The notes: a model not told the origin generated them from the letters alone. DNA of 54,587 bases from a virus (IMGVR_UViG_3300044712_000372:1-54587), one strand, 5' to 3'. Positions 1 to 54,587 are shown, counted from the stretch's first letter. Translations and numbers: made by a program.

Positions 1-17
1 ATGGCCCAATAAAGACT
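1..17. repeat. Left copy of 17-bp terminal direct repeat
   Basis: The first 17 bases are identical to 54570-54586 at the other end. The right copy contains the first 7 bases of the CAT-anticodon tRNA. The simplest reading is that the window is a circular or terminally redundant molecule cut here. The match breaks at the last base of the window (C against A at position 18). Confidence 0.7.
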
Positions 18-118
18 ATTTAATCAGTTTGTCCACAATAAATGGGGTTGCGTAAGCAAGAGCTACACACAACCAAATAAAAAGTGGGAACCAAAAATCA
101 TCATTGTTTTTTTTTCAC
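16..118 (-). pseudogene. Possible small membrane peptide split by an A9 run
   Basis: A GTG codon (118-116) with a GGAG Shine-Dalgarno at suitable spacing overlaps the stop of an upstream frame. It runs into nine A residues and then a stop. In the +1 frame the same stretch reads a convincing transmembrane peptide (DDFWFPLFIWLCVALAYA then TPFIVDKLIK) ending in TAG at 16-18. One base less in the A run would join start and peptide. It may be a homopolymer sequencing error, transcriptional slippage, or a dead gene; the sequence alone cannot decide. Confidence 0.35.
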
Positions 119-319
119 ATGAACTCCACAGGCGGCAGGGGCCTGATGATCGACCTTCTGATGCGCTTCATCACTACTACATGATCAAGCGTGCGACGGG
201 CATGATGACGCTGCTTCCCCGTTCCAACGTCCACTGCTGCCCTGACTCCAACTACCAAGCGATAGCCAGAGACAGGGACAGCCGGACAATGGATGCCCAC
301 CGGGGAGGCGGGCAGATGC
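119..319. other. Stretch without a confident gene
   Basis: A minus-strand frame is open through here and ends at 115 (last residues MKRIRRSIIRPLPPVEFM), but no start codon has a good ribosome binding site. Codon choice is GC-rich like the neighbouring early genes, so a short basic peptide is possible. A copy of the 13-mer GATGATCGACCTT lies at 145-157. Confidence 0.4.
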
Positions 320-502
320 TTAGGCACTGGCCTTGCTCTTGGTGCCGGGGTACGTGCCAATGGGCACGATGGCGTAGGTGATGGGATCGCGGAACGTGGT
401 CCGGCGAATGTTGTGCTTCGCCATGAACGCCGCCATCTTGCTGTTGCGGGCCTTGTGACCGGGGTCACCAGAACCAGTCTTCACTGCACCCTTCTTGGAC
501 AT
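320..502 (-). CDS. Small basic hypothetical protein (60 aa)
   Basis: An unrecognised 60-residue protein, rich in Lys, Ser, Thr and Arg, with no membrane segment. The ATG at 502 follows AAGGA at good spacing, which supports this as a real early gene rather than a chance frame. The middle (FMAKHNIRRTTFRDPITYAI) looks globular. It lies in the leftward run of small GC-rich early genes, a region that in many phages encodes host-takeover factors; that role is only an inference from position. Confidence 0.6.
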   Translation of the reverse strand: MSKKGAVKTGSGDPGHKARNSKMAAFMAKHNIRRTTFRDPITYAIVPIGTYPGTKSKASA

Positions 503-527
503 GATGTTTTCCTTGAAATGTTGTTGA

Positions 528-662
528 TTACCGAGCCAGCAACCGCAGGCCGAGGATGATCAGCGCACCAGCCAGTGCGCCGGTCTGACCACCGATCAGG
601 TAGCCCAGGCCGGTGAAGAAAGCAAGGGCTGCCCAGCCGAAACCAGAAAAGGGATTGTTCAT
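528..662 (-). CDS. Small Gly-rich membrane peptide (44 aa)
   Basis: This 44-residue peptide starts MNNPFSGFGWAALAFF and continues through a Gly/Ala/Leu-rich stretch to RLLAR, long enough for one or two membrane passes. The start at 662 was chosen because AAGGAG sits just upstream; a longer in-frame reading to 794 has no comparable signal before its first codon. Its ATG overlaps the stop of the upstream 26-aa peptide (TAATG), so the two are probably translationally coupled. The two-peptide arrangement could be lysis- or membrane-related, but I do not recognise a family. Confidence 0.6.
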   Translation of the reverse strand: MNNPFSGFGWAALAFFTGLGYLIGGQTGALAGALIILGLRLLAR

Positions 663-742
663 TACGAACTCCTTAGCAAACGGATGATGAACACAACAAG
701 ACCACCACAGATGATGGCCAATGCATAAAGCAAATTTATCAT
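662..742 (-). CDS. Tiny transmembrane peptide (26 aa)
   Basis: A 26-residue peptide with an uninterrupted hydrophobic segment (NLLYALAIICGGLVVFII) and a basic tail (RLLRSS). AAGGAC lies upstream of the ATG and the stop overlaps the next start (TAATG). Length and composition match a single-pass membrane microprotein. A longer frame covers the same DNA, so proteomics or ribosome profiling would be needed. No family recognised. Confidence 0.5.
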   Translation of the reverse strand: MINLLYALAIICGGLVVFIIRLLRSS

Positions 743-799
743 GTGATGTCCTTGTTTCTGTGCCGGACATTAGGAATAAATGTCCTTTAAACACAGAGG

Positions 800-823
800 G
801 AAGAACCCACTAAGGGGCTCTTC
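800..823. other. Intergenic hairpin
   Basis: GAAGAACCC pairs with GGGCTCTTC (with one G-T type wobble in RNA) around a short loop, between the stop of the 79-aa gene and the next small genes. No U run follows on the transcribed strand, so it is more likely an RNA processing or stability element than a terminator. On the minus strand it is followed by CTGTGTTTAAAGG, as is the hairpin near 53.5 kb. Confidence 0.45.
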
Positions 824-832
824 GCACTGAGT

Positions 833-1072
833 TCAACAGTTCTCATCAGGAGTGGGATCAACCAGATGGGCATCCAATTGGATCAGCAGTTTCCTCATGA
901 TGTCCATGTCTTTCGGCCTCGGTGACCACGCGGCTGGCCTTTCCATCATTGACGTTGCTATCGGACGACTGGTGTAGTAGAGAAGGGCGGTGCGCTCCTC
1001 TTCGGTGTCCACCTTGATGGTGATGGTAATGGGCCGAAATGCGGGAGTCTTTCGAGTTGAAGAGATTTTCAT
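833..1072 (-). CDS. Hypothetical early protein (79 aa)
   Basis: Unrecognised 79-residue soluble protein. The N-terminal part is basic (KISSTRKTPAFRP), followed by a beta-like stretch (ITITIKVDTEEE) and a probable amphipathic helix (DIMRKLLIQLDAHLV). The ATG follows TTTAAAGGACA, a good ribosome site. It sits between two tiny membrane-peptide genes in the leftward early operon. The last codons contain CTGATGAG, which I checked as a hammerhead core and rejected. Confidence 0.6.
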   Translation of the reverse strand: MKISSTRKTPAFRPITITIKVDTEEERTALLYYTSRPIATSMMERPAAWSPRPKDMDIMRKLLIQLDAHLVDPTPDENC

Positions 1073-1082
1073 GATGTGTCCT

Positions 1083-1199
1083 TTAAAGAATGTTTATGCC
1101 AAGCAGCTTCAACCCTAGCAACACTAAGGATATGGCACTAATAGGCATTGCTGCACATAGGCCAGCCAGGCCCAGCACTGCTAGGATGAAGCGGCACAT
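1083..1199 (-). CDS. Tiny membrane peptide (38 aa)
   Basis: A 38-residue, almost wholly hydrophobic peptide (CRFILAVLGLAGLCAAM, then a second hydrophobic half ending KLLGINIL) that could cross the membrane twice. The upstream AAGGTCGATCATC includes a Shine-Dalgarno and is one of the repeated 13-mers of this genome. Together with the peptides at 528-742 it forms a cluster of hydrophobic microproteins. Function unknown. Confidence 0.55.
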   Translation of the reverse strand: MCRFILAVLGLAGLCAAMPISAISLVLLGLKLLGINIL

Positions 1200-1213
1200 G
1201 ATGATCGACCTTT

Positions 1214-1507
1214 TTATTCTTGTTGGCTGATCAAGTGTTCGATGAACGGCACCGCTCCGATACCGTGGATCAAATAACCCACGAGATCGACACCGATGTG
1301 GATGATGAACAGATCGGGCAACAGGATTGCCGACTTTGCCACCAACACACCAACCACCATGATGCCGCCCCCGGCAATCATGTGATGGGCCGGACTGTGA
1401 TCCTTGCCAGTCATGTGGCGCAGGGCCACGCGAGGCAGGTTCAGATCGAGGCGGCCGTGCCTCACTTGATCCACCTCAGACCCCGGCATTGCCGGGCAAA
1501 GATCCAT
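1214..1507 (-). CDS. Hypothetical membrane protein (up to 97 aa)
   Basis: The C-terminal two-thirds contains two hydrophobic segments (GGGIMVVGVLVAKSAILL and a weaker IHIGVDLVGYLIHGIGA) rich in His and Gly. The start is uncertain: the ATG at 1507 has no good ribosome site, while GGAGAGAGTT upstream fits a different frame, so translation may begin at the internal Met about 32 codons later. No family recognised. Confidence 0.5.
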   Translation of the reverse strand: MDLCPAMPGSEVDQVRHGRLDLNLPRVALRHMTGKDHSPAHHMIAGGGIMVVGVLVAKSAILLPDLFIIHIGVDLVGYLIHGIGAVPFIEHLISQQE

Positions 1508-1550
1508 TGACGCAGAGACATAACTCTCTCCTCAGTGTGTGCCAGAGCAC

Positions 1551-1605
1551 GGGGGAATAGACAGTGTATTAAGACTATTTATTCCCCCGCACTCAAGATG
1601 CGGGG
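1551..1605 (-). other. Two mutually exclusive leader hairpins
   Basis: GGGGGAATA (1551-1559) can pair with TATTCCCCC (1580-1588), and CCCCGCA (1585-1591) can pair with TGCGGGG (1599-1605). The two stems share bases 1585-1588, so only one can form at a time. The element lies between the 207-aa gene and the 97-aa frame on the transcribed strand. This resembles an attenuator or RNA switch; no ligand or trigger is evident. Confidence 0.4.
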
Positions 1606-1640
1606 GGCAGCGTATGCTGCGGTCTCAGCAAGGCCGGGTG

Positions 1641-2264
1641 TCAGTCGGCCAGGCTGTTCAGGAACTCGACCACCTTGTTGTAGTCATCCAGGTCGGACTC
1701 GGTCAGGTTCTTCTTGGCTTGTTCCATGAACTTACCCAGCTTCACCATGAAGGCGTCCGGCTTGCGGCCGACGGTGCTCTTGGAGAACGTGCGCGCCACC
1801 TCCAGCAGGCTGTCGATGCCCAGCGCAGGCACATCCTCGACGTTGATCGAGAAGTATTGCGCCGTCGCGCCACGCGTCATGCCGGAGTCCAGCGCCTTGG
1901 CGATGGTGGACATGTTGCTGATGCGCTGCGTGGCCGTGGCCATGATGCGGTTGAAGGCCTTGTCGTCCATCTTCGGCGACTGTTCCTCGCCGGACTTGCG
2001 CGCCTTGATCTTGGCGGTCTTCCAGTCGCGCCACGCCTTGATGGCCGCTTCGCGTTCTTCCGTGGTGAAGTCCCACAGTTCGTGCGCCAGCTGGGTCCAC
2101 TGCGTCGCTTGGCCCATGCACAGCGCGATGGCCTGCTGCGCCCAGAACGCACCGTTGCGGCCCGGCGCGGCGCTGCGGAGTTCCATCACCTTGTCCACCG
2201 GCTTGGCGCCCAGCTCGGCGAACTTTTGCATCGGATGCACCTTGTTGTGTTCCTTGACGTTCAT
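1641..2264 (-). CDS. GC-rich early protein of unknown function (207 aa)
   Basis: A 207-residue, mostly helical soluble protein. The start at 2264 (MNVKEHNKVHPMQ) was preferred over upstream codons because AAGGAAAGTC lies directly before it. It is rich in Ala, Lys, Glu and Met, with a repeated pattern of amphipathic helices (WDFTTEEREAAIKAWRDW; KLGKFMEQAKKNLTESDLDD) and no cysteine cluster or catalytic motif I recognise. The helical, charged character is reminiscent of phasin-like or scaffold-like proteins, but that is only a resemblance. It is strikingly GC-rich compared with the late genes, which suggests separate ancestry or a requirement for high early expression in a GC-rich host. Confidence 0.75.
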   Translation of the reverse strand: MNVKEHNKVHPMQKFAELGAKPVDKVMELRSAAPGRNGAFWAQQAIALCMGQATQWTQLAHELWDFTTEEREAAIKAWRDWKTAKIKARKSGEEQSPKMDDKAFNRIMATATQRISNMSTIAKALDSGMTRGATAQYFSINVEDVPALGIDSLLEVARTFSKSTVGRKPDAFMVKLGKFMEQAKKNLTESDLDDYNKVVEFLNSLAD

Positions 2265-2335
2265 GACTTTCCTTTCCATGGTTTGAGTCACGGGCAGACT
2301 GCCCTCTAACATAACTAAGATTTATTGCTTTCTAC

Positions 2336-2494
2336 TCAACGCTTACCGTAATACCATTCTTTTCCATATAGGAAAACAACAACTTTACCACGGCGAGCAT
2401 TTGAATCTGCCATTCTTTGTGCAATTACCGGATTGTTGGAATTACCCAAAAACAAATCAATCCCGTTTGCTTGCAGCAAAAACACTTTAAACAT
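2336..2494 (-). CDS. Small hypothetical protein (52 aa), first leftward gene
   Basis: Start at 2494 (MFKVFLLQANGID) chosen for the AAGGAAGTCCC ribosome site; an in-frame upstream Met lacks one. The fold appears compact alpha/beta with a basic centre (RMADSNARRGKVVVFLYG). It is the first clear gene after the long leftward leader, so it is probably expressed immediately after infection. No family recognised. Confidence 0.6.
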   Translation of the reverse strand: MFKVFLLQANGIDLFLGNSNNPVIAQRMADSNARRGKVVVFLYGKEWYYGKR

Positions 2495-2799
2495 GGGACT
2501 TCCTTGTGAACAAAAAGAAATAAATCCCAATTATGTTAGAGCGCAACCCACCAGAGTTGCATTGCTACCATTACTGATAGCTTAGCCCATTGTCCTCCCG
2601 ACAGGGGGTTTTTATTCCTAGGGTTAGGGGTTTGGTCAACGCCCCAGGTTAGGTGCCTATGTACCTAGGAATTCTACAATTTAGCGTCCAATCGCTGGCG
2701 CGTTTACTCATCCCGAGTCTATGCGCTGCGCACTAATAACGACAGGCCCTTGTCCCCCGGCAGAACCAGGGGGGGCGGCCCCTATTAGGAGGGAATGCA

Positions 2800-2955
2800 T
2801 CAAAACACTACTGCCCGATGTCTAGCTAGTTGGTTTGCCATAACCCTACACACTGGCATTGCCGCTGCAATGCGCTTACGTTTCCGGGCCGGCTCTAGCG
2901 TAGTCCGTTGTCGAATAGCTCTCAATGCTTCCCCTGATAGGTCATTACCTACCAT
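2800..2955 (-). CDS. Possible small basic protein (51 aa) in the leader
   Basis: From ATG at 2955 the frame reads a plausible basic protein (LSGEALRAIRQRTTLEPARK followed by RKRIAAAMPVCRVM and LARHRAVVF). The amino-acid texture resembles a small nucleic-acid-binding protein, but there is no convincing ribosome site and the region is also full of RNA hairpins. It could be chance reading of structured leader RNA. Confidence 0.3.
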   Translation of the reverse strand: MVGNDLSGEALRAIRQRTTLEPARKRKRIAAAMPVCRVMANQLARHRAVVF

Positions 2956-3023
2956 GTGGACGTTGTGTGCATTTCCGTTTCCCCTGAGAAATTGACCCTT
3001 CGGGGCAGAGTGCACACAAAAAG

Positions 3024-3040
3024 CAGATTGTTAAAGATCC
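3024..3040 (-). promoter_or_regulatory. boxA-like antitermination element 2
   Basis: On the leftward strand this reads GGATCTTTAACAATCTG. It contains the nine-base core TCTTTAACA of the bacterial rrn boxA, bound by NusB and S10. It lies downstream of the leftward promoter, just after a GGATAGA/TCTATCC hairpin, which suggests Nus-dependent antitermination of the early transcript. Confidence 0.5.
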
Positions 3041-3044
3041 ACCC

Positions 3045-3063
3045 GGATAGATTCGCTCTATCC
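3045..3063 (-). other. 7-bp hairpin with GCGAA pentaloop
   Basis: GGATAGA and TCTATCC form a perfect 7-bp stem. On the transcribed (minus) strand the loop is GCGAA, which fits the GNRNA pattern seen in lambdoid boxB hairpins. It lies just before the second boxA on the leftward RNA, whereas lambda boxB follows boxA, so the analogy is partial. Confidence 0.4.
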
Positions 3064-3173
3064 CGCTGGTGCCTACCTGCCGGTAAGCCGGGTGACTAGG
3101 ACACTGCCTAGTGCATGGATGCAATCTTAAATTTTCTTTATCCCCGGGTCAACCTATGCCCCTACGGAGCAGA

Positions 3174-3205
3174 GGGTTATCTGTCACCCGCAAGGGCGAC
3201 AACCC
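3174..3205. other. Stable nested hairpin in the leader
   Basis: Three helices nest around one loop: GGGTT/AACCC, TGTC/GACA and CCC/GGG. On the plus strand the loop is GCAA, a GNRA tetraloop; the complementary leftward RNA forms the same stem. It lies immediately downstream of the first boxA on the leftward transcript. Confidence 0.5.
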
Positions 3206-3210
3206 GAGGA

Positions 3211-3229
3211 CTGAAAATTGTTAAAGAAC
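3211..3229 (-). promoter_or_regulatory. boxA-like antitermination element 1
   Basis: The leftward strand reads GTTCTTTAACAATTTTCAG, very close to the boxA in proteobacterial rRNA leaders, with an intact TCTTTAACA core. It is the first of two copies about 190 nt apart and would be transcribed from the promoter at 3863-3891 after the terminator at 3682-3713. Confidence 0.5.
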
Positions 3230-3681
3230 TTTGCCGAGTGTAGGACAGACTAAAGACAAAGTAAAGTGTAGGGACATTTCACATGATGAAACTCAGCGCG
3301 GCGCATGCACGCGCGTCTACCACAATAGGCTTATCCCTGTCAACAGGAGGGTTTCTCCCAGACTGGGTGCGCGTGGCGCACGCTGCGCGCAAGTAACACA
3401 AAGCACAAGGTTTGTCCACAATAGTTGACTAAAACACTTTGTCAATAGGTGTTTATCCTCTTGACAAGCAAGGCAGTCTGTAGTAGAACAAACATTAGTA
3501 ATTGCGCATATGGTTATGTTTTGATAAACAAACCTTTATCAAAATAAGAGGGGGTGGGGGGAAAATCTTTGTGTGTGAAAATTTTTGTAAGGCAGTTTTT
3601 AACGCTGCGCTATATTTTCAGAAAAAAGGGCTATAGGCCTTTAAAAAAGGGGTGGGGTACACATGGGTACTAGAGACACAT

Positions 3682-3713
3682 AAAAAAGCCCCTAGAGCCT
3701 GTTTTAAGGGCTT
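3682..3713 (-). terminator. Intrinsic terminator or attenuator in the leftward leader
   Basis: On the minus strand AAGCCC (3713-3708) pairs with GGGCTT (around 3691-3686), followed by a T run. An alternative stem, CTAG-A-AGCC with GGCTCTAG, uses the same bases and would prevent the terminator from forming. It lies about 145-175 nt after the predicted leftward start site, so early transcription should stop here unless antiterminated. Confidence 0.5.
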
Positions 3714-3768
3714 CTAGAGGCATGTTTTGTTTGGAGGGTCGCCTACGGCTCCCACATAGAAGGGGAGC

Positions 3769-3845
3769 CTAAAAGAAAAAGAAAAGAACAAACAGAAAGA
3801 AAAGGTTCATAAAAGAAAGAATAAAAAGAAAAGAAAAAGAAAAAC
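3769..3845. repeat. Purine-only low-complexity tract
   Basis: About 75 bases are almost entirely A and G with repeated AAAGAAAAG units. It lies between the terminator and the leftward -10 box, so the leftward RNA begins with a long pyrimidine-rich stretch. Such tracts bend or unwind easily and might be part of an origin or promoter enhancement. No gene is present. Confidence 0.5.
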
Positions 3846-3862
3846 TATATAAAATATTTTTT

Positions 3863-3891
3863 ATTATAGCATACTTTTTTAAAGTTGTCAA
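3863..3891 (-). promoter_or_regulatory. Leftward sigma-70 promoter, exact consensus
   Basis: On the minus strand TTGACA (3891-3886) and TATAAT (3868-3863) are separated by exactly 17 bases, a perfect match to the sigma-70 consensus. It should drive the leftward early operon with a long untranslated leader of about 1.36 kb to the first confident gene at 2494. Confidence 0.8.
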
Positions 3892-3920
3892 GAGGTGGCT
3901 TACTACGTAAGCTCTTGACA
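3886..3920. promoter_or_regulatory. Dyad between divergent -35 boxes (possible operator)
   Basis: GCTTAC-TAC-GTAAGC (3898-3912) is a perfect 6-bp inverted repeat. It is extended outward by TGTCAAGA (3886-3893) and TCTTGACA (3913-3920), which are themselves inverted copies containing the two -35 hexamers. A protein bound here would cover both promoters. No candidate repressor gene is recognised in the window. Confidence 0.55.
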
Positions 3921-3943
3921 AATGTTTTTATTTGTGATATAAT
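3915..3943 (+). promoter_or_regulatory. Rightward sigma-70 promoter, exact consensus
   Basis: TTGACA (3915-3920), a 17-base spacer and TATAAT (3938-3943) match the sigma-70 consensus perfectly. The predicted start site lies about 25 bases before the terminase small subunit ATG. This is the only strong promoter I see for the rightward structural operon. Confidence 0.85.
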
Positions 3944-3975
3944 ATAGCTATACTTGTTTTGTAAAGGAATTGTTT

Positions 3976-4593
3976 ATGGAAGATAAACTTACTCTTTCTC
4001 CTGTTCAACAAAGGGGAACGAAGTTCACCGTTGAACAAAAAGAGGAAGCTGTGCGGACATGGATTGCCACAGGCAACCTACGCATAGCAGCTTCCGTAGT
4101 TGGATGTACTGTACAAACAATCGAAGCATGGAAGAAGCAGGAGTGGTGGAACCACTACGTAGCTTCTATTAAAACAGAAAAGAACCTTGTTCTAGGAAAC
4201 AAACTTGAATCCATTGCTGATAGGTCTTTAGACATTATTGAAGACAGATTGGTTAATGGAGACTTTGTGTTGAACAATAAAACTGGTCAGGTTATCCGAA
4301 AACCAGTAGCTCTTAAAGATGTTACCAATGTGGCTAATAGTCTGTTGACAAGAAAGAGTGTTATTGATCAACAAGAAAACCATGCTGTTGAACGTAAAGA
4401 ATCTATGCAGGAAATGCTTACAGCATTATCTAAAGAATTCGCTTCTTGGGCATTAAAAGACAAGAGACGTAATGCAGAAACAATTGAATTTAAGGAGTCA
4501 GACAATGCCCTTTATGAAGAACGGGAAGAGGGACTACAAGAGGGAAGTAGCTCTGTACACCTCGAAACCGGAAGTGAAGAAGAAGAGAGCTGA
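3976..4593 (+). CDS. terS: Terminase small subunit
   Basis: Recognises the packaging site and recruits the large subunit. The N-terminus (about residues 12-50) forms a helix-turn-helix: KFTVEQKEEAVRTWI, then LRIAASVVGCTVQTIEAWKK. The middle is helical and likely oligomerises, and the C-terminal tail is acidic (ETGSEEEES). The ATG at 3976 was chosen over an in-frame TTG at 3970 because AAGGA is optimally spaced to it. It is the first gene of the rightward operon, followed by HNH, holin and large terminase, a usual packaging order. Its last 89 bases overlap the HNH gene in another frame. Confidence 0.8.
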   Translation: MEDKLTLSPVQQRGTKFTVEQKEEAVRTWIATGNLRIAASVVGCTVQTIEAWKKQEWWNHYVASIKTEKNLVLGNKLESIADRSLDIIEDRLVNGDFVLNNKTGQVIRKPVALKDVTNVANSLLTRKSVIDQQENHAVERKESMQEMLTALSKEFASWALKDKRRNAETIEFKESDNALYEEREEGLQEGSSSVHLETGSEEEES

Positions 4594-4804
4594 GCAAAAT
4601 GCAGCACGTCGAGAAATGGAACGAGCTGGAAAGGTTCATAAGGGGGATGGAAAGGACGTTGACCATAAGACTCCTCTTTCAAAAGGAGGAGGAAACTCGA
4701 AAGGGAATCTTAGAGTCGTTTCAGCTTCCTCCAACCGGAGCTTCTCTCGTAATTCTGACGGCTCTCTTAAGAATCAAGCTTCTAAACGAGAGCGGAGAAA
4801 ATAA
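4505..4804 (+). CDS. HNH endonuclease-like protein (99 aa)
   Basis: A small basic protein with an HNH-type core: GDGKDVDHKTPLSKGG followed by GNLRVVSASSNRSFSR, matching the short HNH proteins often found next to phage terminases. The DH pair and the later Asn are the expected metal and nucleophile-activating positions. The start at 4505 follows AAGGAG; an earlier Met at 4472 lacks one. HNH proteins beside terminases stimulate cos or pac cleavage in some phages, so a packaging role is more likely than homing. Confidence 0.75.
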   Translation: MPFMKNGKRDYKREVALYTSKPEVKKKRAEQNAARREMERAGKVHKGDGKDVDHKTPLSKGGGNSKGNLRVVSASSNRSFSRNSDGSLKNQASKRERRK

Positions 4805-5175
4805 TGGCAATAATTGAAACAGCACTAATATCTGCTTTGGCGCCTGCGGCGGTAGATATGTTAAAAGGCCTATTTGGAGGTATTAGCCGGAGGATAGGTG
4901 GACTTAGTGTTGACGATGAAATTAAGTTGGGGAATGCAAATGTTGCGAAACTTGAAGCTCTTTCTAAACTTGATAGTGTCGTTGGTACTCCTTCTCAGTG
5001 GGTGGTTGATGTCCGAGCTAGTTTTCGCTATATCGCAGCCGGAGTTTCAATCCTTGGTGGGTTGGTTGGTCTTTTTGTCGCTCCTACTCTTAGTGAGCTT
5101 TGGGCTCAGTTAATTACCATTCCTTTTAGTTTTATTTTTGGAGAGCGTATGTATCTCCAGTTTAAGGGCAAATAA
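4804..5175 (+). CDS. Putative holin, three-TM GTA-holin type
   Basis: A 123-residue protein with a hydrophobic N-terminal helix (ETALISALAPAAVDMLKGLF), a polar middle with a SQWVVDVRASFRY motif, and two more membrane segments. This layout matches the GTA_holin_3TM family. It would permeabilise the inner membrane to release the GH19 endolysin encoded far downstream (24668). The ATG overlaps the HNH stop region (TAATG), implying coupled translation. Separation from the endolysin is unusual but occurs in podoviruses. Confidence 0.65.
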   Translation: MAIIETALISALAPAAVDMLKGLFGGISRRIGGLSVDDEIKLGNANVAKLEALSKLDSVVGTPSQWVVDVRASFRYIAAGVSILGGLVGLFVAPTLSELWAQLITIPFSFIFGERMYLQFKGK

Positions 5176-5188
5176 TAGTCCTTTGTAA

Positions 5189-5258
5189 AGGCAGACTTAG
5201 TACTACGGTGGGAAACCAGTAGGGCTAGGACATAGGGTTCGAATCCCTAGTTTTCTGC
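5189..5258 (+). other. tRNA-like remnant or atypical small RNA
   Basis: A perfect T arm (TAGGG-TTCGAAT-CCCTA) is followed by TTTTCTGC, which pairs only partly with GCAGA at 5191. No normal anticodon arm can be drawn. Instead CTAC-TGG-GAAA-CCA-GTAG makes a GNRA-capped hairpin. The 3' end abuts the tRNA-Thr by one or two shared bases. Either a decayed tRNA or a tRNA mimic. Confidence 0.35.
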
Positions 5259-5330
5259 TCTTTTAGTTTAATGGTAGAACAACGGTTTTGTAGTCCGTTA
5301 GTGGTTGTTCGATTCAATCAAGGAGCACCA
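5257..5330 (+). tRNA. tRNA-Thr(TGT)
   Basis: The acceptor GCTCTTT pairs with AAGGAGC. The D stem is GTTT/GAAC, the anticodon loop TTTGTAG (anticodon TGT) and the T arm GGTTG-TTCGATT-CAATC, followed by discriminator A and an encoded CCA. The A of CCA is the first base of the terminase ATG, and AAGGAG of the acceptor strand is the terminase Shine-Dalgarno. One T-T mismatch closes the anticodon stem. Confidence 0.85.
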
Positions 5331-6823
5331 TGTTAAGTGCAGATGTTATTCAGGGCTTTAGTAGCTCTCTTTTACAAAAGAATTTTGACCAAGCTGTAGA
5401 AAGTCCACCATGTCACTATGAATGGTGGCAGTTGTTTTGTAGTAAACATTCCCAAGTGGCTATTGCAGCCCCTCGTGGACATGCTAAATCTACAGCAGGA
5501 AGCTTTACTTATGTGCTTGCGGCTCTTGTGTTTCGAGAAAGATCCTATTGTCTTCTCATTTCTGACACAGTGAGTCAAGCTAGTCAGTTCCTAGCAGACC
5601 TTAAAAAAGAGCTTTTAGACAACGAACGTCTGCGTTCCCTATTCAAAATCTCTACATTCCTCAAAGATACTGAAGATGATGTCATTGTCTTATGTGAAGA
5701 TGGCCATCAATTTCGTATTACTGCCCGAGGATCAGAGCAAAAACTACGTGGATTAAAGTGGAACAATAAACGACCTGACCTTATTTTCTGTGATGACCTG
5801 GAAAATGATGAAATTGTAATGAATCCAGATCGCAGAAACAAATTTAAGCGTTGGTTTTATGGTGCTTTAATCCCCTGTAAGAGTGTTAATGGTATTATTC
5901 GCATTGTGGGCACTATTCTTCATGAAGACAGCCTACTTAATAACGTAATGCCTAAAGAATATGACCGTTGGACTCGTACAAATGCACTAAAAACCTGGTC
6001 TGAAAAACTTGGTCCATGGTTATCTATTAAATATAGAGCCCATAATCCAGATTTTACTGCTATTTTGTGGGAAAACCGCTATAACAGACAGTTTTTCCTG
6101 GATAAACGGCAAGACTATATTGAACAGGGTCTCCCTGATGTATATAGTCAAGAGTTTTTAAATGAACCAATTGATGAAAGTGTGGCTTTTTTCAAAAAAG
6201 GAGATTTTAAAAGCTTAGAGAAAGAGGATAAAGATAAAAAAATCAATTATTACATCACTGCTGACCTAGCCATTTCAAAAGAAGAAACCGCTGACTATAG
6301 TGTTTTCTTGGTTGCTGGAGTTGATGAGAATAAAATGATTTATATCAAGAATGTTATTCGTGAGCGGATGGATGGTAAAGAGATTGTCGATACCATCTTA
6401 ACTCTCCAAAAAGTCTATGAGCCAGAACTTTTTGGTATTGAGGAAATGCAAGTAAGTAAGGCTATTGGTCCTTTCTTACGAGAAGAAATGATTCGGCAAG
6501 GAGTGTTTCCCTCTCTGTTTCCCTTAAAACATCAAGGCAAAGATAAAATTGCGCGAGCAAGAAGTATTCAGGCACGTATGCGTGCCCATGCCGTTAAGTT
6601 TGATAAGGGATCGGATTGGTATACTACCTTTGAAGATGAGCTTTGTAAATTTCCTCGTGCCACAAAAGACGACCAAGTAGATGCTTTTGCCTATTTAGGA
6701 ATGATGTTAGATAGTTTAGTTGAAGCACCAACTAAACAAGAAGAAGAAGAGGAAGCTTACGAACATGAACTCAATGCCAGCGGATGGAACAACTCAGGAC
6801 GTGACCGGTGGACAGGATACTGA
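5330..6823 (+). CDS. terL: Terminase large subunit
   Basis: The DNA-packaging ATPase and nuclease. The N-terminal ATPase has a variant Walker A (APRGHAKST, about residues 44-52) and Walker B (LIFCDDLENDE, about 149-159). The C-terminal RNase-H-like nuclease carries the first acidic residue in YYITADLAIS (about 305-315) and the last in DDQVDAFAYLG (about 450-460). The length of 497 residues is normal. The ribosome site lies inside the preceding tRNA-Thr, so making that tRNA and translating terL should compete for the same RNA. It overlaps the portal start by 59 bases. Confidence 0.93.
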   Translation: MLSADVIQGFSSSLLQKNFDQAVESPPCHYEWWQLFCSKHSQVAIAAPRGHAKSTAGSFTYVLAALVFRERSYCLLISDTVSQASQFLADLKKELLDNERLRSLFKISTFLKDTEDDVIVLCEDGHQFRITARGSEQKLRGLKWNNKRPDLIFCDDLENDEIVMNPDRRNKFKRWFYGALIPCKSVNGIIRIVGTILHEDSLLNNVMPKEYDRWTRTNALKTWSEKLGPWLSIKYRAHNPDFTAILWENRYNRQFFLDKRQDYIEQGLPDVYSQEFLNEPIDESVAFFKKGDFKSLEKEDKDKKINYYITADLAISKEETADYSVFLVAGVDENKMIYIKNVIRERMDGKEIVDTILTLQKVYEPELFGIEEMQVSKAIGPFLREEMIRQGVFPSLFPLKHQGKDKIARARSIQARMRAHAVKFDKGSDWYTTFEDELCKFPRATKDDQVDAFAYLGMMLDSLVEAPTKQEEEEEAYEHELNASGWNNSGRDRWTGY

Positions 6824-8873
6824 AAAATTACAAATCTATACTAAAAACCACGCAAAAGGCATGGAGGAGGACAAACTCCTAGAAATTGGTATGAAATGTA
6901 AGGCGGGGTTTGAGGACGACTTACAGAGTCGTAGTGATTGGGACGATGCTTTAGAAGACTGGATGGAGCTTGCTGCACAGCATAATGATCGCAAGAATAC
7001 GCCATGGCAGAACGCTTCTAATGTAAAATATCCTTTAGTCACTACCGCCGCTATGCAATTTAGCGCGCGCGCGTATCCAGCCCTAATTCCTGCAAACGGA
7101 AAAGTTGTAAATGCTAAGGTAATCGGAAAAGATCCCACAGGAGAAAAACTAGCTCATGCAGATAGGGTTTCTACCTTTATGTCATATCAGGTAATGAATG
7201 ATATTGATGATTGGGAAGAAAACATGGATAAAATGCTTATGATGCTTCCCATCGTAGGTACTGTGTTTAAGAAGACTTGGTATGATAAGACAGAAGATAA
7301 AATTATTTCTCGTCCAGTACATCCAAAGAATTTTGTGGTTAATTATTGGGCAGAATCAATTGAACGCGCTGAGCGTACTTCTGAAATCATTCCAATGCCT
7401 AAGCGCATTTTAAAAGAAAAACAAAATAGTGGTGAATTTCTTGACATTGATCTAGGAGAAGCGCCACTACCTGAAAACGACAGTGGATTTGTTGCCAGTG
7501 ATGAAACTGTTCCTTATACCATTATCGAGCAACATACTTTCTTAGATTTAGATGACGATGACTACGCAGAACCCTATGTAGTTACTTTTCATTTAGAAAC
7601 GGGTAAAGTTCTATCAATCTATCGCAGACACACCCTTGAAGATGTTGTCGAAGAAGATGGAAAGCTTGTACGAATTAAACCAACTGTGATGTATACAAAG
7701 TTTGGTTTTGTTCCTAATCCAAATGGTAGTTTCTACGACATTGGTTTTGGTGTTTTGCTTGGTCCCATTAATGCCTCAGTTAATACACTAATTAACCAGC
7801 TTATCGATTCCGGAACATTAAACAACTTACAAAGTGGTTTTATTGGAAAGAGCTTAAAGCTCAAAATGGGAGATGCTAGTTTTAGTCCTGGTGAATGGAA
7901 ACCAGTAAATGCTGGAGCTGACGATCTACGTAAGCAAATTATTCCTCTTCCAACTAAAGAACCAAGTAATGTGTTATTCCAACTCATGGGTAGTTTAATT
8001 ACTTCTGGGAAGGAGCTTGCCAGCGTAGCAGAAATTTTCACAGGAAAAATGCCAGGACAAAACACTCCTGCAACTACTACAATGGCCACAGTTGAACAAG
8101 GGATGAAGGTATTTACTGCTGTTTATAAGCGTATTTACCGTGCTCTTGATAGTGAATTTGCCAAGATTTTTAAATTAAACAAGACCTATCTAGACCCAGA
8201 AACTTATGTTTCTGTTTTGGATGAGCCTGTAGGACCAGATGATTTCGATGATAAGACATTCGATATCTATCCTGGTGCTGATCCTTCAGCTACAAGTTCT
8301 ACAGAAAAACTCATGAAAGCACAGGGTTTAATGGAAATGCTTCCATTAGTTCCCGGTATTCTTGATCCAATTAAAGTGTTTAGTAGAGTACTTGAGGCGC
8401 AGGAACAACCCAACTGGCAGGATCTGTTTACAGAACAGGTTAAAGCTACTGGGCAAGTACCTCCTCCTCCACCTGATCCAAAACTTATGGCTATCCAGGC
8501 TAAAGTCCAAGCTGACCAGCAAAAAGCTCAAATGGATATCCAACAAAAGCAAATGGAAATGGAACTTGACGCTAGAGATAAGACAATGCAAATGCAAATG
8601 AAGCAGCAAGAACATGCTCAGAAAATGCAGCAAACTATCGAAAGTGCCAAGGTAAAAGCAGCCAGTGACATTCACATGGCTAATATCTTTGCTGCTACAG
8701 AGCGGCAGAAAGCCCAGCAAGGGCTCCAGCAATCTCAGCAGCAGCATGAACAGAAAATGCAACAGACCAAGGAGAGTCAATCATTAGCTCAGAACTCGAA
8801 CTCAGGGAGTGGAAAACCCACCCAATCACAAGGCAATTCCGGGAAAACCTCCGGGAAGTCCGTGAAGAAGTAA
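6765..8873 (+). CDS. Portal protein (head-tail connector)
   Basis: About 702 residues, forming the dodecameric ring at the capsid vertex for DNA entry. The typical podoviral portal body includes KNTPWQNASNVKYPLVT near residue 65, GTVFKKTWYDK and KFGFVPNPNGSFYDIGFGVL. The last 150 residues are a long Gln/Met/Lys-rich coiled coil (KVQADQQKAQMDIQQKQMEM), presumably the barrel, ending in a Ser/Gly/Lys tail. The start at 6765 (MNSMPADG) is favoured by an upstream GAGGA; a further in-frame Met at 6720 lies inside terL. The 3' end encodes a second protein in another frame. Confidence 0.9.
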   Translation: MNSMPADGTTQDVTGGQDTEKLQIYTKNHAKGMEEDKLLEIGMKCKAGFEDDLQSRSDWDDALEDWMELAAQHNDRKNTPWQNASNVKYPLVTTAAMQFSARAYPALIPANGKVVNAKVIGKDPTGEKLAHADRVSTFMSYQVMNDIDDWEENMDKMLMMLPIVGTVFKKTWYDKTEDKIISRPVHPKNFVVNYWAESIERAERTSEIIPMPKRILKEKQNSGEFLDIDLGEAPLPENDSGFVASDETVPYTIIEQHTFLDLDDDDYAEPYVVTFHLETGKVLSIYRRHTLEDVVEEDGKLVRIKPTVMYTKFGFVPNPNGSFYDIGFGVLLGPINASVNTLINQLIDSGTLNNLQSGFIGKSLKLKMGDASFSPGEWKPVNAGADDLRKQIIPLPTKEPSNVLFQLMGSLITSGKELASVAEIFTGKMPGQNTPATTTMATVEQGMKVFTAVYKRIYRALDSEFAKIFKLNKTYLDPETYVSVLDEPVGPDDFDDKTFDIYPGADPSATSSTEKLMKAQGLMEMLPLVPGILDPIKVFSRVLEAQEQPNWQDLFTEQVKATGQVPPPPPDPKLMAIQAKVQADQQKAQMDIQQKQMEMELDARDKTMQMQMKQQEHAQKMQQTIESAKVKAASDIHMANIFAATERQKAQQGLQQSQQQHEQKMQQTKESQSLAQNSNSGSGKPTQSQGNSGKTSGKSVKK

Positions 8874-8977
8874 AAGAGCGGTTAGTTTCCGCTGATTTAG
8901 ATAGCATTCAACGCCTACAAGGAAATATTCAAGCCCTTGATGGTGTACTAGACTTTTTCTCAGAGGAGAACAAATGA
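8783..8977 (+). CDS. Small helical protein overlapping the portal, ATT start (64 aa)
   Basis: A second reading frame inside the portal 3' end continues past the portal stop and ends in TGA overlapping the next ATG. It reads a highly charged helical protein (LELREWKTHPITRQF, REEVKERLVSADLD, IQALDGVLDFFSEENK), the kind of small conserved protein often found after podoviral portals. It has no ATG, GTG or TTG start. AAGGAG (8769-8774) is spaced 8 bases from an ATT at 8783 (or 5 from ATC at 8780), so initiation at a rare AUU or AUC codon is proposed. Function unknown, probably head assembly. Confidence 0.5.
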   Translation: MSSELELREWKTHPITRQFRENLREVREEVKERLVSADLDSIQRLQGNIQALDGVLDFFSEENK

Positions 8978-9294
8978 TTACAGTCAAAGGTTGTAGACTA
9001 CTAATTAAGCCCTTTAAGATTCAAGAACATGACAAGGTATTTGCCGCAGCTAAAGCCGCCGGTATTGCCCTACCAGAGTTTTCTGAACGTAAAGAGCAAG
9101 CAAATGTAGATAAAGGCTCAGTAATTCAAATTGGTCCAAATTGTCATGAAGACTATGTGGGTGATTTGAAAATTGGTGATGTAGTGGGATTTGCCAAATT
9201 TGGTGGTAAGTTTCTAACAGACCCTGAAACTGAAGAACTATATTTAGTCATCAATGATGAAGATGTAATCTGTGTTTTTGGAGAAAATAAATGA
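8974..9294 (+). CDS. GroES-like co-chaperonin
   Basis: 106 residues with the Cpn10 fold signature: CRLLIKPFKI at the N-terminus, NVDKGSVIQIGP, LKIGDVVGFAKFGGKF and the C-terminal strand LYLVINDEDVICVFGENK. The family caps GroEL. Phage versions such as T4 gp31 help fold the capsid protein, which fits its place between portal and scaffold/capsid genes. The mobile loop region appears as EFSERKEQANVDKG. It overlaps the preceding stop (ATGA) and the following start, implying coupling. Confidence 0.8.
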   Translation: MITVKGCRLLIKPFKIQEHDKVFAAAKAAGIALPEFSERKEQANVDKGSVIQIGPNCHEDYVGDLKIGDVVGFAKFGGKFLTDPETEELYLVINDEDVICVFGENK

Positions 9295-10085
9295 GTGAAA
9301 ATCTAGATCAACTGCCTGTAGAAGGCGACGGTACACCGCAAGAAACAACCCCTCAGTATACCGAGATTGAGCAGCGTGCTCTCGAAATGGGATGGCGTCC
9401 AAAAGACGATTTTAATGGTAATGAAGAAGATTTCATTGACGCAAAAGAGTTTGTAAGACGCCAACCCCTATATGATAAGATTCATAAGCAAAGCGGAGAT
9501 ATCAAAGAACTTCGTCGTGCTATGGAAGCTTTTAAAACCCATTTTACCACTGTACAAGAAGCAGCCTATCAAAAGGCTTTACGAGAACTAAAAGATCAAC
9601 GTAAAGATGCTCTTGCAAATGGTGATGGTGATCGCTTTGAGCAACTTGATGAAGAAATTAAAAGTGCTCAAGAACAAGTAGCTGCTCTTAAGGCAGCAAA
9701 AGAAACTCCAATTGTACAAGATACTCCAACTGAGCATCCAGAATTTTCAGCATGGAAGACACGAAATCGTTGGTACGATAGTACAGGCTATATGCGTACT
9801 TTTGCAGACGACTATGGTACTCGTCTTGCAGCTCAAGGTGTCCCTCCAAATGAGGTACTCAAACAAGTTGAGCAAGCTGTACGAAAAGAGTTTCCCCATA
9901 AGTTTAGTAATCCAAATAAGGACCTTGCTCCAAATGTCAATAGCTCAAATAGTCGAGGTAAAGTCGATTCTTTTGAAGCTTCTCTAGACCCCACAGAGCG
10001 CCGTATTATGGACTCACTCGTCAGGAGTGGTATTAAAAAAGAAGACTATCTTGCCCAATTAAAGGCAGTAAAAGGTATCAAGTAA
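9291..10085 (+). CDS. Scaffolding protein
   Basis: 264 residues, acidic and predicted helical, directly before the capsid genes, as in other podoviruses. The N-terminal motif QRALEMGWRPKDDFNGNEED followed by FIDAKEFVRRQPLYDKI is typical of phage scaffolds. A long coiled coil (HKQSGDIKELRRAMEAF to EEIKSAQEQVAALKAAK) supports oligomerisation, and the C-terminus (SLDPTERRIMDSLVRSG) likely contacts capsid subunits. It guides procapsid assembly and is absent from mature virions. Its ATG overlaps the co-chaperonin stop. Confidence 0.8.
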   Translation: MSENLDQLPVEGDGTPQETTPQYTEIEQRALEMGWRPKDDFNGNEEDFIDAKEFVRRQPLYDKIHKQSGDIKELRRAMEAFKTHFTTVQEAAYQKALRELKDQRKDALANGDGDRFEQLDEEIKSAQEQVAALKAAKETPIVQDTPTEHPEFSAWKTRNRWYDSTGYMRTFADDYGTRLAAQGVPPNEVLKQVEQAVRKEFPHKFSNPNKDLAPNVNSSNSRGKVDSFEASLDPTERRIMDSLVRSGIKKEDYLAQLKAVKGIK

Positions 10086-10094
10086 AGGAATATT

Positions 10095-10487
10095 ATGAGC
10101 CGTCAAGCAAATACTCCAGCAGTCGCTAGTGCGCGTCCAAAGCGTGTTCCCCTATCGGGCCGCAACCGTCTTTCCGTAAAGGATCGTGATCCAAATTATG
10201 TTTATCGTGTTGTCAATGATGTTGACGATCGCGTTGAACGACTACAAGAACTAGGATACGAAATTGATCCAAAAGCCCAAGTAGGGGATAAACGGGTAGA
10301 CAACTCAAGTTCCCTTGGTAGTGTCTCTACTGTTTCAGTTGGTCAGGGTATCAGAGCTGTTGTCATGCGACAACGCAAAGATTACTATGACGAGGACCAA
10401 AACACAAAAATGGCCCAACTGGCTGAAGTAGAAGCCACTATGAAAAAGAAAGATGTCGACTACGGCACTTTTGGTTATGAAAAATGA
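10095..10487 (+). CDS. Head-associated hypothetical protein (130 aa)
   Basis: The N-terminus is basic and unstructured (VASARPKRVPLSGRNRLSVK), followed by a conserved-looking core (DPNYVYRVVNDVDDRVERLQ) and a C-terminal charged helix (KMAQLAEVEATMKKKDVD). Proteins of this type lie between scaffold and capsid genes in several podoviruses and are usually annotated as structural, but I know of no established function. Good ribosome site (AAAGGAATATT). Confidence 0.6.
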   Translation: MSRQANTPAVASARPKRVPLSGRNRLSVKDRDPNYVYRVVNDVDDRVERLQELGYEIDPKAQVGDKRVDNSSSLGSVSTVSVGQGIRAVVMRQRKDYYDEDQNTKMAQLAEVEATMKKKDVDYGTFGYEK

Positions 10488-10500
10488 TAAAGGAAATTAA

Positions 10501-11139
10501 ATGGCTAATACTTCACGTATTAATGGTTTCCGTCCAGTAAAGCACGTCACAGGCGCGCCTTATAACGGACAGGCAAACATTTATGCTGTGCTGGCCTCTG
10601 ACGCTACTGCGCTATTTGTCGGAGATCCAGTTAAGCTAGACGGTTCTGCTCACACCAATGGTGTGGCTTCTGTCACAAAAGCTGGTACTACAGATCAAGT
10701 TCTTGGTGTTGTAGTCGGTATTGTTCCCGCAAAGATGGACCCAGTTACTGGTGCTATGTCTAGTGGTTCTATCTCTCTAGATACTCCTCAGTATCGTGCT
10801 GCTTCAACTTTTGCTTATGTCCTGGTGTGTGATGCTCCTGACATGATTTATGAAGTTGAACAAGCTACAGGCTCCAATGCTTCGTACACATTCCTGGTCG
10901 CTGATATTGGACTGAATGCAGGCCACACTACAGTAGCAGGATCAACAACTACAGGTGCTTCAGGCGCTGCGCTTGACATGGCTGGTAAGGCCACTACTGC
11001 TACCCTTCCTTGGAAGATTCTAGGTGCAGTACAACGTCCAGACAATGAAACTGTATCTGGCACTTCAACTTCTGTTAAGCTGCTAGTAAAACTAAATCAG
11101 GCTGTCCTTGGTGGTGGTACTGGTTCTACCGGCGTCTAA
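10501..11139 (+). CDS. Putative capsid decoration or minor head protein (212 aa)
   Basis: Rich in Gly, Ala, Thr, Val and Ser with a beta-sheet pattern and no cysteine-rich or enzymatic motif. The opening (SRINGFRPVKHVTGAPYNGQ) and the repeated short hydrophobic strands are typical of head decoration proteins next to the major capsid gene. Position and composition are the only evidence. Ribosome site AAAGGAAATTA. Confidence 0.55.
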   Translation: MANTSRINGFRPVKHVTGAPYNGQANIYAVLASDATALFVGDPVKLDGSAHTNGVASVTKAGTTDQVLGVVVGIVPAKMDPVTGAMSSGSISLDTPQYRAASTFAYVLVCDAPDMIYEVEQATGSNASYTFLVADIGLNAGHTTVAGSTTTGASGAALDMAGKATTATLPWKILGAVQRPDNETVSGTSTSVKLLVKLNQAVLGGGTGSTGV

Positions 11140-11151
11140 TAGGAGAATAAA

Positions 11152-12081
11152 ATGGGAGTTATTACTACTTCAAGTTTTGCCAAGGCCCTATGGCCTGGCG
11201 TAAATACATGGTACGGGGATGCATATAAGCAATTCCCTGTTGAATGGGAAAAGCTGTTCGAGAAGAATACTTCTCGTCGGGCGTTTGAAGAAGACGTTGG
11301 TGCGTCTTACTTTGGTCTGCCTTCGGTTAAAAACGAAGGTGCTCCAATTACATATGACACTTCTCGTCAAGGTTTCACTAGCCGATACAACCATGTTGTG
11401 TACGCGCTAGGATTTATTATCACTCGTGAAACTGTTGATGATGATCTGTACGATGTGGTTGGTAAGCAAAAGGCTCAAAGTCTGGCGTTCTCTATGCGTC
11501 AAGGCAAGGAAATTGTTGCTGCTAACGTGTACAACCGTGCTTTCAACACTTCGTATGTTGGTGGTGATGGTGCTACACTAATTGCTTCAGCTGGTGGTGG
11601 TGGTTCAACCTCAGCCCCTAACATTGCTGGTGGTACTTATACCAACGGTGTGTCAGTTGCTGCTGACCTATCAGAAGCTGCTCTGGAGCAAGCTGTTATC
11701 GATCTAGCGGGCTTTACAAACGATCGTGGTCTAAAGATCGCTGTTCGTCCTAAGAGCCTAATTATCCCAGTTCAACTGACTTTTGATGCACAACGTATCC
11801 TAAAGACAGACGGCCGTCCTGGTACTGATCTGAACGATCTGAACGCCATCAAGACAATGGGAATGATCCCAGAGGTAATTGTTAACCATTACCTAACTGA
11901 TCCTGATGCGTGGTTCATTCGTACTGATGTACCTAATGGTCTGAAGTACTTTGAACGTCGTGCCGATGAGTTTGGTATGGACGAGGATTTTGACACTGAA
12001 AACGCTAAGTATAAGGCAACTGCTCGTTATAGCTTCGGCTGGACTGACCGCCGTGCTATCTATGGTTCTCCTGGTGCCTAA
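11152..12081 (+). CDS. Major capsid protein
   Basis: 309 residues, HK97-like by context. A conserved phage capsid N-terminus (FAKALWPGVNTWYGDAYKQF) is followed by the E-loop region (EGAPITYDTSRQGFTSRYNH), the helix EAALEQAVIDLAGFTNDRGL and the C-terminal domain IPEVIVNHYLTDPDAWFIRT. The last strand (ATARYSFGWTDRRAIYGSPG) is the typical ending. It is followed directly by a terminator hairpin. Highly biased codons (CGT, GGT) suggest strong expression. Confidence 0.9.
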   Translation: MGVITTSSFAKALWPGVNTWYGDAYKQFPVEWEKLFEKNTSRRAFEEDVGASYFGLPSVKNEGAPITYDTSRQGFTSRYNHVVYALGFIITRETVDDDLYDVVGKQKAQSLAFSMRQGKEIVAANVYNRAFNTSYVGGDGATLIASAGGGGSTSAPNIAGGTYTNGVSVAADLSEAALEQAVIDLAGFTNDRGLKIAVRPKSLIIPVQLTFDAQRILKTDGRPGTDLNDLNAIKTMGMIPEVIVNHYLTDPDAWFIRTDVPNGLKYFERRADEFGMDEDFDTENAKYKATARYSFGWTDRRAIYGSPGA

Positions 12082-12088
12082 TTAACAG

Positions 12089-12111
12089 GGGGAGATTACT
12101 CTCCCCTCTTT
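12089..12111 (+). terminator. Terminator or attenuator after the capsid gene
   Basis: GGGGAGA-TTAC-TCTCCCC forms a 7-bp stem with a tetraloop followed by TCTTT. It lies 8 bases after the capsid stop and would reduce transcription of downstream tail genes relative to the capsid. Confidence 0.7.
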
Positions 12112-12122
12112 AAGGAGAAAAT

Positions 12123-12563
12123 ATGGCACAACGACCATTAGAACGTATTTCTAGTGTTACACCTGCTGCTCTTGAGCTTTATTCAAAGATTGTACAAATC
12201 ACAAGAAGCGACACTACAGCATTTGATGCTTTTGTGTTCCCTAAGGGAGCTATTCTTGCTGGAGTGTATGTCATTGCTCCAGGAGCTGCTGCATCTAACT
12301 CAAACGCTGGTACTAGCGCTCTGATTCATCTTGGGACAAACCCAGGAACTACAAACGAAATTTTAGCATCATATGATGTTAAAGTTGATGGGCGTGGATA
12401 TCAGATTGCAAAGAACACACTTGGTACTTTGGGTGGACAGGTTAACACTTCAGATTTAGCTATTAAAGCTATTTATGCGGAGACAGGAACTGCTTCCACA
12501 GCAGGCGGACCTTGGCTAGTCAAGGTGGAATATTACTTCCCCCAGACAGGCCAAGCCTGGTAA
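12123..12563 (+). CDS. Putative minor virion protein (146 aa)
   Basis: A beta-rich 146-residue protein (GAILAGVYVIAPGAAASNSN, LASYDVKVDGRGYQIAKNT, PWLVKVEYYFPQTGQAW) lying alone between two terminators right after the capsid gene. This position commonly holds a capsid fibre, decoration or head-closure protein. No specific family recognised. Strong ribosome site AAGGAGAAAAT. Confidence 0.55.
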   Translation: MAQRPLERISSVTPAALELYSKIVQITRSDTTAFDAFVFPKGAILAGVYVIAPGAAASNSNAGTSALIHLGTNPGTTNEILASYDVKVDGRGYQIAKNTLGTLGGQVNTSDLAIKAIYAETGTASTAGGPWLVKVEYYFPQTGQAW

Positions 12564-12570
12564 TTTTTAA

Positions 12571-12594
12571 GGGGGCTTCGGCCCCCTTTCTTTT
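12571..12594 (+). terminator. Intrinsic terminator
   Basis: GGGGGC-TTCG-GCCCCC, a stem capped by a very stable UUCG-type loop, is followed by TTTCTTTT. Together with the hairpin at 12089 it brackets the 146-aa gene and should set a large drop in transcript level between head and neck genes. Confidence 0.8.
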
Positions 12595-12604
12595 GGAGAT
12601 TTTA

Positions 12605-13375
12605 ATGAGTGAATTTCTTCGCTATGATCGAGCAGACTTTTTAGGTACTATTACCTCTGCTGCAACATTCATTCCCCAGTCCAATCAACTAAGCCGAGAA
12701 GGAGTTCAAGCTCTTGATTGTCGGTATTTTAACACACTGACACTACAACTATCGGGGACATGGGTAGGCACAGTTGTTTGGGAAATTAGTAACAACGGTA
12801 CAGATTGGGTTGGAGCCTATGCTATTACTGCTGCTACAGGTGCGGTTACTTTAAACACTACTGCTAACGGTGTTTTTATTCTTCCAGTTTCAACAAAATT
12901 TGTACGCGTTCGCTGTTCTGCATATACTTCTGGAACTATTGTTGGTACAGCTAATCTATCCACTGTTTCACCATATGTCAACCAAACTGGTATGGCTGTG
13001 GCAGTAACAAACGTGGCACTAACAGGAAGTGCCTCATATGGACATAGTTCTTTTGCTCACATTATGTCTGCGGCTTCTACAAATGCTACCTCTGTTAAAG
13101 GTTCCGCTGGATCAGTTGGATCAATTACTGTAGGCAACAACGGAGCAACTGTAGCCTATTTAAAACTATACAATAAAGCTACTGCTCCTACTGTTGGTAC
13201 AGATACTCCTGTAAGTACAATTTTAATTCCAGTTGGTGGAACTGTTTCGATCGAACTTGGTACTGCAATGCGTTTTGCTACCGGCATTGGGTATGCTATT
13301 ACAGGCGGCGCTGCTGTTGCTGATACAACAGCCGTTGCTGCTAGTCAGGTAGTTGGACATATCAATTACACCTAA
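12605..13375 (+). CDS. Putative virion protein, beta-sandwich type (256 aa)
   Basis: The start at 12605 follows GGAG; a longer in-frame reading would begin inside the previous gene. The first half (TLQLSGTWVGTVVWEISNNG, FVRVRCSAYTSGTIVGTANL) resembles phage Ig-like or carbohydrate-binding beta domains; the second half (GSAGSVGSITVGNNGATVAY) is another beta domain rich in Gly, Thr and Val. No enzymatic residues are apparent. Likely a decoration or fibre-like virion protein. Confidence 0.55.
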   Translation: MSEFLRYDRADFLGTITSAATFIPQSNQLSREGVQALDCRYFNTLTLQLSGTWVGTVVWEISNNGTDWVGAYAITAATGAVTLNTTANGVFILPVSTKFVRVRCSAYTSGTIVGTANLSTVSPYVNQTGMAVAVTNVALTGSASYGHSSFAHIMSAASTNATSVKGSAGSVGSITVGNNGATVAYLKLYNKATAPTVGTDTPVSTILIPVGGTVSIELGTAMRFATGIGYAITGGAAVADTTAVAASQVVGHINYT

Positions 13376-13376
13376 T

Positions 13377-13607
13377 ATGGAAGTCGAAATCGCAAAATGG
13401 GTAATCCTTTCTGTGATGGGCTTTGCTGTATGGTTTTTAAAACGGACAATCGATGGCTATGATCATAGGATCAAAGATATTGAAGACAAAATATCAACCA
13501 TTCAAAAAGACTACTTACACAGGGATGACTTTAAAGAATTCAAACAAGAACTCAGATCCATGTTTGACGAAATTAAAGCAGACATTAGGGAGTTAAAAGT
13601 CAAATGA
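13377..13607 (+). CDS. Small membrane-anchored coiled-coil protein (76 aa)
   Basis: One N-terminal transmembrane helix (WVILSVMGFAVWFLK) is followed by a charged coiled coil (HRIKDIEDKISTIQKDYLH, EFKQELRSMFDEIKADIREL). The topology resembles small phage lysis accessory or spanin-like proteins, but there is no partner lipoprotein nearby and the genes around it are structural. ATG 13377 lies one base after the previous stop. Confidence 0.55.
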   Translation: MEVEIAKWVILSVMGFAVWFLKRTIDGYDHRIKDIEDKISTIQKDYLHRDDFKEFKQELRSMFDEIKADIRELKVK

Positions 13608-13939
13608 AAAAAACTACTTGGCCAGGTAACTGGAAAGTTGCGTGTGATGTATGTGGAATGTGGTTCCCCAGCGGAGAAATGCAAAAACGGTGGGATGGCC
13701 TTGTAGTTTGTCATAAAGACTTTGAAACAAGACACCCATCAACTCTGTATAACTACAAAGGACATGTGTCTGTTCCAAGTTTTATTAGAAAAGATCCTGT
13801 AGACCAATTTGTTTTTGTATGTACAATTCAAACAAATTCAGCATATGCTGACATGGGAACAGCTGATTGTATGCAAGCAGATAACACAAGATTTACTTAT
13901 AGTTATCTTCAAGATTTCTTCACAAATGGACACGAATAA
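13604..13939 (+). CDS. Zinc-ribbon phage protein of unknown function (111 aa)
   Basis: Contains CDVCGMWFPSGEMQKRWDGL followed by VVCHKDFETRHP, a pattern recurrent in small podoviral proteins, in which CxxC and CxxD/H likely bind zinc. The rest is beta/helical. It overlaps the previous gene by 4 bases (ATGA) and precedes the neck genes, so a structural or assembly role is plausible. Confidence 0.6.
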   Translation: MKKTTWPGNWKVACDVCGMWFPSGEMQKRWDGLVVCHKDFETRHPSTLYNYKGHVSVPSFIRKDPVDQFVFVCTIQTNSAYADMGTADCMQADNTRFTYSYLQDFFTNGHE

Positions 13940-13941
13940 CC

Positions 13942-14640
13942 ATGTCAACTATCTACTCAATTACTCGTGATGAACTGCTTACAGAAGCTATTAGTAAACT
14001 TGGGGTTTTAGCAAAAGGACAAACACCAGATTCTGATGAGCTAACAAAAGCAGCTACATCTTTAAAAACACTAATTGGTTTTTTAAGAACAAAGGGATTA
14101 TTTCTTTGGAAAAGGGTTGAGACAACTATTACTCCAACAGCATTAACAAAAACTTATAACATTGGTGTTGGGCAAACAGTTAATCAACCCTATCCTTTAA
14201 AAATGCTTGATGCATTTAGTACATATGCATCAGGAAATCAAAATGTGCCTATTGACATTATCTCTGAAATGGAGTATAATAGACTTCCGACAGGAAGTTC
14301 TTCAGGTATGCCTTTAAAATTAAACTATCAGCCAAAACTTGATTATGGAGTAATTCGTATCTGGCCGACGCCAGACAGCTCTGTAGCCTCAAACTACACC
14401 TTTACTATTGTGTATCAAGCTCCATTTGATTTTCCAGAAAATGGGACATCCACGCTAGATTTTCCAGAAGAATGGTACTTACCAATTGTGTATCAGTTAG
14501 CAGTGTTGCTAGCACCTGATTGGGGTATTCCACTGGAAGATCGTAAGATGCTTAATGCTGAAGCTAAGGCATATATGGAAGCTGTGGATGGTTTTGGTAC
14601 TGAGGATGCTTCTCTTTATTTTTCTCCAAGGACTAACTAA
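13942..14640 (+). CDS. Head-tail adaptor, P22 gp4-like
   Basis: 232 residues. An N-terminal helical segment (TRDELLTEAISKLGVLAKGQ; AATSLKTLIGFLRTKGLFLW) is followed by a beta domain and a C-terminal helix (DRKMLNAEAKAYMEAVDGF). This arrangement matches the P22 gp4 / tail accessory family, which binds the portal ring and begins the neck. The gene immediately before a gp10-like protein supports the call. Its stop overlaps the next start. Confidence 0.7.
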   Translation: MSTIYSITRDELLTEAISKLGVLAKGQTPDSDELTKAATSLKTLIGFLRTKGLFLWKRVETTITPTALTKTYNIGVGQTVNQPYPLKMLDAFSTYASGNQNVPIDIISEMEYNRLPTGSSSGMPLKLNYQPKLDYGVIRIWPTPDSSVASNYTFTIVYQAPFDFPENGTSTLDFPEEWYLPIVYQLAVLLAPDWGIPLEDRKMLNAEAKAYMEAVDGFGTEDASLYFSPRTN

Positions 14641-16100
14641 TGCCTTACAGTAAAGCTCCAACAACAGATACATATTCTCAAGAAGACATTGTATTGTCTA
14701 GAGAGCTTGTGTCACGTCAAAATGATCCTTTAAACACTAAGGATGAAACATTAGTTAATCTTTTTGTAGAGATTAATAAAGATCGTAGAACAAACGATAA
14801 TCGCACATATCATTTTAAACGCGCTGGTAGCTCTGTCTACAAAGCTAGTGCTGGCACTATTCGTGGCAGTTTTATGTGGACAGACTACAATTTATTTTGT
14901 TACTGTGTTGGGGCTGACGTAATTCTTTACAATGTTTCCACAGGAGCAACCACAACATGTTCTGGGGTCTTTGTCAGTACAACAGGTACTGTAGGAATGA
15001 CTCTCTTTATGTATAGTACAGGGGTTACTAAACTGGTAGTAACAGACGGCTCTAAACTGTCTACAATTACTTACACTGGTACTGTAGCTGCTTCTGTCTC
15101 TCCAGATTTACCTACACCACATCTTCCTCAACCTGTTTTTCTTGATGGATATCTTTTTCTAATTAAATCTGGAACAGCTGATTTATACAATAGTAATCTT
15201 GATGATCCTCTATTGTATACAGCAGGGGACTATACAAGTACTGAAATTGAGGGAGATAATGCTCTTGCAATTTCTAAAATTAACAACTATATTGTTGTTT
15301 TTGGTTCTAGCACAATTGAATACTTTTATGATGCTGGAGAAGCCTCTGGCTCTCCTCTAAAAAGAAATGATACTCCAGTTAAGCATAATGGATACATTGG
15401 TGGATTAGCTGAAGCAGGAAACTCTTTATACTACATTGGATATAATGACCAACAACATCCTGAAGTATATTTGCTACAGGATTTTCTAATTAATCCAATT
15501 GGAACTGAGTATGTTAAACGTTATTTTGCTACTAGTGGTACAGCACCATCTGCATATTATGGATTTTTAGTAAGTAATCTAGGACATGATTTTTATTTTG
15601 TAAACGGGGGATCTCGATCTTTAGTTTATGATTTAAAAGAAAAACTTTGGTTTATTTGGAAATGGAAACAGACAGACAGTTTTCAAATTGTACATGCTTT
15701 AAATCTAATTACTCCTACTGGAGTCTTTAGTTGTTTTCAACTGTCTGGTGACACTAATGTGTATAGATTTAATGATGCTGTATACCAGGACAATGGTACA
15801 AATTTCACCGTTGTATTTGTTACAGAACCAGCAGATTTTGGCACATTAAATAGAAAAACTATGGCGAGGGCAGCTTTCGTTGGCGACCGCCCAGAAAGCA
15901 CTAGTTATGTTACTATGAGTATTTCAGATGATGATTTTCAAACTTGGTATGGATCGTACACTATCAATTTGGATCAAGATTATCCTTCTGTTCATAGACT
16001 GGGATCTTTTCGACAAAGAGCTTTCAAAGTAACTTATACCGATAATTACCCAATGAGAATTCAAAAGCTACAGGTAGATATCAATAAAGGAAGAAACTAA
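14640..16100 (+). CDS. Packaged DNA stabilisation protein, P22 gp10-like
   Basis: 486 residues, beta-propeller-like by repeated strands (KASAGTIRGSFMWTDYNLFC; DGYLFLIKSGTADLYNSNLD; NYIVVFGSSTIEYFYDAG; GLAEAGNSLYYIGYNDQQHP). The STIEYFYDAGEASGSPLKR motif is a hallmark of P22 gp10-type proteins that plug the neck and keep DNA in the head. It lies between the gp4-like adaptor and the tailspike. Confidence 0.78.
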   Translation: MPYSKAPTTDTYSQEDIVLSRELVSRQNDPLNTKDETLVNLFVEINKDRRTNDNRTYHFKRAGSSVYKASAGTIRGSFMWTDYNLFCYCVGADVILYNVSTGATTTCSGVFVSTTGTVGMTLFMYSTGVTKLVVTDGSKLSTITYTGTVAASVSPDLPTPHLPQPVFLDGYLFLIKSGTADLYNSNLDDPLLYTAGDYTSTEIEGDNALAISKINNYIVVFGSSTIEYFYDAGEASGSPLKRNDTPVKHNGYIGGLAEAGNSLYYIGYNDQQHPEVYLLQDFLINPIGTEYVKRYFATSGTAPSAYYGFLVSNLGHDFYFVNGGSRSLVYDLKEKLWFIWKWKQTDSFQIVHALNLITPTGVFSCFQLSGDTNVYRFNDAVYQDNGTNFTVVFVTEPADFGTLNRKTMARAAFVGDRPESTSYVTMSISDDDFQTWYGSYTINLDQDYPSVHRLGSFRQRAFKVTYTDNYPMRIQKLQVDINKGRN

Positions 16101-17770
16101 TGGGATCAATCAATTTTATTCCTGGAACAACTGTAACATCAGCCTGGCTAAATGATGTTGATTCCAAGGTATTCGGAGATACCAACAAACTCATTTCTTT
16201 AAAGAATGAATTATTTGGGGTTGTTGGGGATGGAACTACAGATGATACTGATGGTATTCAGGCATGGCTTGATTACCTAGTTGCAAACAGCTGTGTTGGT
16301 TACATTCCAGATGGAAGTTACGGTTTTAAAGGAAATCGGCTAACTCTAGACAATGGCTTCACAGACAAAACATTTCCAATTATTTGGACAGGTGGAGCAA
16401 ATGCTGTTACATTTAAACGACTAAATACTGCTAATGGTCCTTTCCTACAAGTTACAAACGGAACTGCTACAAGTGGCTCAGGTAAGTATTGGAAGGGTGG
16501 TTATTTTGGTGGTTTTACTATTGATCAAAACGGGCAAGCAACTTCTAGTGGACAACATGGTGTTGTTCTTCGTGGAGTAGAAAAAACTGTTTTTGGTCGT
16601 ATTGTTGGTAACGGACTTGGTGGATCTACTGTATACATTCCTCCAGCCCTTTATGGTGGAACTAACCCAGATCCTTATGCTGTCTATGGTTGTGATTTTG
16701 AATCAATTGAAGGAATCAACAACAAACTCTATGCATTCCAAAATGATAACTATGTAGGATTTAACTTATGTACCGTTAGACAGCTGCGAGTTGTTGGTTG
16801 TGAAACTGGAGGTTTCTTTGGATTTGGCGCAGCCAACAAAGTGTTAAGTGCTAGTATGGGTAGTGTTAAGGGATGGGCATTTGATGATGGCACTGATGGC
16901 GGAGCTACTGGAGGTTCTCCAAGTAGATTTTATATTGGTAGTGCAGAACTTGATGATGTTCAGTACGGTATTCGTCTAAACAAGACAACTATCTTTACTA
17001 TTGGTGAGGGAGTACGTTTTGTTCACAGATATAACTTTAGTGCTCTAAATCCAGGTGAAGGCTATTGGCCTAGAAAAGCAATGCAATTTGCTGGAGGTAG
17101 TGGCCCTAATGTTAGCATGGTGACGGGTAAACTTTGGCATCGTGTTGAAGCAGGTGGCGCAAAAATCAATATGGGTACTTTCCTAGATTTTTCTAGTAAT
17201 GGAAATAGTACTGATATTGAAATTGATCAACGAGTTTCAGACAATGCTGGTTTTGGCTTTACAGATACTGATTTATACAGTAACGTTTTGTCTATTGTTA
17301 CTTGTTATCTAAAGCAAGACGGATATAAAATTCTAGACCAACGTAAAAAGCATTATGTTAAAACAAATGCTACAGTAGCTACAACAGTTGCTAACAGCGG
17401 ATTTGGAGTTACTAAAACACAGTTTCCTACTGAAGTTAAAGATGATATGTCCCTTTGGAATGGTGCAGATACCGCAACAATTAAAAGTCCAGGTCAGTAT
17501 CGAGTCTTTGGTAAAATCTGTCTAGCTACAGGAGCTGTTGGAACTCGTGTTCGTATGGGTGTCATGGTAAATGGTACAATGTCGGGGGAACGTTACATGT
17601 ACTCTCAGATTGCCACTGCACAGCATTATGAACTAGATGATATTTTAACTCTAAATGCCGGGGATACTGTGTCAATTACAGCTGATCAAAATACAGCAAC
17701 TGCATCCATTGCAGTTAGTGCACCAACATCTGTTGGGGTTGATAATTACTTAATGATTACTTTACTATAA
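16100..17770 (+). CDS. Tailspike with pectate-lyase-like beta-helix
   Basis: 556 residues. The short N-terminal head-binding part (FIPGTTVTSAWLNDVDSKVF) leads into the motif GDGTTDDTDGIQAWLDYL, typical of Pectate_lyase_3 / tailspike parallel beta-helices. The long Gly/Asn-rich middle fits repeated coils. A C-terminal beta domain (YRVFGKICLATGAVGTRVRM) resembles C1q/TNF-like trimerisation caps. It should bind and probably cleave a host surface polysaccharide; active-site acids cannot be assigned by eye. Confidence 0.78.
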   Translation: MGSINFIPGTTVTSAWLNDVDSKVFGDTNKLISLKNELFGVVGDGTTDDTDGIQAWLDYLVANSCVGYIPDGSYGFKGNRLTLDNGFTDKTFPIIWTGGANAVTFKRLNTANGPFLQVTNGTATSGSGKYWKGGYFGGFTIDQNGQATSSGQHGVVLRGVEKTVFGRIVGNGLGGSTVYIPPALYGGTNPDPYAVYGCDFESIEGINNKLYAFQNDNYVGFNLCTVRQLRVVGCETGGFFGFGAANKVLSASMGSVKGWAFDDGTDGGATGGSPSRFYIGSAELDDVQYGIRLNKTTIFTIGEGVRFVHRYNFSALNPGEGYWPRKAMQFAGGSGPNVSMVTGKLWHRVEAGGAKINMGTFLDFSSNGNSTDIEIDQRVSDNAGFGFTDTDLYSNVLSIVTCYLKQDGYKILDQRKKHYVKTNATVATTVANSGFGVTKTQFPTEVKDDMSLWNGADTATIKSPGQYRVFGKICLATGAVGTRVRMGVMVNGTMSGERYMYSQIATAQHYELDDILTLNAGDTVSITADQNTATASIAVSAPTSVGVDNYLMITLL

Positions 17771-18129
17771 TGGCTTATACCCTTCCTCCAGCTCCTCCAG
17801 TACCAAGAACAAAGGAGCAACAGCAAACAGCTTATTCCAATGCTACATACTGGAGTGATTGGTACAATAAAGTAAGAGAAATTATCAATCTGATTAATGT
17901 CAACATAGCCGGTCTTGTGTCTAAATCAGAAGCAAATATTCCTTTAGGGTATGCTGCTCTAAACTTAGATACAAGAATTGAAGTTGGTGCTGATGTCACT
18001 GATGATCTTATTGTTGATGATACAACTAGAGGCCTAGTATTAAAAAGCCCCAGTGGAACATACTTTAGAGCCCAAATTAGCGATTCTGGTGTACTCTCAT
18101 GGGTAAACCTCGGTTCGTCTAAACCTTAA
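17770..18129 (+). CDS. Hypothetical virion-associated protein (119 aa)
   Basis: The N-terminus is proline-rich (LPPAPPVPRTKEQQQTAYSN), then a helix (YWSDWYNKVREIINLINVNI) and a short beta region. It overlaps the tailspike stop by one base, so it is co-translated and probably a tailspike adaptor or chaperone; this is inferred from position. No family recognised. Confidence 0.5.
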   Translation: MAYTLPPAPPVPRTKEQQQTAYSNATYWSDWYNKVREIINLINVNIAGLVSKSEANIPLGYAALNLDTRIEVGADVTDDLIVDDTTRGLVLKSPSGTYFRAQISDSGVLSWVNLGSSKP

Positions 18130-18139
18130 GGAGAATAAA

Positions 18140-19150
18140 ATGAGTGATGGTGGAATGGGCGATGGAACTGATGCTTCATCTGTTGGGGCAGTAAATGGAA
18201 GTGACGCCATGAGCGATGCTTACGGGGGTGTTGGTCCCGGAGGATTTGGAGGTGACGGCTTTGGCCTAGGAAGTTTAGACTTTGGCGACATTGCTGATGT
18301 TGGAACTCTTGGTGGAAATATGGCCGACGCATTTGGAGAAAATAGTGTTACTATGGGTCTTGGAATGCCAGATCAATCACAAGATCCAAACGACTCCATT
18401 TATGGAAAAATCCCCCAAGTAGTAATCAATGGTGTTAAAGGGGCTGCACTTGGTCATGCAGCTGGCCAAGCAGCTCCAGTGTTAGGTGCTCTTTTTAGTG
18501 CTGCTAATGCCCCAGAAGGGAAGAAGGGGGGAGCTTTTATGGGCGCCCTTTCTCCTATGCTTTTAGGTCCACTAGCTCCTATTCATTCACTAGTTACAAG
18601 TCTGCTAGGTATTCCTTCAATGGGGCAGTCTATTGCCAACCATAATGGATATACTGGAGCTGATGGTAGTGCGAATAGTTTTAGTGGTGAAGCAAATACT
18701 GGCGGTAATAGTTCTAATTGGGGAAATGCTCTAGGAGGTCTTGGTCAGCTCTATAGTATGTATACCAGAAATAGAGACTCAGATAGATTTACTTCTACAC
18801 TAGCAAATATGTATGGGCCTAATAGTCCTTATGCTAAACAACTTGCACAAAGTTTAGCTAGACGTGATGCTGCCGCTGGCCGCAGAACCCAGTATGGACC
18901 AAGAGAAGTAGAGCTACAAGCTCAACTAGCTAAGATGCAGGCTGGTGTTGCTCCGAACGTAATGCAAGGACAACAACAGGGCCTAAACAACATGTTAAAG
19001 ATGATGCAGATGGCTGGTTTCATGCAAAAGAGTGGTGCTTTTAGTGGTATTGGGGACATGTTTACTCCTCAATGGAATAACTATAGCCAAGTAAGTCAAT
19101 CCTGGAATCCTTCGACTCCTATTGACCCTAATATTAGCTGGGAGGGATAA
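18140..19150 (+). CDS. Gly-rich ejection protein candidate (336 aa)
   Basis: The Gly/Asp/Met-rich N-terminus (GGVGPGGFGGDGFGLGSLDF) is unstructured, followed by hydrophobic Gly/Ala/Leu-rich stretches (GALFSAANAP, GAFMGALSPMLLGPLAPIHS) and a C-terminal helical part (EVELQAQLAKMQAGVAPNVM). The order of three consecutive genes of increasing size before the endolysin matches podoviral internal virion proteins that form the DNA ejection channel. The hydrophobic segments would suit membrane insertion. Confidence 0.6.
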   Translation: MSDGGMGDGTDASSVGAVNGSDAMSDAYGGVGPGGFGGDGFGLGSLDFGDIADVGTLGGNMADAFGENSVTMGLGMPDQSQDPNDSIYGKIPQVVINGVKGAALGHAAGQAAPVLGALFSAANAPEGKKGGAFMGALSPMLLGPLAPIHSLVTSLLGIPSMGQSIANHNGYTGADGSANSFSGEANTGGNSSNWGNALGGLGQLYSMYTRNRDSDRFTSTLANMYGPNSPYAKQLAQSLARRDAAAGRRTQYGPREVELQAQLAKMQAGVAPNVMQGQQQGLNNMLKMMQMAGFMQKSGAFSGIGDMFTPQWNNYSQVSQSWNPSTPIDPNISWEG

Positions 19151-19980
19151 TGCCTGATCTATCAACAATGTATCCTCAAACTCCCGCATTAGAAGGTTGG
19201 AGTGCAGGACAAGTTCAAGGTCAACAATATCTAGACGCACAACAAAATCAACGGATCAATCAAGCTGGTGCTCTACAAGACTTGTGGAAAAAGCAGCAGA
19301 TGAATCCATTAGAAATTGAAAAAGCTCGTCTAGGGAATGAAGGTCTTGTTCAAGATAATAGACACAAAACAACTACAGCTGATAAAGCGCAATATGACTT
19401 TGATTGGCAAAAGAGGTTTGAGAACGAAGAGTATACAAAAAAGATGAATGAGTATGCTCGTTTAGTAGATGCAGATAAAATTGCCGCTGCTAAACAACGT
19501 ATTAGTCTTGGTCTTATGACAGCCAAAACTCCCCAGGAGCAAAGACAATATCAGCAAGCTCTAGAAATGACTGACGACATTCAAAAAGAGCTTATGAAAA
19601 TTAAAGCGCAGGGAGATCAGCATGTTCGTGCTGCGGAAGTTAGTGCAGCTGCCACTAGATATGCTGCTGATAAATCAGCTGCTACTAAAAAAGAACTTGC
19701 AACAAATACTCAACAAAAACCTCCTAAAACTCTTGAAGAACAGTTACGATTTTTCCGAGACATTGAACAAAATCCTGACGCTACTCCTGAACAAAAGCAA
19801 ATTGCTGTTGCGAGAGCTGAGGAAGTTAAAAAATTAATTTTGTCTAAAGGATGGAAATCGCCAGCAATGGTATGGGGACCAAATGGTCAGCTTGTACCAA
19901 ATGATGCTTATGGAAAACCAGGAGTACCAGACAATACTCCAAAACCAGGTTCACCAGAGAATCCAATTGTACTTAAATAA
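19150..19980 (+). CDS. Ejection / internal virion protein (276 aa)
   Basis: Mostly alpha-helical and highly charged, rich in Gln, Lys and Ala (LDAQQNQRINQAGALQDLWK; KIAAAKQRISLGLMTAKTP; VSAAATRYAADKSAATKKEL), with a low-complexity proline-containing tail. Its start overlaps the previous stop. Composition and position between the Gly-rich protein and the giant virion protein mark it as the second ejection protein. Confidence 0.6.
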   Translation: MPDLSTMYPQTPALEGWSAGQVQGQQYLDAQQNQRINQAGALQDLWKKQQMNPLEIEKARLGNEGLVQDNRHKTTTADKAQYDFDWQKRFENEEYTKKMNEYARLVDADKIAAAKQRISLGLMTAKTPQEQRQYQQALEMTDDIQKELMKIKAQGDQHVRAAEVSAAATRYAADKSAATKKELATNTQQKPPKTLEEQLRFFRDIEQNPDATPEQKQIAVARAEEVKKLILSKGWKSPAMVWGPNGQLVPNDAYGKPGVPDNTPKPGSPENPIVLK

Positions 19981-19988
19981 GGAAACTT

Positions 19989-22900
19989 ATGGCCCATTAT
20001 GTTTATGAAAATACCCATTATGAACTACCTGATGGGCTTACCCCAGATGAGGCAAAACAAAAAATCTTAAATCATTTAGGGCAACAAAAAGTAGATAGTT
20101 TCTATTCTAATTTAGGAGAAAAGGCGAAAGGTGTTGGGGAAGCTGCTTGGGGTACTTTAAAGGGTGCCGTGGCAGGAATTCAGGCACCTGGAGCGGCTCT
20201 TATCAAAGGAATTACAGGACAACTTCCTGAAGGACAGACTGTTGAAAAAGAAGCAAACAGACTGATGCAAGATCAGTCATACCAGCCAACAACTGAAACA
20301 GGACAAGACCTTCTGGATAAAATGGGTAAACTGGTCAATGATGTAGTAATGCCAATGACTGGTGTACACATTCCAATTGCTGGTGGTATGCTTCCAGGTG
20401 CTAAGTCTGCTCTTAAATCCACAGGAGCACTTGCTCCACATCCTTCAGGTATTCCTAACGAACCTATTGCTTCCGGGCAAGGCGCCATTGCGTCTAAACT
20501 TGGTGAAATGCAGAAACCAGCAGAAATTCCCAATGCTCAAGAAGCTGGTCAAAAAGCGTTTCAAAATATTGCAGATAGCCAACTTAATGGCTGGCAAGAG
20601 CCTATTAGAAACAATGCACCTAATCCAGAACAAAGTATGCCTTTCATTGTTCAACAACTTGAAAGACAACGTCAGGAAGCTGCTCAACGTGCTTTAGAAG
20701 CTAGACAAACTGAATTGGAACAACAAGTCGGTCGTCAAACTTCCCTGGACATGAATGCTGCTGAAAGAGCGAGACAACAAGCAGCTCCTATTCCTGGACT
20801 AGAAGAAGCTCGTCTACGTGAAATTGAGGATTCGATTGCTAAGACCCAAGAGCTAAATACTCGCGGACAGCAAATGTCTATTGTTGAGGATTTTGGAAAC
20901 AACGACCCAATGTCTCGTATGCCTAATATGAGAGTAGACGAAAATGGAATTCCTATTCGTGCTGATCTATCTATTGAAGCACAGCAACTACAAAATCCCT
21001 TGCAGCGTAATTTGTGGGGTGATGAGCTTCCAGTAAAAACTGGTGATGGTGGTATTCCATTAACGCAAGCAATTGATAAAATGCCTCCTGGTCCAGAAAG
21101 AGATTTAGGAATTTCTCAACTGTCTGGTTTTAGAAAGTCTCAAAATGGTGCTCTTGATCCAGAGGTATTTAAACAAGGGTTTCGCCAAGTAAACAAGATT
21201 ATTTCGAAACTAACTGATCAACCTTGGGTTAGAGAACGTTTTCCTGCTAGTCATTATATGACTAATAAAGATGGATCACCTATGATTCTACTTCATGCCA
21301 CTCAAAATGCTTTTGAGGGTAAACCAGAAGCTCGATATGAAGGTCTTCATGCTGGCTATGGATATGAGGCACCAGCATTTTTTACTGCTCAGTACGGTAG
21401 TAACAGAAAAAATCTATATAGAAATAGTGGTGTTCCTGTAAAAGAGAACACAGCTGTTTATCCAATGGCGGTTAAGCGAGGCAACTATTTGTACATGGAC
21501 CATGATCTTGGTTCTTGGGAACCAGTCTCAATAGTTGAGGGATATGGACTAACTAGATTTTCTAGAGCTATTGCTAAAAAAATGGGTGTACATCCTGATA
21601 TTGTAGAGGCTAGGCTCATCCTTGAACAAAATAAATTTGGCATCGGCATGCGCCATGAAAAGTCTCCTAGAGAAACTAGTCAAGAATTTGGTAAATTTTT
21701 AAAAGAGGCCTTTAACATTGATGGTGTTTTTTATAGAAACACTGGAGAAAGTGCTAAAAGCATTTTATTGGGTCATGCTGGAGATAGACCTTCTCCTGCG
21801 AGATCACGACAATACGCGGAAGCTATTGATCATAACATATCATTTGTAACATGGAATGATGAAAATTTAGTTAGTCTTTATGGTGAAACTCCTTCCCAAA
21901 TCTCTAAAAGGGAGCCAAATACCTGGATGACAGGCCTTGGTAATTCTCAGGCCGGGGGTGTTAACTTTGGACTTGCAGATAAAATTGTAGACCTTGTAAA
22001 CAAATATAAGCCTACTAAACCTACTCCTCCAAAAGACTCTATTACTTCTCCTCGTACTCCAGAAACTATTCAGGCCAAAGAGTCCTTAAACAGAAAAGCA
22101 AAAGCTATTGGTGAAACAGCTTACGACAGAGTAACTACTCCAGAAGAAGTTATTCATAAAGCTTCTCCTGATGTGGACATTTCAAAACTTGGAGACAATA
22201 GTTTACGCTCTGGTTCAGAGGCAGTACTTCGTACTAATCCAAAAAATCCATTAATTAACTTTATTCGTTCAATGGGCCAAAAAGCTCGTAATGACTTTGA
22301 AGTGTTTTCTAAGCAATGGGTTACTGGACAGGATGGAGTAGTGGCTGCTGTTAATGCTTTACGTAAAGATAAGGAAGCCCTAGCTTCTGTGGCGGAAGCT
22401 CTTGTTGAAGGCGATCGTCGTCAAATGGTGTTTACTGATGAGCATTTTCAGTCTTTTGGCTGGAATGAGAAACAAGTAACACTGTATAAAAAGATTCGTG
22501 AAGCCTTTGATGCTCTATATACTCTACACTCTGATGTGGCTATGACCCAAGGGTTTGAGCCAGTTAAGCCTAGACCTGGGTATGTTCCTAGTAATTTTGA
22601 TGGAGCTTTTGTTAGCTTTGTTGGGTTCACAGACAAATCCGGGCGGTGGGTGACTACTGGTATTGCCCAGGGACGTAGTACTAAGGAAGTTCGTGCAGCT
22701 ATTGCTAAGTACAAAGAAATGGGAGAGAAGTATGCAGAAGCGAAACCAGTTGAATTTAGAGGATTAAAAGAGAGATCAGCTGATAGTTACTCTAAATTTA
22801 GTGGGTTTCAAGACCTCATTGCGAGGCTTGCACAAATTGATCCTGAAGGATTTGGAAAGGCTAAACGCATTTCCGATCAGGCTGTGATGGATGATGTAAG

Positions 22901-24671
22901 AGCCCTGTACAGATATGATGTACATGAACTCAAAAAGAGTGGGGTGAGGGGTGCTCTTGGTGATCGACCTTGGCTGACAAGAGAAGAGAATACTACTCAA
23001 CTCTTTAAATCTATTGTTGACCATCTAGAGGAAGGAGCTAGATATAACAGTATGCAGGGATTCCTCATGGATACTGCGAAACTAGCAAAAGATGAAAAGG
23101 TTAGAAGCACCATGCCAAATGCTGCTTCATGGGCTGAAAAATATGTTGCTAACATTCAAGGAAGCAACTTAGGGAACATCGGTGCTGCTGTAAACAAAGG
23201 CATTAACAATGTCATGAAGTTTACTGGTCAAGACCCACGTAAACTTACTGGGGCTATGGGTGTTCTTCAAGATGTATCTACCACAGCAATGATGGGGATG
23301 TTTAACGTTGGTTTTGCTACTGTTCAGATGCTCCAACCAGCAATGGCGTTTCCAGCTGAGGCTATGCGTATTAGAGCTGCTACTGGTCTAACTCATACAG
23401 AGCTAGCAAATGTTACAGCACAAGCCCATATTAACAGTCTCTTACTGCCTTTTAAATTCCTTCATAAGCATCTAGATCCTGATGTGCTTCATGCTTATAC
23501 TTGGGGTAAAGAGCGCGGCCTTGTAGACTTCTCAGAAGCTCAGCTTGCTCATGAACTACTGGTAAATCCTTACTGGAAGGGAGCTAAAAAGGTAGCTAAC
23601 CTATCAATTAGTCTTCCAGAAAAGATGACCAGACCTCCTGTATTCCTAGCCTATTACGACATGTTTAAGAGAGCTGGGTATGTTGGGGAAGAGGCTTTGC
23701 TGCGAGCACAAGCGGCTACTGACTACAGTATGGTGAACTACCACATGGACGAACGTCCAATGGTATATCAGCAACTAGGTCAGCCTGGAAAAGCTTTGGG
23801 TGCGCTCTCTACTTATAAGCATAATTTAGTTGAGCAGTGGGTAAATACTTGGGTAAACAAAGGAACACAACCAGAAGCAGCATCGGCTATGATTGCTACT
23901 GCGCTAATGTTCTACGGTGTTACTGGTATGCCCGGATATGACCACGCTGATCAACTATTTAAAAAGCTAACGGGTGGGAAGAGCATTAGAGAAGTTTTAC
24001 TAAGCGATCCAACTAAAGGAAATGTTTTGTTAGATGGAGCACTTTCTGCCCTAACTAATGTAGATTTTCAGACTCGTCTTTCTACTTCTCATATTTTCCC
24101 AGATCCAACAAATCCAGCAAATATTGCTCCTCACGTAGGAAACATTAGTTCTTGGATTGTTGCGGGATATGAGGCAGGAAAGAATCAAGATGAGGCCAGC
24201 CTTCGTAATCTAGCCTACACTGCTCTTCCATCATCAGCACGTAATGTGTATGAAATGGAAGGTCTTACAGATGCCAATGGTATGGTAAGAAAAGCAGACG
24301 GAAGTGTTAAGAGTAACCGGCCTTGGACAGAGTCAGAAAGAAAAGTTAGGGAGATTGGTGGATTTAGACCTCTTGACGAGAGACTAACTGAGCAAACTCT
24401 TTATGGTCGTCAGCAAAGAGTCTTTAATGATGCCAAGAAAAGAAAAGAAGCTCAAGATAGGTTTGTCACTGCTATTGGACTAGGAGATAAGTCTGGTGCT
24501 GTTAAAGCACGAGATAGGTTTCTTGAGTATGGTGGTGATCCTTCTCAGCTAGATACAATTGAGAAAGCACTAATTAAAAAGAACATGACTCCTACACAAA
24601 GAGCCATGCCTCAAGAAATAAATGATCTTTCTCAAATGTACAATGCCCAAGTACTCCAAGGACAACGATGA
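19989..24671 (+). CDS. Giant ejection protein with ADP-ribosyltransferase-like segment
   Basis: 1560 residues, the largest gene. The N-terminus (YENTHYELPDGLTPDEAKQK) is a common opening of phage polyvalent virion proteins. Around residues 410-640 is a segment with ART-PolyVal features: SPMILLHATQNAFEGKPEAR, then YGYEAPAFFTAQYGSNRKNL, and later FNIDGVFYRNTGESAKSILL. Downstream are long helical regions and a membrane-active looking stretch (TAMMGMFNVGFATVQMLQPA). It is probably packaged in the head and injected with the DNA, so an enzyme domain could act on host targets at once. The conserved Glu of ARTs cannot be assigned confidently. Confidence 0.72.
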   Translation: MAHYVYENTHYELPDGLTPDEAKQKILNHLGQQKVDSFYSNLGEKAKGVGEAAWGTLKGAVAGIQAPGAALIKGITGQLPEGQTVEKEANRLMQDQSYQPTTETGQDLLDKMGKLVNDVVMPMTGVHIPIAGGMLPGAKSALKSTGALAPHPSGIPNEPIASGQGAIASKLGEMQKPAEIPNAQEAGQKAFQNIADSQLNGWQEPIRNNAPNPEQSMPFIVQQLERQRQEAAQRALEARQTELEQQVGRQTSLDMNAAERARQQAAPIPGLEEARLREIEDSIAKTQELNTRGQQMSIVEDFGNNDPMSRMPNMRVDENGIPIRADLSIEAQQLQNPLQRNLWGDELPVKTGDGGIPLTQAIDKMPPGPERDLGISQLSGFRKSQNGALDPEVFKQGFRQVNKIISKLTDQPWVRERFPASHYMTNKDGSPMILLHATQNAFEGKPEARYEGLHAGYGYEAPAFFTAQYGSNRKNLYRNSGVPVKENTAVYPMAVKRGNYLYMDHDLGSWEPVSIVEGYGLTRFSRAIAKKMGVHPDIVEARLILEQNKFGIGMRHEKSPRETSQEFGKFLKEAFNIDGVFYRNTGESAKSILLGHAGDRPSPARSRQYAEAIDHNISFVTWNDENLVSLYGETPSQISKREPNTWMTGLGNSQAGGVNFGLADKIVDLVNKYKPTKPTPPKDSITSPRTPETIQAKESLNRKAKAIGETAYDRVTTPEEVIHKASPDVDISKLGDNSLRSGSEAVLRTNPKNPLINFIRSMGQKARNDFEVFSKQWVTGQDGVVAAVNALRKDKEALASVAEALVEGDRRQMVFTDEHFQSFGWNEKQVTLYKKIREAFDALYTLHSDVAMTQGFEPVKPRPGYVPSNFDGAFVSFVGFTDKSGRWVTTGIAQGRSTKEVRAAIAKYKEMGEKYAEAKPVEFRGLKERSADSYSKFSGFQDLIARLAQIDPEGFGKAKRISDQAVMDDVRALYRYDVHELKKSGVRGALGDRPWLTREENTTQLFKSIVDHLEEGARYNSMQGFLMDTAKLAKDEKVRSTMPNAASWAEKYVANIQGSNLGNIGAAVNKGINNVMKFTGQDPRKLTGAMGVLQDVSTTAMMGMFNVGFATVQMLQPAMAFPAEAMRIRAATGLTHTELANVTAQAHINSLLLPFKFLHKHLDPDVLHAYTWGKERGLVDFSEAQLAHELLVNPYWKGAKKVANLSISLPEKMTRPPVFLAYYDMFKRAGYVGEEALLRAQAATDYSMVNYHMDERPMVYQQLGQPGKALGALSTYKHNLVEQWVNTWVNKGTQPEAASAMIATALMFYGVTGMPGYDHADQLFKKLTGGKSIREVLLSDPTKGNVLLDGALSALTNVDFQTRLSTSHIFPDPTNPANIAPHVGNISSWIVAGYEAGKNQDEASLRNLAYTALPSSARNVYEMEGLTDANGMVRKADGSVKSNRPWTESERKVREIGGFRPLDERLTEQTLYGRQQRVFNDAKKRKEAQDRFVTAIGLGDKSGAVKARDRFLEYGGDPSQLDTIEKALIKKNMTPTQRAMPQEINDLSQMYNAQVLQGQR

Positions 24672-25186
24672 TAACTTTAGAGCAACTTTCTAAGGTTTAT
24701 AGGGAAGCCACTATACTCAGGTTGGGGGAGTGGCTCCCTCTTTTAAACCAAACAATGCTAAGATATGAGATAAACACTCCCATACGGATTCAAATGTTCC
24801 TAGCTCAAGTTGGTCATGAATCGGGACAATTGCGTTACGTGGAAGAGTTAGCGTCAGGCAAAGCCTATGAAGGACGAGTTGACCTTGGGAATGTCTCACC
24901 CGGGGATGGGGTAAAATATAAAGGCCGGGGACTGATTCAGATAACCGGACGCAATAACTACGCACTTGTTTCACTAGCTCTGGATCAAGATTTCTTGGAT
25001 AATCCAGAACTACTGTCCACAGAGCAGTATGCTGCGTTGTCGGCAGGATGGTTCTGGTCAAATAACAATTTAAATACATATTGTGACAAGGATGATTTTA
25101 GAGGGTTGACTAAACGTATTAATGGTGGGTATAACGGTTGGGAAGACCGTTTAAAACTCTACAATAGAGCAAAAGAGGTTATATAA
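24668..25186 (+). CDS. Endolysin, GH19 chitinase-like lysozyme
   Basis: 172 residues of the glycoside hydrolase 19 family that cleaves peptidoglycan in phages. The catalytic Glu lies in FLAQVGHESGQLRYVEE (about residues 42-58), followed by VKYKGRGLIQITGRNNYALV and AALSAGWFWSNNNLN, the family core. RINGGYNGWEDRLKLYNRA closes the domain. No signal peptide, so release needs the holin at 4804. Its ATG overlaps the stop of the giant virion protein, which fits late expression. Confidence 0.88.
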   Translation: MITLEQLSKVYREATILRLGEWLPLLNQTMLRYEINTPIRIQMFLAQVGHESGQLRYVEELASGKAYEGRVDLGNVSPGDGVKYKGRGLIQITGRNNYALVSLALDQDFLDNPELLSTEQYAALSAGWFWSNNNLNTYCDKDDFRGLTKRINGGYNGWEDRLKLYNRAKEVI

Positions 25187-25194
25187 GGGGCTAT

Positions 25195-26316
25195 ATGCGT
25201 ATTACTAATGGGTTTTTAGGCAACGTCAGTAGCCTAACTGAAATGTATGCAAAGTACCCACCAGAACAATATGCTGGTGGGGAGGTTAACCTGTGGTTTG
25301 GAGATTCAGTAACACGATATACTTCTACAGGAAGTGAGTGGCGTGTTATTAAGATTTACGCTCCTAACTACAGTGACAGTTTGGATAAGATGGTGATGAA
25401 CGCACCAGTACTAGCTGCTATTGATAGAGGTAGCCGGGGCGATGCTCTTATTTGGTGGCCTTTACGTGAGAACGTAACTACACTATCAAGTACACCAACA
25501 ATTACAGATTACTCTGGACAACTGTCCGGGGCTCTATCTGGTGGTACACGTAGATGGGGTAACTGGCCAGGACTTATGTTTGATGGTGCAGCTACTAAAG
25601 TTACCATGAACAGTGGTGCTTTAGGAGGTTTCACACAAGCAGCTATGCGCTGTGCTGATTTTTCTACTCTTCAAAAGGGAGTGGATCAAATCACTATTTG
25701 GGCTGTGATTAGCCATCCTACAACTGTTACTGGAGGTACAGATAGAACAATCTTATCTTGGGGATCTACACAAGACACCAAAGGTGGATGGGCTGTTGGT
25801 TTAGGTGGATCTCGGGAACGCTTTTACACAACCATTTGTCCAAAGAACTCTGGTTCTCTTGTTGTATCTGCCTGTAGAACTGAACTAGCTGGAGATAAGA
25901 TTTCTGGATCAACAGTATCGCCAACTCCAAACTATCTAAACAGTTTAACTGCGGTGGCTTTTGAGTTTATGCTACAAGATACTGGATATCTAATTTGTAA
26001 TGCTTTCCTAACTCCACTGAACTCTGACTTTGGTGTGGGTCTGCGCATGCAAAGCTTTAACTCTCTTGCGCTTGTTCCTGCCGGTTCTGGTGGTACTACA
26101 GCATCTACTTATGATGTAACTACTCCCTTTACTATCGGGGCTAGAAGCACTACAAACAGTAGCACTTTTACTGAGTACTTTGGAACTGATATGACAATTG
26201 CTAACCTTGGCATTATGCGACATGCTTGGGACCAATCTATTGGAGCACGAATTGTTCGTAATTTACGTGAGCGTCCTAGAGAGTTTCCTCTAGCTGCCTC
26301 ATTGCTAGGAGCTTAA
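25195..26316 (+). CDS. LamG-like virion or tail protein (373 aa)
   Basis: An N-terminal domain (MYAKYPPEQYAGGEVNLWFG) precedes a beta-jellyroll region (DYSGQLSGALSGGTRRWGNW; PGLMFDGAATKVTMNSG; DTKGGWAVGLGGSRERFYTT; FEFMLQDTGYLICNAFL) that resembles concanavalin A/LamG carbohydrate-binding folds. It ends TIANLGIMRHAWDQSIGARI, also usual for that fold. It directly precedes the PhoD-like gene with a one-base gap, so the two probably act together on the cell surface. Function inferred. Confidence 0.55.
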   Translation: MRITNGFLGNVSSLTEMYAKYPPEQYAGGEVNLWFGDSVTRYTSTGSEWRVIKIYAPNYSDSLDKMVMNAPVLAAIDRGSRGDALIWWPLRENVTTLSSTPTITDYSGQLSGALSGGTRRWGNWPGLMFDGAATKVTMNSGALGGFTQAAMRCADFSTLQKGVDQITIWAVISHPTTVTGGTDRTILSWGSTQDTKGGWAVGLGGSRERFYTTICPKNSGSLVVSACRTELAGDKISGSTVSPTPNYLNSLTAVAFEFMLQDTGYLICNAFLTPLNSDFGVGLRMQSFNSLALVPAGSGGTTASTYDVTTPFTIGARSTTNSSTFTEYFGTDMTIANLGIMRHAWDQSIGARIVRNLRERPREFPLAASLLGA

Positions 26317-26317
26317 T

Positions 26318-27796
26318 ATGGCGTGGAATTTTACAGTAACATCATGTATGGATGATCTTGGAAGAGTTAATCCATCTTACATGTTAAAGAGTAATCCAAA
26401 ATTTGTGGTTCTTTCAGGAGACTTTATTTACTCAAACATGGGTACATCTAGAGTAATGAAAGGTGTTACCTGGGACCCAGATATTTTCTGGGTTGGCGGT
26501 GGTGCCCCTGTTAACGCACGAACTTACCAGCGTCTGGTAGATCGTTACGAGCTTTGGAATGGTATTAACGGATGCCCAGAATGGTCTAAGTTCTGGACAA
26601 CTGTAAGAGCCAATAATATTCCAGTGTATGCTCAAGCAGACGACCACGACTTCCTTGGTGATAACTGGGATTTTTCTCTTACTTCCGCAGTAGGTTCTTT
26701 CCCAGGTGCTGGTAGTTTTGGACAGGTTGTTGATCCCACAACTACATCAGATGTTTTAAATATCTGGAGAATTAGAAACCAGGGCTGGCAATGGTTTAAG
26801 ACAACTTATCTATCTAACCCACCATCAAAAACAGGAAACAAAGATATTCCTGCTAACATGGTAGCTGTGAGTGGGGTGTCTGGTGAAGATTTTCCCATTG
26901 ACTACTTTTATAAAGACTTTGGTGCTAATGGTGAGGCCGGAGGCACTGCTGTCAGAGTAATCTTTACAGACAGTCTTTCTTACAAGTCAATTAAAACTGA
27001 CCCAGAAACTTCTGCTAAAACTTTCCTAGGTGCTACACAAACAGCATGGATGCAAAGCCTTATGCTAGATGCCAAGACTAAGGGATTTGGCATGGTCATC
27101 CTTGTTAGTACTAAAGATATTTTTGGTAATGACAACCTAGATGGCATGGGTAACTATACTTACTGGCGGGATAATAGTCTACTGACTTTCATTGAAAACA
27201 ATAACATTCCTTGCTGTGTTGTTTCTGGTGATAAGCATTTAGCACATACTTCTATTGCGCGGAAAGCAAATGGAGATATCACTGATTTAGTTGTACATTG
27301 TTCTTCACCATTTGGTAGTCGCCATAGTGATTTAGCACAACACAAACAACTTGTTTGGGCTGCTAACCGAGCTGACATGCCTGTGTATGAAACAGTGACT
27401 ATTGATGGCATCAACAAGACTGTAACTCTGTCTACAATGGATGGATATGACAACACTCTTCTGTGTCAGGATGTTATTCCTTGGGGAAGCAGACTGCCTA
27501 CTAGCAGCTTTAGAAAGAGTCTTGTACCACCTCCTGCCCGGCTTGGATACATTCGTACAGCTATTAGTGTACCAGCATCTACAGTGGCTTGGCAGAATAC
27601 AACAGGACGTGCTATTACAGTAACCACTGTTGGTGGTACGGTGTCAGACATCTCTGTTTCGCAAGACGGAACTACTTTCGATAGTTTAGGAGTTCAACGA
27701 CAAGTTATACTCCAAAACGGAGATAGTATGAAAGTGACCTATACGGTTGCACCAACAATGTTCTGGTGTCCAATTCTTGATGCATGGGAGAAATAA
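26318..27796 (+). CDS. PhoD-like phosphodiesterase/phosphatase in the virion operon
   Basis: 492 residues. Metallophosphatase motifs are present in order: FVVLSGDFIYSN (about 29-40), VYAQADDHDFLGDNW (about 104-118), FTDSLSYKSIKTDPE, GATQTAWMQSLMLDAK and CCVVSGDKHLAHTS (about 297-310). This matches PhoD-type alkaline phosphodiesterases, which cleave phosphodiesters in teichoic acids or phospholipids. The C-terminal 100 residues form a beta-sandwich-like domain. Coming last in the late structural operon with no signal peptide, it is probably a tail-associated enzyme acting on a phosphate-containing host polymer or extracellular DNA; that role is inferred. Confidence 0.75.
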   Translation: MAWNFTVTSCMDDLGRVNPSYMLKSNPKFVVLSGDFIYSNMGTSRVMKGVTWDPDIFWVGGGAPVNARTYQRLVDRYELWNGINGCPEWSKFWTTVRANNIPVYAQADDHDFLGDNWDFSLTSAVGSFPGAGSFGQVVDPTTTSDVLNIWRIRNQGWQWFKTTYLSNPPSKTGNKDIPANMVAVSGVSGEDFPIDYFYKDFGANGEAGGTAVRVIFTDSLSYKSIKTDPETSAKTFLGATQTAWMQSLMLDAKTKGFGMVILVSTKDIFGNDNLDGMGNYTYWRDNSLLTFIENNNIPCCVVSGDKHLAHTSIARKANGDITDLVVHCSSPFGSRHSDLAQHKQLVWAANRADMPVYETVTIDGINKTVTLSTMDGYDNTLLCQDVIPWGSRLPTSSFRKSLVPPPARLGYIRTAISVPASTVAWQNTTGRAITVTTVGGTVSDISVSQDGTTFDSLGVQRQVILQNGDSMKVTYTVAPTMFWCPILDAWEK

Positions 27797-27838
27797 ATGG
27801 GATGTGGTAAACGTAAGGGTGGAAAACCCAAGAAATAA
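27797..27838 (+). CDS. Possible 13-aa basic peptide
   Basis: The ATG immediately follows the PhoD-like stop, with GGGAG spaced 6 bases upstream. It encodes MGCGKRKGGKPKK and ends inside the A run of the terminator stem. Tiny Gly/Lys peptides at the end of phage operons have been annotated elsewhere, but chance cannot be excluded at this length. Confidence 0.35.
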   Translation: MGCGKRKGGKPKK

Positions 27839-27863
27839 AAAAGGGGCCGAAAGGCCCCTTTTT
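27837..27863. terminator. Bidirectional terminator between convergent arms
   Basis: An A run, GGGGCC-GAAA-GGCCCC and a T run form a perfect stem that reads as an intrinsic terminator on both strands. It separates the rightward structural operon from the end of the leftward operon. Confidence 0.9.
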
Positions 27864-27870
27864 CTTTGTC

Positions 27871-28047
27871 TTAAATTTCATCAATCCATTTAACATTTGT
27901 AGAGTTGATAAAAGATTTTCGACCATCTTTTCGTTCAACTACAATCCACTCTTTGTGATCGTATTTTACAACTTCGATCTTTTTATAACTTCCATTTGTA
28001 AAAGCAAACAAAAGAGTTCTTTCACCATCTAAATTTTTAGTTGTCAT
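27871..28047 (-). CDS. Small hypothetical protein (58 aa), end of the leftward operon
   Basis: A complete 58-residue frame, beta-rich and charged (ERTLLFAFTNGSYKKIEVVK, YDHKEWIVVERKDGRKSFIN). Its ATG overlaps the stop of the HslV-like gene (ATGA), so it is very likely translated. The last gene before the terminator. The composition resembles a small single-domain beta protein; it might be a partner of the HslV-like peptidase, but only location suggests this. Confidence 0.6.
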   Translation of the reverse strand: MTTKNLDGERTLLFAFTNGSYKKIEVVKYDHKEWIVVERKDGRKSFINSTNVKWIDEI

Positions 28048-28487
28048 AGTTTGTATTCCTTAAATCCCATGCCGGTAAAGGCATCATGTTTACTAGCCAC
28101 TTTAACCGCCTCTAAAGGCGTTTTACCAGCTTCTAAGGCACCTAAAGCAAAAGCACCACCACTACCCATAGCATAATACTTTTGATTTACTGGATGCCAA
28201 TCTATGAGGTTTTCTGAAAAGAAAAGTCCTCGTTTAGAAAGCATGAGCATATTCCCATTTCTAAAAACAGGTGGTTTAGTTGTTGGATTTGATAACCACC
28301 TATTCATATTTCCGAGTTCTGCTGCTGTACCACAATAACCAATGAGTACCCTATCTACACCAAAGAGTTCTTTAGCAATAGTACCACCTACTTCAGTAAT
28401 TTTGGAACCACCTTTGAGTTTGATGGTTCCAGTGGTAAACTGCAAATCACACGCAATGGTGTCTTTATTTGCTGCAATAGTTGTCAA
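28044..28487 (-). CDS. HslV / proteasome-beta-like peptidase
   Basis: 147 residues of the Ntn-hydrolase proteasome fold. After removal of Met the chain begins TTIAANKDTIACDLQ, giving an N-terminal catalytic Thr as in HslV. The Asp in ACDLQ corresponds to HslV Asp17, and Lys in LKGGSKI to Lys33. KYYAMGSGGAFALGALEAG matches the HslV helix motif GSGG-AL. It is about 25-30 residues shorter than bacterial HslV (normally about 175). No HslU-type unfoldase is encoded here, so it may use host HslU, act alone, or compete with the host enzyme. Confidence 0.75.
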   Translation of the reverse strand: MTTIAANKDTIACDLQFTTGTIKLKGGSKITEVGGTIAKELFGVDRVLIGYCGTAAELGNMNRWLSNPTTKPPVFRNGNMLMLSKRGLFFSENLIDWHPVNQKYYAMGSGGAFALGALEAGKTPLEAVKVASKHDAFTGMGFKEYKL

Positions 28488-28517
28488 TCATCTTTCCTTA
28501 GAAACGGCATTCCGTCT

Positions 28518-30161
28518 TCAAACGCCGCACGAGCCTCCGTGACCGGAGATGTCACAGATGTCATTTTCTTCAAAGACGACCCCTTTATGGGAAAGGGCTT
28601 CTGAGTAACTAACTTCGGTGAGGGGTTGACCTCCTCTACTTCCATCTGGATAACACGTAAATCCTCGCAGGCGTGGTGCGTAAAAGGCCAACGTTTTCGC
28701 AAAGTTTTCTGTATCTCCGCTATCATTCCCCTTCGATCCGAATTTAGGAAGGTTGATAGTAGAGCTGATTGACATGTCAACGTAATCTTGAATGTCTGCT
28801 TGGAATTTGATTCTTCGTTCATAGTCATGACTTAGTTTATAGGCTGTATCAATGTTATCTGGATTTAGTCCATATTCCCGAATGAGCTGGTCTGCTGTAC
28901 TGTCCACGACGTACTCGTATTTCCATTTTGTACCATCCGTGAGATATCGTCTTTTGTAAGCGACGGCGAACAGAGGCTCGATACCGGTAGTCGTCCCAGC
29001 AAGAATACCGATCGTTCCAGTAGGAGCAATCGCTCGATAGGCGACTGGTCTAGAAATGAAGAATCTGTCACAATGCTCATCGGCACTTCGTTTGCTTTCA
29101 TCCCTATATACCTTTAACCATTCGTGAAGTTCTGGTGTGACTTCATATTGTTGTCCTCGCTTGAGGAGCCATTCGTGGATGCCCATGAGGCCAAGTCCAA
29201 GCCGTCGGTTTTTCTCTCTAACCTTATAGACTTTTTCATAGGGTAGGTCGGCCCGGAGAGTTCCACAAACAAGGAACTTGCTAGCGAGTTGTACGACTGA
29301 CTTGAATTCTTCCAGACTTGCAATATTGCCAAGATTGATACTTCCAAGATTGCATACGTCAGAATCATCCTCGCTCGTAACTTCAGTGCAGGCATTGCGA
29401 AGAGTTTCATTTTGTTTAGATCCAAAGTTGAAAGAGAACCCAGGTTCTCCAGTGCTCATGGCTTGCAGCACATTCGCGCGGAACGTCGAGTTATTCTCTA
29501 GTCCGCCTTCCATAGCAGCGTCATCATAGTTGACGCTAATGTTAGTCATGTCAAGCGGCGCTGGCGAGTTAAAATCTTTCGCCTTGGATTCTCGAACCTC
29601 TTGGCTCCAGTTTTTTGCTCTGAGGAAGTCAGGAATATCTTCATGTTGCCAGTTGAGAGACGCATAGATTGCCGAGCGGCGAGATCCACCTTGCATAACA
29701 TTTCGGCCAATTTCGTTGATTGCGTACATGAGAGGGATTGGCCCCGAAGCAACGCCTCCAGTTCTCGACAAAGGCTTTCCAGCCGGGCGAAGTCTAGAGT
29801 AGTCAACCCCAATACCTCCACCAGTCATTAGACAAGACATAGCTCTCCATGTTACAGCACTCCATTCTTCTCTGGTGTCTTCTTCGGCTCGTAGCAAATA
29901 ACAATTGTTATAGGCTTTGTAGGGTCTTCCAGCATAATAAAGGTATCTTCCTCCAGGTAGGAAACGCATTTCTTTAATGTGCTGAGCCAAGTCTCTCCTG
30001 TCACTGTCTGACATAAGCGCAGGTAAGGTGCCCCATCTAGAGCCACAGACATCCTCAACAAGGCGGTCTGCGAGGGCGTCCCAGGAGTCGTTTGGTCCTT
30101 GTGCATATTTGTTCCTAAAAGTGTTTGCTGCAAAGCTGTTTTTAAATCTGTTTACTTGCAT
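28518..30161 (-). CDS. nrdJ: Ribonucleotide reductase, class II (adenosylcobalamin-dependent)
   Basis: 547 residues, making deoxyribonucleotides from ribonucleotides without an NrdB-type subunit. The first active-site Cys lies in YNNCYLLRAEED (about residue 87), TGGGIGVDYSRLRP follows, the N-C-E catalytic triad is in RNACTEV, and the second motif SDVCNLGSINLG is typical of NrdJ. The C-terminal tail CDISGHGGSCGV supplies the reductant thiols. It requires B12 from the host cell. Located after MazG-like and ThyX genes with overlapping stops and starts, it is the main enzyme of the phage dNTP operon. It is shorter than many NrdJ proteins but motif-complete. Confidence 0.88.
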   Translation of the reverse strand: MQVNRFKNSFAANTFRNKYAQGPNDSWDALADRLVEDVCGSRWGTLPALMSDSDRRDLAQHIKEMRFLPGGRYLYYAGRPYKAYNNCYLLRAEEDTREEWSAVTWRAMSCLMTGGGIGVDYSRLRPAGKPLSRTGGVASGPIPLMYAINEIGRNVMQGGSRRSAIYASLNWQHEDIPDFLRAKNWSQEVRESKAKDFNSPAPLDMTNISVNYDDAAMEGGLENNSTFRANVLQAMSTGEPGFSFNFGSKQNETLRNACTEVTSEDDSDVCNLGSINLGNIASLEEFKSVVQLASKFLVCGTLRADLPYEKVYKVREKNRRLGLGLMGIHEWLLKRGQQYEVTPELHEWLKVYRDESKRSADEHCDRFFISRPVAYRAIAPTGTIGILAGTTTGIEPLFAVAYKRRYLTDGTKWKYEYVVDSTADQLIREYGLNPDNIDTAYKLSHDYERRIKFQADIQDYVDMSISSTINLPKFGSKGNDSGDTENFAKTLAFYAPRLRGFTCYPDGSRGGQPLTEVSYSEALSHKGVVFEENDICDISGHGGSCGV

Positions 30162-30514
30162 TAACGAGTATCACCCTGTCCAATAATAGCATTCCGTCGT
30201 TGACGGTCTGCAAGTTTTTCAATGTTACTTTTCATTACTTCTTCCAAGGTCCATCCATTATCGTTACAGATAGCAGCAATGTTCCAAAGTACGTCTCCCA
30301 ATTCATAATGCAGCTTAGAAGCAGCTTGGTCAGGAGTAAAATCACCCCGAATAAGCCTATTAAACACACCAGCCACTTCACCGGCTTCTGAAAGTAATCC
30401 CAATACAGCAGCCTCAGCATTGTAAGTAGGAAGACGAAATCTCTTAACAGCTTCTTGATAATTATTCTGATTTATTGATTCTGCGACGGTCTGCCCCGAT
30501 TCGTTCACAAGCAT
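30161..30514 (-). CDS. MazG-like nucleotide pyrophosphohydrolase
   Basis: 117 residues, all-alpha NTP-PPase. The metal-binding pattern is LGLLSEAGEVAGVF (ExxE type) and HYELGDVLWNIAAIC (ExxD), preceded by YNAEAAV and followed by a Lys/Arg-rich end. MazG-type enzymes hydrolyse non-canonical or regulatory nucleotides such as (p)ppGpp-linked pools. The start at 30514 follows AAGGA; the stop overlaps the RNR start (TAATG). Confidence 0.8.
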   Translation of the reverse strand: MLVNESGQTVAESINQNNYQEAVKRFRLPTYNAEAAVLGLLSEAGEVAGVFNRLIRGDFTPDQAASKLHYELGDVLWNIAAICNDNGWTLEEVMKSNIEKLADRQRRNAIIGQGDTR

Positions 30515-30707
30515 TAGCAAATTCCTTTAAAGATTCAATTGTAAAATGAAAGTCTCGGTGTAGTTGTGCCAAACACCAATCAATTTCTTTCTCATGTAAG
30601 CTACCCCCATGTTCTTTCATGAGCTGTAAGTCAGCTTGCATATCAGCAATGAGGTGAGAAGCTAAGTCAGTTAAGTGTTCTGGAGTCATTCCATTAAAGC
30701 TTTCCAC
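30462..30707 (-). CDS. Hypothetical helical protein (81 aa)
   Basis: Small acidic helical protein (LTDLASHLIADMQADLQLMK; EIDWCLAQLHRDFHFTIESL) whose end overlaps the MazG-like gene and whose start overlaps ThyX. It resembles many small dNTP-operon proteins of unknown role. No motif recognised. Confidence 0.5.
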   Translation of the reverse strand: MESFNGMTPEHLTDLASHLIADMQADLQLMKEHGGSLHEKEIDWCLAQLHRDFHFTIESLKEFANACERIGADRRRINKSE

Positions 30708-31366
30708 GAGTGTTCAAACTCTTTAGGAACAAGATCATTAATCATCTGAGCCACTTCCTGTGTTTCTGCTTGAGCATGAGCATCTAAACGAAGCTTACAC
30801 ACACGAGCAAAGAACATAAGAGAGCCAGTCCAAATCCATTCAGTCATAGTATTTTGAGGCAGGATCATTCGTGCTTGCTCAGGAGCTACACCCAACTCAA
30901 TCATTCCAAGATAATCACTCAAGCATTGCTCTACAGTGTCCATCACTCCTTGAGTAATATGGGCTTCCATTTCTACTTCACCATTACTACCTTGCTTAGC
31001 ATTTACCGGCTTTCCACGCCAAACTTTAGGGAACCAGAATTCTGGCTCATCATCCACATAACGTCTACTAACCTCATTCCAGACGCCTCCAACTTGATGT
31101 TTAACAAGCTGTCTGGCGACGAAGATAGGAGCTTTAATTCGGAATTGGAGAGAGGTATGAGCAAACGGGCTCCAGTGATTGTGTCTTGCAAGGTAAGAAA
31201 TGAGTTTTTGGTCTTTCTCTTGAAGACGCTCATTACAGCGTCCATCATGTTTAATGTCATAATCCCAATCACTTTCCTTAGCAAAACTCACTCTAGCAGC
31301 ATTAACTACAGATAGGTCACTACCCATATAGTCAATGAGTTCTACAGACATTTCAGCGATTTTCAT
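30686..31366 (-). CDS. thyX: Flavin-dependent thymidylate synthase
   Basis: 226 residues. Makes dTMP from dUMP using FAD/NADPH and methylene-THF. The ThyX motif appears as KHQVGGVWNEVSRRY (about residues 85-99), preceded by SPFAHTSLQFRIKAP and followed by the substrate loop EQARMILPQNTMTEWIWTG. The catalytic-region residues expected in ThyX are present. An in-frame upstream TTG was not used; ATG 31366 overlaps the previous stop (ATGA). Confidence 0.88.
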   Translation of the reverse strand: MKIAEMSVELIDYMGSDLSVVNAARVSFAKESDWDYDIKHDGRCNERLQEKDQKLISYLARHNHWSPFAHTSLQFRIKAPIFVARQLVKHQVGGVWNEVSRRYVDDEPEFWFPKVWRGKPVNAKQGSNGEVEMEAHITQGVMDTVEQCLSDYLGMIELGVAPEQARMILPQNTMTEWIWTGSLMFFARVCKLRLDAHAQAETQEVAQMINDLVPKEFEHSWKALME

Positions 31367-31581
31367 TCTTTTGCCCAATCAGGATATTTGTTTTTTGGTA
31401 ACCAGAATAATGACTGTCCTGGCTCATAATTTGTTCCTTTTAACTCAATATGTTCTTCTGGAATGATACGTTTACCCATAATATCCCATTCGTAATCAGT
31501 CATCTCAGACTCTTTAGTTCCATAATAATATCTATATGCTGAAGTTAACCACAAACGATACTCTTTATCTGTTAGACTCAT
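31363..31581 (-). CDS. Small protein resembling the start of NAD-dependent DNA ligase (72 aa)
   Basis: Residues 6-35 (EYRLWLTSAYRYYYGTKESE, then MTDYEWDIMGKRI) follow the pattern of the Ia domain of bacterial LigA, in which tyrosines and an aspartate bind NMN. Only this domain is present (72 residues against about 670 in LigA), so ligase activity is impossible alone. It may be an NMN-binding leftover or a regulator of host ligase. Resemblance is by motif only. Confidence 0.5.
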   Translation of the reverse strand: MSLTDKEYRLWLTSAYRYYYGTKESEMTDYEWDIMGKRIIPEEHIELKGTNYEPGQSLFWLPKNKYPDWAKE

Positions 31582-31768
31582 TATACCATCCTTGTCGTTG
31601 AGATTCTTCCTGCATTTCTCTTAGAGCATCTTCTCGTTCTTGTCTTGCCTCAATGTCGGCAATGACGCGTCTACGGTATTTAATAGATTCTCCAAAGTTT
31701 TTAGAAAATGCCTCATTCTTCTCCAATTTGTGCTTCAATGTACGCTTGTCTTTCTTCAATTCTGTCAT
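31565..31768 (-). CDS. Basic coiled-coil protein (67 aa)
   Basis: Extremely charged and helical (ELKKDKRTLKHKLEKNEAFS; RRRVIADIEARQEREDALRE), with no hydrophobic core beyond heptad positions. Such proteins may bind RNA or DNA non-specifically. It overlaps the LigA-like gene. No family recognised. Confidence 0.5.
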   Translation of the reverse strand: MTELKKDKRTLKHKLEKNEAFSKNFGESIKYRRRVIADIEARQEREDALREMQEESQRQGWYNESNR

Positions 31769-31809
31769 AAAAAACGTCTAAAATATCGTCAGAGGAAATG
31801 TCTAAGAGG

Positions 31810-32067
31810 TCAATCAAATACAGTTCGTCTAGGGTCCGTAGCTTTTCCAGTAAGCTGTTCTTGTCCATATACTTCCACCGCTTTCTGAAGGAAATGAATG
31901 GCTTTCTTTAGATCCTCCACTCCTCCTTTATGTTTCCATCTAGCAATGTACTTTAATGCAGTACCATCTAGATAACCAAGACCCCAGCCTGTAATAACAT
32001 CCCAAGGCTCCATCCCTTTAAATTGTTTGTAGTGTTCCCCACCGATTTGAATATCATTAGCTTGCAT
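31810..32067 (-). CDS. DUF3310-family phage protein
   Basis: 85 residues matching the DUF3310 pattern common in phages: IGGEHYKQF, then PWDVITGWGLGYLDGTALKY, then IARWKHKGGVEDLKKAIHFL. It is often found in replication or nucleotide-metabolism operons; no biochemical role has been settled. The stop lies 42 bases before the next ATG. Confidence 0.8.
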   Translation of the reverse strand: MQANDIQIGGEHYKQFKGMEPWDVITGWGLGYLDGTALKYIARWKHKGGVEDLKKAIHFLQKAVEVYGQEQLTGKATDPRRTVFD

Positions 32068-32827
32068 ATTTCTTTTCTAGATATTTAAGACTTACATACA
32101 TGGGTTGAAACCCACCTTTACCATCAACTTCATGGAACATCCAAAAGCCTCTATCATAGGTATTTCCTTGTGGTCCTAGGTAGTCTTCATTATGTTCATA
32201 ACAACTACCTACGAACACACCCATTACCGGTGATCCGTCGGCTCGTGCTTCACGGTGCATGTCCCAGTTTTGAACATGTCCCATGACACAACTTTGATGC
32301 TTTTTCTGAACCAAGTGACGAGCAGAAGCCACAGGGCGTCCAAGTACTCCAGAAGTGAAATAATGGGCATAGCAAATCCCATCAACAGTAATAGGCTGAA
32401 GGAAAGGCACCACTTCCCAGCCGTAATCAGCATATTTAAGATCATCGAGACTAATAGTTCCTTCTAGTTTTGGATCTCCTTCAACCACTCGTTCAATACG
32501 GTGTTCGTGGTTCCCTAGTGTGAGGATAAGGCGTGGTACATAGAGCGAATGCTTTGTCTTGCGCATCTTATTGTTATACGCTTGGAGTGGCTCCAGCAGC
32601 GCTTCCATGCCTTTATGTGCTGCTTCAATGTCGGCCTTATACCGTCGTCCTTCAAAACTTCGTTTGCCCACATCATAAGATGAAAGACTAGGCATATCCG
32701 CAAAATCCCCAATGCAAATAATAGTATTAGGCTTTTTCTCAACAATGTATTGTCCTAATCGGTTAAGAAAATCTACTGAATGTCCTGGTTTAACTTGAAC
32801 ATCTGGGATAACTAAATGAGTGGTCAT
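32057..32827 (-). CDS. Metallophosphoesterase
   Basis: 256 residues of the calcineurin-like superfamily. Motifs in order: LVIPDVQVKPGHS, TIICIGDFADMPS, LILTLGNHEHRIER and VMGHVQNWDMH, covering the usual Asp, GD, GNHE and GH metal ligands. Related proteins act as DNA nucleases (SbcD-like) or as phosphatases. Being next to HNH and exonuclease genes favours a nucleic-acid substrate. Distinct from the PhoD-like enzyme of the late operon. Confidence 0.78.
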   Translation of the reverse strand: MTTHLVIPDVQVKPGHSVDFLNRLGQYIVEKKPNTIICIGDFADMPSLSSYDVGKRSFEGRRYKADIEAAHKGMEALLEPLQAYNNKMRKTKHSLYVPRLILTLGNHEHRIERVVEGDPKLEGTISLDDLKYADYGWEVVPFLQPITVDGICYAHYFTSGVLGRPVASARHLVQKKHQSCVMGHVQNWDMHREARADGSPVMGVFVGSCYEHNEDYLGPQGNTYDRGFWMFHEVDGKGGFQPMYVSLKYLEKKYAS

Positions 32828-33012
32828 TGAATAGAAGCTCCTTCATCAACCTCAACTACAATGTTTTCAGGGGAAAGCAGTTGTGAGGTAATGCCCATAG
32901 CAGTTGCCATGTTTAACCCAAACTGTAAGACAGCTTGAACTTCTTTCTCATTCATAATTGCAGTGAATGCAAGGGAGCCATCTTCATTTCGCACGGGTAC
33001 TTCTAGTTTCAT
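32824..33012 (-). CDS. Small hypothetical protein (62 aa)
   Basis: Start at 33012 (MKLEVPVRNEDGSLAFTAIM) chosen because AAGGATAAC lies just upstream; a longer in-frame reading would extend into the HNH gene without a site. Alternating hydrophobic residues and a short amphipathic helix (MNEKEVQAVLQFGLNMATAM) suggest a compact alpha/beta protein. Overlaps the metallophosphoesterase start (ATGA type). Confidence 0.6.
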   Translation of the reverse strand: MKLEVPVRNEDGSLAFTAIMNEKEVQAVLQFGLNMATAMGITSQLLSPENIVVEVDEGASIQ

Positions 33013-33391
33013 TTTTGTTATCCTTTTTTTGTTTGTTTTCTTCTTTTGTCTTGGCTTTGTGACATTTAGTACAAAGCACTTGCAAGTTCTCCTTGGAACA
33101 AAAGAGACGTTCAATTACATTATCCCAACTAACAAAACCTGTTAGGGGTACTACAGGCTCGATATGATCTACCTCAATGTCTTTAGAAGTAAATTCCTCC
33201 TGACAGCCAGCACACTTGTAATGCTGTGCTAGTCGGCCCGTTTTTGCGTTTGGTTTCTTTTCAGTTTTCGCCTCTTCTAGTGCGTCCCATTTAGGCGGCC
33301 ACCTGCGTGACCCTGCACGAAGAGTGCTCATAATGAATGCGTTAAGGCGCCCCTGTGTCCATTCCTTGCTCAAAATGCCCTTTCCATACAT
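32984..33391 (-). CDS. HNH endonuclease (up to 135 aa)
   Basis: The HNH core is clear: CAGCQEEFTSKDIEVDHIEP, then ENLQVLCTKCHKAKTKEENK, with two CxxC zinc pairs, the DH catalytic pair and the Asn. The N-terminal part (SKEWTQGRLNAFIMSTLRAG) is typical of phage HNH proteins that process replication intermediates. The true start is probably TTG 33373, which follows GGAAAGG, giving 129 residues. It overlaps the 5' exonuclease gene by up to 50 bases and is probably a resolvase-like replication nuclease. Confidence 0.75.
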   Translation of the reverse strand: MYGKGILSKEWTQGRLNAFIMSTLRAGSRRWPPKWDALEEAKTEKKPNAKTGRLAQHYKCAGCQEEFTSKDIEVDHIEPVVPLTGFVSWDNVIERLFCSKENLQVLCTKCHKAKTKEENKQKKDNKNETRSTRAK

Positions 33392-34058
33392 TGTCTGGAT
33401 AACGCCAAAGCCAAAGCACTTGGCCCATCAGTAACATAGCTTCATCACAATCATACATAGCTCTTACTGTTTCGAACATTTCTTGCTCTGTATGTAAATC
33501 TTGGAGGACTGTTGCAGCCTTTTTGCCTTTGCCGGGACAACCCGGTATCCCATCGGCAGTATCTCCAACAATGAGCTGAGTATAGAAACTACGAAGCCCT
33601 TCTTCAGGAGTAACATAAACTTTTTCTGCTGGTCTAGTAACAACTTCTTTACGAGTAAGTTCCCAGCTGTAATGCCATCCCGGCACTTGACGCATGTCTT
33701 TGTCAATAGAGATAATAATTGAGTCATCTTTTAACTCCGTTTGACGAATAGCCAACGCATCATCAGCTTCGGCGAGGTCAAACCACTGAGCACCCACCGT
33801 ATCCGCGAGAAATTGCTTTGTGGATTCTTCCCATTTTGGGCGGTATCCTCCAATGCGATTTGCTTTATATTCCGGAAATAAATCGTACCGGAAGTTGTTT
33901 TTCCCACTAAACCATATTTCATAGGTTTTTACACCAGTTTCATGAAGAAGGCGATCTAAAAAATGCTTTACTCTGGCATGTGCAATGTACTCTTCTTCAT
34001 GTTCGGCAGTAGCCGCACATCGGAAAGCAATTAAATCCCCGTCAATCAGTCCATGCAT
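33342..34058 (-). CDS. 5'-3' exonuclease, FEN1/RNase H type
   Basis: 238 residues. Motifs in order: GLIDGDLIAFRCAA (N-terminal acidic), RYDLFPEYKANR, DLAEADDALAIRQ, IISIDKDMRQVPGWHYSW and QLIVGDTADGIPGCPGKGKK with the helix-three-turn motif. This matches flap endonucleases such as T7 gp6 relatives and T4 RNase H, which remove RNA primers and flaps. It lies directly next to the dCMP deaminase and the HNH gene. Confidence 0.85.
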   Translation of the reverse strand: MHGLIDGDLIAFRCAATAEHEEEYIAHARVKHFLDRLLHETGVKTYEIWFSGKNNFRYDLFPEYKANRIGGYRPKWEESTKQFLADTVGAQWFDLAEADDALAIRQTELKDDSIIISIDKDMRQVPGWHYSWELTRKEVVTRPAEKVYVTPEEGLRSFYTQLIVGDTADGIPGCPGKGKKAATVLQDLHTEQEMFETVRAMYDCDEAMLLMGQVLWLWRYPDNVWKGHFEQGMDTGAP

Positions 34059-34411
34059 CTGATACTTTGTCCAGTTCCTGAATCTGTTGTGTAGTGAACA
34101 GTACGGATTCCAACACTACGTATAAGGTGCATACAGCGGTCGCAAGGCTTGCTGAGAGCAGTGCGGCCACCCTTAGTAATGCGTAGCACATAAAGGTCGG
34201 AACCCACCAAATCTGAGAAACGCCGCGCTCGAAGAAGTTTTGTAATAGCAGCTTCTTCAGCATGAGTAGTTCTGGTTTTGGTAATTCCATTGTAAGAGCA
34301 GTCATTAAAACCCGTGGAAAGGACTCTAGAACCTTTAACCACGACTGCCCCGAGTCGATATCTTTCAAACTTACTCCTCTCAGCAGCCTTAGCTGCAATA
34401 CGGAAACTCAT
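34046..34411 (-). CDS. dCMP / cytidine deaminase-like enzyme
   Basis: 121 residues with the zinc-dependent deaminase motif: TTHAEEAAITKLLR (HAE) and SKPCDRCMHLIRSVGI (PCxxC). It converts dCMP to dUMP, the substrate of ThyX in this genome. The N-terminal helix is followed by YRLGAVVVKGSRVLSTGFND. Shorter than T4 dCMP deaminase, but the catalytic residues are intact. Overlaps the exonuclease start. Confidence 0.82.
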   Translation of the reverse strand: MSFRIAAKAAERSKFERYRLGAVVVKGSRVLSTGFNDCSYNGITKTRTTHAEEAAITKLLRARRFSDLVGSDLYVLRITKGGRTALSKPCDRCMHLIRSVGIRTVHYTTDSGTGQSIRCMD

Positions 34412-34662
34412 CTATATTTTGCCTTTAGATATATTTTAATTCCAAAGCCATCGTCAGCACCAATAACTTCTGTTTTTACTTGATACTTTTTACGATATGC
34501 CCATATATGAGCAGCTTTGACAATACGTTTTCTATCTTCTAAAGAAAGGGGACCGGTTTCAACCCAGTCCCCAACCATACGTAAATGGAAAGAAAAATTG
34601 TATTTATCTTTCATCTTCCGGTTTACGTAATCGAAATTGTTAGTTCTTTTCCAAGATTTCAT
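34408..34662 (-). CDS. Hypothetical protein (84 aa)
   Basis: Basic alpha/beta protein (NFSFHLRMVGDWVETGPLSL; EDRKRIVKAAHIWAYRKKYQ) overlapping both the SSB-like gene and the deaminase. Basic and aromatic residues could support nucleic-acid binding. No family recognised. Confidence 0.55.
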   Translation of the reverse strand: MKSWKRTNNFDYVNRKMKDKYNFSFHLRMVGDWVETGPLSLEDRKRIVKAAHIWAYRKKYQVKTEVIGADDGFGIKIYLKAKYR

Positions 34663-35113
34663 CTACACCAAGAACATAGCTTTCATAAATCTTGGCAAGA
34701 CCAATAACAGCATTTGGATCAAGAGGACCCTTAGAACCAGGAGAGAGAGTCTCCGTAGCACGTTCTAGAGAGCTTTGTCGCACAATCATAATCTGACGTT
34801 TAGCGCGCTCTTCAGCTGTCTCATAGGTACTTGCTGCCTTTTGTGGAGCAGGTGCAGCACTACGTACTGGTGCATCACCGGCAGGATACACCTTTGTCCA
34901 GATGTCAAATCCCTTATCATTCTTACCAGTTTCTACAGTAACTTCCTGTCCCTTTAGATTTTGAATATCCCGAAATACTTGGGGATTAGCAAAATCCATA
35001 ATGTTAGTAGTTTTGTTTGTACCCTTGTAGGTATAGGTAACCTTAGCTTGAAAGTACTTTTTACCTTCTGGCTTAGTAACATCTACGTCTTGAACAGTGA
35101 TATTAAATGGCAT
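34640..35113 (-). CDS. Putative single-stranded DNA-binding protein (157 aa)
   Basis: The first 70 residues fit an OB-fold pattern (FNITVQDVDVTKPEGKKYFQ; AKVTYTYKGTNKTTNIMDF; GQEVTVETGKNDKGFDIWTK), followed by a flexible Pro/Ala linker and a helical, acidic C-terminus, a layout of phage SSBs. Placement between the DNA polymerase and exonuclease genes supports the call. No conserved sequence signature confirms it. Confidence 0.5.
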   Translation of the reverse strand: MPFNITVQDVDVTKPEGKKYFQAKVTYTYKGTNKTTNIMDFANPQVFRDIQNLKGQEVTVETGKNDKGFDIWTKVYPAGDAPVRSAAPAPQKAASTYETAEERAKRQIMIVRQSSLERATETLSPGSKGPLDPNAVIGLAKIYESYVLGVDEILEKN

Positions 35114-35129
35114 TTATTTCCTTAAATAA

Positions 35130-35203
35130 TGGAGCGGGTAGCGAGACTCGAACTCGCCTCTGAAGCTTGGAAGGCTACGGCACAACCTCTATACCATACC
35201 CGC
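35130..35203 (-). tRNA. tRNA-Gly(TCC)
   Basis: Acceptor GCGGGTA/TACCCGC with discriminator T and encoded CCA. Anticodon loop CTTCCAA (anticodon TCC, codon GGA), T arm GCGAG-TTCGAGT-CTCGC. The anticodon stem has one T-T mismatch. Very close to bacterial tRNA-Gly. Confidence 0.9.
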
Positions 35204-35207
35204 AAAT

Positions 35208-35296
35208 TGGTGGGAACTGAAGGAATCGAACCATCCGCCTAACCACCACCCAATTGAAGGCAACGGATTTACAGTCCGCTGGGTGGAACAGTTCCC
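35208..35296 (-). tRNA. tRNA-Tyr(GTA), class II
   Basis: Acceptor GGGAACT/AGTTCCC, discriminator A and encoded CCA. Anticodon loop CTGTAAA (anticodon GTA), with a long variable arm as expected for bacterial tRNA-Tyr. Five bases separate it from tRNA-Gly. It lies between the SSB-like and polymerase genes. Confidence 0.9.
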
Positions 35297-35301
35297 TGTG
35301 T

Positions 35302-36012
35302 TTAAATGTCTTCTAGAAGTGCTTTAGAAGGACCTGCCTGTATCTCACAAGTGAGAGGAAGACTGAAGTCGTAGCCCCAACACTCTTTCACAAGAGCTGG
35401 AACACTTTCAATTGCACTTTTTAACATGGTACTAATAGTATAGCAGTTTTCTTTCGGCGTGTCAACTATGAGAGAGTCGTGAATGGTTCCAATGAACAGC
35501 CCCTCCACTCCACTGTCTCTTAGTTGTCTACAAAAGTCCACTCTAGCTAGCTTTACTAGGTCTGCACCAAATCCTTGTACGGGATAGTTCTTGATGGTGG
35601 TAAGCGGCCATCGAGCTTGGCCCCAGCCATTGCGAGTAGGACTGAAATTGTAATGTCTCCCCGAAGGGATTTCAATAAATCCTTGTCGCATGGCTGTTTC
35701 GAGAAGCTCTCCGTGCCATACTGCAATTCCTGCGTATTTTTCATAATAAGCATCAATTACTTTTTGCCAATACTTTTCTGAGCTTGAGACACCCATAAAG
35801 TCTGGGTCATGAGCATAACTGTAAGCACTTCCGCCATAAATAAGACGAAACTTAAAGATTTTTGCAATGACCCGAGCAGGTAGTCCAAAAGCTTTTTGAT
35901 TCTCTGCATGAATATCTACACCATCAATGATTTCCTGGCGGAGCACCTTGTCTCCGCTCAATTGGGCTGCACATACAACTTCTAGGCCTTTTACGTCAGC
36001 ATTAACAATCAT
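35302..36012 (-). CDS. DNA polymerase A, polymerase domain (C-terminal part)
   Basis: 236 residues covering the fingers and palm of a PolA/T7-type polymerase. Motif A is NADVKGLEVVCAAQLSGD, motif B RVIAKIFKFRLIYGGSAY, and motif C GTIHDSLIVDTPK with the catalytic Asp. It begins in motif A, exactly where the upstream exonuclease-thumb ORF ends, and overlaps it by 11 bases in another frame. The two products together equal one polymerase. Either expression as two subunits or a +1 frameshift joins them. Confidence 0.85.
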   Translation of the reverse strand: MIVNADVKGLEVVCAAQLSGDKVLRQEIIDGVDIHAENQKAFGLPARVIAKIFKFRLIYGGSAYSYAHDPDFMGVSSSEKYWQKVIDAYYEKYAGIAVWHGELLETAMRQGFIEIPSGRHYNFSPTRNGWGQARWPLTTIKNYPVQGFGADLVKLARVDFCRQLRDSGVEGLFIGTIHDSLIVDTPKENCYTISTMLKSAIESVPALVKECWGYDFSLPLTCEIQAGPSKALLEDI

Positions 36013-37186
36013 ATCTGCTAATTAAAAACGCATCTAGTTCAGGAGGAGTATTTTGCATGTTAGGGTTGCTGCTGCTCAATCGGCCGGTACGCGCTACGGT
36101 CTGGTTGAACTGACTATGAATTAGGTTGTCAGTCCATCCCCATTTTTCGAAGCATCCCAGAAATTGCTCAAGCATTTCAGCCACCTTTGCATCCTTTGCA
36201 CGCGATAAGAGGAGTTGCACAAGCCTCTTCGATTCCTTATCACCACCCTTAAGCTGTTTGAGCGTCGGATCATCAACTTGGAAAAAGCGGACTGGTGCAT
36301 CTTTAACATCCCGAGTTTTCTTAACCTCTGAGTTCGCAATAGGTGCAAACCGTTGAGTGTAGTCCACTCGTAACGTAGACCAGGACCTTTTTGTGTACTC
36401 TTGTCCTTTTTTCTCACCGCTTTTATATACTGATGGTACTTCCGTACAGAAATCATAATCTCTATAGCCACCGTAGAGCAACACGCTCAGGTCGTCTCCT
36501 GAGTTCCAGTTAAAGTAGGGCTTGGCTGGCTCTGGAACGAATTGCCAAAGCTGTTCGTCCAGTTCCATAAGCCGGCGATGGTATGACTCCAGCGCCAATT
36601 TCGCCCCGTTAGCATCAAACTTCGTTCCATGTCGTTCTGCTGCGGCAAGACAAAGTAAATCTCGTCCTTCAAGAAGGATGAGTCTGTGTTGTTTTTCATC
36701 AGTTAAATCACATTGGGTTCTGAATAAATCGTATGTACTATCAACATCCCGAATATTGTAAGTTTTTAGAACATCTTCTGGAATGTCTTTTGTATCGATT
36801 CCCAGCTTCCAATACTCCGCAACAGCGTCATCTTTGGACCCAAGGTTATAACTCTCCAGAGCCTCGTTAAGACTACCATAAGGAGTCTGTTGTCCAGTAA
36901 GGATAAATTCTCCAATCTGACAATCAAACACGTCGCAGTCAGGATGAAGAACAAGTCCCATGTTCCAAAGCCAGTGAATGTCAAACTTAACATTAAAACC
37001 AACAAGTAAATTACAGTTAGCCAGTTTCTTACGTAAATTGGATTTGAAATCCGGCTCTGTAAAATAGTGAAAAGTGGTTTCTTCATCGTTGACCTTCACA
37101 GCGTAGCTTACAGGGTAATTTCCTGGGGTAAATGGGTGTCCTTTATTTTTTGTGTTTGTTTCAAAATCAAGGGTTATTGTGTTCAC
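36002..37186 (-). CDS. DNA polymerase A, exonuclease and thumb domains (N-terminal part)
   Basis: 394 residues. The 3'-5' proofreading exonuclease has ITLDFETN (Exo I), LLVGFNVKFDIHWLW (Exo II) and TYNIRDVDSTYDLF (Exo III). The C-terminus ends in the conserved thumb/palm entry ARTGRLSSSNPNMQNTPPEL and stops after ISRYDC. The remaining polymerase motifs continue in the next ORF. Intact exonuclease motifs suggest a recent or functional split rather than a decayed gene. Confidence 0.87.
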   Translation of the reverse strand: MNTITLDFETNTKNKGHPFTPGNYPVSYAVKVNDEETTFHYFTEPDFKSNLRKKLANCNLLVGFNVKFDIHWLWNMGLVLHPDCDVFDCQIGEFILTGQQTPYGSLNEALESYNLGSKDDAVAEYWKLGIDTKDIPEDVLKTYNIRDVDSTYDLFRTQCDLTDEKQHRLILLEGRDLLCLAAAERHGTKFDANGAKLALESYHRRLMELDEQLWQFVPEPAKPYFNWNSGDDLSVLLYGGYRDYDFCTEVPSVYKSGEKKGQEYTKRSWSTLRVDYTQRFAPIANSEVKKTRDVKDAPVRFFQVDDPTLKQLKGGDKESKRLVQLLLSRAKDAKVAEMLEQFLGCFEKWGWTDNLIHSQFNQTVARTGRLSSSNPNMQNTPPELDAFLISRYDC

Positions 37187-37539
37187 AGAAGACCAAGTTC
37201 CTTTAGCTTCGCTCCCAGCACAGGATCAGCTGCGGCTGCAACTGCATACTTTTGCTTTTCCAAAATCTTATTGACTTCCACAAGTGCAAGTTGTCTTTGA
37301 ACTTGACGTTCCTTAAAGAACTTGTCTACAGCAGAACAATCTCTCATGTGCCCAATAATCCCACGAGTAGTCTTTGAAGTCACTGATTGAAGAACTTCCG
37401 CTACAGTAGTCCAAGTTTTACCAGACATAGAATCTACCAGCACTTGATCACCAACACAAATACCAAAATTTTTAGGGGCTGCATAATCATAAGTAGCAGC
37501 GCCAGTGGGAAACTTAACACGAACAGTAATGTATTCCAT
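37183..37539 (-). CDS. Hypothetical beta-barrel and helix protein (118 aa)
   Basis: The first half is beta-rich (VRVKFPTGAATYDYAAPKNF; GDQVLVDSMSGKTWTTVAEV), followed by long charged helices (FFKERQVQRQLALVEVNKIL). The opening resembles the 3'-end-binding fold of PriA in pattern, but this is only suggestive. It overlaps the DNA polymerase start (ATGA) and follows the helicase, so it probably belongs to the replisome. Confidence 0.5.
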   Translation of the reverse strand: MEYITVRVKFPTGAATYDYAAPKNFGICVGDQVLVDSMSGKTWTTVAEVLQSVTSKTTRGIIGHMRDCSAVDKFFKERQVQRQLALVEVNKILEKQKYAVAAAADPVLGAKLKELGLL

Positions 37540-37548
37540 ATTTTTCTT

Positions 37549-38799
37549 TCAAGAGTAAGTTACAACATCTTCATATCTAGCAATGGACGGGTTAATAAGT
37601 ACCTGAAATTGTCCATGCTTCAATTGGGGATCACTATCAGGATCACCAAACAATTTGTTTTTGCTAATGTTTAGATATCGGACATTTTGTTGTCCAATAT
37701 CGTGCGTTTTACCAATACCTAGAATCCAGTCTGCTTCAGCTTGCTTAGCAGTTTTAGCGTTGGCAACGTGCTCCATAGTGAGGTAACGTACACCTTCTGC
37801 TGTTCCGTCAGCTTGGCATACACCGATGGCTGCGTGGCTATTTTTAGCCAGTTCTCTAGCCCATTGGTAAATAGATCCAAGTCGCAAGTCTTCTCTGTCG
37901 CTAGAAAATCCTTTAATTTTGTCAATTTGATCGTATACAGTAACAATAGGTTGATACTTTTTAATGAGGAGTTCAATGTCTCGCTTACTCAAGGAGGCCT
38001 CATCAATCATAATGAACCTCTCATTAGTGCGCTTGTTAAACTCGTCGTTAAATCGTTTTACATTGCTTAAAAGAACATTTAATGGTACTCCAAAATATGC
38101 TTGGAATACCCGAAGCATCACCTTGCTACCTTGTTCCTCATTGTTCAACCATAGGATACGTCCCTCCATCGATTGTCCAAGAAACGCTGATAGTTCTGAG
38201 GCAAGGAACGTGGTTTTACCTGTTTCTGGTCTTGCAAAGATAAATCCGAAGTCTCCTTTTCGCAGGCTTCCAAGCGAGCGATTAAGGCATTCAAGTCTCC
38301 AACGGAGTCCTTGTTGTTGGTAGGTTTCATTTACAAGTTCTTCAAGGTTTGTGGAAACAACTCTAATTTCATCTTGATGATCGTCCTTGTTGTCTAAGAA
38401 CTTAACTAGGTTGTCTTCCCATCCTGGCTTAACATCATGGCCTTGGCTAATGCTGAACAGTGTCTCAGAGAGCTTTAAAGCCTCTTTGCGCCGCCTAATG
38501 GCATCCAGCATACCCTTGGCTACATCCTCACCAATATCTTCGGCCTGAAGCCGATTAAACAGATCGAGGTAGGTGTCTTTTTCTACGTCTGGGTACTGAG
38601 TGAAGAATGATGCTTGCAGTTCGTCTAGGGTAACACTTCTTTCAACAGAATGTAATAGATTCCCTAAACACACATAAATATAATAAAGTTCTTTATAAGT
38701 TTCTTTGATATATTTAATATCTAAAGAATCTATATAAAGATCATAAATATCTTTATTACATAATATTTTAATTAAAGATAATTCTGGAATATATATAAT
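37549..38799 (-). CDS. DnaB-like replicative helicase, probably non-AUG start
   Basis: RecA-fold helicase domain: Walker A ARPETGKTTFLASE, Walker B TVYDQIDKIKGF, sensor EADWILGIGKTH. The N-terminal region is mostly helical. The frame remains open and protein-like upstream of the GTG at 38673 (IPELSLIKILCNKDIYDLYI, then KYIKETYKELYYIY) back to an AAGGAG at 38802-38807, so translation probably starts at ATT 38799, ATA 38796 or ATT 38790, giving about 413-416 residues. No ATG, GTG or TTG exists between that site and 38673. The N-terminal extension has the sequence texture of phage DnaB N-domains. Confidence 0.75.
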   Translation of the reverse strand: MIYIPELSLIKILCNKDIYDLYIDSLDIKYIKETYKELYYIYVCLGNLLHSVERSVTLDELQASFFTQYPDVEKDTYLDLFNRLQAEDIGEDVAKGMLDAIRRRKEALKLSETLFSISQGHDVKPGWEDNLVKFLDNKDDHQDEIRVVSTNLEELVNETYQQQGLRWRLECLNRSLGSLRKGDFGFIFARPETGKTTFLASELSAFLGQSMEGRILWLNNEEQGSKVMLRVFQAYFGVPLNVLLSNVKRFNDEFNKRTNERFIMIDEASLSKRDIELLIKKYQPIVTVYDQIDKIKGFSSDREDLRLGSIYQWARELAKNSHAAIGVCQADGTAEGVRYLTMEHVANAKTAKQAEADWILGIGKTHDIGQQNVRYLNISKNKLFGDPDSDPQLKHGQFQVLINPSIARYEDVVTYS

Positions 38800-38805
38800 A
38801 ACTCC

Positions 38806-39084
38806 TTAAATACTATTAATAGTTTTATTGTACCACATGTCTTCCTTCTTGTCAAGAGGGGGTAGTTCTTCCTTTGGGAACTCACCTAGGGGGCCACACA
38901 GCATAGCGTAGGCCTTCCCATGTCTCTCATCCAAGACAACACCACCAACATTGTAGCACTGATTGAACAAGAAGTCAACCCCTTGTACAAAGCCCTGACG
39001 ATTTCCAAGCCACCATCCTTCTGCTAAGCCCACAGTTAGCATAAGTACAGCGATAACAATTCTGTTTAAGAAAAAATTTTTCAT
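38806..39084 (-). CDS. Secreted or membrane-anchored hypothetical protein (92 aa)
   Basis: An N-terminal signal-anchor-like helix (NRIVIAVLMLTVGLAEGWW) followed by a soluble domain with two cysteines (NQCYNVGGVVLDERHGKAYA; MLCGPLGEFPKEELPPLDKK). It could be a periplasmic or superinfection-exclusion type protein. It lies between helicase and primase genes, which gives no functional clue. Confidence 0.55.
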   Translation of the reverse strand: MKNFFLNRIVIAVLMLTVGLAEGWWLGNRQGFVQGVDFLFNQCYNVGGVVLDERHGKAYAMLCGPLGEFPKEELPPLDKKEDMWYNKTINSI

Positions 39085-39329
39085 CAGAGAAGTTCCTCCA
39101 CATTTTTAAGAGCTTCTTTAGTGTAATTTTCTATCAATCTTTTTACTTCTTCCTTTGTAGTAGGAATCCAGTAGGCACTGTCACACATACTTTTTCCTTT
39201 ACTTTTATTGTATCTAGAATCTAAAACTCTACGAAGATGAATGCATTTACCAGAACCACAACCATCAGTAATGTCTTCAATAATGTGAAGACCTTTTTCA
39301 TATGCATAACCAATGTCACCAATTTTCAT
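39084..39329 (-). CDS. Hypothetical protein (81 aa)
   Basis: A small alpha/beta protein with three Cys (DGCGSGKCIHLRRVLDSRYN; MCDSAYWIPTTKEEVKRLIE) that might bind a metal. Start and stop overlap the neighbouring genes by a few bases. No known family. Confidence 0.5.
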   Translation of the reverse strand: MKIGDIGYAYEKGLHIIEDITDGCGSGKCIHLRRVLDSRYNKSKGKSMCDSAYWIPTTKEEVKRLIENYTKEALKNVEELL

Positions 39330-40048
39330 AATAAAAGTTCTTTAATTGTTTCTAACGTACACGATTTAGGATCATCTTTTGTGAACATCGTAAGGACAGG
39401 TCTGTTTGTAAGTAGCTGGAGTTTTGCTACTGTTTTAGCCACAAATCCTTTTTGATCTTCATCAAGCCACAAAACTATTGGACGCTGACTTCCGTCTCGT
39501 AAAAAATATGTGTGGGCTGGATGTATTGTGGTGCCAAAAAGACACACACACTCAGCAACTTGTCCTACTTTATGACAAGAAATTATGTCTTCAACTAGCA
39601 CCGACACTGGGGAGGAAACGGCCAGTGAAACGCATTCAACTGAGTCGTGACATCGACCCCTTGTGAACCATTTTTTTCCTCCTCTGTCTTCGTCGATGAG
39701 TCGTCCTTGGCTAAAGGTTGGACTCTTGGGATCTCCCATGAGTATGTAGAGTCTTCCTTCTTTTTCAGAATAGCCGACACGTTCTTTCCAGTAGGAGTAG
39801 GAGAGTCCGTATTGGAGGAGCCATTTCCACGCTCTTGTTGGAACTTCTCTGGAGAAGTCAGCAGGTAACACTTTTGAGTCATTGGGTATTTCCTTTGTTT
39901 TAAATGGAGTAAAGGGTCCATTCTCATGGTAGCCACAGGCAAAGCAATGTGCACTACCATCTGAATAATGTACTAAATTATCCCCACTTGAGTCCTTTCC
40001 ACGGGATACGCACATCGGGCATCGAGTGCGTTTTTTCACTTGTTTCAT
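39326..40048 (-). CDS. DNA primase, T7 gp4-like primase domain
   Basis: 240 residues. The N-terminal zinc finger is TRCPMCVSRGKDSSGDN and SAHCFACGYHENGPFTP (two CxxC pairs). The TOPRIM fold follows, with the Glu in SVLVEDIISCHKVGQV and the DxD-type motif in VLWLDEDQKGF. It makes RNA primers for the leading and lagging strands. Unlike T7 gp4 the helicase is a separate gene (37549). The start has only a weak ribosome site and overlaps the preceding gene. Confidence 0.85.
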   Translation of the reverse strand: MKQVKKRTRCPMCVSRGKDSSGDNLVHYSDGSAHCFACGYHENGPFTPFKTKEIPNDSKVLPADFSREVPTRAWKWLLQYGLSYSYWKERVGYSEKEGRLYILMGDPKSPTFSQGRLIDEDRGGKKWFTRGRCHDSVECVSLAVSSPVSVLVEDIISCHKVGQVAECVCLFGTTIHPAHTYFLRDGSQRPIVLWLDEDQKGFVAKTVAKLQLLTNRPVLTMFTKDDPKSCTLETIKELLL

Positions 40049-40292
40049 TGGTAAAAATTACTAAAACATTTCTTGGATAAGTCCCATGATCTGGAGACAT
40101 GTTCACTGCTGGCTGAGAAATAAATAAGATTTTTCCCGGATAATTATTTACGAAAAAATCATAGTAGCTTTCTTGATCAGGCCCAAAAATAAGCATTCCT
40201 GTATGTGGTTTGCTTAAAGCATCTTTATGAAAGCTAAAAGACTTTCCCCATTCGTGTTTAATAAAATGGTAAGTTGCATAATTCTTTACCAT
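39978..40292 (-). CDS. Duplicated-cassette protein, copy A (104 aa)
   Basis: Related to the protein at 40545-40829: PGKILFISQPAVNM, then PRNVLVIFTNE here against KGIKILYVSPLARNM, then HNILVIFEKEN there. Alternating beta strands and aromatic residues suggest a compact alpha/beta fold. Overlaps primase by 70 bases and the partner zinc-ribbon gene by 7. Function unknown. Confidence 0.6.
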   Translation of the reverse strand: MVKNYATYHFIKHEWGKSFSFHKDALSKPHTGMLIFGPDQESYYDFFVNNYPGKILFISQPAVNMSPDHGTYPRNVLVIFTNETSEKTHSMPDVRIPWKGLKWG

Positions 40293-40558
40293 TCTTCGTC
40301 TCCATATTCATCTTCTTGATATCCACGACCTTGTCGTTCGATGTCATCATCCGTCATGGTAGAAATAATAAACACACCTAAAGGACCATGAGGAGTTTCC
40401 ACAATAGTTTTTACTTGGTGTGGGTGCCAAGGCTCAATATTAATGTTTGTGGTTAACATAATTCCCTGCACTTCGTCAATATCTCGTTCGCCATCAAAGA
40501 ATTCAGAACCACAGCAGGAACAAAAAGACTGTCCACTAGACAAATCAACTAACGTCAT
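40286..40558 (-). CDS. Duplicated zinc-ribbon protein, copy A (90 aa)
   Basis: Has a CSCCGSEFFDGERDIDE zinc-type cluster and the motif IVETPHGPLGVFIIST, both matched in the copy at 40829-41062. The C-terminal tail is acidic (DEYGDEEW). The start at 40558 (MTLVDLSSGQ) is followed by a plausible ribosome arrangement and overlaps the previous gene. It forms a two-gene unit with 39978-40292. Confidence 0.6.
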   Translation of the reverse strand: MTLVDLSSGQSFCSCCGSEFFDGERDIDEVQGIMLTTNINIEPWHPHQVKTIVETPHGPLGVFIISTMTDDDIERQGRGYQEDEYGDEEW

Positions 40559-40829
40559 TTTCTTTCTCAAAGATTACCAAGATATTATGCCCGTCCTTTT
40601 TGTCGTAATTCATATTACGTGCTAAAGGTGACACATAAAGAATCTTTATTCCCTTCTTTGGGGTATTTTCTAAGAAAAATTTATATTCTTTCTCCTGACC
40701 ATATTCCATAGAAAAAACTAGAAGACCGCCAGCTTTGTGATCGTTTTTAAACTCTTTTGGGATAGTGAAACGAAGAGGTTTTTTCCATTCATTCCATACC
40801 CAGTCGGCAACACTGTAGTCAGTAAACAT
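40545..40829 (-). CDS. Duplicated-cassette protein, copy B (94 aa)
   Basis: The core (KAGGLLVFSMEYGQEKEYKF, then GIKILYVSPLARNM, then HNILVIFEKEN) matches copy A at 39978-40292 over most of its length. Overlapping start/stop with the following zinc-ribbon copy A shows the same genetic arrangement as copy A with primase. Confidence 0.6.
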   Translation of the reverse strand: MFTDYSVADWVWNEWKKPLRFTIPKEFKNDHKAGGLLVFSMEYGQEKEYKFFLENTPKKGIKILYVSPLARNMNYDKKDGHNILVIFEKENDVS

Positions 40830-41062
40830 TAATAACCTTTTTTAATATGAACAGTAAGTGGGCCTTGGCTAGTTTCAACATGGACAATACATTCTTTTTT
40901 AGTATCTATTTGTTTTCCAAGAGCACCTTCAGATACTTTAATGCCATATTTTCCACGAGGGCCAGCACCGCCAGTGCCTCCGGAATTCCGATTAATAATC
41001 ATTCCACAGCAGGAACAAGGCAGATCACCTTCATAACGTTGTTTAAGATACTTCATCATCAT
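40829..41062 (-). CDS. Duplicated zinc-ribbon protein, copy B (77 aa)
   Basis: Contains LPCSCCGMIINRNSGGTGGA and HVETSQGPLTVHIKKG, homologous to copy A at 40286-40558, with a Gly-rich insertion. The stop overlaps the start of partner copy B (TAATG). Zinc-binding is inferred from the CxC/CC cysteines. Confidence 0.6.
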   Translation of the reverse strand: MMMKYLKQRYEGDLPCSCCGMIINRNSGGTGGAGPRGKYGIKVSEGALGKQIDTKKECIVHVETSQGPLTVHIKKGY

Positions 41063-41246
41063 CTTCCTGAATAGATTCTAAATCATCTTCTACATTATCA
41101 AATTCAGACAAATCGTCTCGACCAATAGTGGGAATACCAGTTCCCTCCAAGCATTTAAGACAAGTATCTAGAAATTCTCTCGTCTCTGCATGACGTAGAG
41201 TAGATTCATAATCATTTAAATTTCGATTACAGCATACACAACGCAT
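41043..41246 (-). CDS. Zinc-ribbon phage protein (67 aa)
   Basis: N-terminal RCVCCNRNLNDYESTLRHAE then FLDTCLKCLEGTGIPTIG gives two CxxC pairs, a pattern seen in several phages. The C-terminus is strongly acidic. Often near replication or transcription-control genes, but no defined function. Confidence 0.65.
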   Translation of the reverse strand: MRCVCCNRNLNDYESTLRHAETREFLDTCLKCLEGTGIPTIGRDDLSEFDNVEDDLESIQEDDDEVS

Positions 41247-41476
41247 TACTTTTCTCCTAGATATTTATCAGGACGACATGTTAGCCACACAACAGGAGGG
41301 TGAAACCGATTTGTTTTACCTTCAGAATTAATAGTATCAATTACTTTAGTTATTTTATACCTATAAAACCAAACAGTACCATCAGGGGATTTATAAACCC
41401 GGGAAATTCCGTGATCACAAGAATTTTCCCAATAAACATAGTCCCACCCAAATAGTATGTTAAAAATTCGCCACAT
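41246..41476 (-). CDS. Hypothetical protein (76 aa)
   Basis: Start at 41476 (MWRIFNILFGWDYVYW) chosen for an AGGAG ribosome site. Aromatic-rich beta protein (RVYKSPDGTVWFYRYKITK). The stop overlaps the zinc-ribbon ATG (TAATG). Function unknown. Confidence 0.55.
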   Translation of the reverse strand: MWRIFNILFGWDYVYWENSCDHGISRVYKSPDGTVWFYRYKITKVIDTINSEGKTNRFHPPVVWLTCRPDKYLGEK

Positions 41477-41700
41477 TAAATATTCTCCTGTGCTGCTTTC
41501 CAAGAACATTTCATAATATATTTGACTGAATCAGCATCGTCGCCAGAACAACATTCAGCATGACGACCAGCCCAACCGGACTGAACATACCATTCCTCAA
41601 ACGTAAGCTTCTTCTTTTCCGGAGGAGTTTGTTTTGGAAAACTTATGTCTTCATGCTTTCTAGCAATGTAATCAGCAAGAGTTTTATCTTTCTTATTCAT
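41476..41700 (-). CDS. Hypothetical protein (74 aa)
   Basis: Charged helical start (MNKKDKTLADYIARKHEDIS) and a Cys/Trp-containing C-terminal half (EEWYVQSGWAGRHAECCSGD). The ATG at 41700 overlaps the previous stop (ATGA); the stop overlaps the next start (TAATG). Similar small proteins with a WYVQSG-like motif occur in other phages with unknown function. Confidence 0.55.
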   Translation of the reverse strand: MNKKDKTLADYIARKHEDISFPKQTPPEKKKLTFEEWYVQSGWAGRHAECCSGDDADSVKYIMKCSWKAAQENI

Positions 41701-41879
41701 TCCGGAGAGCCCCATACTTGTTTGTTACATTTTTCACAACGCCAAGCACCACTAAATTCATTATTGTGAGACGAAAATAACGGATACCATTTATGTTGAC
41801 AAGGCTGTTTTTCTTTCTGGAGAGTAACACTGGCCCCAGGAGTTTTAGTGTCGTTACGACCACTCTTATGCATTCCCAT
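41697..41879 (-). CDS. Small zinc-binding candidate (60 aa)
   Basis: Contains QPCQHKWYPLFSSHNNEFSG then AWRCEKCNKQVWGSPE, so C-x-H and C-x-x-C could bind one zinc. Basic N-terminus. Overlaps both neighbours by a few bases. No recognised family. Confidence 0.55.
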   Translation of the reverse strand: MGMHKSGRNDTKTPGASVTLQKEKQPCQHKWYPLFSSHNNEFSGAWRCEKCNKQVWGSPE

Positions 41880-42804
41880 ACAGCTCTTCTCCTTGTTTCT
41901 TAAAAATATCCCAAGCTTCTAAGAGAAGGGTTTCTGGAACTTGCTTTTGACCAGCCTTCTTCATGAAAATATTTGATTTTTCAAGAATCTCAACTCCCAG
42001 GGATTTCATAACTTCATTGAAATAATCAGTCTCAATGACTCCAACCTTGGAGTTATATCCATCAGGCAAAGACATCATGTCTTGTACACTCATGGGAATA
42101 GATGTACCAAACACATACTCATTAAACGGTCTGGTATATCCGTAGCCTTCTGCCCAAGTACCACCAGAGATTTTAATGGGGGCTTTAGCCGCAAATCTAC
42201 GTTTGTCTAGGGTATGACCATAAGCTACATAGTAGGCTCTAGGATCATCATAAGTCCAATACCACGGAAGACGGAACATACCACCAGTTATCCCAGAGAA
42301 TTTAAGTAGGTGGTAAAGCACTGTTGGATCAGTGTTCATATCAGTTAAGATAAAGAAATTTTTCTTTACAATGAAAGAGCCTTCTTTACCTATACCAGAC
42401 ACCCACGGGGACTCTTGAGAAAGAGCCCAGTCCCAATACACTGGATTATTCTGTCTGTGATTTTCCCCGTAAGGTAAAGAAATATAAACAATTTCTCCAT
42501 CAGGGAACACAAGAGGAAAATCGCTTGGGAAATAAGAATTCATTGAGTATTTTTCCCCATGAATGACTTTATACTTACACAAGCCGCCATAACACGGCAT
42601 GTTTTTCATCCAATAAGTTAAATACTCATCTTCAACTTTTACCGTAATGGCATAGTTAAGGCCACGGCCACCGACTTCAGTAAAAAAATACTCAATAGCC
42701 GAAAGAGCTTCTTCTTTAGTAGTACTACGAATAAATTCGTAATCTTGTTTCTTAGGCGCAGACGCATTAGGAGGAAGAATCCAGCTTTTAGTTTCGATTT
42801 TCAT
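41866..42804 (-). CDS. Hypothetical protein linked to the peptide-ligase cluster (312 aa)
   Basis: 312 residues, alpha/beta with many aromatic residues (RSTTKEEALSAIEYFFTEVG; SGITGGMFRLPWYWTYDDPR; AEGYGYTRPFNEYVFGTSIP). I recognise no family. The stop-start overlap with the ATP-grasp gene at 42801 (ATGA) implies joint expression, so it may be the substrate, carrier or receptor of the modification system. Confidence 0.6.
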   Translation of the reverse strand: MKIETKSWILPPNASAPKKQDYEFIRSTTKEEALSAIEYFFTEVGGRGLNYAITVKVEDEYLTYWMKNMPCYGGLCKYKVIHGEKYSMNSYFPSDFPLVFPDGEIVYISLPYGENHRQNNPVYWDWALSQESPWVSGIGKEGSFIVKKNFFILTDMNTDPTVLYHLLKFSGITGGMFRLPWYWTYDDPRAYYVAYGHTLDKRRFAAKAPIKISGGTWAEGYGYTRPFNEYVFGTSIPMSVQDMMSLPDGYNSKVGVIETDYFNEVMKSLGVEILEKSNIFMKKAGQKQVPETLLLEAWDIFKKQGEELYGNA

Positions 42805-43517
42805 ACAAGTTTCTCCAGAGCTTCAACATACTTATCCACGGTAGTTCCCATTAGACCCGGGCGGCTGTTTACTTCGAGAACATAGAGTTTATCACGTTTC
42901 TCATTATAGATGATGTCAACTGCACCATACTGGTAACCCACAGCCGCAACTGCTGCGCAGGCAAGTTCATTAATACCAGTAGGGGGGACAACACCATTAC
43001 GAGTATAGACGTAACCATTAGAAACATTACGAATATGAGTGTCCCGAGTATCCTCAGCAAAGTCACGCTTTTTCTTCTTTTGTTGAACGTCAATTACTTG
43101 TCCATTAAACACATGGACTCGGTATTCTGCCTTTTTAGGAATATATGCCGTGTAGAGAGGAGCTTGAGGCGGATTAGGTGTAGTCTCCACGTCAAACTCG
43201 ACAATGCCTCTGCCAGAGGTACTGTTAATAAGGGTCCGTGCAAAAACAGTTTTACTGCCCAGCTCCCCAATTTCATTTCGATTAGTAGTAAACGCTGGTG
43301 CAGAAACAGAATGTTCCTTAAAACTACGGAATTGCTCCACCTTGTCCAGCGTTTGCTTAGTGACATAAAAAACCTTTTTACCTCTGCGTTGATGATCGTC
43401 CCCTTTTTCCGGAGAACATCTAACAACTCGAAGACCCTTTGCTTGAAGACCCTGTTGTAGGGTCTTAGCAAACTTAGAACCAACAGGCTTAACAGCAATA
43501 AATAAATCAGTTCGCAT
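42801..43517 (-). CDS. ATP-grasp carboxylate-amine ligase
   Basis: 238 residues, a compact ATP-grasp. SKTVFARTLINSTSGRGIVE forms the nucleotide-binding loop, KKAEYRVHVFNGQVIDVQQK the central strand with Arg, and YVLEVNSRPGLMGTT the metal-binding E-x-N motif (about 210-224). The family uses ATP to activate a carboxylate as acyl-phosphate and joins it to an amine, as in RimK and D-Ala-D-Ala ligase. The start at 43517 has GGAG upstream and overlaps the glutamine amidotransferase gene by 11 bases. Confidence 0.8.
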   Translation of the reverse strand: MRTDLFIAVKPVGSKFAKTLQQGLQAKGLRVVRCSPEKGDDHQRRGKKVFYVTKQTLDKVEQFRSFKEHSVSAPAFTTNRNEIGELGSKTVFARTLINSTSGRGIVEFDVETTPNPPQAPLYTAYIPKKAEYRVHVFNGQVIDVQQKKKKRDFAEDTRDTHIRNVSNGYVYTRNGVVPPTGINELACAAVAAVGYQYGAVDIIYNEKRDKLYVLEVNSRPGLMGTTVDKYVEALEKLV

Positions 43518-44844
43518 AATGAGTTTCTCCACTAACACACCAATCAATCATGTTCTTGCTAAGATTCACCGGCCATGCCGACATTACAGGAATATTGGGA
43601 TCGGCACCTTGGCCTCTAGTAATTACAGGATTACCTAAAGAGGCTAATAGTTCGTAGTTTTTCACATACTCTTCTACCTCCCCAACGCTACCCCTAACCA
43701 CAGCGTACACAGGAATACGGTCAGTAATGCCATGACAAGACTGAACAAACCCATAGAGGTAGAAGAAGTTGCAGTTGTCTTTGTACGACGCCATTTCCCA
43801 TCCACTCCATTGGATGATGACTTGCTTGTTATTCTCTTGTTTGAGGGCTTCGTTAATCTTGTCACGCTGATCTGTGGTGAGGGTGATTCCTGGGAAGTGT
43901 TTAGCAAATCCGAAACTAATTGACATATGGTTGGCGTCGAGGGCCGAGATTGTGTGGTAGCCCTCTTCGAAACCATAGAATTGTAGTCCGTTACTGGTAA
44001 CTTTACGAAAAGAACTGGTGTGTTCAGTAATAGCCCCCGAGGTGCTCTCTCCACTCTTGCCACCACTCTGACTCTGCTGGGGCCATACCTGTACCGCAAA
44101 AGGGCGGACAGTGCCCTTATAGGCAATATCCAGCTTGGTTTTGGTTATCGTGTAGTCTTCCCTCGGACCAGCAGAAAAATCAAATTTAATGTGAGTACCA
44201 ACAGGGACTTCCTTCGGTGCGTGTTTAAAGTTAATGTCGTGCCGGTCGCAGGCGGCATACATAATACCCCACTCACTAAAGAAAAACAACGAACCTAAAG
44301 TATCTTCAGTCCACCACAAAGGACGCTCGTGGTTTCTGATAATGTTTAGGGATTTTTCTTTATCATTCCACCAAACCAATACATAGGCTGCATTGATTTT
44401 TTGTAGAGCAGTTTCCAGTTCACCGGGATGTTCTGCAATAACGTGAGCAACTGCTTCAGTATCCACCTCAGTATTCTTATGATGCTTGTGGTCACCCACA
44501 TAAGTACCATTCTGAAGGAGAACAATGTGATTATCCACGATGAAAGGATGGCTATTTTCATCCTTTTTGACTCCTCGGGTAGCAGCACGATTGTGCCCAA
44601 AGGCCCACCGACTATTACCAAAGAGTTCCTGAGACATGGTTTTAGCTTCCGGCTTACCAAGGAATTCCCACGCCGGGGAGGCTTCCTTCATAATCACAGT
44701 TTCACCATTGTTTCTCCCATACATGACACCAGTACCATCAGTACCGCGTAGAGCGTCAATGTAAAGACCATCCATGAACGCATCACGCTCATCAGTAGAA
44801 AAACCAACCTTAGACTTAGGAATAATTCCAACAATACCACACAT
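43507..44844 (-). CDS. Class II glutamine amidotransferase-like protein
   Basis: 445 residues. Starts MCGIVGIIPKS; Cys2 becomes the N-terminal nucleophile as in GATase II (Ntn) enzymes. WAFGHNRAATRGVKKDENSH matches the conserved R and His region, and IVLLQNGTYVGDHKHHKNTE the GDxx/NG region. It releases ammonia from glutamine, usually for transfer to a partner. The C-terminal half (about 220-445) is not a synthetase or isomerase domain that I recognise; it may dock with the ATP-grasp or amidoligase proteins encoded next to it. Confidence 0.8.
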   Translation of the reverse strand: MCGIVGIIPKSKVGFSTDERDAFMDGLYIDALRGTDGTGVMYGRNNGETVIMKEASPAWEFLGKPEAKTMSQELFGNSRWAFGHNRAATRGVKKDENSHPFIVDNHIVLLQNGTYVGDHKHHKNTEVDTEAVAHVIAEHPGELETALQKINAAYVLVWWNDKEKSLNIIRNHERPLWWTEDTLGSLFFFSEWGIMYAACDRHDINFKHAPKEVPVGTHIKFDFSAGPREDYTITKTKLDIAYKGTVRPFAVQVWPQQSQSGGKSGESTSGAITEHTSSFRKVTSNGLQFYGFEEGYHTISALDANHMSISFGFAKHFPGITLTTDQRDKINEALKQENNKQVIIQWSGWEMASYKDNCNFFYLYGFVQSCHGITDRIPVYAVVRGSVGEVEEYVKNYELLASLGNPVITRGQGADPNIPVMSAWPVNLSKNMIDWCVSGETHYAN

Positions 44845-44849
44845 AATAA

Positions 44850-45929
44850 TTAACCGTTATTTTGTTGAGCTTGAATTTGAGCAATAGTATTTGCAACCCA
44901 CTCATTATTGAACACGTGTGCTGCTGCTGGCGGAAGGATAGTCTGTGTGTTCACAGGGATAGGATTTACTGCATTACCAGTTGTAGGAAGAGGCGCACCT
45001 TGCGCCCAAATATCATAGAATTTCGATCCGCGCGCTGGCTTCGGCTTCCTGGTATCTACAACCGCCTTCATTTCTCTAGCCACATTGTATTTCAGCGCCA
45101 TTACCCCATGCTCCATATCTCGTTCGAGAGTAATAGTAGACAGCGCTTGGCCAAGGAAAAGAGGTACATCACGAAAAACTTCAGCAAAGAATTTTCTATA
45201 TTCACTGCTAGTATTCAGGCTAAGAATACGTTCTCGTAAAGCATCTTTATTGACTGTTTGGGCATACAGCAGCATCGCTGCCAAAATATCACACCAAACC
45301 AAGATTTTAGTATAGTCTACTTGTCCAGCCAAATGGCGGAACTCAATAGTACCTAAATCCCGCATTCTGGTGAGATTCAATGCAGTATATTTTTCCCACT
45401 GCATCCATTTTGCAGCACACACTTGTGGGTCAACACTACAGAAAACGGCGCCTGCTGTAATAGAAGTGTCATGCCAAGGAACGCAGAAAATATTCTTATC
45501 TCGTTCATCCCCCACAAAAGCAAACAAGACTCTTTCAAAGACTTGATACAGCATAAACAGACAGTTCAAATCTTCAAAAGTAACGTCCTGCACATTCATG
45601 TGCACATGGGCGCTGCACCGTTCAGTGAAGTTCTTTTCCGTAAACTGACCCCTCTTGTAAAAAGCTTCCAGTAGTTGTGCAAGAGTAGCACGATTCACAG
45701 GGGCAGTAACAAACTCTGCATTGTACCCCCGCAAACTACCATCTTCCTTGATAGAGATACCAGGAACAGCATAGCTATTCAGCGAGCGCTCATCGTCAAG
45801 ATTCTCAATCTCTAGTTCTACACCAAAGAAGAGCTTATCATTTTTTGGTTTATCAGCCACAGGATAAGCAGAATATCTACCTTCCTTAACTTTGGTCAAG
45901 CCAAAAATTTCCAGAATAGTCTTAGGCAT
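44850..45929 (-). CDS. Amidoligase, COOH-NH2 ligase (Amidoligase_2-like)
   Basis: 359 residues of the glutamine-synthetase-fold amidoligases. Motifs in order: FFGVELEIENLDD (metal-binding Glu), IKEDGSLRGYNAEFVTAPV, RCSAHVHMNVQD (metal-binding His), RMRDLGTIEFRHLAG (Arg for substrate/phosphate). It activates a carboxylate with ATP and forms an amide bond. The start at 45929 (MPKTILEIFGL) follows AAGGTGG and overlaps the previous gene. The C-terminal 60 residues are Pro/Asn/Gln-rich and probably flexible. Confidence 0.8.
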   Translation of the reverse strand: MPKTILEIFGLTKVKEGRYSAYPVADKPKNDKLFFGVELEIENLDDERSLNSYAVPGISIKEDGSLRGYNAEFVTAPVNRATLAQLLEAFYKRGQFTEKNFTERCSAHVHMNVQDVTFEDLNCLFMLYQVFERVLFAFVGDERDKNIFCVPWHDTSITAGAVFCSVDPQVCAAKWMQWEKYTALNLTRMRDLGTIEFRHLAGQVDYTKILVWCDILAAMLLYAQTVNKDALRERILSLNTSSEYRKFFAEVFRDVPLFLGQALSTITLERDMEHGVMALKYNVAREMKAVVDTRKPKPARGSKFYDIWAQGAPLPTTGNAVNPIPVNTQTILPPAAAHVFNNEWVANTIAQIQAQQNNG

Positions 45930-46509
45930 TTTCAACCACCTTGAAATCTTGGAATCGAGGAAGTCTCTTAACCACATCAAATACTTCTTGCATAAAAAGT
46001 TTGCTAACTAAAATTAGCTTTTTAGTTGGATCAATCGTCCCAATAGGAATGTCGAAAAAGAATATAGTGTTATTTTCACTGAGGGCAAAAGCAGGACTAA
46101 GATATCTGTCAGATGGAACATCGGGAGGGAAGAAAATCGTCTTGAGGTTTTCAAAACCTGGACTAAAGGTAAGAGGGACATCTCCTGAAAGAGAAGAAAA
46201 ATAACAGTTATCCGAGGAAATACCACGTCGCCACTGGCGACGAGGCCGACGAATAGTAAGAATTGGAGACCCCTTCTCAGTCGGCCACCAGCGTCTTTCC
46301 AATGTAGGAAACTCAAAAGAGATAGCACTGTTGACTACCACATGCTGCGTCAGTCCGTCTTCTTCGCTAAACTCAGCGGTAGAGTTATCTGCGTTTAGAA
46401 ACCTAATCAGTTTTCTAGGTTGTCCAGTTTTATGTAGAAAACCAAAGCAGCCAACGTAGCGCTGCTCCCAATCAGGAGCAGTCTCACTGTTGTAACGAAT
46501 AAGTCCCAT
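45922..46509 (-). CDS. Hypothetical protein in the amidoligase cluster (195 aa)
   Basis: Beta-rich, with an aromatic and Pro-rich character (FEFPTLERRWWPTEKGSPIL; RRPRRQWRRGISSDNCYFSS; FFFDIPIGTIDPTKKLILVS). It is sandwiched between two amidoligase genes and overlaps both, so it is probably part of the same pathway, perhaps a substrate-binding partner. No family recognised. Confidence 0.55.
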   Translation of the reverse strand: MGLIRYNSETAPDWEQRYVGCFGFLHKTGQPRKLIRFLNADNSTAEFSEEDGLTQHVVVNSAISFEFPTLERRWWPTEKGSPILTIRRPRRQWRRGISSDNCYFSSLSGDVPLTFSPGFENLKTIFFPPDVPSDRYLSPAFALSENNTIFFFDIPIGTIDPTKKLILVSKLFMQEVFDVVKRLPRFQDFKVVENA

Positions 46510-47291
46510 TAAATCACCTTCAAAGAATAGTCCTTCACAAGAGACATAGCAACCGCCTTATTGTTGTTATTGATTGCCTCAGCAATTTGCTGATCAAGAG
46601 ACATTACATCCATCCCCTGTTGCAGTGCCTCCACTGCTTGATGAGTAGCATCCCAAGCCCAATTACGGGTTTCCGGAGAAAGAACCCAGAAGTTACTCAG
46701 AGTTCGATACTCCATGCCATAAGGCTTATAGCGCATAGCGCCACGCTTACCATACAGTTCCTTACGCAGTTCCCCATTGTCCATGAGAACACTGGGAACA
46801 CCGGCATAAAGATCCATAAGTCGGCCCATTCGCTCAGCGGTAGCAGCATCCACTTTGCCTAGACCAATATGAATATGTCCGCCACAAGAACGCAGGCGCT
46901 TATCAGCGGCCTCGGGCTTTGGATTCATCTTGCCGGTCCAAGCATCGTAGTCTGGTTCACAACCAAACGCTTGAGCGGCCGGATTATCCAACTGATCTTC
47001 CGGGAACAAAGCGGCTGATAGGTTGCTGAAAGATAGCCCGTATTGTTCCTTGGTAAAAGCTTGCAGGAACTCAATGGTCTTTTGAATAGAACTGTCCCAC
47101 TCTTCACGACTACCAGCCGGAGGAATGTTAAATTCCACGGCCACGTTGTCTTCTTGAACAGCATAGCCGTCACCAAGAGGAAGTTGAGCAGGCACAGCCT
47201 TAGTGCCACCGATCAGACCAATACACGAATGAACAGCACCGGCGGCGTCGGCCAGGAACAGTTCAGGATCACAACCAAGAGTAAGTTTCAT
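46509..47291 (-). CDS. Amidoligase, phiEco32-type COOH-NH2 ligase 2
   Basis: 260 residues. GCDPELFLADAAG (metal-binding E), VQEDNVAVEFNIPPAGSREE, LRSCGGHIHIGLGKVD (metal-binding His) and GMEYRTLSNFWVLSP are the defining motifs of the phage COOH-NH2 ligase type 2 family described for phiEco32-like phages. It is expected to join a carboxylate and an amine with ATP. Unusually GC-rich compared with the late genes. Confidence 0.82.
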   Translation of the reverse strand: MKLTLGCDPELFLADAAGAVHSCIGLIGGTKAVPAQLPLGDGYAVQEDNVAVEFNIPPAGSREEWDSSIQKTIEFLQAFTKEQYGLSFSNLSAALFPEDQLDNPAAQAFGCEPDYDAWTGKMNPKPEAADKRLRSCGGHIHIGLGKVDAATAERMGRLMDLYAGVPSVLMDNGELRKELYGKRGAMRYKPYGMEYRTLSNFWVLSPETRNWAWDATHQAVEALQQGMDVMSLDQQIAEAINNNNKAVAMSLVKDYSLKVI

Positions 47292-48134
47292 TTATTCACC
47301 TTGAACAAGAACAAAACGCAATTTATCACCTTGAGAAGGATAGTTGTGGTTAGAATAGTCATCATACCACAAAACTTTTCCAGATTTTTCTAAAACATCC
47401 CACCATTGGACATAACCATCTGATTTATCAGGATGTTTCCAGCCTACACTACTGGGAATTACTACTAAAGATGGCGCACGCCATTTACCCCAGGTAGGAT
47501 TAGAAGGATATCCACCAAAAACATCACTTAATGCACAAAAGTTTAGGGCTTTTTGTTTGGGGAATGGTTTAAACTTCTTCCCTTCAATTTTCCATGCCTT
47601 TAGACTAATTCCATCACAGAGTTCAAACGTCTCATTTGGGCGGCCTGCAGCATCCCAAGGTCGTAGATCCGTGCAATTATCGTAGTATTCTTTCGCTCGT
47701 TTATTTTCGTTGTCTTCTACATAATGCCCAGTAGGAAAAAGTAAGTTACACCCGCGCCGCTGATACATATACATACTGTACTCAGCACTTTCAATTTTTT
47801 CGTCCGTTGCAGACCCCAAAATACCACGATATCGAGAGTCATAATACTCTCGAAATTCTTTAATTTCATTTAATCTACTTTTTTCCCTACAGTTTAAATA
47901 AAAGTCTATATTTCTTGTAGTAAACCTATTAACAGCCTTAAAAGCAATAGTTTTTTCTACACTGTCTTTCGGAGCGTTTAAATAAGTGGAAAGACTTGCT
48001 GCATAAGTTTCTTTAAACGCCGAAAAAGACGAATTTCTACCTAAAACCCCTACACCACAACAAGCTGAGAAAAGTTGTCCGGTAGTTATTCCAGGATGGG
48101 CAAATAGATCCTGAATTGTTTGTTCAGAGTACAT
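47292..48134 (-). CDS. Hypothetical protein (280 aa) in the amidoligase cluster
   Basis: 280 residues with several cysteines, a Tyr/Arg-rich middle (RNIDFYLNCREKSRLNEIKE; YYDSRYRGILGSATDEKIES) and a C-terminal beta-like region. The Cys-rich N-terminus (GQLFSACCGVGVLGRNSSFS) is suggestive of a metal site or small-peptide substrate. No family recognised. It touches the amidoligase start and overlaps the GAT/C26 gene by 11 bases. Confidence 0.55.
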   Translation of the reverse strand: MYSEQTIQDLFAHPGITTGQLFSACCGVGVLGRNSSFSAFKETYAASLSTYLNAPKDSVEKTIAFKAVNRFTTRNIDFYLNCREKSRLNEIKEFREYYDSRYRGILGSATDEKIESAEYSMYMYQRRGCNLLFPTGHYVEDNENKRAKEYYDNCTDLRPWDAAGRPNETFELCDGISLKAWKIEGKKFKPFPKQKALNFCALSDVFGGYPSNPTWGKWRAPSLVVIPSSVGWKHPDKSDGYVQWWDVLEKSGKVLWYDDYSNHNYPSQGDKLRFVLVQGE

Positions 48135-48750
48135 TCTTTTCTAGGAGCTTATCTCGAATCCAAAGACTGGCTTCAGCATCTGCATTCATCATTTCAGGAT
48201 GCCACTGAACACCCATACCAAGACCCGGATACCAAACAGCCTCGGGTTCACAAGGAACCTCAACCATTTCACCTCCATCGTCGTAATATTTGGACCGCCT
48301 CGGGGACCAAGCCAGCAGCTCATGATCGACCCCCCATGGTGCCTGCATTTGATGGTGAATGCTGTTGACCAGCAGTTCTTTACCATCAGAGGTTTTGATG
48401 GTATGTCGGGAGCCTGAATGATTGGTGACATCCTGAATCAGATACCCACCAGCCAGCGCACACATTAGCTGAGCGCCGCGGCAAATACCAAATACAGAAA
48501 TACCCTTCGCTTGTGCAGCGCGTGCCAGCGCAACTTCAAGATCATCACGGCTACTCGCCGGACCAGTTGCGCGGCTGCGTGGCTTCCCATAGATTTCGGG
48601 GGCCACGTCTTCACCGCCATGAAGAATAAGCATACCAGGACCATCGAAGTCGTTAGGACTCCGCACAGTCTTATATGCAACCGTATCACCCAGATACAGA
48701 TCGAAAGGATGGAAGTCGCGCCAGAGCGCAGAATAAAGAGTCTTTTTCAT
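48124..48750 (-). CDS. Class I glutamine amidotransferase / peptidase C26
   Basis: 208 residues. LHGGEDVAPEIYGKP, VFGICRGAQLMCALAGG (catalytic Cys), VNSIHHQMQAPWG and GMGVQWHPEMMN (catalytic His and Glu) match PuuD-type gamma-glutamyl-gamma-aminobutyrate hydrolases. Such enzymes hydrolyse gamma-glutamyl amides, so it could remove or turn over what the amidoligases make, or free an amine donor. Strong chance of being functional because the triad is complete. Confidence 0.82.
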   Translation of the reverse strand: MKKTLYSALWRDFHPFDLYLGDTVAYKTVRSPNDFDGPGMLILHGGEDVAPEIYGKPRSRATGPASSRDDLEVALARAAQAKGISVFGICRGAQLMCALAGGYLIQDVTNHSGSRHTIKTSDGKELLVNSIHHQMQAPWGVDHELLAWSPRRSKYYDDGGEMVEVPCEPEAVWYPGLGMGVQWHPEMMNADAEASLWIRDKLLEKNVL

Positions 48751-49013
48751 TTGATTAGGCCATCGGCACTATAGGTTAGAATGTTCTTTTTACCCGGTTC
48801 AGTGAAAGCAAGTTGCTTCAGATCGAAAGACACAAACGTTCTGCCCGGATAAGCAGAAGTCATTGCTTCCAATTCAGCGTCACGCTGCGCTGGGTCAGTA
48901 AAGAAGACAGGCTTAAGAAGCTTTTCTTCTTTAAAACTTACAGCGGGGTAGGCAATTCCTGTGGGAACAAAACCCCCATTAGAAATTTCCATAATACCAT
49001 GTTGATATTTCAT
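48747..49013 (-). CDS. Hypothetical protein (88 aa)
   Basis: Small alpha/beta protein (SFKEEKLLKPVFFTDPAQRD; PGRTFVSFDLKQLAFTEPGK). Overlaps the C26-like gene start. No conserved motif recognised. Confidence 0.5.
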   Translation of the reverse strand: MKYQHGIMEISNGGFVPTGIAYPAVSFKEEKLLKPVFFTDPAQRDAELEAMTSAYPGRTFVSFDLKQLAFTEPGKKNILTYSADGLIK

Positions 49014-49303
49014 TTCAAAATTCTTTCAATTTGCCTTGGGGCAATGAAGTATTCTCGCCCAGCAGGCGTCATAATGCCGATGAAAGCTGGCGCGCCTGTT
49101 TCTGTCCAATTGATCTTATTTATATCTGTCTCAATGCGTAAGACTAGACACTCGCCTTTAAGACCCTTCACCTGAATTGGGGAGCCCTCTGTCAGATTGT
49201 TCTTGATAGAATTCAACTGCCTGTTGAAAGCCTTTCGCTTTTTCCCTGAAATAGAAATCGATGAGCTTTCTGGCATAGCTGATGTCATCCTGTAGACGTA
49301 CAT
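49010..49303 (-). CDS. Hypothetical protein (97 aa or fewer)
   Basis: The last 70 residues read as a beta domain (PIQVKGLKGECLVLRIETDI; TGAPAFIGIMTPAGREYFIA). The first part overlaps the C-terminus of the 49158-49910 gene by up to 146 bases, so translation may begin later, for example at TTG 49216 after AGGCAG. Start uncertain. Confidence 0.5.
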   Translation of the reverse strand: MYVYRMTSAMPESSSISISGKKRKAFNRQLNSIKNNLTEGSPIQVKGLKGECLVLRIETDINKINWTETGAPAFIGIMTPAGREYFIAPRQIERILK

Positions 49304-49910
49304 TGTATTCCGGATGTTGTTCTGCGTAAGCAGAGATTTTAGCTAGTTCCTCTTGATCCAGTAAATAAATATCCTTTTCAGAGGTAAATCGTAGAGTAAG
49401 ACTTCGCTGGCCGTCAGATCCACTCAAACTCAAAATGAGGAGCGGTTTTGCCTTATATCTTGGTGCCGACACACCAGCTACACTATGGTCGGTGTCATAA
49501 GTCAGATCGACATAACGGGTTTGGTAACCCATTACAACAACATGACCAAACTTAATTGGGTCGTAGTTTGCGGTCCTATGAGCACCAACCCAAGTAGTTG
49601 CTTTGCTGCCCACCGGCCACATTTCCCCAATTTTCTTCAGAGCTTCTTCATAATCAACGAAAGATCCATATGTGCCTGCGGATGAGGTTCCATTAACGAA
49701 TTGAAATCCGTTATTGGCTACACATTTTTCGTCAAACCAAATATTACTCGGAATCTTTAGGACTTCTCGTAAGATATCCCGTTTTTCCTGAGCGGTTACA
49801 TATTTTCCCCCTAAGCGTGGGGTCGCTAGATTACTGTCGTTGAAGTACACCCTATTCGAGGGCGGCGTGTAGACAGCAGTCTCTACTTTATTCAAACGAT
49901 GCGTAAACAT
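49158..49910 (-). CDS. Hypothetical protein (250 aa) in the accessory cluster
   Basis: Contains DILREVLKIPSNIWFDEKCV, a Gly/aromatic-rich region (FVNGTSSAGTYGSFVDYEEA) and a charged helical C-terminus. Beta and helical elements alternate without a recognisable catalytic signature. ATG 49910 is preferred over an upstream TTG at 49925. It lies just upstream of the amidoligase cluster on the same strand, so a related role is possible. Confidence 0.55.
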   Translation of the reverse strand: MFTHRLNKVETAVYTPPSNRVYFNDSNLATPRLGGKYVTAQEKRDILREVLKIPSNIWFDEKCVANNGFQFVNGTSSAGTYGSFVDYEEALKKIGEMWPVGSKATTWVGAHRTANYDPIKFGHVVVMGYQTRYVDLTYDTDHSVAGVSAPRYKAKPLLILSLSGSDGQRSLTLRFTSEKDIYLLDQEELAKISAYAEQHPEYNVRLQDDISYARKLIDFYFREKAKGFQQAVEFYQEQSDRGLPNSGEGS

Positions 49911-50064
49911 CTTCACCAGAGGCAATATTGATTTTCTGTTCTTTTTGGGGCTTTGCCGGAGGCAAATAAAGAATCTTTGAAGGCACCACTACTTGTGGTT
50001 TTTTTACAGGGGGAAGGGGGGGCATCCTCATAGGAGGAATGCCCGACACCTTTGAGAAACTCAT
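49888..50064 (-). CDS. Proline-rich small protein (58 aa)
   Basis: Begins MSFSKVSGIPPMRMPPLPPV and continues KKPQVVVPSKILYLPPAKPQ, so it is an unstructured Pro/Lys-rich linker-type peptide. Its ATG overlaps the stop of the 106-aa gene (TAATG), supporting real translation. Such sequences often dock SH3-like or other adaptor domains, and it precedes the accessory enzymes. It overlaps the next start. Confidence 0.55.
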   Translation of the reverse strand: MSFSKVSGIPPMRMPPLPPVKKPQVVVPSKILYLPPAKPQKEQKINIASGEDVYASFE

Positions 50065-50384
50065 TACAGGAAATTCCTCAGCAGATAGTTGAAATCGTAG
50101 CCAGCAAAACGCTTAAACTTATCACAGCTGTTGGCTACATCAGCCACCAGACCAGGCAGCGCCCGCTTGTTGGTCAGTTGAGCCGGAGCTTTTGCCGCAT
50201 AGTCACGGCCCATGCGCTTAACAAACTCATCTTTCTTGCTACACACAGCAACTTGAACTTTACACATCTGCTCATTTTCATCAGGAGAAATGAGCAGCGT
50301 TGCAGCACGGAAAACACGGCCTTCCAGAGGACCGGGCTTGTTGAAATTGACATGAACATAGAAGGGCTTAAATTGCTTCGACAT
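50064..50384 (-). CDS. Hypothetical protein (106 aa)
   Basis: Beta-rich and basic (FYVHVNFNKPGPLEGRVFRA; KVQVAVCSKKDEFVKRMGRD), with a helical C-terminus. The start has AAGGACGATCATC upstream, another copy of the 13-mer-type sequence. No family recognised. Confidence 0.6.
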   Translation of the reverse strand: MSKQFKPFYVHVNFNKPGPLEGRVFRAATLLISPDENEQMCKVQVAVCSKKDEFVKRMGRDYAAKAPAQLTNKRALPGLVADVANSCDKFKRFAGYDFNYLLRNFL

Positions 50385-50405
50385 GATGATCGTCCTTGAG
50401 GTTAA

Positions 50406-50780
50406 TTACAGAGTAGGAGAAAGAGGGAAAGTACAGAGGTACACCGTCCGGGCGGGGCCTGTACGGTTGATCGTTAGAATACTGTGCCCAGGAACACCAC
50501 TGATGGCATCCAGCCACTCTTGATAATTGGTTTCTTTATCAGTTACGGAGAATTGAATTAATCCGTCACGCTCAGCACCTTGTTTGATCAGCGCGCGAAC
50601 GATAAAGTTAAGTGCCTCAGCAACATATTCACTAGGCATTTCCTGAGTACCATTTAATTGATATAAATAGCACCAGTTGTCGTTATTGAGACTCAGATTC
50701 CAATCATCTAGAAATTCTTCTAAATCATTATAGATTCGCATATCGTCGTCTAGGTCGCCATCATCATACACAAATTTCAT
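50406..50780 (-). CDS. Acidic hypothetical protein (124 aa)
   Basis: Start at 50780 (MKFVYDDGDLDDDMRIYNDL) chosen for GAGGAATGAT upstream. Very acidic N-terminus, then a mixed alpha/beta core (YVAEALNFIVRALIKQGAER; SILTINRTGPARTVYLCTFP). An acidic surface of this kind suits DNA mimicry, for example as an anti-restriction protein, but nothing beyond charge supports that. Confidence 0.55.
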   Translation of the reverse strand: MKFVYDDGDLDDDMRIYNDLEEFLDDWNLSLNNDNWCYLYQLNGTQEMPSEYVAEALNFIVRALIKQGAERDGLIQFSVTDKETNYQEWLDAISGVPGHSILTINRTGPARTVYLCTFPLSPTL

Positions 50781-50788
50781 ATCATTCC

Positions 50789-50977
50789 TCAATCGAGTTT
50801 GGATTTGGAAATACGTTGAACACTACCACACACAGTACATCTTACATCACGGGATTTATCGTCTCCTTTAGCAGTGGGAGTTGCGATGCGAACGCCACTA
50901 CCATAGCGGCGGTCTTGGAAAGAGGCCGCATCACCTGGGTGCTTGCTTTCACACTTACATTGAATCTTTGCAGACAT
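50789..50977 (-). CDS. Zinc-ribbon small protein (62 aa)
   Basis: QCKCESKHPG and DVRCTVCGSVQRISKSKLD give a two-half zinc ribbon, basic overall. Could bind RNA, DNA or ribosomes. Gap of 8 bases to the next gene. No named family. Confidence 0.55.
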   Translation of the reverse strand: MSAKIQCKCESKHPGDAASFQDRRYGSGVRIATPTAKGDDKSRDVRCTVCGSVQRISKSKLD

Positions 50978-50981
50978 AAAA

Positions 50982-51275
50982 TTACTTTATTCCAAGTTCT
51001 TTCTTTAATTGATTGTATTGACGCAGTTTTGCATCAATTTCTTCTTGTTTTTTATTTTTTTCCGCTTGTTTTCTAAGAGCATCCTTTCGCTCATGTTCGT
51101 CTGACCAACGTTTTGCCCAATCTGGCAAAAGAGTACCATGACGTACATATGCAGTATAGGCACATGCTACATTTTCCGCAAACTCTGAATTACTCCATGC
51201 CTTACCTAATTTTCTATGATTGGAGGCACGTTCCATTCGGAGAATTTCGTATTCGCTCGGTCCAGCGCAGGGCAT
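50982..51275 (-). CDS. Hypothetical helical protein (97 aa)
   Basis: N-terminal MPCAGPSEYEILRMERASNH, central helix region with Trp (WSNSEFAENVACAYTAYVRH; LLPDWAKRWSDEHERKDALR) and a C-terminal coiled coil (KNKKQEEIDAKLRQYNQLKK). AAGGAAAGTT precedes the ATG. No family recognised. Confidence 0.6.
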   Translation of the reverse strand: MPCAGPSEYEILRMERASNHRKLGKAWSNSEFAENVACAYTAYVRHGTLLPDWAKRWSDEHERKDALRKQAEKNKKQEEIDAKLRQYNQLKKELGIK

Positions 51276-51284
51276 AACTTTCCT

Positions 51285-51365
51285 TTATTTCTTGCTACCA
51301 GGACGGTAACCATTCTTCACTGGATCACCACCAGGCCAACCCGTCGGGCGGAGGTACTGCCACAT
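51285..51365 (-). CDS. Possible 26-aa peptide (longer version without start)
   Basis: From ATG 51365 the frame encodes MWQYLRPTGWPGGDPVKNGY then RPGSKK and stops just before the next ribosome site, a spacing typical of real genes. The frame is open further upstream to 51444 in a hydrophobic stretch, but without a start. A second candidate, ATG 51447 to TGA 51325 in another frame (40 aa, Arg/Ser-rich), overlaps it. Which is used is unclear. Confidence 0.3.
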   Translation of the reverse strand: MWQYLRPTGWPGGDPVKNGYRPGSKK

Positions 51366-51443
51366 ACGAGCGGGACTTACTGGACCGCGTTCTGGAGGGA
51401 CGGTTACTACGGAATTGAGCGCAAACGCGCCGAGAAGTAGTGC

Positions 51444-51752
51444 TCATTTTGCCTGCTTAGGAAGTTGTTGTTCAATCCAAGCTTCAATAGCTTGCTTCAC
51501 TCGCTGTCCGGTTGGAGAGTCAATGACTTGTTCTCCCAATTCAGACGCCGCAATGGCATAGAACGTGTCTTTGCTTGGAATCAGTCCAGAAAGGAAAAAC
51601 AGGAAACAAAAAAGAATATTTAAAAGAGCTATGGTTTTTGGTGGCCAAAGAACAAGAGAAGCAATCCCACCAATAATGGCAAAAATTAGCAAAAGCTTAC
51701 TGACGTTGGGAAGTACATCAGCCAAATATAGGAACCAAGAAAGAGTGTTCAC
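51444..51752 (-). CDS. Membrane protein (102 aa)
   Basis: Three hydrophobic segments (SKLLLIFAIIGGIASLVLWP; IALLNILFCFLFFLSGLIP and a weaker N-terminal one) followed by a soluble helix (GQRVKQAIEAWIEQQLPKQA). Small polytopic membrane protein, possibly holin-like or superinfection-related, but encoded in the early arm. The stop overlaps the following small frame. Confidence 0.65.
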   Translation of the reverse strand: MNTLSWFLYLADVLPNVSKLLLIFAIIGGIASLVLWPPKTIALLNILFCFLFFLSGLIPSKDTFYAIAASELGEQVIDSPTGQRVKQAIEAWIEQQLPKQAK

Positions 51753-51971
51753 TTAAATCTCCTTTACTTTCACACCAAATTCCAGACCACGCTGGATCTT
51801 ACGAACAACCCCTTGGGTTAGGGGCTCACCAGAAACGAAATGAACCCGGCCGTTGTCCTCGTAGCGATGATCGACCTCGAAGCGCGTATGCACTTCAAAA
51901 CCGGTAGGCGACGGGTTGTTGGTATCGTGGAACAGATCGTAGGTACGACCTCTAACATGGATAAGTTTCAT
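51753..51971 (-). CDS. Hypothetical protein (72 aa)
   Basis: Beta-rich protein (LIHVRGRTYDLFHDTNNPSP; YEDNGRVHFVSGEPLTQGVV). GC-richer than its downstream neighbours. Start one base after the next gene's stop. No family recognised. Confidence 0.55.
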   Translation of the reverse strand: MKLIHVRGRTYDLFHDTNNPSPTGFEVHTRFEVDHRYEDNGRVHFVSGEPLTQGVVRKIQRGLEFGVKVKEI

Positions 51972-52154
51972 TTACTTTTCTTTCTTCCGTTGAATGTCAA
52001 GGCACATGCCTTTAGTGGTGAAATAATAAGACAACACTTCATACTGATGTTCTCCATCAGTGATGATGAGGTCTTTCTCTGTCCGTGCTTCCATTTGTGC
52101 ACCGAGGGGAGTATTGTAGTGATCCACATCGGTGAGGAATTCAACCGGTTTCAT
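51972..52154 (-). CDS. Hypothetical protein (60 aa) directly after tRNA-Leu
   Basis: Start at 52154 (MKPVEFLTDVDHYNTPLGAQ) because the longer frame reads through tRNA-Leu. The only purine-rich sequence upstream, GGGGGA, is the acceptor strand of that tRNA. Beta-type core (TEKDLIITDGEHQYEVLSYY). No family recognised. Confidence 0.6.
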   Translation of the reverse strand: MKPVEFLTDVDHYNTPLGAQMEARTEKDLIITDGEHQYEVLSYYFTTKGMCLDIQRKKEK

Positions 52155-52160
52155 ATATGG

Positions 52161-52247
52161 TGGTCCCCCGAGTCGGACTCGAACCGAACATGACCGTAGT
52201 CGGCAGGGCTTAAACCTGCTGTGTCTACCAAATTCCACCATCGGGGG
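52161..52247 (-). tRNA. tRNA-Leu(TAA), class II
   Basis: Acceptor CCCCCGA/TCGGGGG, discriminator A and encoded CCA, anticodon stem GCAGG/CCTGC with loop TTTAAGC (anticodon TAA, codon TTA), and an extended variable arm. Six bases after the CCA comes the ATG of the next gene. Confidence 0.88.
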
Positions 52248-52254
52248 ATATTAG

Positions 52255-52533
52255 TTAGTACGTGATTGTTTGTTCAGAGAGGATGCGGAGGGCTTGTGCA
52301 TCGTGGCGGGTTTTCGGATTATTTTCAGTAACCCAAACCTTCCCCGGCGAGGTCGGCCACTCACACACCCAAATCTTCAGCTTCCGAGGGGCAACACGGT
52401 AGTCGTACTCACCCCAGTGCCAGGTGGGGTGAATAATCGGGCCCCAGACCGCACTGGCGACCGGTCGCCACTCAATTTTTTCTCCACGTTCAGCCGCTTG
52501 CATAACGGCAATTTTTTCAGCAAGAGTAGTCAT
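52255..52533 (-). CDS. Hypothetical phage protein (92 aa)
   Basis: The pattern TTLAEKIAVMQAAERGEKIE then PTWHWGEYDYRVAPRKLKIW occurs in many phage hypothetical proteins (an aromatic 'WDW..YDYR' core). Compact alpha/beta. It ends 7 bases before tRNA-Leu. Function unknown. Confidence 0.65.
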   Translation of the reverse strand: MTTLAEKIAVMQAAERGEKIEWRPVASAVWGPIIHPTWHWGEYDYRVAPRKLKIWVCEWPTSPGKVWVTENNPKTRHDAQALRILSEQTITY

Positions 52534-52817
52534 TAATGGTCCTCTTCAAAGAATTTAGTAGCCTTTTTTAGAGACTTTTCATTAGCCTCTTCAAGGAGAA
52601 CAAACATTTCGTGGTCGTACCACGCACCATGATTGGTGACATATTCCCATGTAGCTCCATTCCAGGAGATTTCCATGATGATATGTTTTTGTCCTATTTT
52701 TCCTTCATAAATGGGGCCAGATTCACAGCAGTAGCCTACCTGCTGTTTTTGAACAACTTTAACAACATCACCAACCCTAAAAGGAATTGGAATGTTGTTT
52801 TTGACATTTTTAGCCAT
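52533..52817 (-). CDS. Hypothetical protein (94 aa)
   Basis: SH3-like beta features (IPIPFRVGDVVKVVQKQQVG; YEGKIGQKHIIMEISWNGAT) followed by a helix with acidic end. The VGDVVKV and KIGQ pattern is typical of small beta-barrel adaptor domains. Overlaps the next start. No family certain. Confidence 0.55.
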   Translation of the reverse strand: MAKNVKNNIPIPFRVGDVVKVVQKQQVGYCCESGPIYEGKIGQKHIIMEISWNGATWEYVTNHGAWYDHEMFVLLEEANEKSLKKATKFFEEDH

Positions 52818-52820
52818 GAT

Positions 52821-53033
52821 TTAAAAGAAAGGATCGTCCTTTTTTCTCTCAGGAAGAGTGGTTTGAATGGGAGGAAACACCAGAGACTCCTTTTCCTTAA
52901 TGTCGGCTGCAAGCGCCGTGATCAGCGCTTTTGCTGTTTCAGGACGAAGAAATCTGGTGTTGTTCGCTTGAAGATGGGAAATAAGCCCCACCGCCAGCTC
53001 TTGGGCGGTGAAGCTTTTCAATTGCTCTGTCAT
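52821..53033 (-). CDS. Hypothetical helical protein (70 aa)
   Basis: Helical with hydrophobic repeats (EQLKSFTAQELAVGLISHLQ; AKALITALAADIKEKESLVF) and a polar tail. The stop of the upstream gene at 53033 overlaps its start. No family recognised. Confidence 0.5.
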   Translation of the reverse strand: MTEQLKSFTAQELAVGLISHLQANNTRFLRPETAKALITALAADIKEKESLVFPPIQTTLPERKKDDPFF

Positions 53034-53224
53034 TAAAACCTTATAGGAGTTAGGTCAAATAACGGATCTTTTTTTCGTGGAACGCCTTCATATTCGGAGG
53101 CAATCCAACTCATCGCTGCCAGCGGGCCAAGTTCTTGTACCAAATTAGCAGCACGCTCAGCTTCGGGCTGCCCATAAAGATATTTAAACTCAGCCAGCAA
53201 GTCAGTAGTTGAGTTACTTCCAAA
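53033..53224 (-). CDS. Hypothetical protein (63 aa)
   Basis: Start at 53224 (MFGSNSTTDLLAEFKYLYGQ), following a GAGCAGGGCG region and overlapping the end of the previous gene. A longer upstream reading is a shadow of that gene. Helical with a basic C-terminus (EGVPRKKDPLFDLTPIRF). No family recognised. Confidence 0.5.
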   Translation of the reverse strand, partial: FGSNSTTDLLAEFKYLYGQPEAERAANLVQELGPLAAMSWIASEYEGVPRKKDPLFDLTPIRF

Positions 53225-53438
53225 CATCCACGCCCTGCTCTTGCATGATGCGGGTGCGGGTACGTTGACTGCAATGAACATGCACGGCCTTGACTGGCAC
53301 TGTGCCCGCGGTCGGCTGATGATCGACCTTGTCGGCCACATTGCGGGCCATCCAAGTCGAACCCTTGACCCCATGATTCTTGAGGTCCTTGGCAGCGGCA
53401 TCGACCATGGCCAGGGCAAAAGCGGTATGAACTCGCAT
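53214..53438 (-). CDS. Hypothetical basic protein (74 aa)
   Basis: Start at 53438 (MRVHTAFALAMVDAAAKDLK) follows GGAGATCACT. Basic and His-rich (WMARNVADKVDHQPTAGTVP; VKAVHVHCSQRTRTRIMQEQ), GC-rich. It could bind nucleic acid. It contains one copy of the 13-mer GATGATCGACCTT (53318-53330) in its coding sequence. Confidence 0.55.
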   Translation of the reverse strand: MRVHTAFALAMVDAAAKDLKNHGVKGSTWMARNVADKVDHQPTAGTVPVKAVHVHCSQRTRTRIMQEQGVDVWK

Positions 53439-53482
53439 AGTGATCTCCAATCCTATGTAGCATCAGACACGATGCCTTAAAC

Positions 53483-53512
53483 ACAGGAGAAAGGGAAGTC
53501 CCTTTCCTCTGT
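53483..53512 (-). terminator. Hairpin after the third amidoligase gene
   Basis: ACAGGAGAAAGGG and CCCTTTCCTCTGT pair at 11 of 13 positions around a 4-base loop, immediately after the stop at 53515. On the transcribed strand only GTGTTTAAGG follows, so termination would be weak. It may instead protect or process the RNA. Confidence 0.5.
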
Positions 53513-53514
53513 AC

Positions 53515-54153
53515 TCAAGGGGTACAAATGCTGTGCACCTTACGCAGGCGATCTGCTTCTGCATATGCTGCATCTACATTGAGGTGCTTTGCATTGTGCA
53601 CTAACCAAGTGGCCATGTCTACGCAGTAACAAGCCCATTGCCAATCACCACTGGCAAAAAAGCGTAGCTCCACAGTGTTTTTATTTTCTACATTCACTGC
53701 GTTATAGCGAGTAACACCAAAGGACAGGGTTCTACAATAATCGTTACTGTATCTCCCAAATAAATATTTTCTATCCTGTTCACTGAGTCCACAGTAAAAG
53801 GCGTAAATTTCTTTCGCTCTTTTTATTGTGCACCATTCTCGACTGATGTGGATATGAATACCACAGCTGTCGTTGGTTATATATTCTGTTTTTTCTCCAA
53901 ATTTCTTGAGTTCTTTTTTCAGCCAAGATGGAGTAAGTGGCTGACTAACCCACTCTCTTTCCCTGTAAAAATGTTCTTTTGTCTCGCTTGGCGAGGTGTA
54001 GGTGGACAAACTTCCATCAGTTGTTATGTAAAAAAATCCACGATAACTCCCACCATCGTGCCAGGGAATACGTTTCTCACTGCAAATCCCTTCGATTTCG
54101 ATGCCAACGGCAATATTCGAGGGAGCTTGACGGAAAGAAGAAAGAGATTGCAT
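53515..54153 (-). CDS. Amidoligase-like protein (212 aa)
   Basis: 212 residues with amidoligase motifs: IAVGIEIEGICSEKR (metal Glu), FFYITTDGSLSTYTSPSE, NDSCGIHIHISREW (metal His) and NTVELRFFASGDWQW (Arg). It is smaller than the other two GS-fold ligases but keeps the key positions, so a third COOH-NH2 ligase is likely. It is separated from the 42.8-48.8 kb cluster by small genes. Upstream on the same strand is a 5' leader that begins at the hammerhead cleavage site. Confidence 0.75.
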   Translation of the reverse strand: MQSLSSFRQAPSNIAVGIEIEGICSEKRIPWHDGGSYRGFFYITTDGSLSTYTSPSETKEHFYREREWVSQPLTPSWLKKELKKFGEKTEYITNDSCGIHIHISREWCTIKRAKEIYAFYCGLSEQDRKYLFGRYSNDYCRTLSFGVTRYNAVNVENKNTVELRFFASGDWQWACYCVDMATWLVHNAKHLNVDAAYAEADRLRKVHSICTP

Positions 54154-54353
54154 GGCGTTCTCTCTTGAAAGGTTGAAGATATGACAGTATGGATTGGACT
54201 GTCGGCCAAGTGGCTATTGACTTTCGTCAGCAAAGAATAAAAGCCATTTATTCTCTGGAGCACACACTCAGGCGAAGCTTTTTACCGTCAAATACTATTG
54301 CGCAATTCATATTTGATAGCCGCACATATGCTTAGTCAGTGCTATATAACAAG
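54154..54353 (-). other. Structured leader upstream of the third amidoligase
   Basis: About 200 nt without a gene. It contains TCAAATA/TATTTGA (54288-54294 with 54310-54316) enclosing the palindrome ATTGCGCAAT. If the hammerhead upstream cleaves, this becomes a 5'-hydroxyl-terminated leader of the downstream mRNA. No clear promoter was seen inside. Confidence 0.5.
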
Positions 54354-54412
54354 TCTAAATACCCTTTAAAGGGTTTCGTGCCTTTTAACGTCCGGCTACT
54401 CATCAGTTTAAA
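54354..54412 (-). ncRNA. Type I hammerhead ribozyme next to tRNA-Arg
   Basis: The minus strand contains the full hammerhead core: CTGATGA (54406-54400), CGAAA (54378-54374) and the cleavage triplet GTA (54362-54360). Stem I pairs TTTAAA (54412-54407) with TTTAGA (54359-54354). Stem II pairs GT-GCC with GGCAC around an 11-base loop with one bulged A. Stem III is CCCT/AGGG with a TTAA loop. A15.1 (54374) pairs with U16.1 (54361). Predicted cleavage is between 54360 and 54359. It begins 5 bases after the encoded CCA of tRNA-Arg. Confidence 0.85.
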
Positions 54413-54417
54413 GGACG

Positions 54418-54494
54418 TGGTCTGCCCGGAGGGACTCGAACCCCCGACCTGCTGCTTAGAAGGCAGCTGCTCTATCCAGTTGAGCTACGGGCAG
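54418..54494 (-). tRNA. tRNA-Arg(TCT)
   Basis: Acceptor CTGCCCG/CGGGCAG, discriminator A, encoded CCA. D stem GCTC/GAGC, anticodon loop CTTCTAA (anticodon TCT, codon AGA), T arm GGGGG-TTCGAGT-CCCTC. Its 3' end is followed after 5 bases by the hammerhead ribozyme. Confidence 0.92.
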
Positions 54495-54499
54495 ATGTT

Positions 54500-54576
54500 T
54501 GGTAGGCCATGTAGGACTCGAACCTACGACTAACCGATTATGAGTCGGCTACTCTAACCAACTGAGTTAATGGCCC
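54500..54576 (-). tRNA. tRNA with CAT anticodon, probably tRNA-Ile2
   Basis: Acceptor GGGCCAT/ATGGCCT (one G-T pair), discriminator A, encoded CCA; D stem ACTC/GAGT; anticodon loop CTCATAA; T arm GTAGG-TTCGAGT-CCTAC. C4-G69 and C5-G68 and the G27-T43 pair agree with tRNA-Ile2, which TilS modifies to read AUA, better than with elongator Met. This is inferred, so Met remains possible. Confidence 0.88.
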
Positions 54577-54586
54577 AATAAAGACT
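54570..54586. repeat. Right copy of 17-bp terminal direct repeat
   Basis: Identical to 1-17, so the window probably closes into a circle through the 5' end of the CAT-anticodon tRNA. The last base of the window differs from position 18. Confidence 0.7.
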
Positions 54587-54587
54587 C

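Follow-up and report, generated by a model that had tools for sequence, protein, structure and literature searches.

Gene content and genomic setting

The DNA considered here, a 54,587-bp virus record from IMG/VR, is referred to below as the window. Terminase, portal, head and head-closure genes are located on its plus strand, and the minus strand carries the replication genes, encoding DNA polymerase, a DnaB-like helicase, primase, RNR, ThyX and an exonuclease, which are preceded upstream by the gene cassette that is the subject of this work. A first-pass annotation had described the region from 42801 to 48750 as a cluster of peptide ligases and amidotransferases. All ORFs that it named there are indeed present on the minus strand, abutting each other or overlapping by a few bases, and its gene calls and enzyme assignments are borne out by Pfam and PHROG domains (Table 1). 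In the direction of transcription the order is C26 peptidase, 280-aa orphan, PF14395 ligase, 195-aa protein, PF12224 amidoligase, class-II glutamine amidotransferase (GAT-II), RimK-like ATP-grasp ligase and 312-aa orphan. Two listed starts appear to be too early: since the alignments of relatives begin there, the ATP-grasp ligase probably starts at an internal ATG at 43517, and 45929 is the likely true start of the PF12224 protein. A simple hydropathy check gave no obvious membrane-spanning or signal-like segment in any cassette protein, and comparison of ten proteins with the PADLOC defence-system models yielded no matches at an E-value of 0.01.

Table 1 Genes of the cassette and neighbouring genes in the window
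Gene product	Length (aa)	Position	Strand	Evidence or remarks
C26 peptidase / gamma-glutamyl hydrolase-like	208	48124..48750	(-)	PF07722, 4.1e-22
Orphan in variable slot, CCG at aa 25	280	47292..48134	(-)	Without detectable relatives
phiEco32-type COOH.NH2 ligase, glutamine-synthetase-like	260	46509..47291	(-)	PF14395, 3.6e-12; PHROG, 2.2e-79
Core cassette protein	195	45922..46509	(-)	72 distinct homologues, same position
Amidoligase, glutamine-synthetase-like	376 (as listed)	44850..45980	(-)	PF12224, 4.1e-10
Class-II glutamine amidotransferase	445	43507..44844	(-)	GATase_6 (PF13522), 1.1e-14
RimK-like ATP-grasp ligase	248 (as listed)	42801..43547	(-)	RimK PF08443, E 1.6e-4, just over cut-off
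Orphan directly downstream of ATP-grasp gene	312	41866..42804	(-)	Without Pfam, PHROG or cassette relative
Third, divergent amidoligase	212	53515..54153	(-)	PF12224, 5.3e-5, just over cut-off

Relation to a published phage cassette

The cluster almost certainly belongs to the amidoligase cassette of phages of the phiEco32/LUZ24/RIO-1 type. A seven-gene peptidoglycan modification cassette was described for RIO-1-like phages, with phiEco32, 7-11, PA11, tf, MR299-2, LUZ24, PaP3 and CW02 as carriers (PMC5498523). The window shares with the cassettes of RIO-1, phiEco32, LUZ24, PaP3, PA11 and CW02 the same-strand genes for the PF14395 and PF12224 ligases, the class-II GAT, the RimK-like ATP-grasp ligase, the 195-aa protein and a gamma-glutamyl-cleaving enzyme, and, as in cassettes of the RIO-1/phiEco32/LUZ24 type, these genes adjoin replication genes. 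For phiEco32, a LUZ24-like phage, Privateer, an Alcaligenes phage, HP1, PA11 and CW02, we confirmed which cassette genes are present and how they are arranged. The Alcaligenes phage vB_Af_QDWS535 (OK172329) has the arrangement of the window (C26, slot genes, PF14395 ligase, a protein of about 200 aa, PF12224 ligase, GAT-II, ATP-grasp), but it possesses a GGCT gene as well, and its PF14395 ligase is 45.5% identical to that of the window. PA11 resembles the window in having C26 without GGCT, whereas in PA11, CW02 and HP1 the GAT-II gene is placed differently. The window further differs from the published cassettes by its third amidoligase and by other orphans in the slot and downstream.

The cluster as such is thus not new, having been published already (PMC5498523, PMC11945000). 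In the sections of these two papers that deal with it, a role in wall modification is proposed, following Iyer 2009 and Hardies 2013, and a passage of PMC10580990 mentions superinfection as an idea for phiEco32, attributed to Iyer 2009.

Conservation of the cassette as a unit

Scanning of viral contigs retrieved 80 loci via the PF14395 ligase and 79 via C26. The set used for comparison comprised 92 loci, i.e., the window and loci L006-L096, among which there are a few near-duplicates (e.g., L007 and L008). According to HMM annotation, the exact order C26, PF14395, 195 aa, PF12224, GAT-II, ATP-grasp occurs in 56 of the 92, and the loci without it are cut by a contig end or rearranged. In the 75 PF14395-anchored loci of at least 12 kb, PF12224 was detected 74 times, GAT-II 74, ATP-grasp 72, C26 71 and GGCT nine times. 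Starting from C26 alone, the other five families were complete in 53 of the 79 loci and four of the five were found in a further 12. For each of the 15 possible pairs among the six proteins, the distance matrices are correlated (rho 0.29-0.54, 0 of 300 permutations), a sign of co-inheritance that shared phage ancestry alone would also produce.

The PF14395 ligase is present in 313 sequenced phage records and in 421 confirmed stretches of environmental viral contigs. Only nine loci were found in contigs of bacterial and archaeal genomes, all of them MAG contigs; several include the cassette and are likely to derive from phages. The cluster is one conserved module, beyond chance: in related phages the genes travel together and do not occur singly in unrelated contexts. 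The earlier proposal of a multistep amide-bond module gains support from this conserved order, as well as from the conserved catalytic residues described below.

The 195-aa protein

An unnamed member of the conserved core is the 195-aa protein, which was found in 63 of the 75 long loci and, by profile, between both ligases in all seven named cassette phages that were checked. Its relatives are annotated as hypothetical proteins in those records whose annotation was examined, and at the cut-offs used neither Pfam nor PHROG assigned a family to this ORF or to the 280- and 312-aa ORFs. The protein carries a motif R-x-P-x-[RK]-Q-x-x-R-G at residues 87-96. An AlphaFold2 model (pLDDT 95, pTM 0.87) gave confident full-length structural matches with phage proteins only, including those of CW02 and Vp_R1; in the PDB, matches were confined to the first ~70 residues, which form an SH3/Sm-like barrel (Z ~5), a common arrangement. 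The identification of this protein as a core member is new, and the model predicts a phage-restricted fold.

In loci that lack the 195-aa protein, the PF12224 protein is longer by about 170 aa at its N-terminus. The possibility that this extension is a fused form of the 195-aa protein was rejected, since a profile comparison gave no similarity (probability 0.03%).

Variable and accessory genes

The first-pass annotation had placed three proteins without assigned function beside the enzymes. That all three are parts of the pathway is not supported: only the 195-aa protein is conserved, with 72 distinct homologues, and the 280- and 312-aa proteins have no detectable relatives among the cassette loci; a search of viral contigs with the 280-aa protein also failed to give relatives. 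The slot between the C26 and PF14395 genes, occupied by the 280-aa orphan in the window, is hypervariable, being filled by differing proteins in related phages, and the 312-aa orphan is probably accessory.

Strongly diverged proteins, among which a CCG motif is over-represented, occupy the slot and the flanks of the C26 and ATP-grasp genes. The motif is present in 9 of 34 slot ORFs as compared to 19 of 818 other gene proxies, and a subset of six CCG proteins, against 0.22 expected, also has a C-terminal N-x-N-[ST]-G; the p-values connected with CCG are optimistic, because the motifs were first spotted by inspection. The CCG proteins that were tested gave no Pfam match, no confident PHROG match and no match in the PDB, and the slot protein of a LUZ24-like phage matches a PHROG of unknown function. 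By eye, the 280-aa protein resembles the slot family in its N-terminal CCG and in N-H-N-Y...G-D near the C-terminus, with profile scores that are not significant.

The third amidoligase gene, which precedes the cassette at a distance of about 4.8 kb, had been regarded as belonging to the same pathway. Orthologues upstream of the cassette were found in only two other loci (L028 and L029), and 40 loci have at least 5.5 kb of sequence upstream of C26. Judged from this distribution, the gene is accessory and lies outside the cassette core, so that a role as core pathway member is not supported.

Catalytic components

The two glutamine synthetase (GS)-like ligases, PF14395 and PF12224, are encoded together and their catalytic motifs are intact. 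Alignment of the PF14395 ligase from 11 phages showed that D8, E10, E53, H139, H141, E194 and R196 are invariant, and the PF12224 ligase, aligned for 10 phages, has the invariant motifs G-x-E-x-E-x-E, D-G-S-L, S-x-H-x-H and E-F-R. Sequence searches with both families gave no meaningful match in the PDB, and the putative GS fold is therefore assigned from Pfam names, literature and motifs.

The GAT-II gene adjoins the gene of the RimK-like ATP-grasp ligase on the same strand. The amidotransferase starts with MCG and retains the motifs RG-x-D-x-TG, GHNR-x-AT-x-G and NGT. Its conservation profile ends at about residue 220, and the C-terminal half is poorly conserved. When this half was examined for a known synthase domain, the model was of low confidence (pLDDT 60) and the best structural hit (Z 3.7) was not a good match, so that a known fold may have escaped recognition. 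Since there is no conserved synthase domain, a built-in acceptor is unlikely and the ammonia is probably handed over in trans to a partner ligase.

For the ATP-grasp ligase, E141, R143, K157, D211, E225 and N227 are invariant. The matching PHROG (1.5e-48) is named 'ribosomal protein S6 glutaminyl transferase', and the relatives in the PDB are RimK and alpha-L-glutamate ligases, with D-Ala-D-Ala ligases scoring lower. The protein has the ATP-grasp domain and the metal- and ATP-binding residues of RimK, the ribosomal protein S6 glutamate ligase, but unlike RimK it is borderline in Pfam, has a divergent N-terminal half and is part of a multi-ligase cassette.

Probable gamma-glutamyl cleavage

Both C26 and GGCT enzymes break gamma-glutamyl amides. 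The C26 protein of the window has the Cys-His-Glu triad of PuuD/SpuA-type enzymes within its family domain (Cys90-His184-Glu186, invariant in an alignment of seven phages), and its closest solved structures are 3fij (Lin1909), 7d4r/7d50/7d53 and 6vtv (PuuD). Since C26-type folds also occur in glutaminases, gamma-glutamyl hydrolysis by this protein is not certain.

The distribution of both families was examined in 51 whole records, a sample that is biased toward relatives of the window. C26 occurred alone in 39 of these, GGCT alone in five (four distinct ones, Privateer being entered twice), both in five and neither in two, which amounts to C26 in 44/51 and GGCT in 10/51. In each of the last two records, part of a C26 gene is found at the edge of the contig. 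HP1 possesses GGCT, PA11 C26, and CW02 both. Thus, every cassette phage examined has one or both of the gamma-glutamyl-cleaving enzyme families, which lends good support to the hydrolysis step suggested earlier.

GGCT (PF06094) is absent from the window and from PA11. Although published cassettes list it, its absence from PA11 implies that it does not define the cassette. It is more common in records that miss C26 (Fisher p 0.007, or 0.0005 when the edge fragments are counted as C26), where the C26-lacking records are few and partly related. Strict alternation of C26 and GGCT was ruled out by the five records and CW02 that have both, and because of this co-occurrence in several phages the enzymes are not simple substitutes. 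That two unrelated folds serve the same cassette makes a gamma-glutamyl amide the best-supported intermediate of the pathway.

Possible pathway and target

Class-II amidotransferases release ammonia from glutamine, and GS-like and ATP-grasp ligases form amides via acyl phosphates. In the cassette, GAT-II would free ammonia from glutamine and pass it to a partner ligase, after which the two GS-fold ligases and the RimK-like enzyme could each make one ATP-driven amide bond, one or more of these being gamma-glutamyl. C26, or GGCT in other phages, would then cut the gamma-glutamyl amide, by which the product is unmasked or glutamate is recycled. The 195-aa protein may be a constant companion of these enzymes, for instance as a scaffold or by binding the substrate. 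The genes, their motifs and order, their joint inheritance and the constant occurrence of a gamma-glutamyl-cleaving enzyme family are observed; the order of the reactions, the ammonia transfer and the role of the 195-aa protein are what we infer.

With respect to timing, the region of the LUZ24-like phage PaP3 that includes the PF14395 ligase (p48, recognized as such through the PA11 record) is transcribed together with the replication genes, with a peak at 10-30 min (PMC4707531). Expression in mid-infection and an apparently cytosolic location would permit soluble wall precursors to be modified, but the same applies to metabolites or proteins. The best overall explanation, to which we give an even chance, is a cytoplasmic amide pathway operating in mid-infection, most likely on a soluble wall-precursor peptide. 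Its product would alter the wall of the infected cell, e.g., against superinfection. The wall as target, taken by itself, is a tentative hypothesis that falls somewhat short of an even chance. The endolysin predicted for this phage is GH19-like, a glycan-cleaving type, which leaves the idea that the cassette creates weak peptide sites to be cut by the endolysin without support in this case. The similarity of the ATP-grasp ligase to RimK, a protein-tail ligase, also argues against a wall target.

This similarity is more in line with tagging of proteins, in which the RimK-like ligase and the amidoligases would steer the host by adding amino acids to the tail of one of its proteins (e.g., a ribosomal or transcription protein), the tag being trimmed by C26 or GGCT. 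We consider this unlikely, although it is the strongest of the alternatives. GGCT substrates are small gamma-glutamyl amines, the combination of three different ligases with a class-II GAT and an enzyme for gamma-glutamyl cleavage exceeds the needs of a tail ligase, and the conserved core encodes no conserved target protein. In favour are the solved structures nearest to the ATP-grasp ligase (RimK and alpha-L-glutamate ligases), the PHROG name given above, and the proposal that phage ATP-grasp ligases of the related R2K clade modify proteins (PMC4431377).

That an enzyme for gamma-glutamyl cleavage, which can be of two unrelated folds, is always present and that the C26 profile matches PuuD, a gamma-Glu-GABA hydrolase, would also suit a gamma-glutamyl-masked small molecule that serves as signal, toxin or anti-defence compound. 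In the Puu polyamine pathway the gamma-glutamyl group is removed by the C26-type PuuD and in butirosin synthesis by the GGCT-type BtrG. Both combine an amide ligase with a gamma-glutamyl-removing enzyme, as the cassette does, but their ligases are from other families, and the cassette has no oxidase, dehydrogenase or carrier protein. The conserved core also lacks a dedicated export protein, and we regard this possibility as rather improbable. No greater weight is given to a related scheme, in which a novel small molecule or precursor would carry its amino group as a gamma-glutamyl amide until it is unmasked by one or other of the two unrelated enzymes, with the phage-only 195-aa protein as its dedicated scaffold or substrate binder and the CCG proteins as targets or adaptors in an arms race with the host.

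Slightly less probable still is nitrogen or amino-acid salvage, with the cassette genes as auxiliary metabolic genes that shuttle nitrogen among glutamine, glutamate and gamma-glutamyl compounds for replication. The GS-like families of the cassette are not glutamine synthetases, and a phage-only core protein, together with a gene order that stays fixed across widely differing phages, points to a dedicated product. Modification of DNA with an amide-linked side chain, proposed in the first-pass annotation and conceivable in that some phages bear amine- or amino-acid-carrying bases, is highly improbable and unsupported, since ThyX, RNR and MazG were the only nucleotide-metabolism enzymes among the scanned proteins (part of the window ORFs) and no cassette protein resembles known base-modifying enzymes.

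For the cytoplasmic amide pathway that we prefer, the comparison separates the core of the cassette from neighbours that probably do not belong to the pathway. It also provides a sharper definition for experimental work on this phage module, consisting of six conserved genes, a constant gamma-glutamyl-cleaving step and an amidotransferase that probably passes its ammonia on.

Variable proteins of the amidoligase cassette

A CCG motif recurs among the hypervariable proteins that lie inside the amidoligase cassette and adjoining it, and in a subset of them it is followed, some 80–115 residues later, by a C-terminal N-x-N-[ST]-G. Among those tested, these proteins belonged to no Pfam family and had no confident PHROG match. 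A short domain shared by two small proteins of the window is of one family with that found at the C-terminus of proteins occupying, in related phages, the slot between the C26 and PF14395 ligase genes. Where the cassette is without the gene for the 195-aa core protein, the PF12224 amidoligase carries an extra N-terminal domain of about 150–250 aa, for which no relatedness to the 195-aa protein was detectable.

Other genes of the window

Five tRNA genes are present, with tRNA-Thr on the plus strand, immediately 5' of the terminase gene, and the other four on the minus strand. Nucleotide-metabolism enzymes and an endolysin candidate are listed below. The 147-aa protein gave no match in the Pfam scan; its PHROG match is to a proteasome-like family, here carried by a phage.

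Features of the window and of compared cassette loci (L-numbers)
Feature	Position	Details
tRNA genes	5257-5330, 35130-35203, 52161-52247, 54418-54494, 54500-54576	Listed as Thr; Gly, Leu, Arg, Met
Endolysin candidate	24668-25186	GH19-like; PF00182, 7.7e-8
147-aa protein	28044-28487	PHROG 1040 'peptidase HslV family', 2.2e-30
MazG pyrophosphohydrolase	30161-30520	
ThyX thymidylate synthase	30686-31378	
Small protein, 104 aa	39978-40292	Shared short domain
Small protein, 94 aa	40545-40829	Shared short domain
280-aa protein	47292-48134	CCG at aa 25
CCG proteins, other loci	L049:8219-8596, L061:7513-8265, L064:8914-9288, L021:1153-1818, L016:14829-15257, L002:7673-8407	
Cassettes without 195-aa gene	L011, L055, L059, L074, L076, L077, L080, L085, L086	PF12224 with extra N-terminal domain
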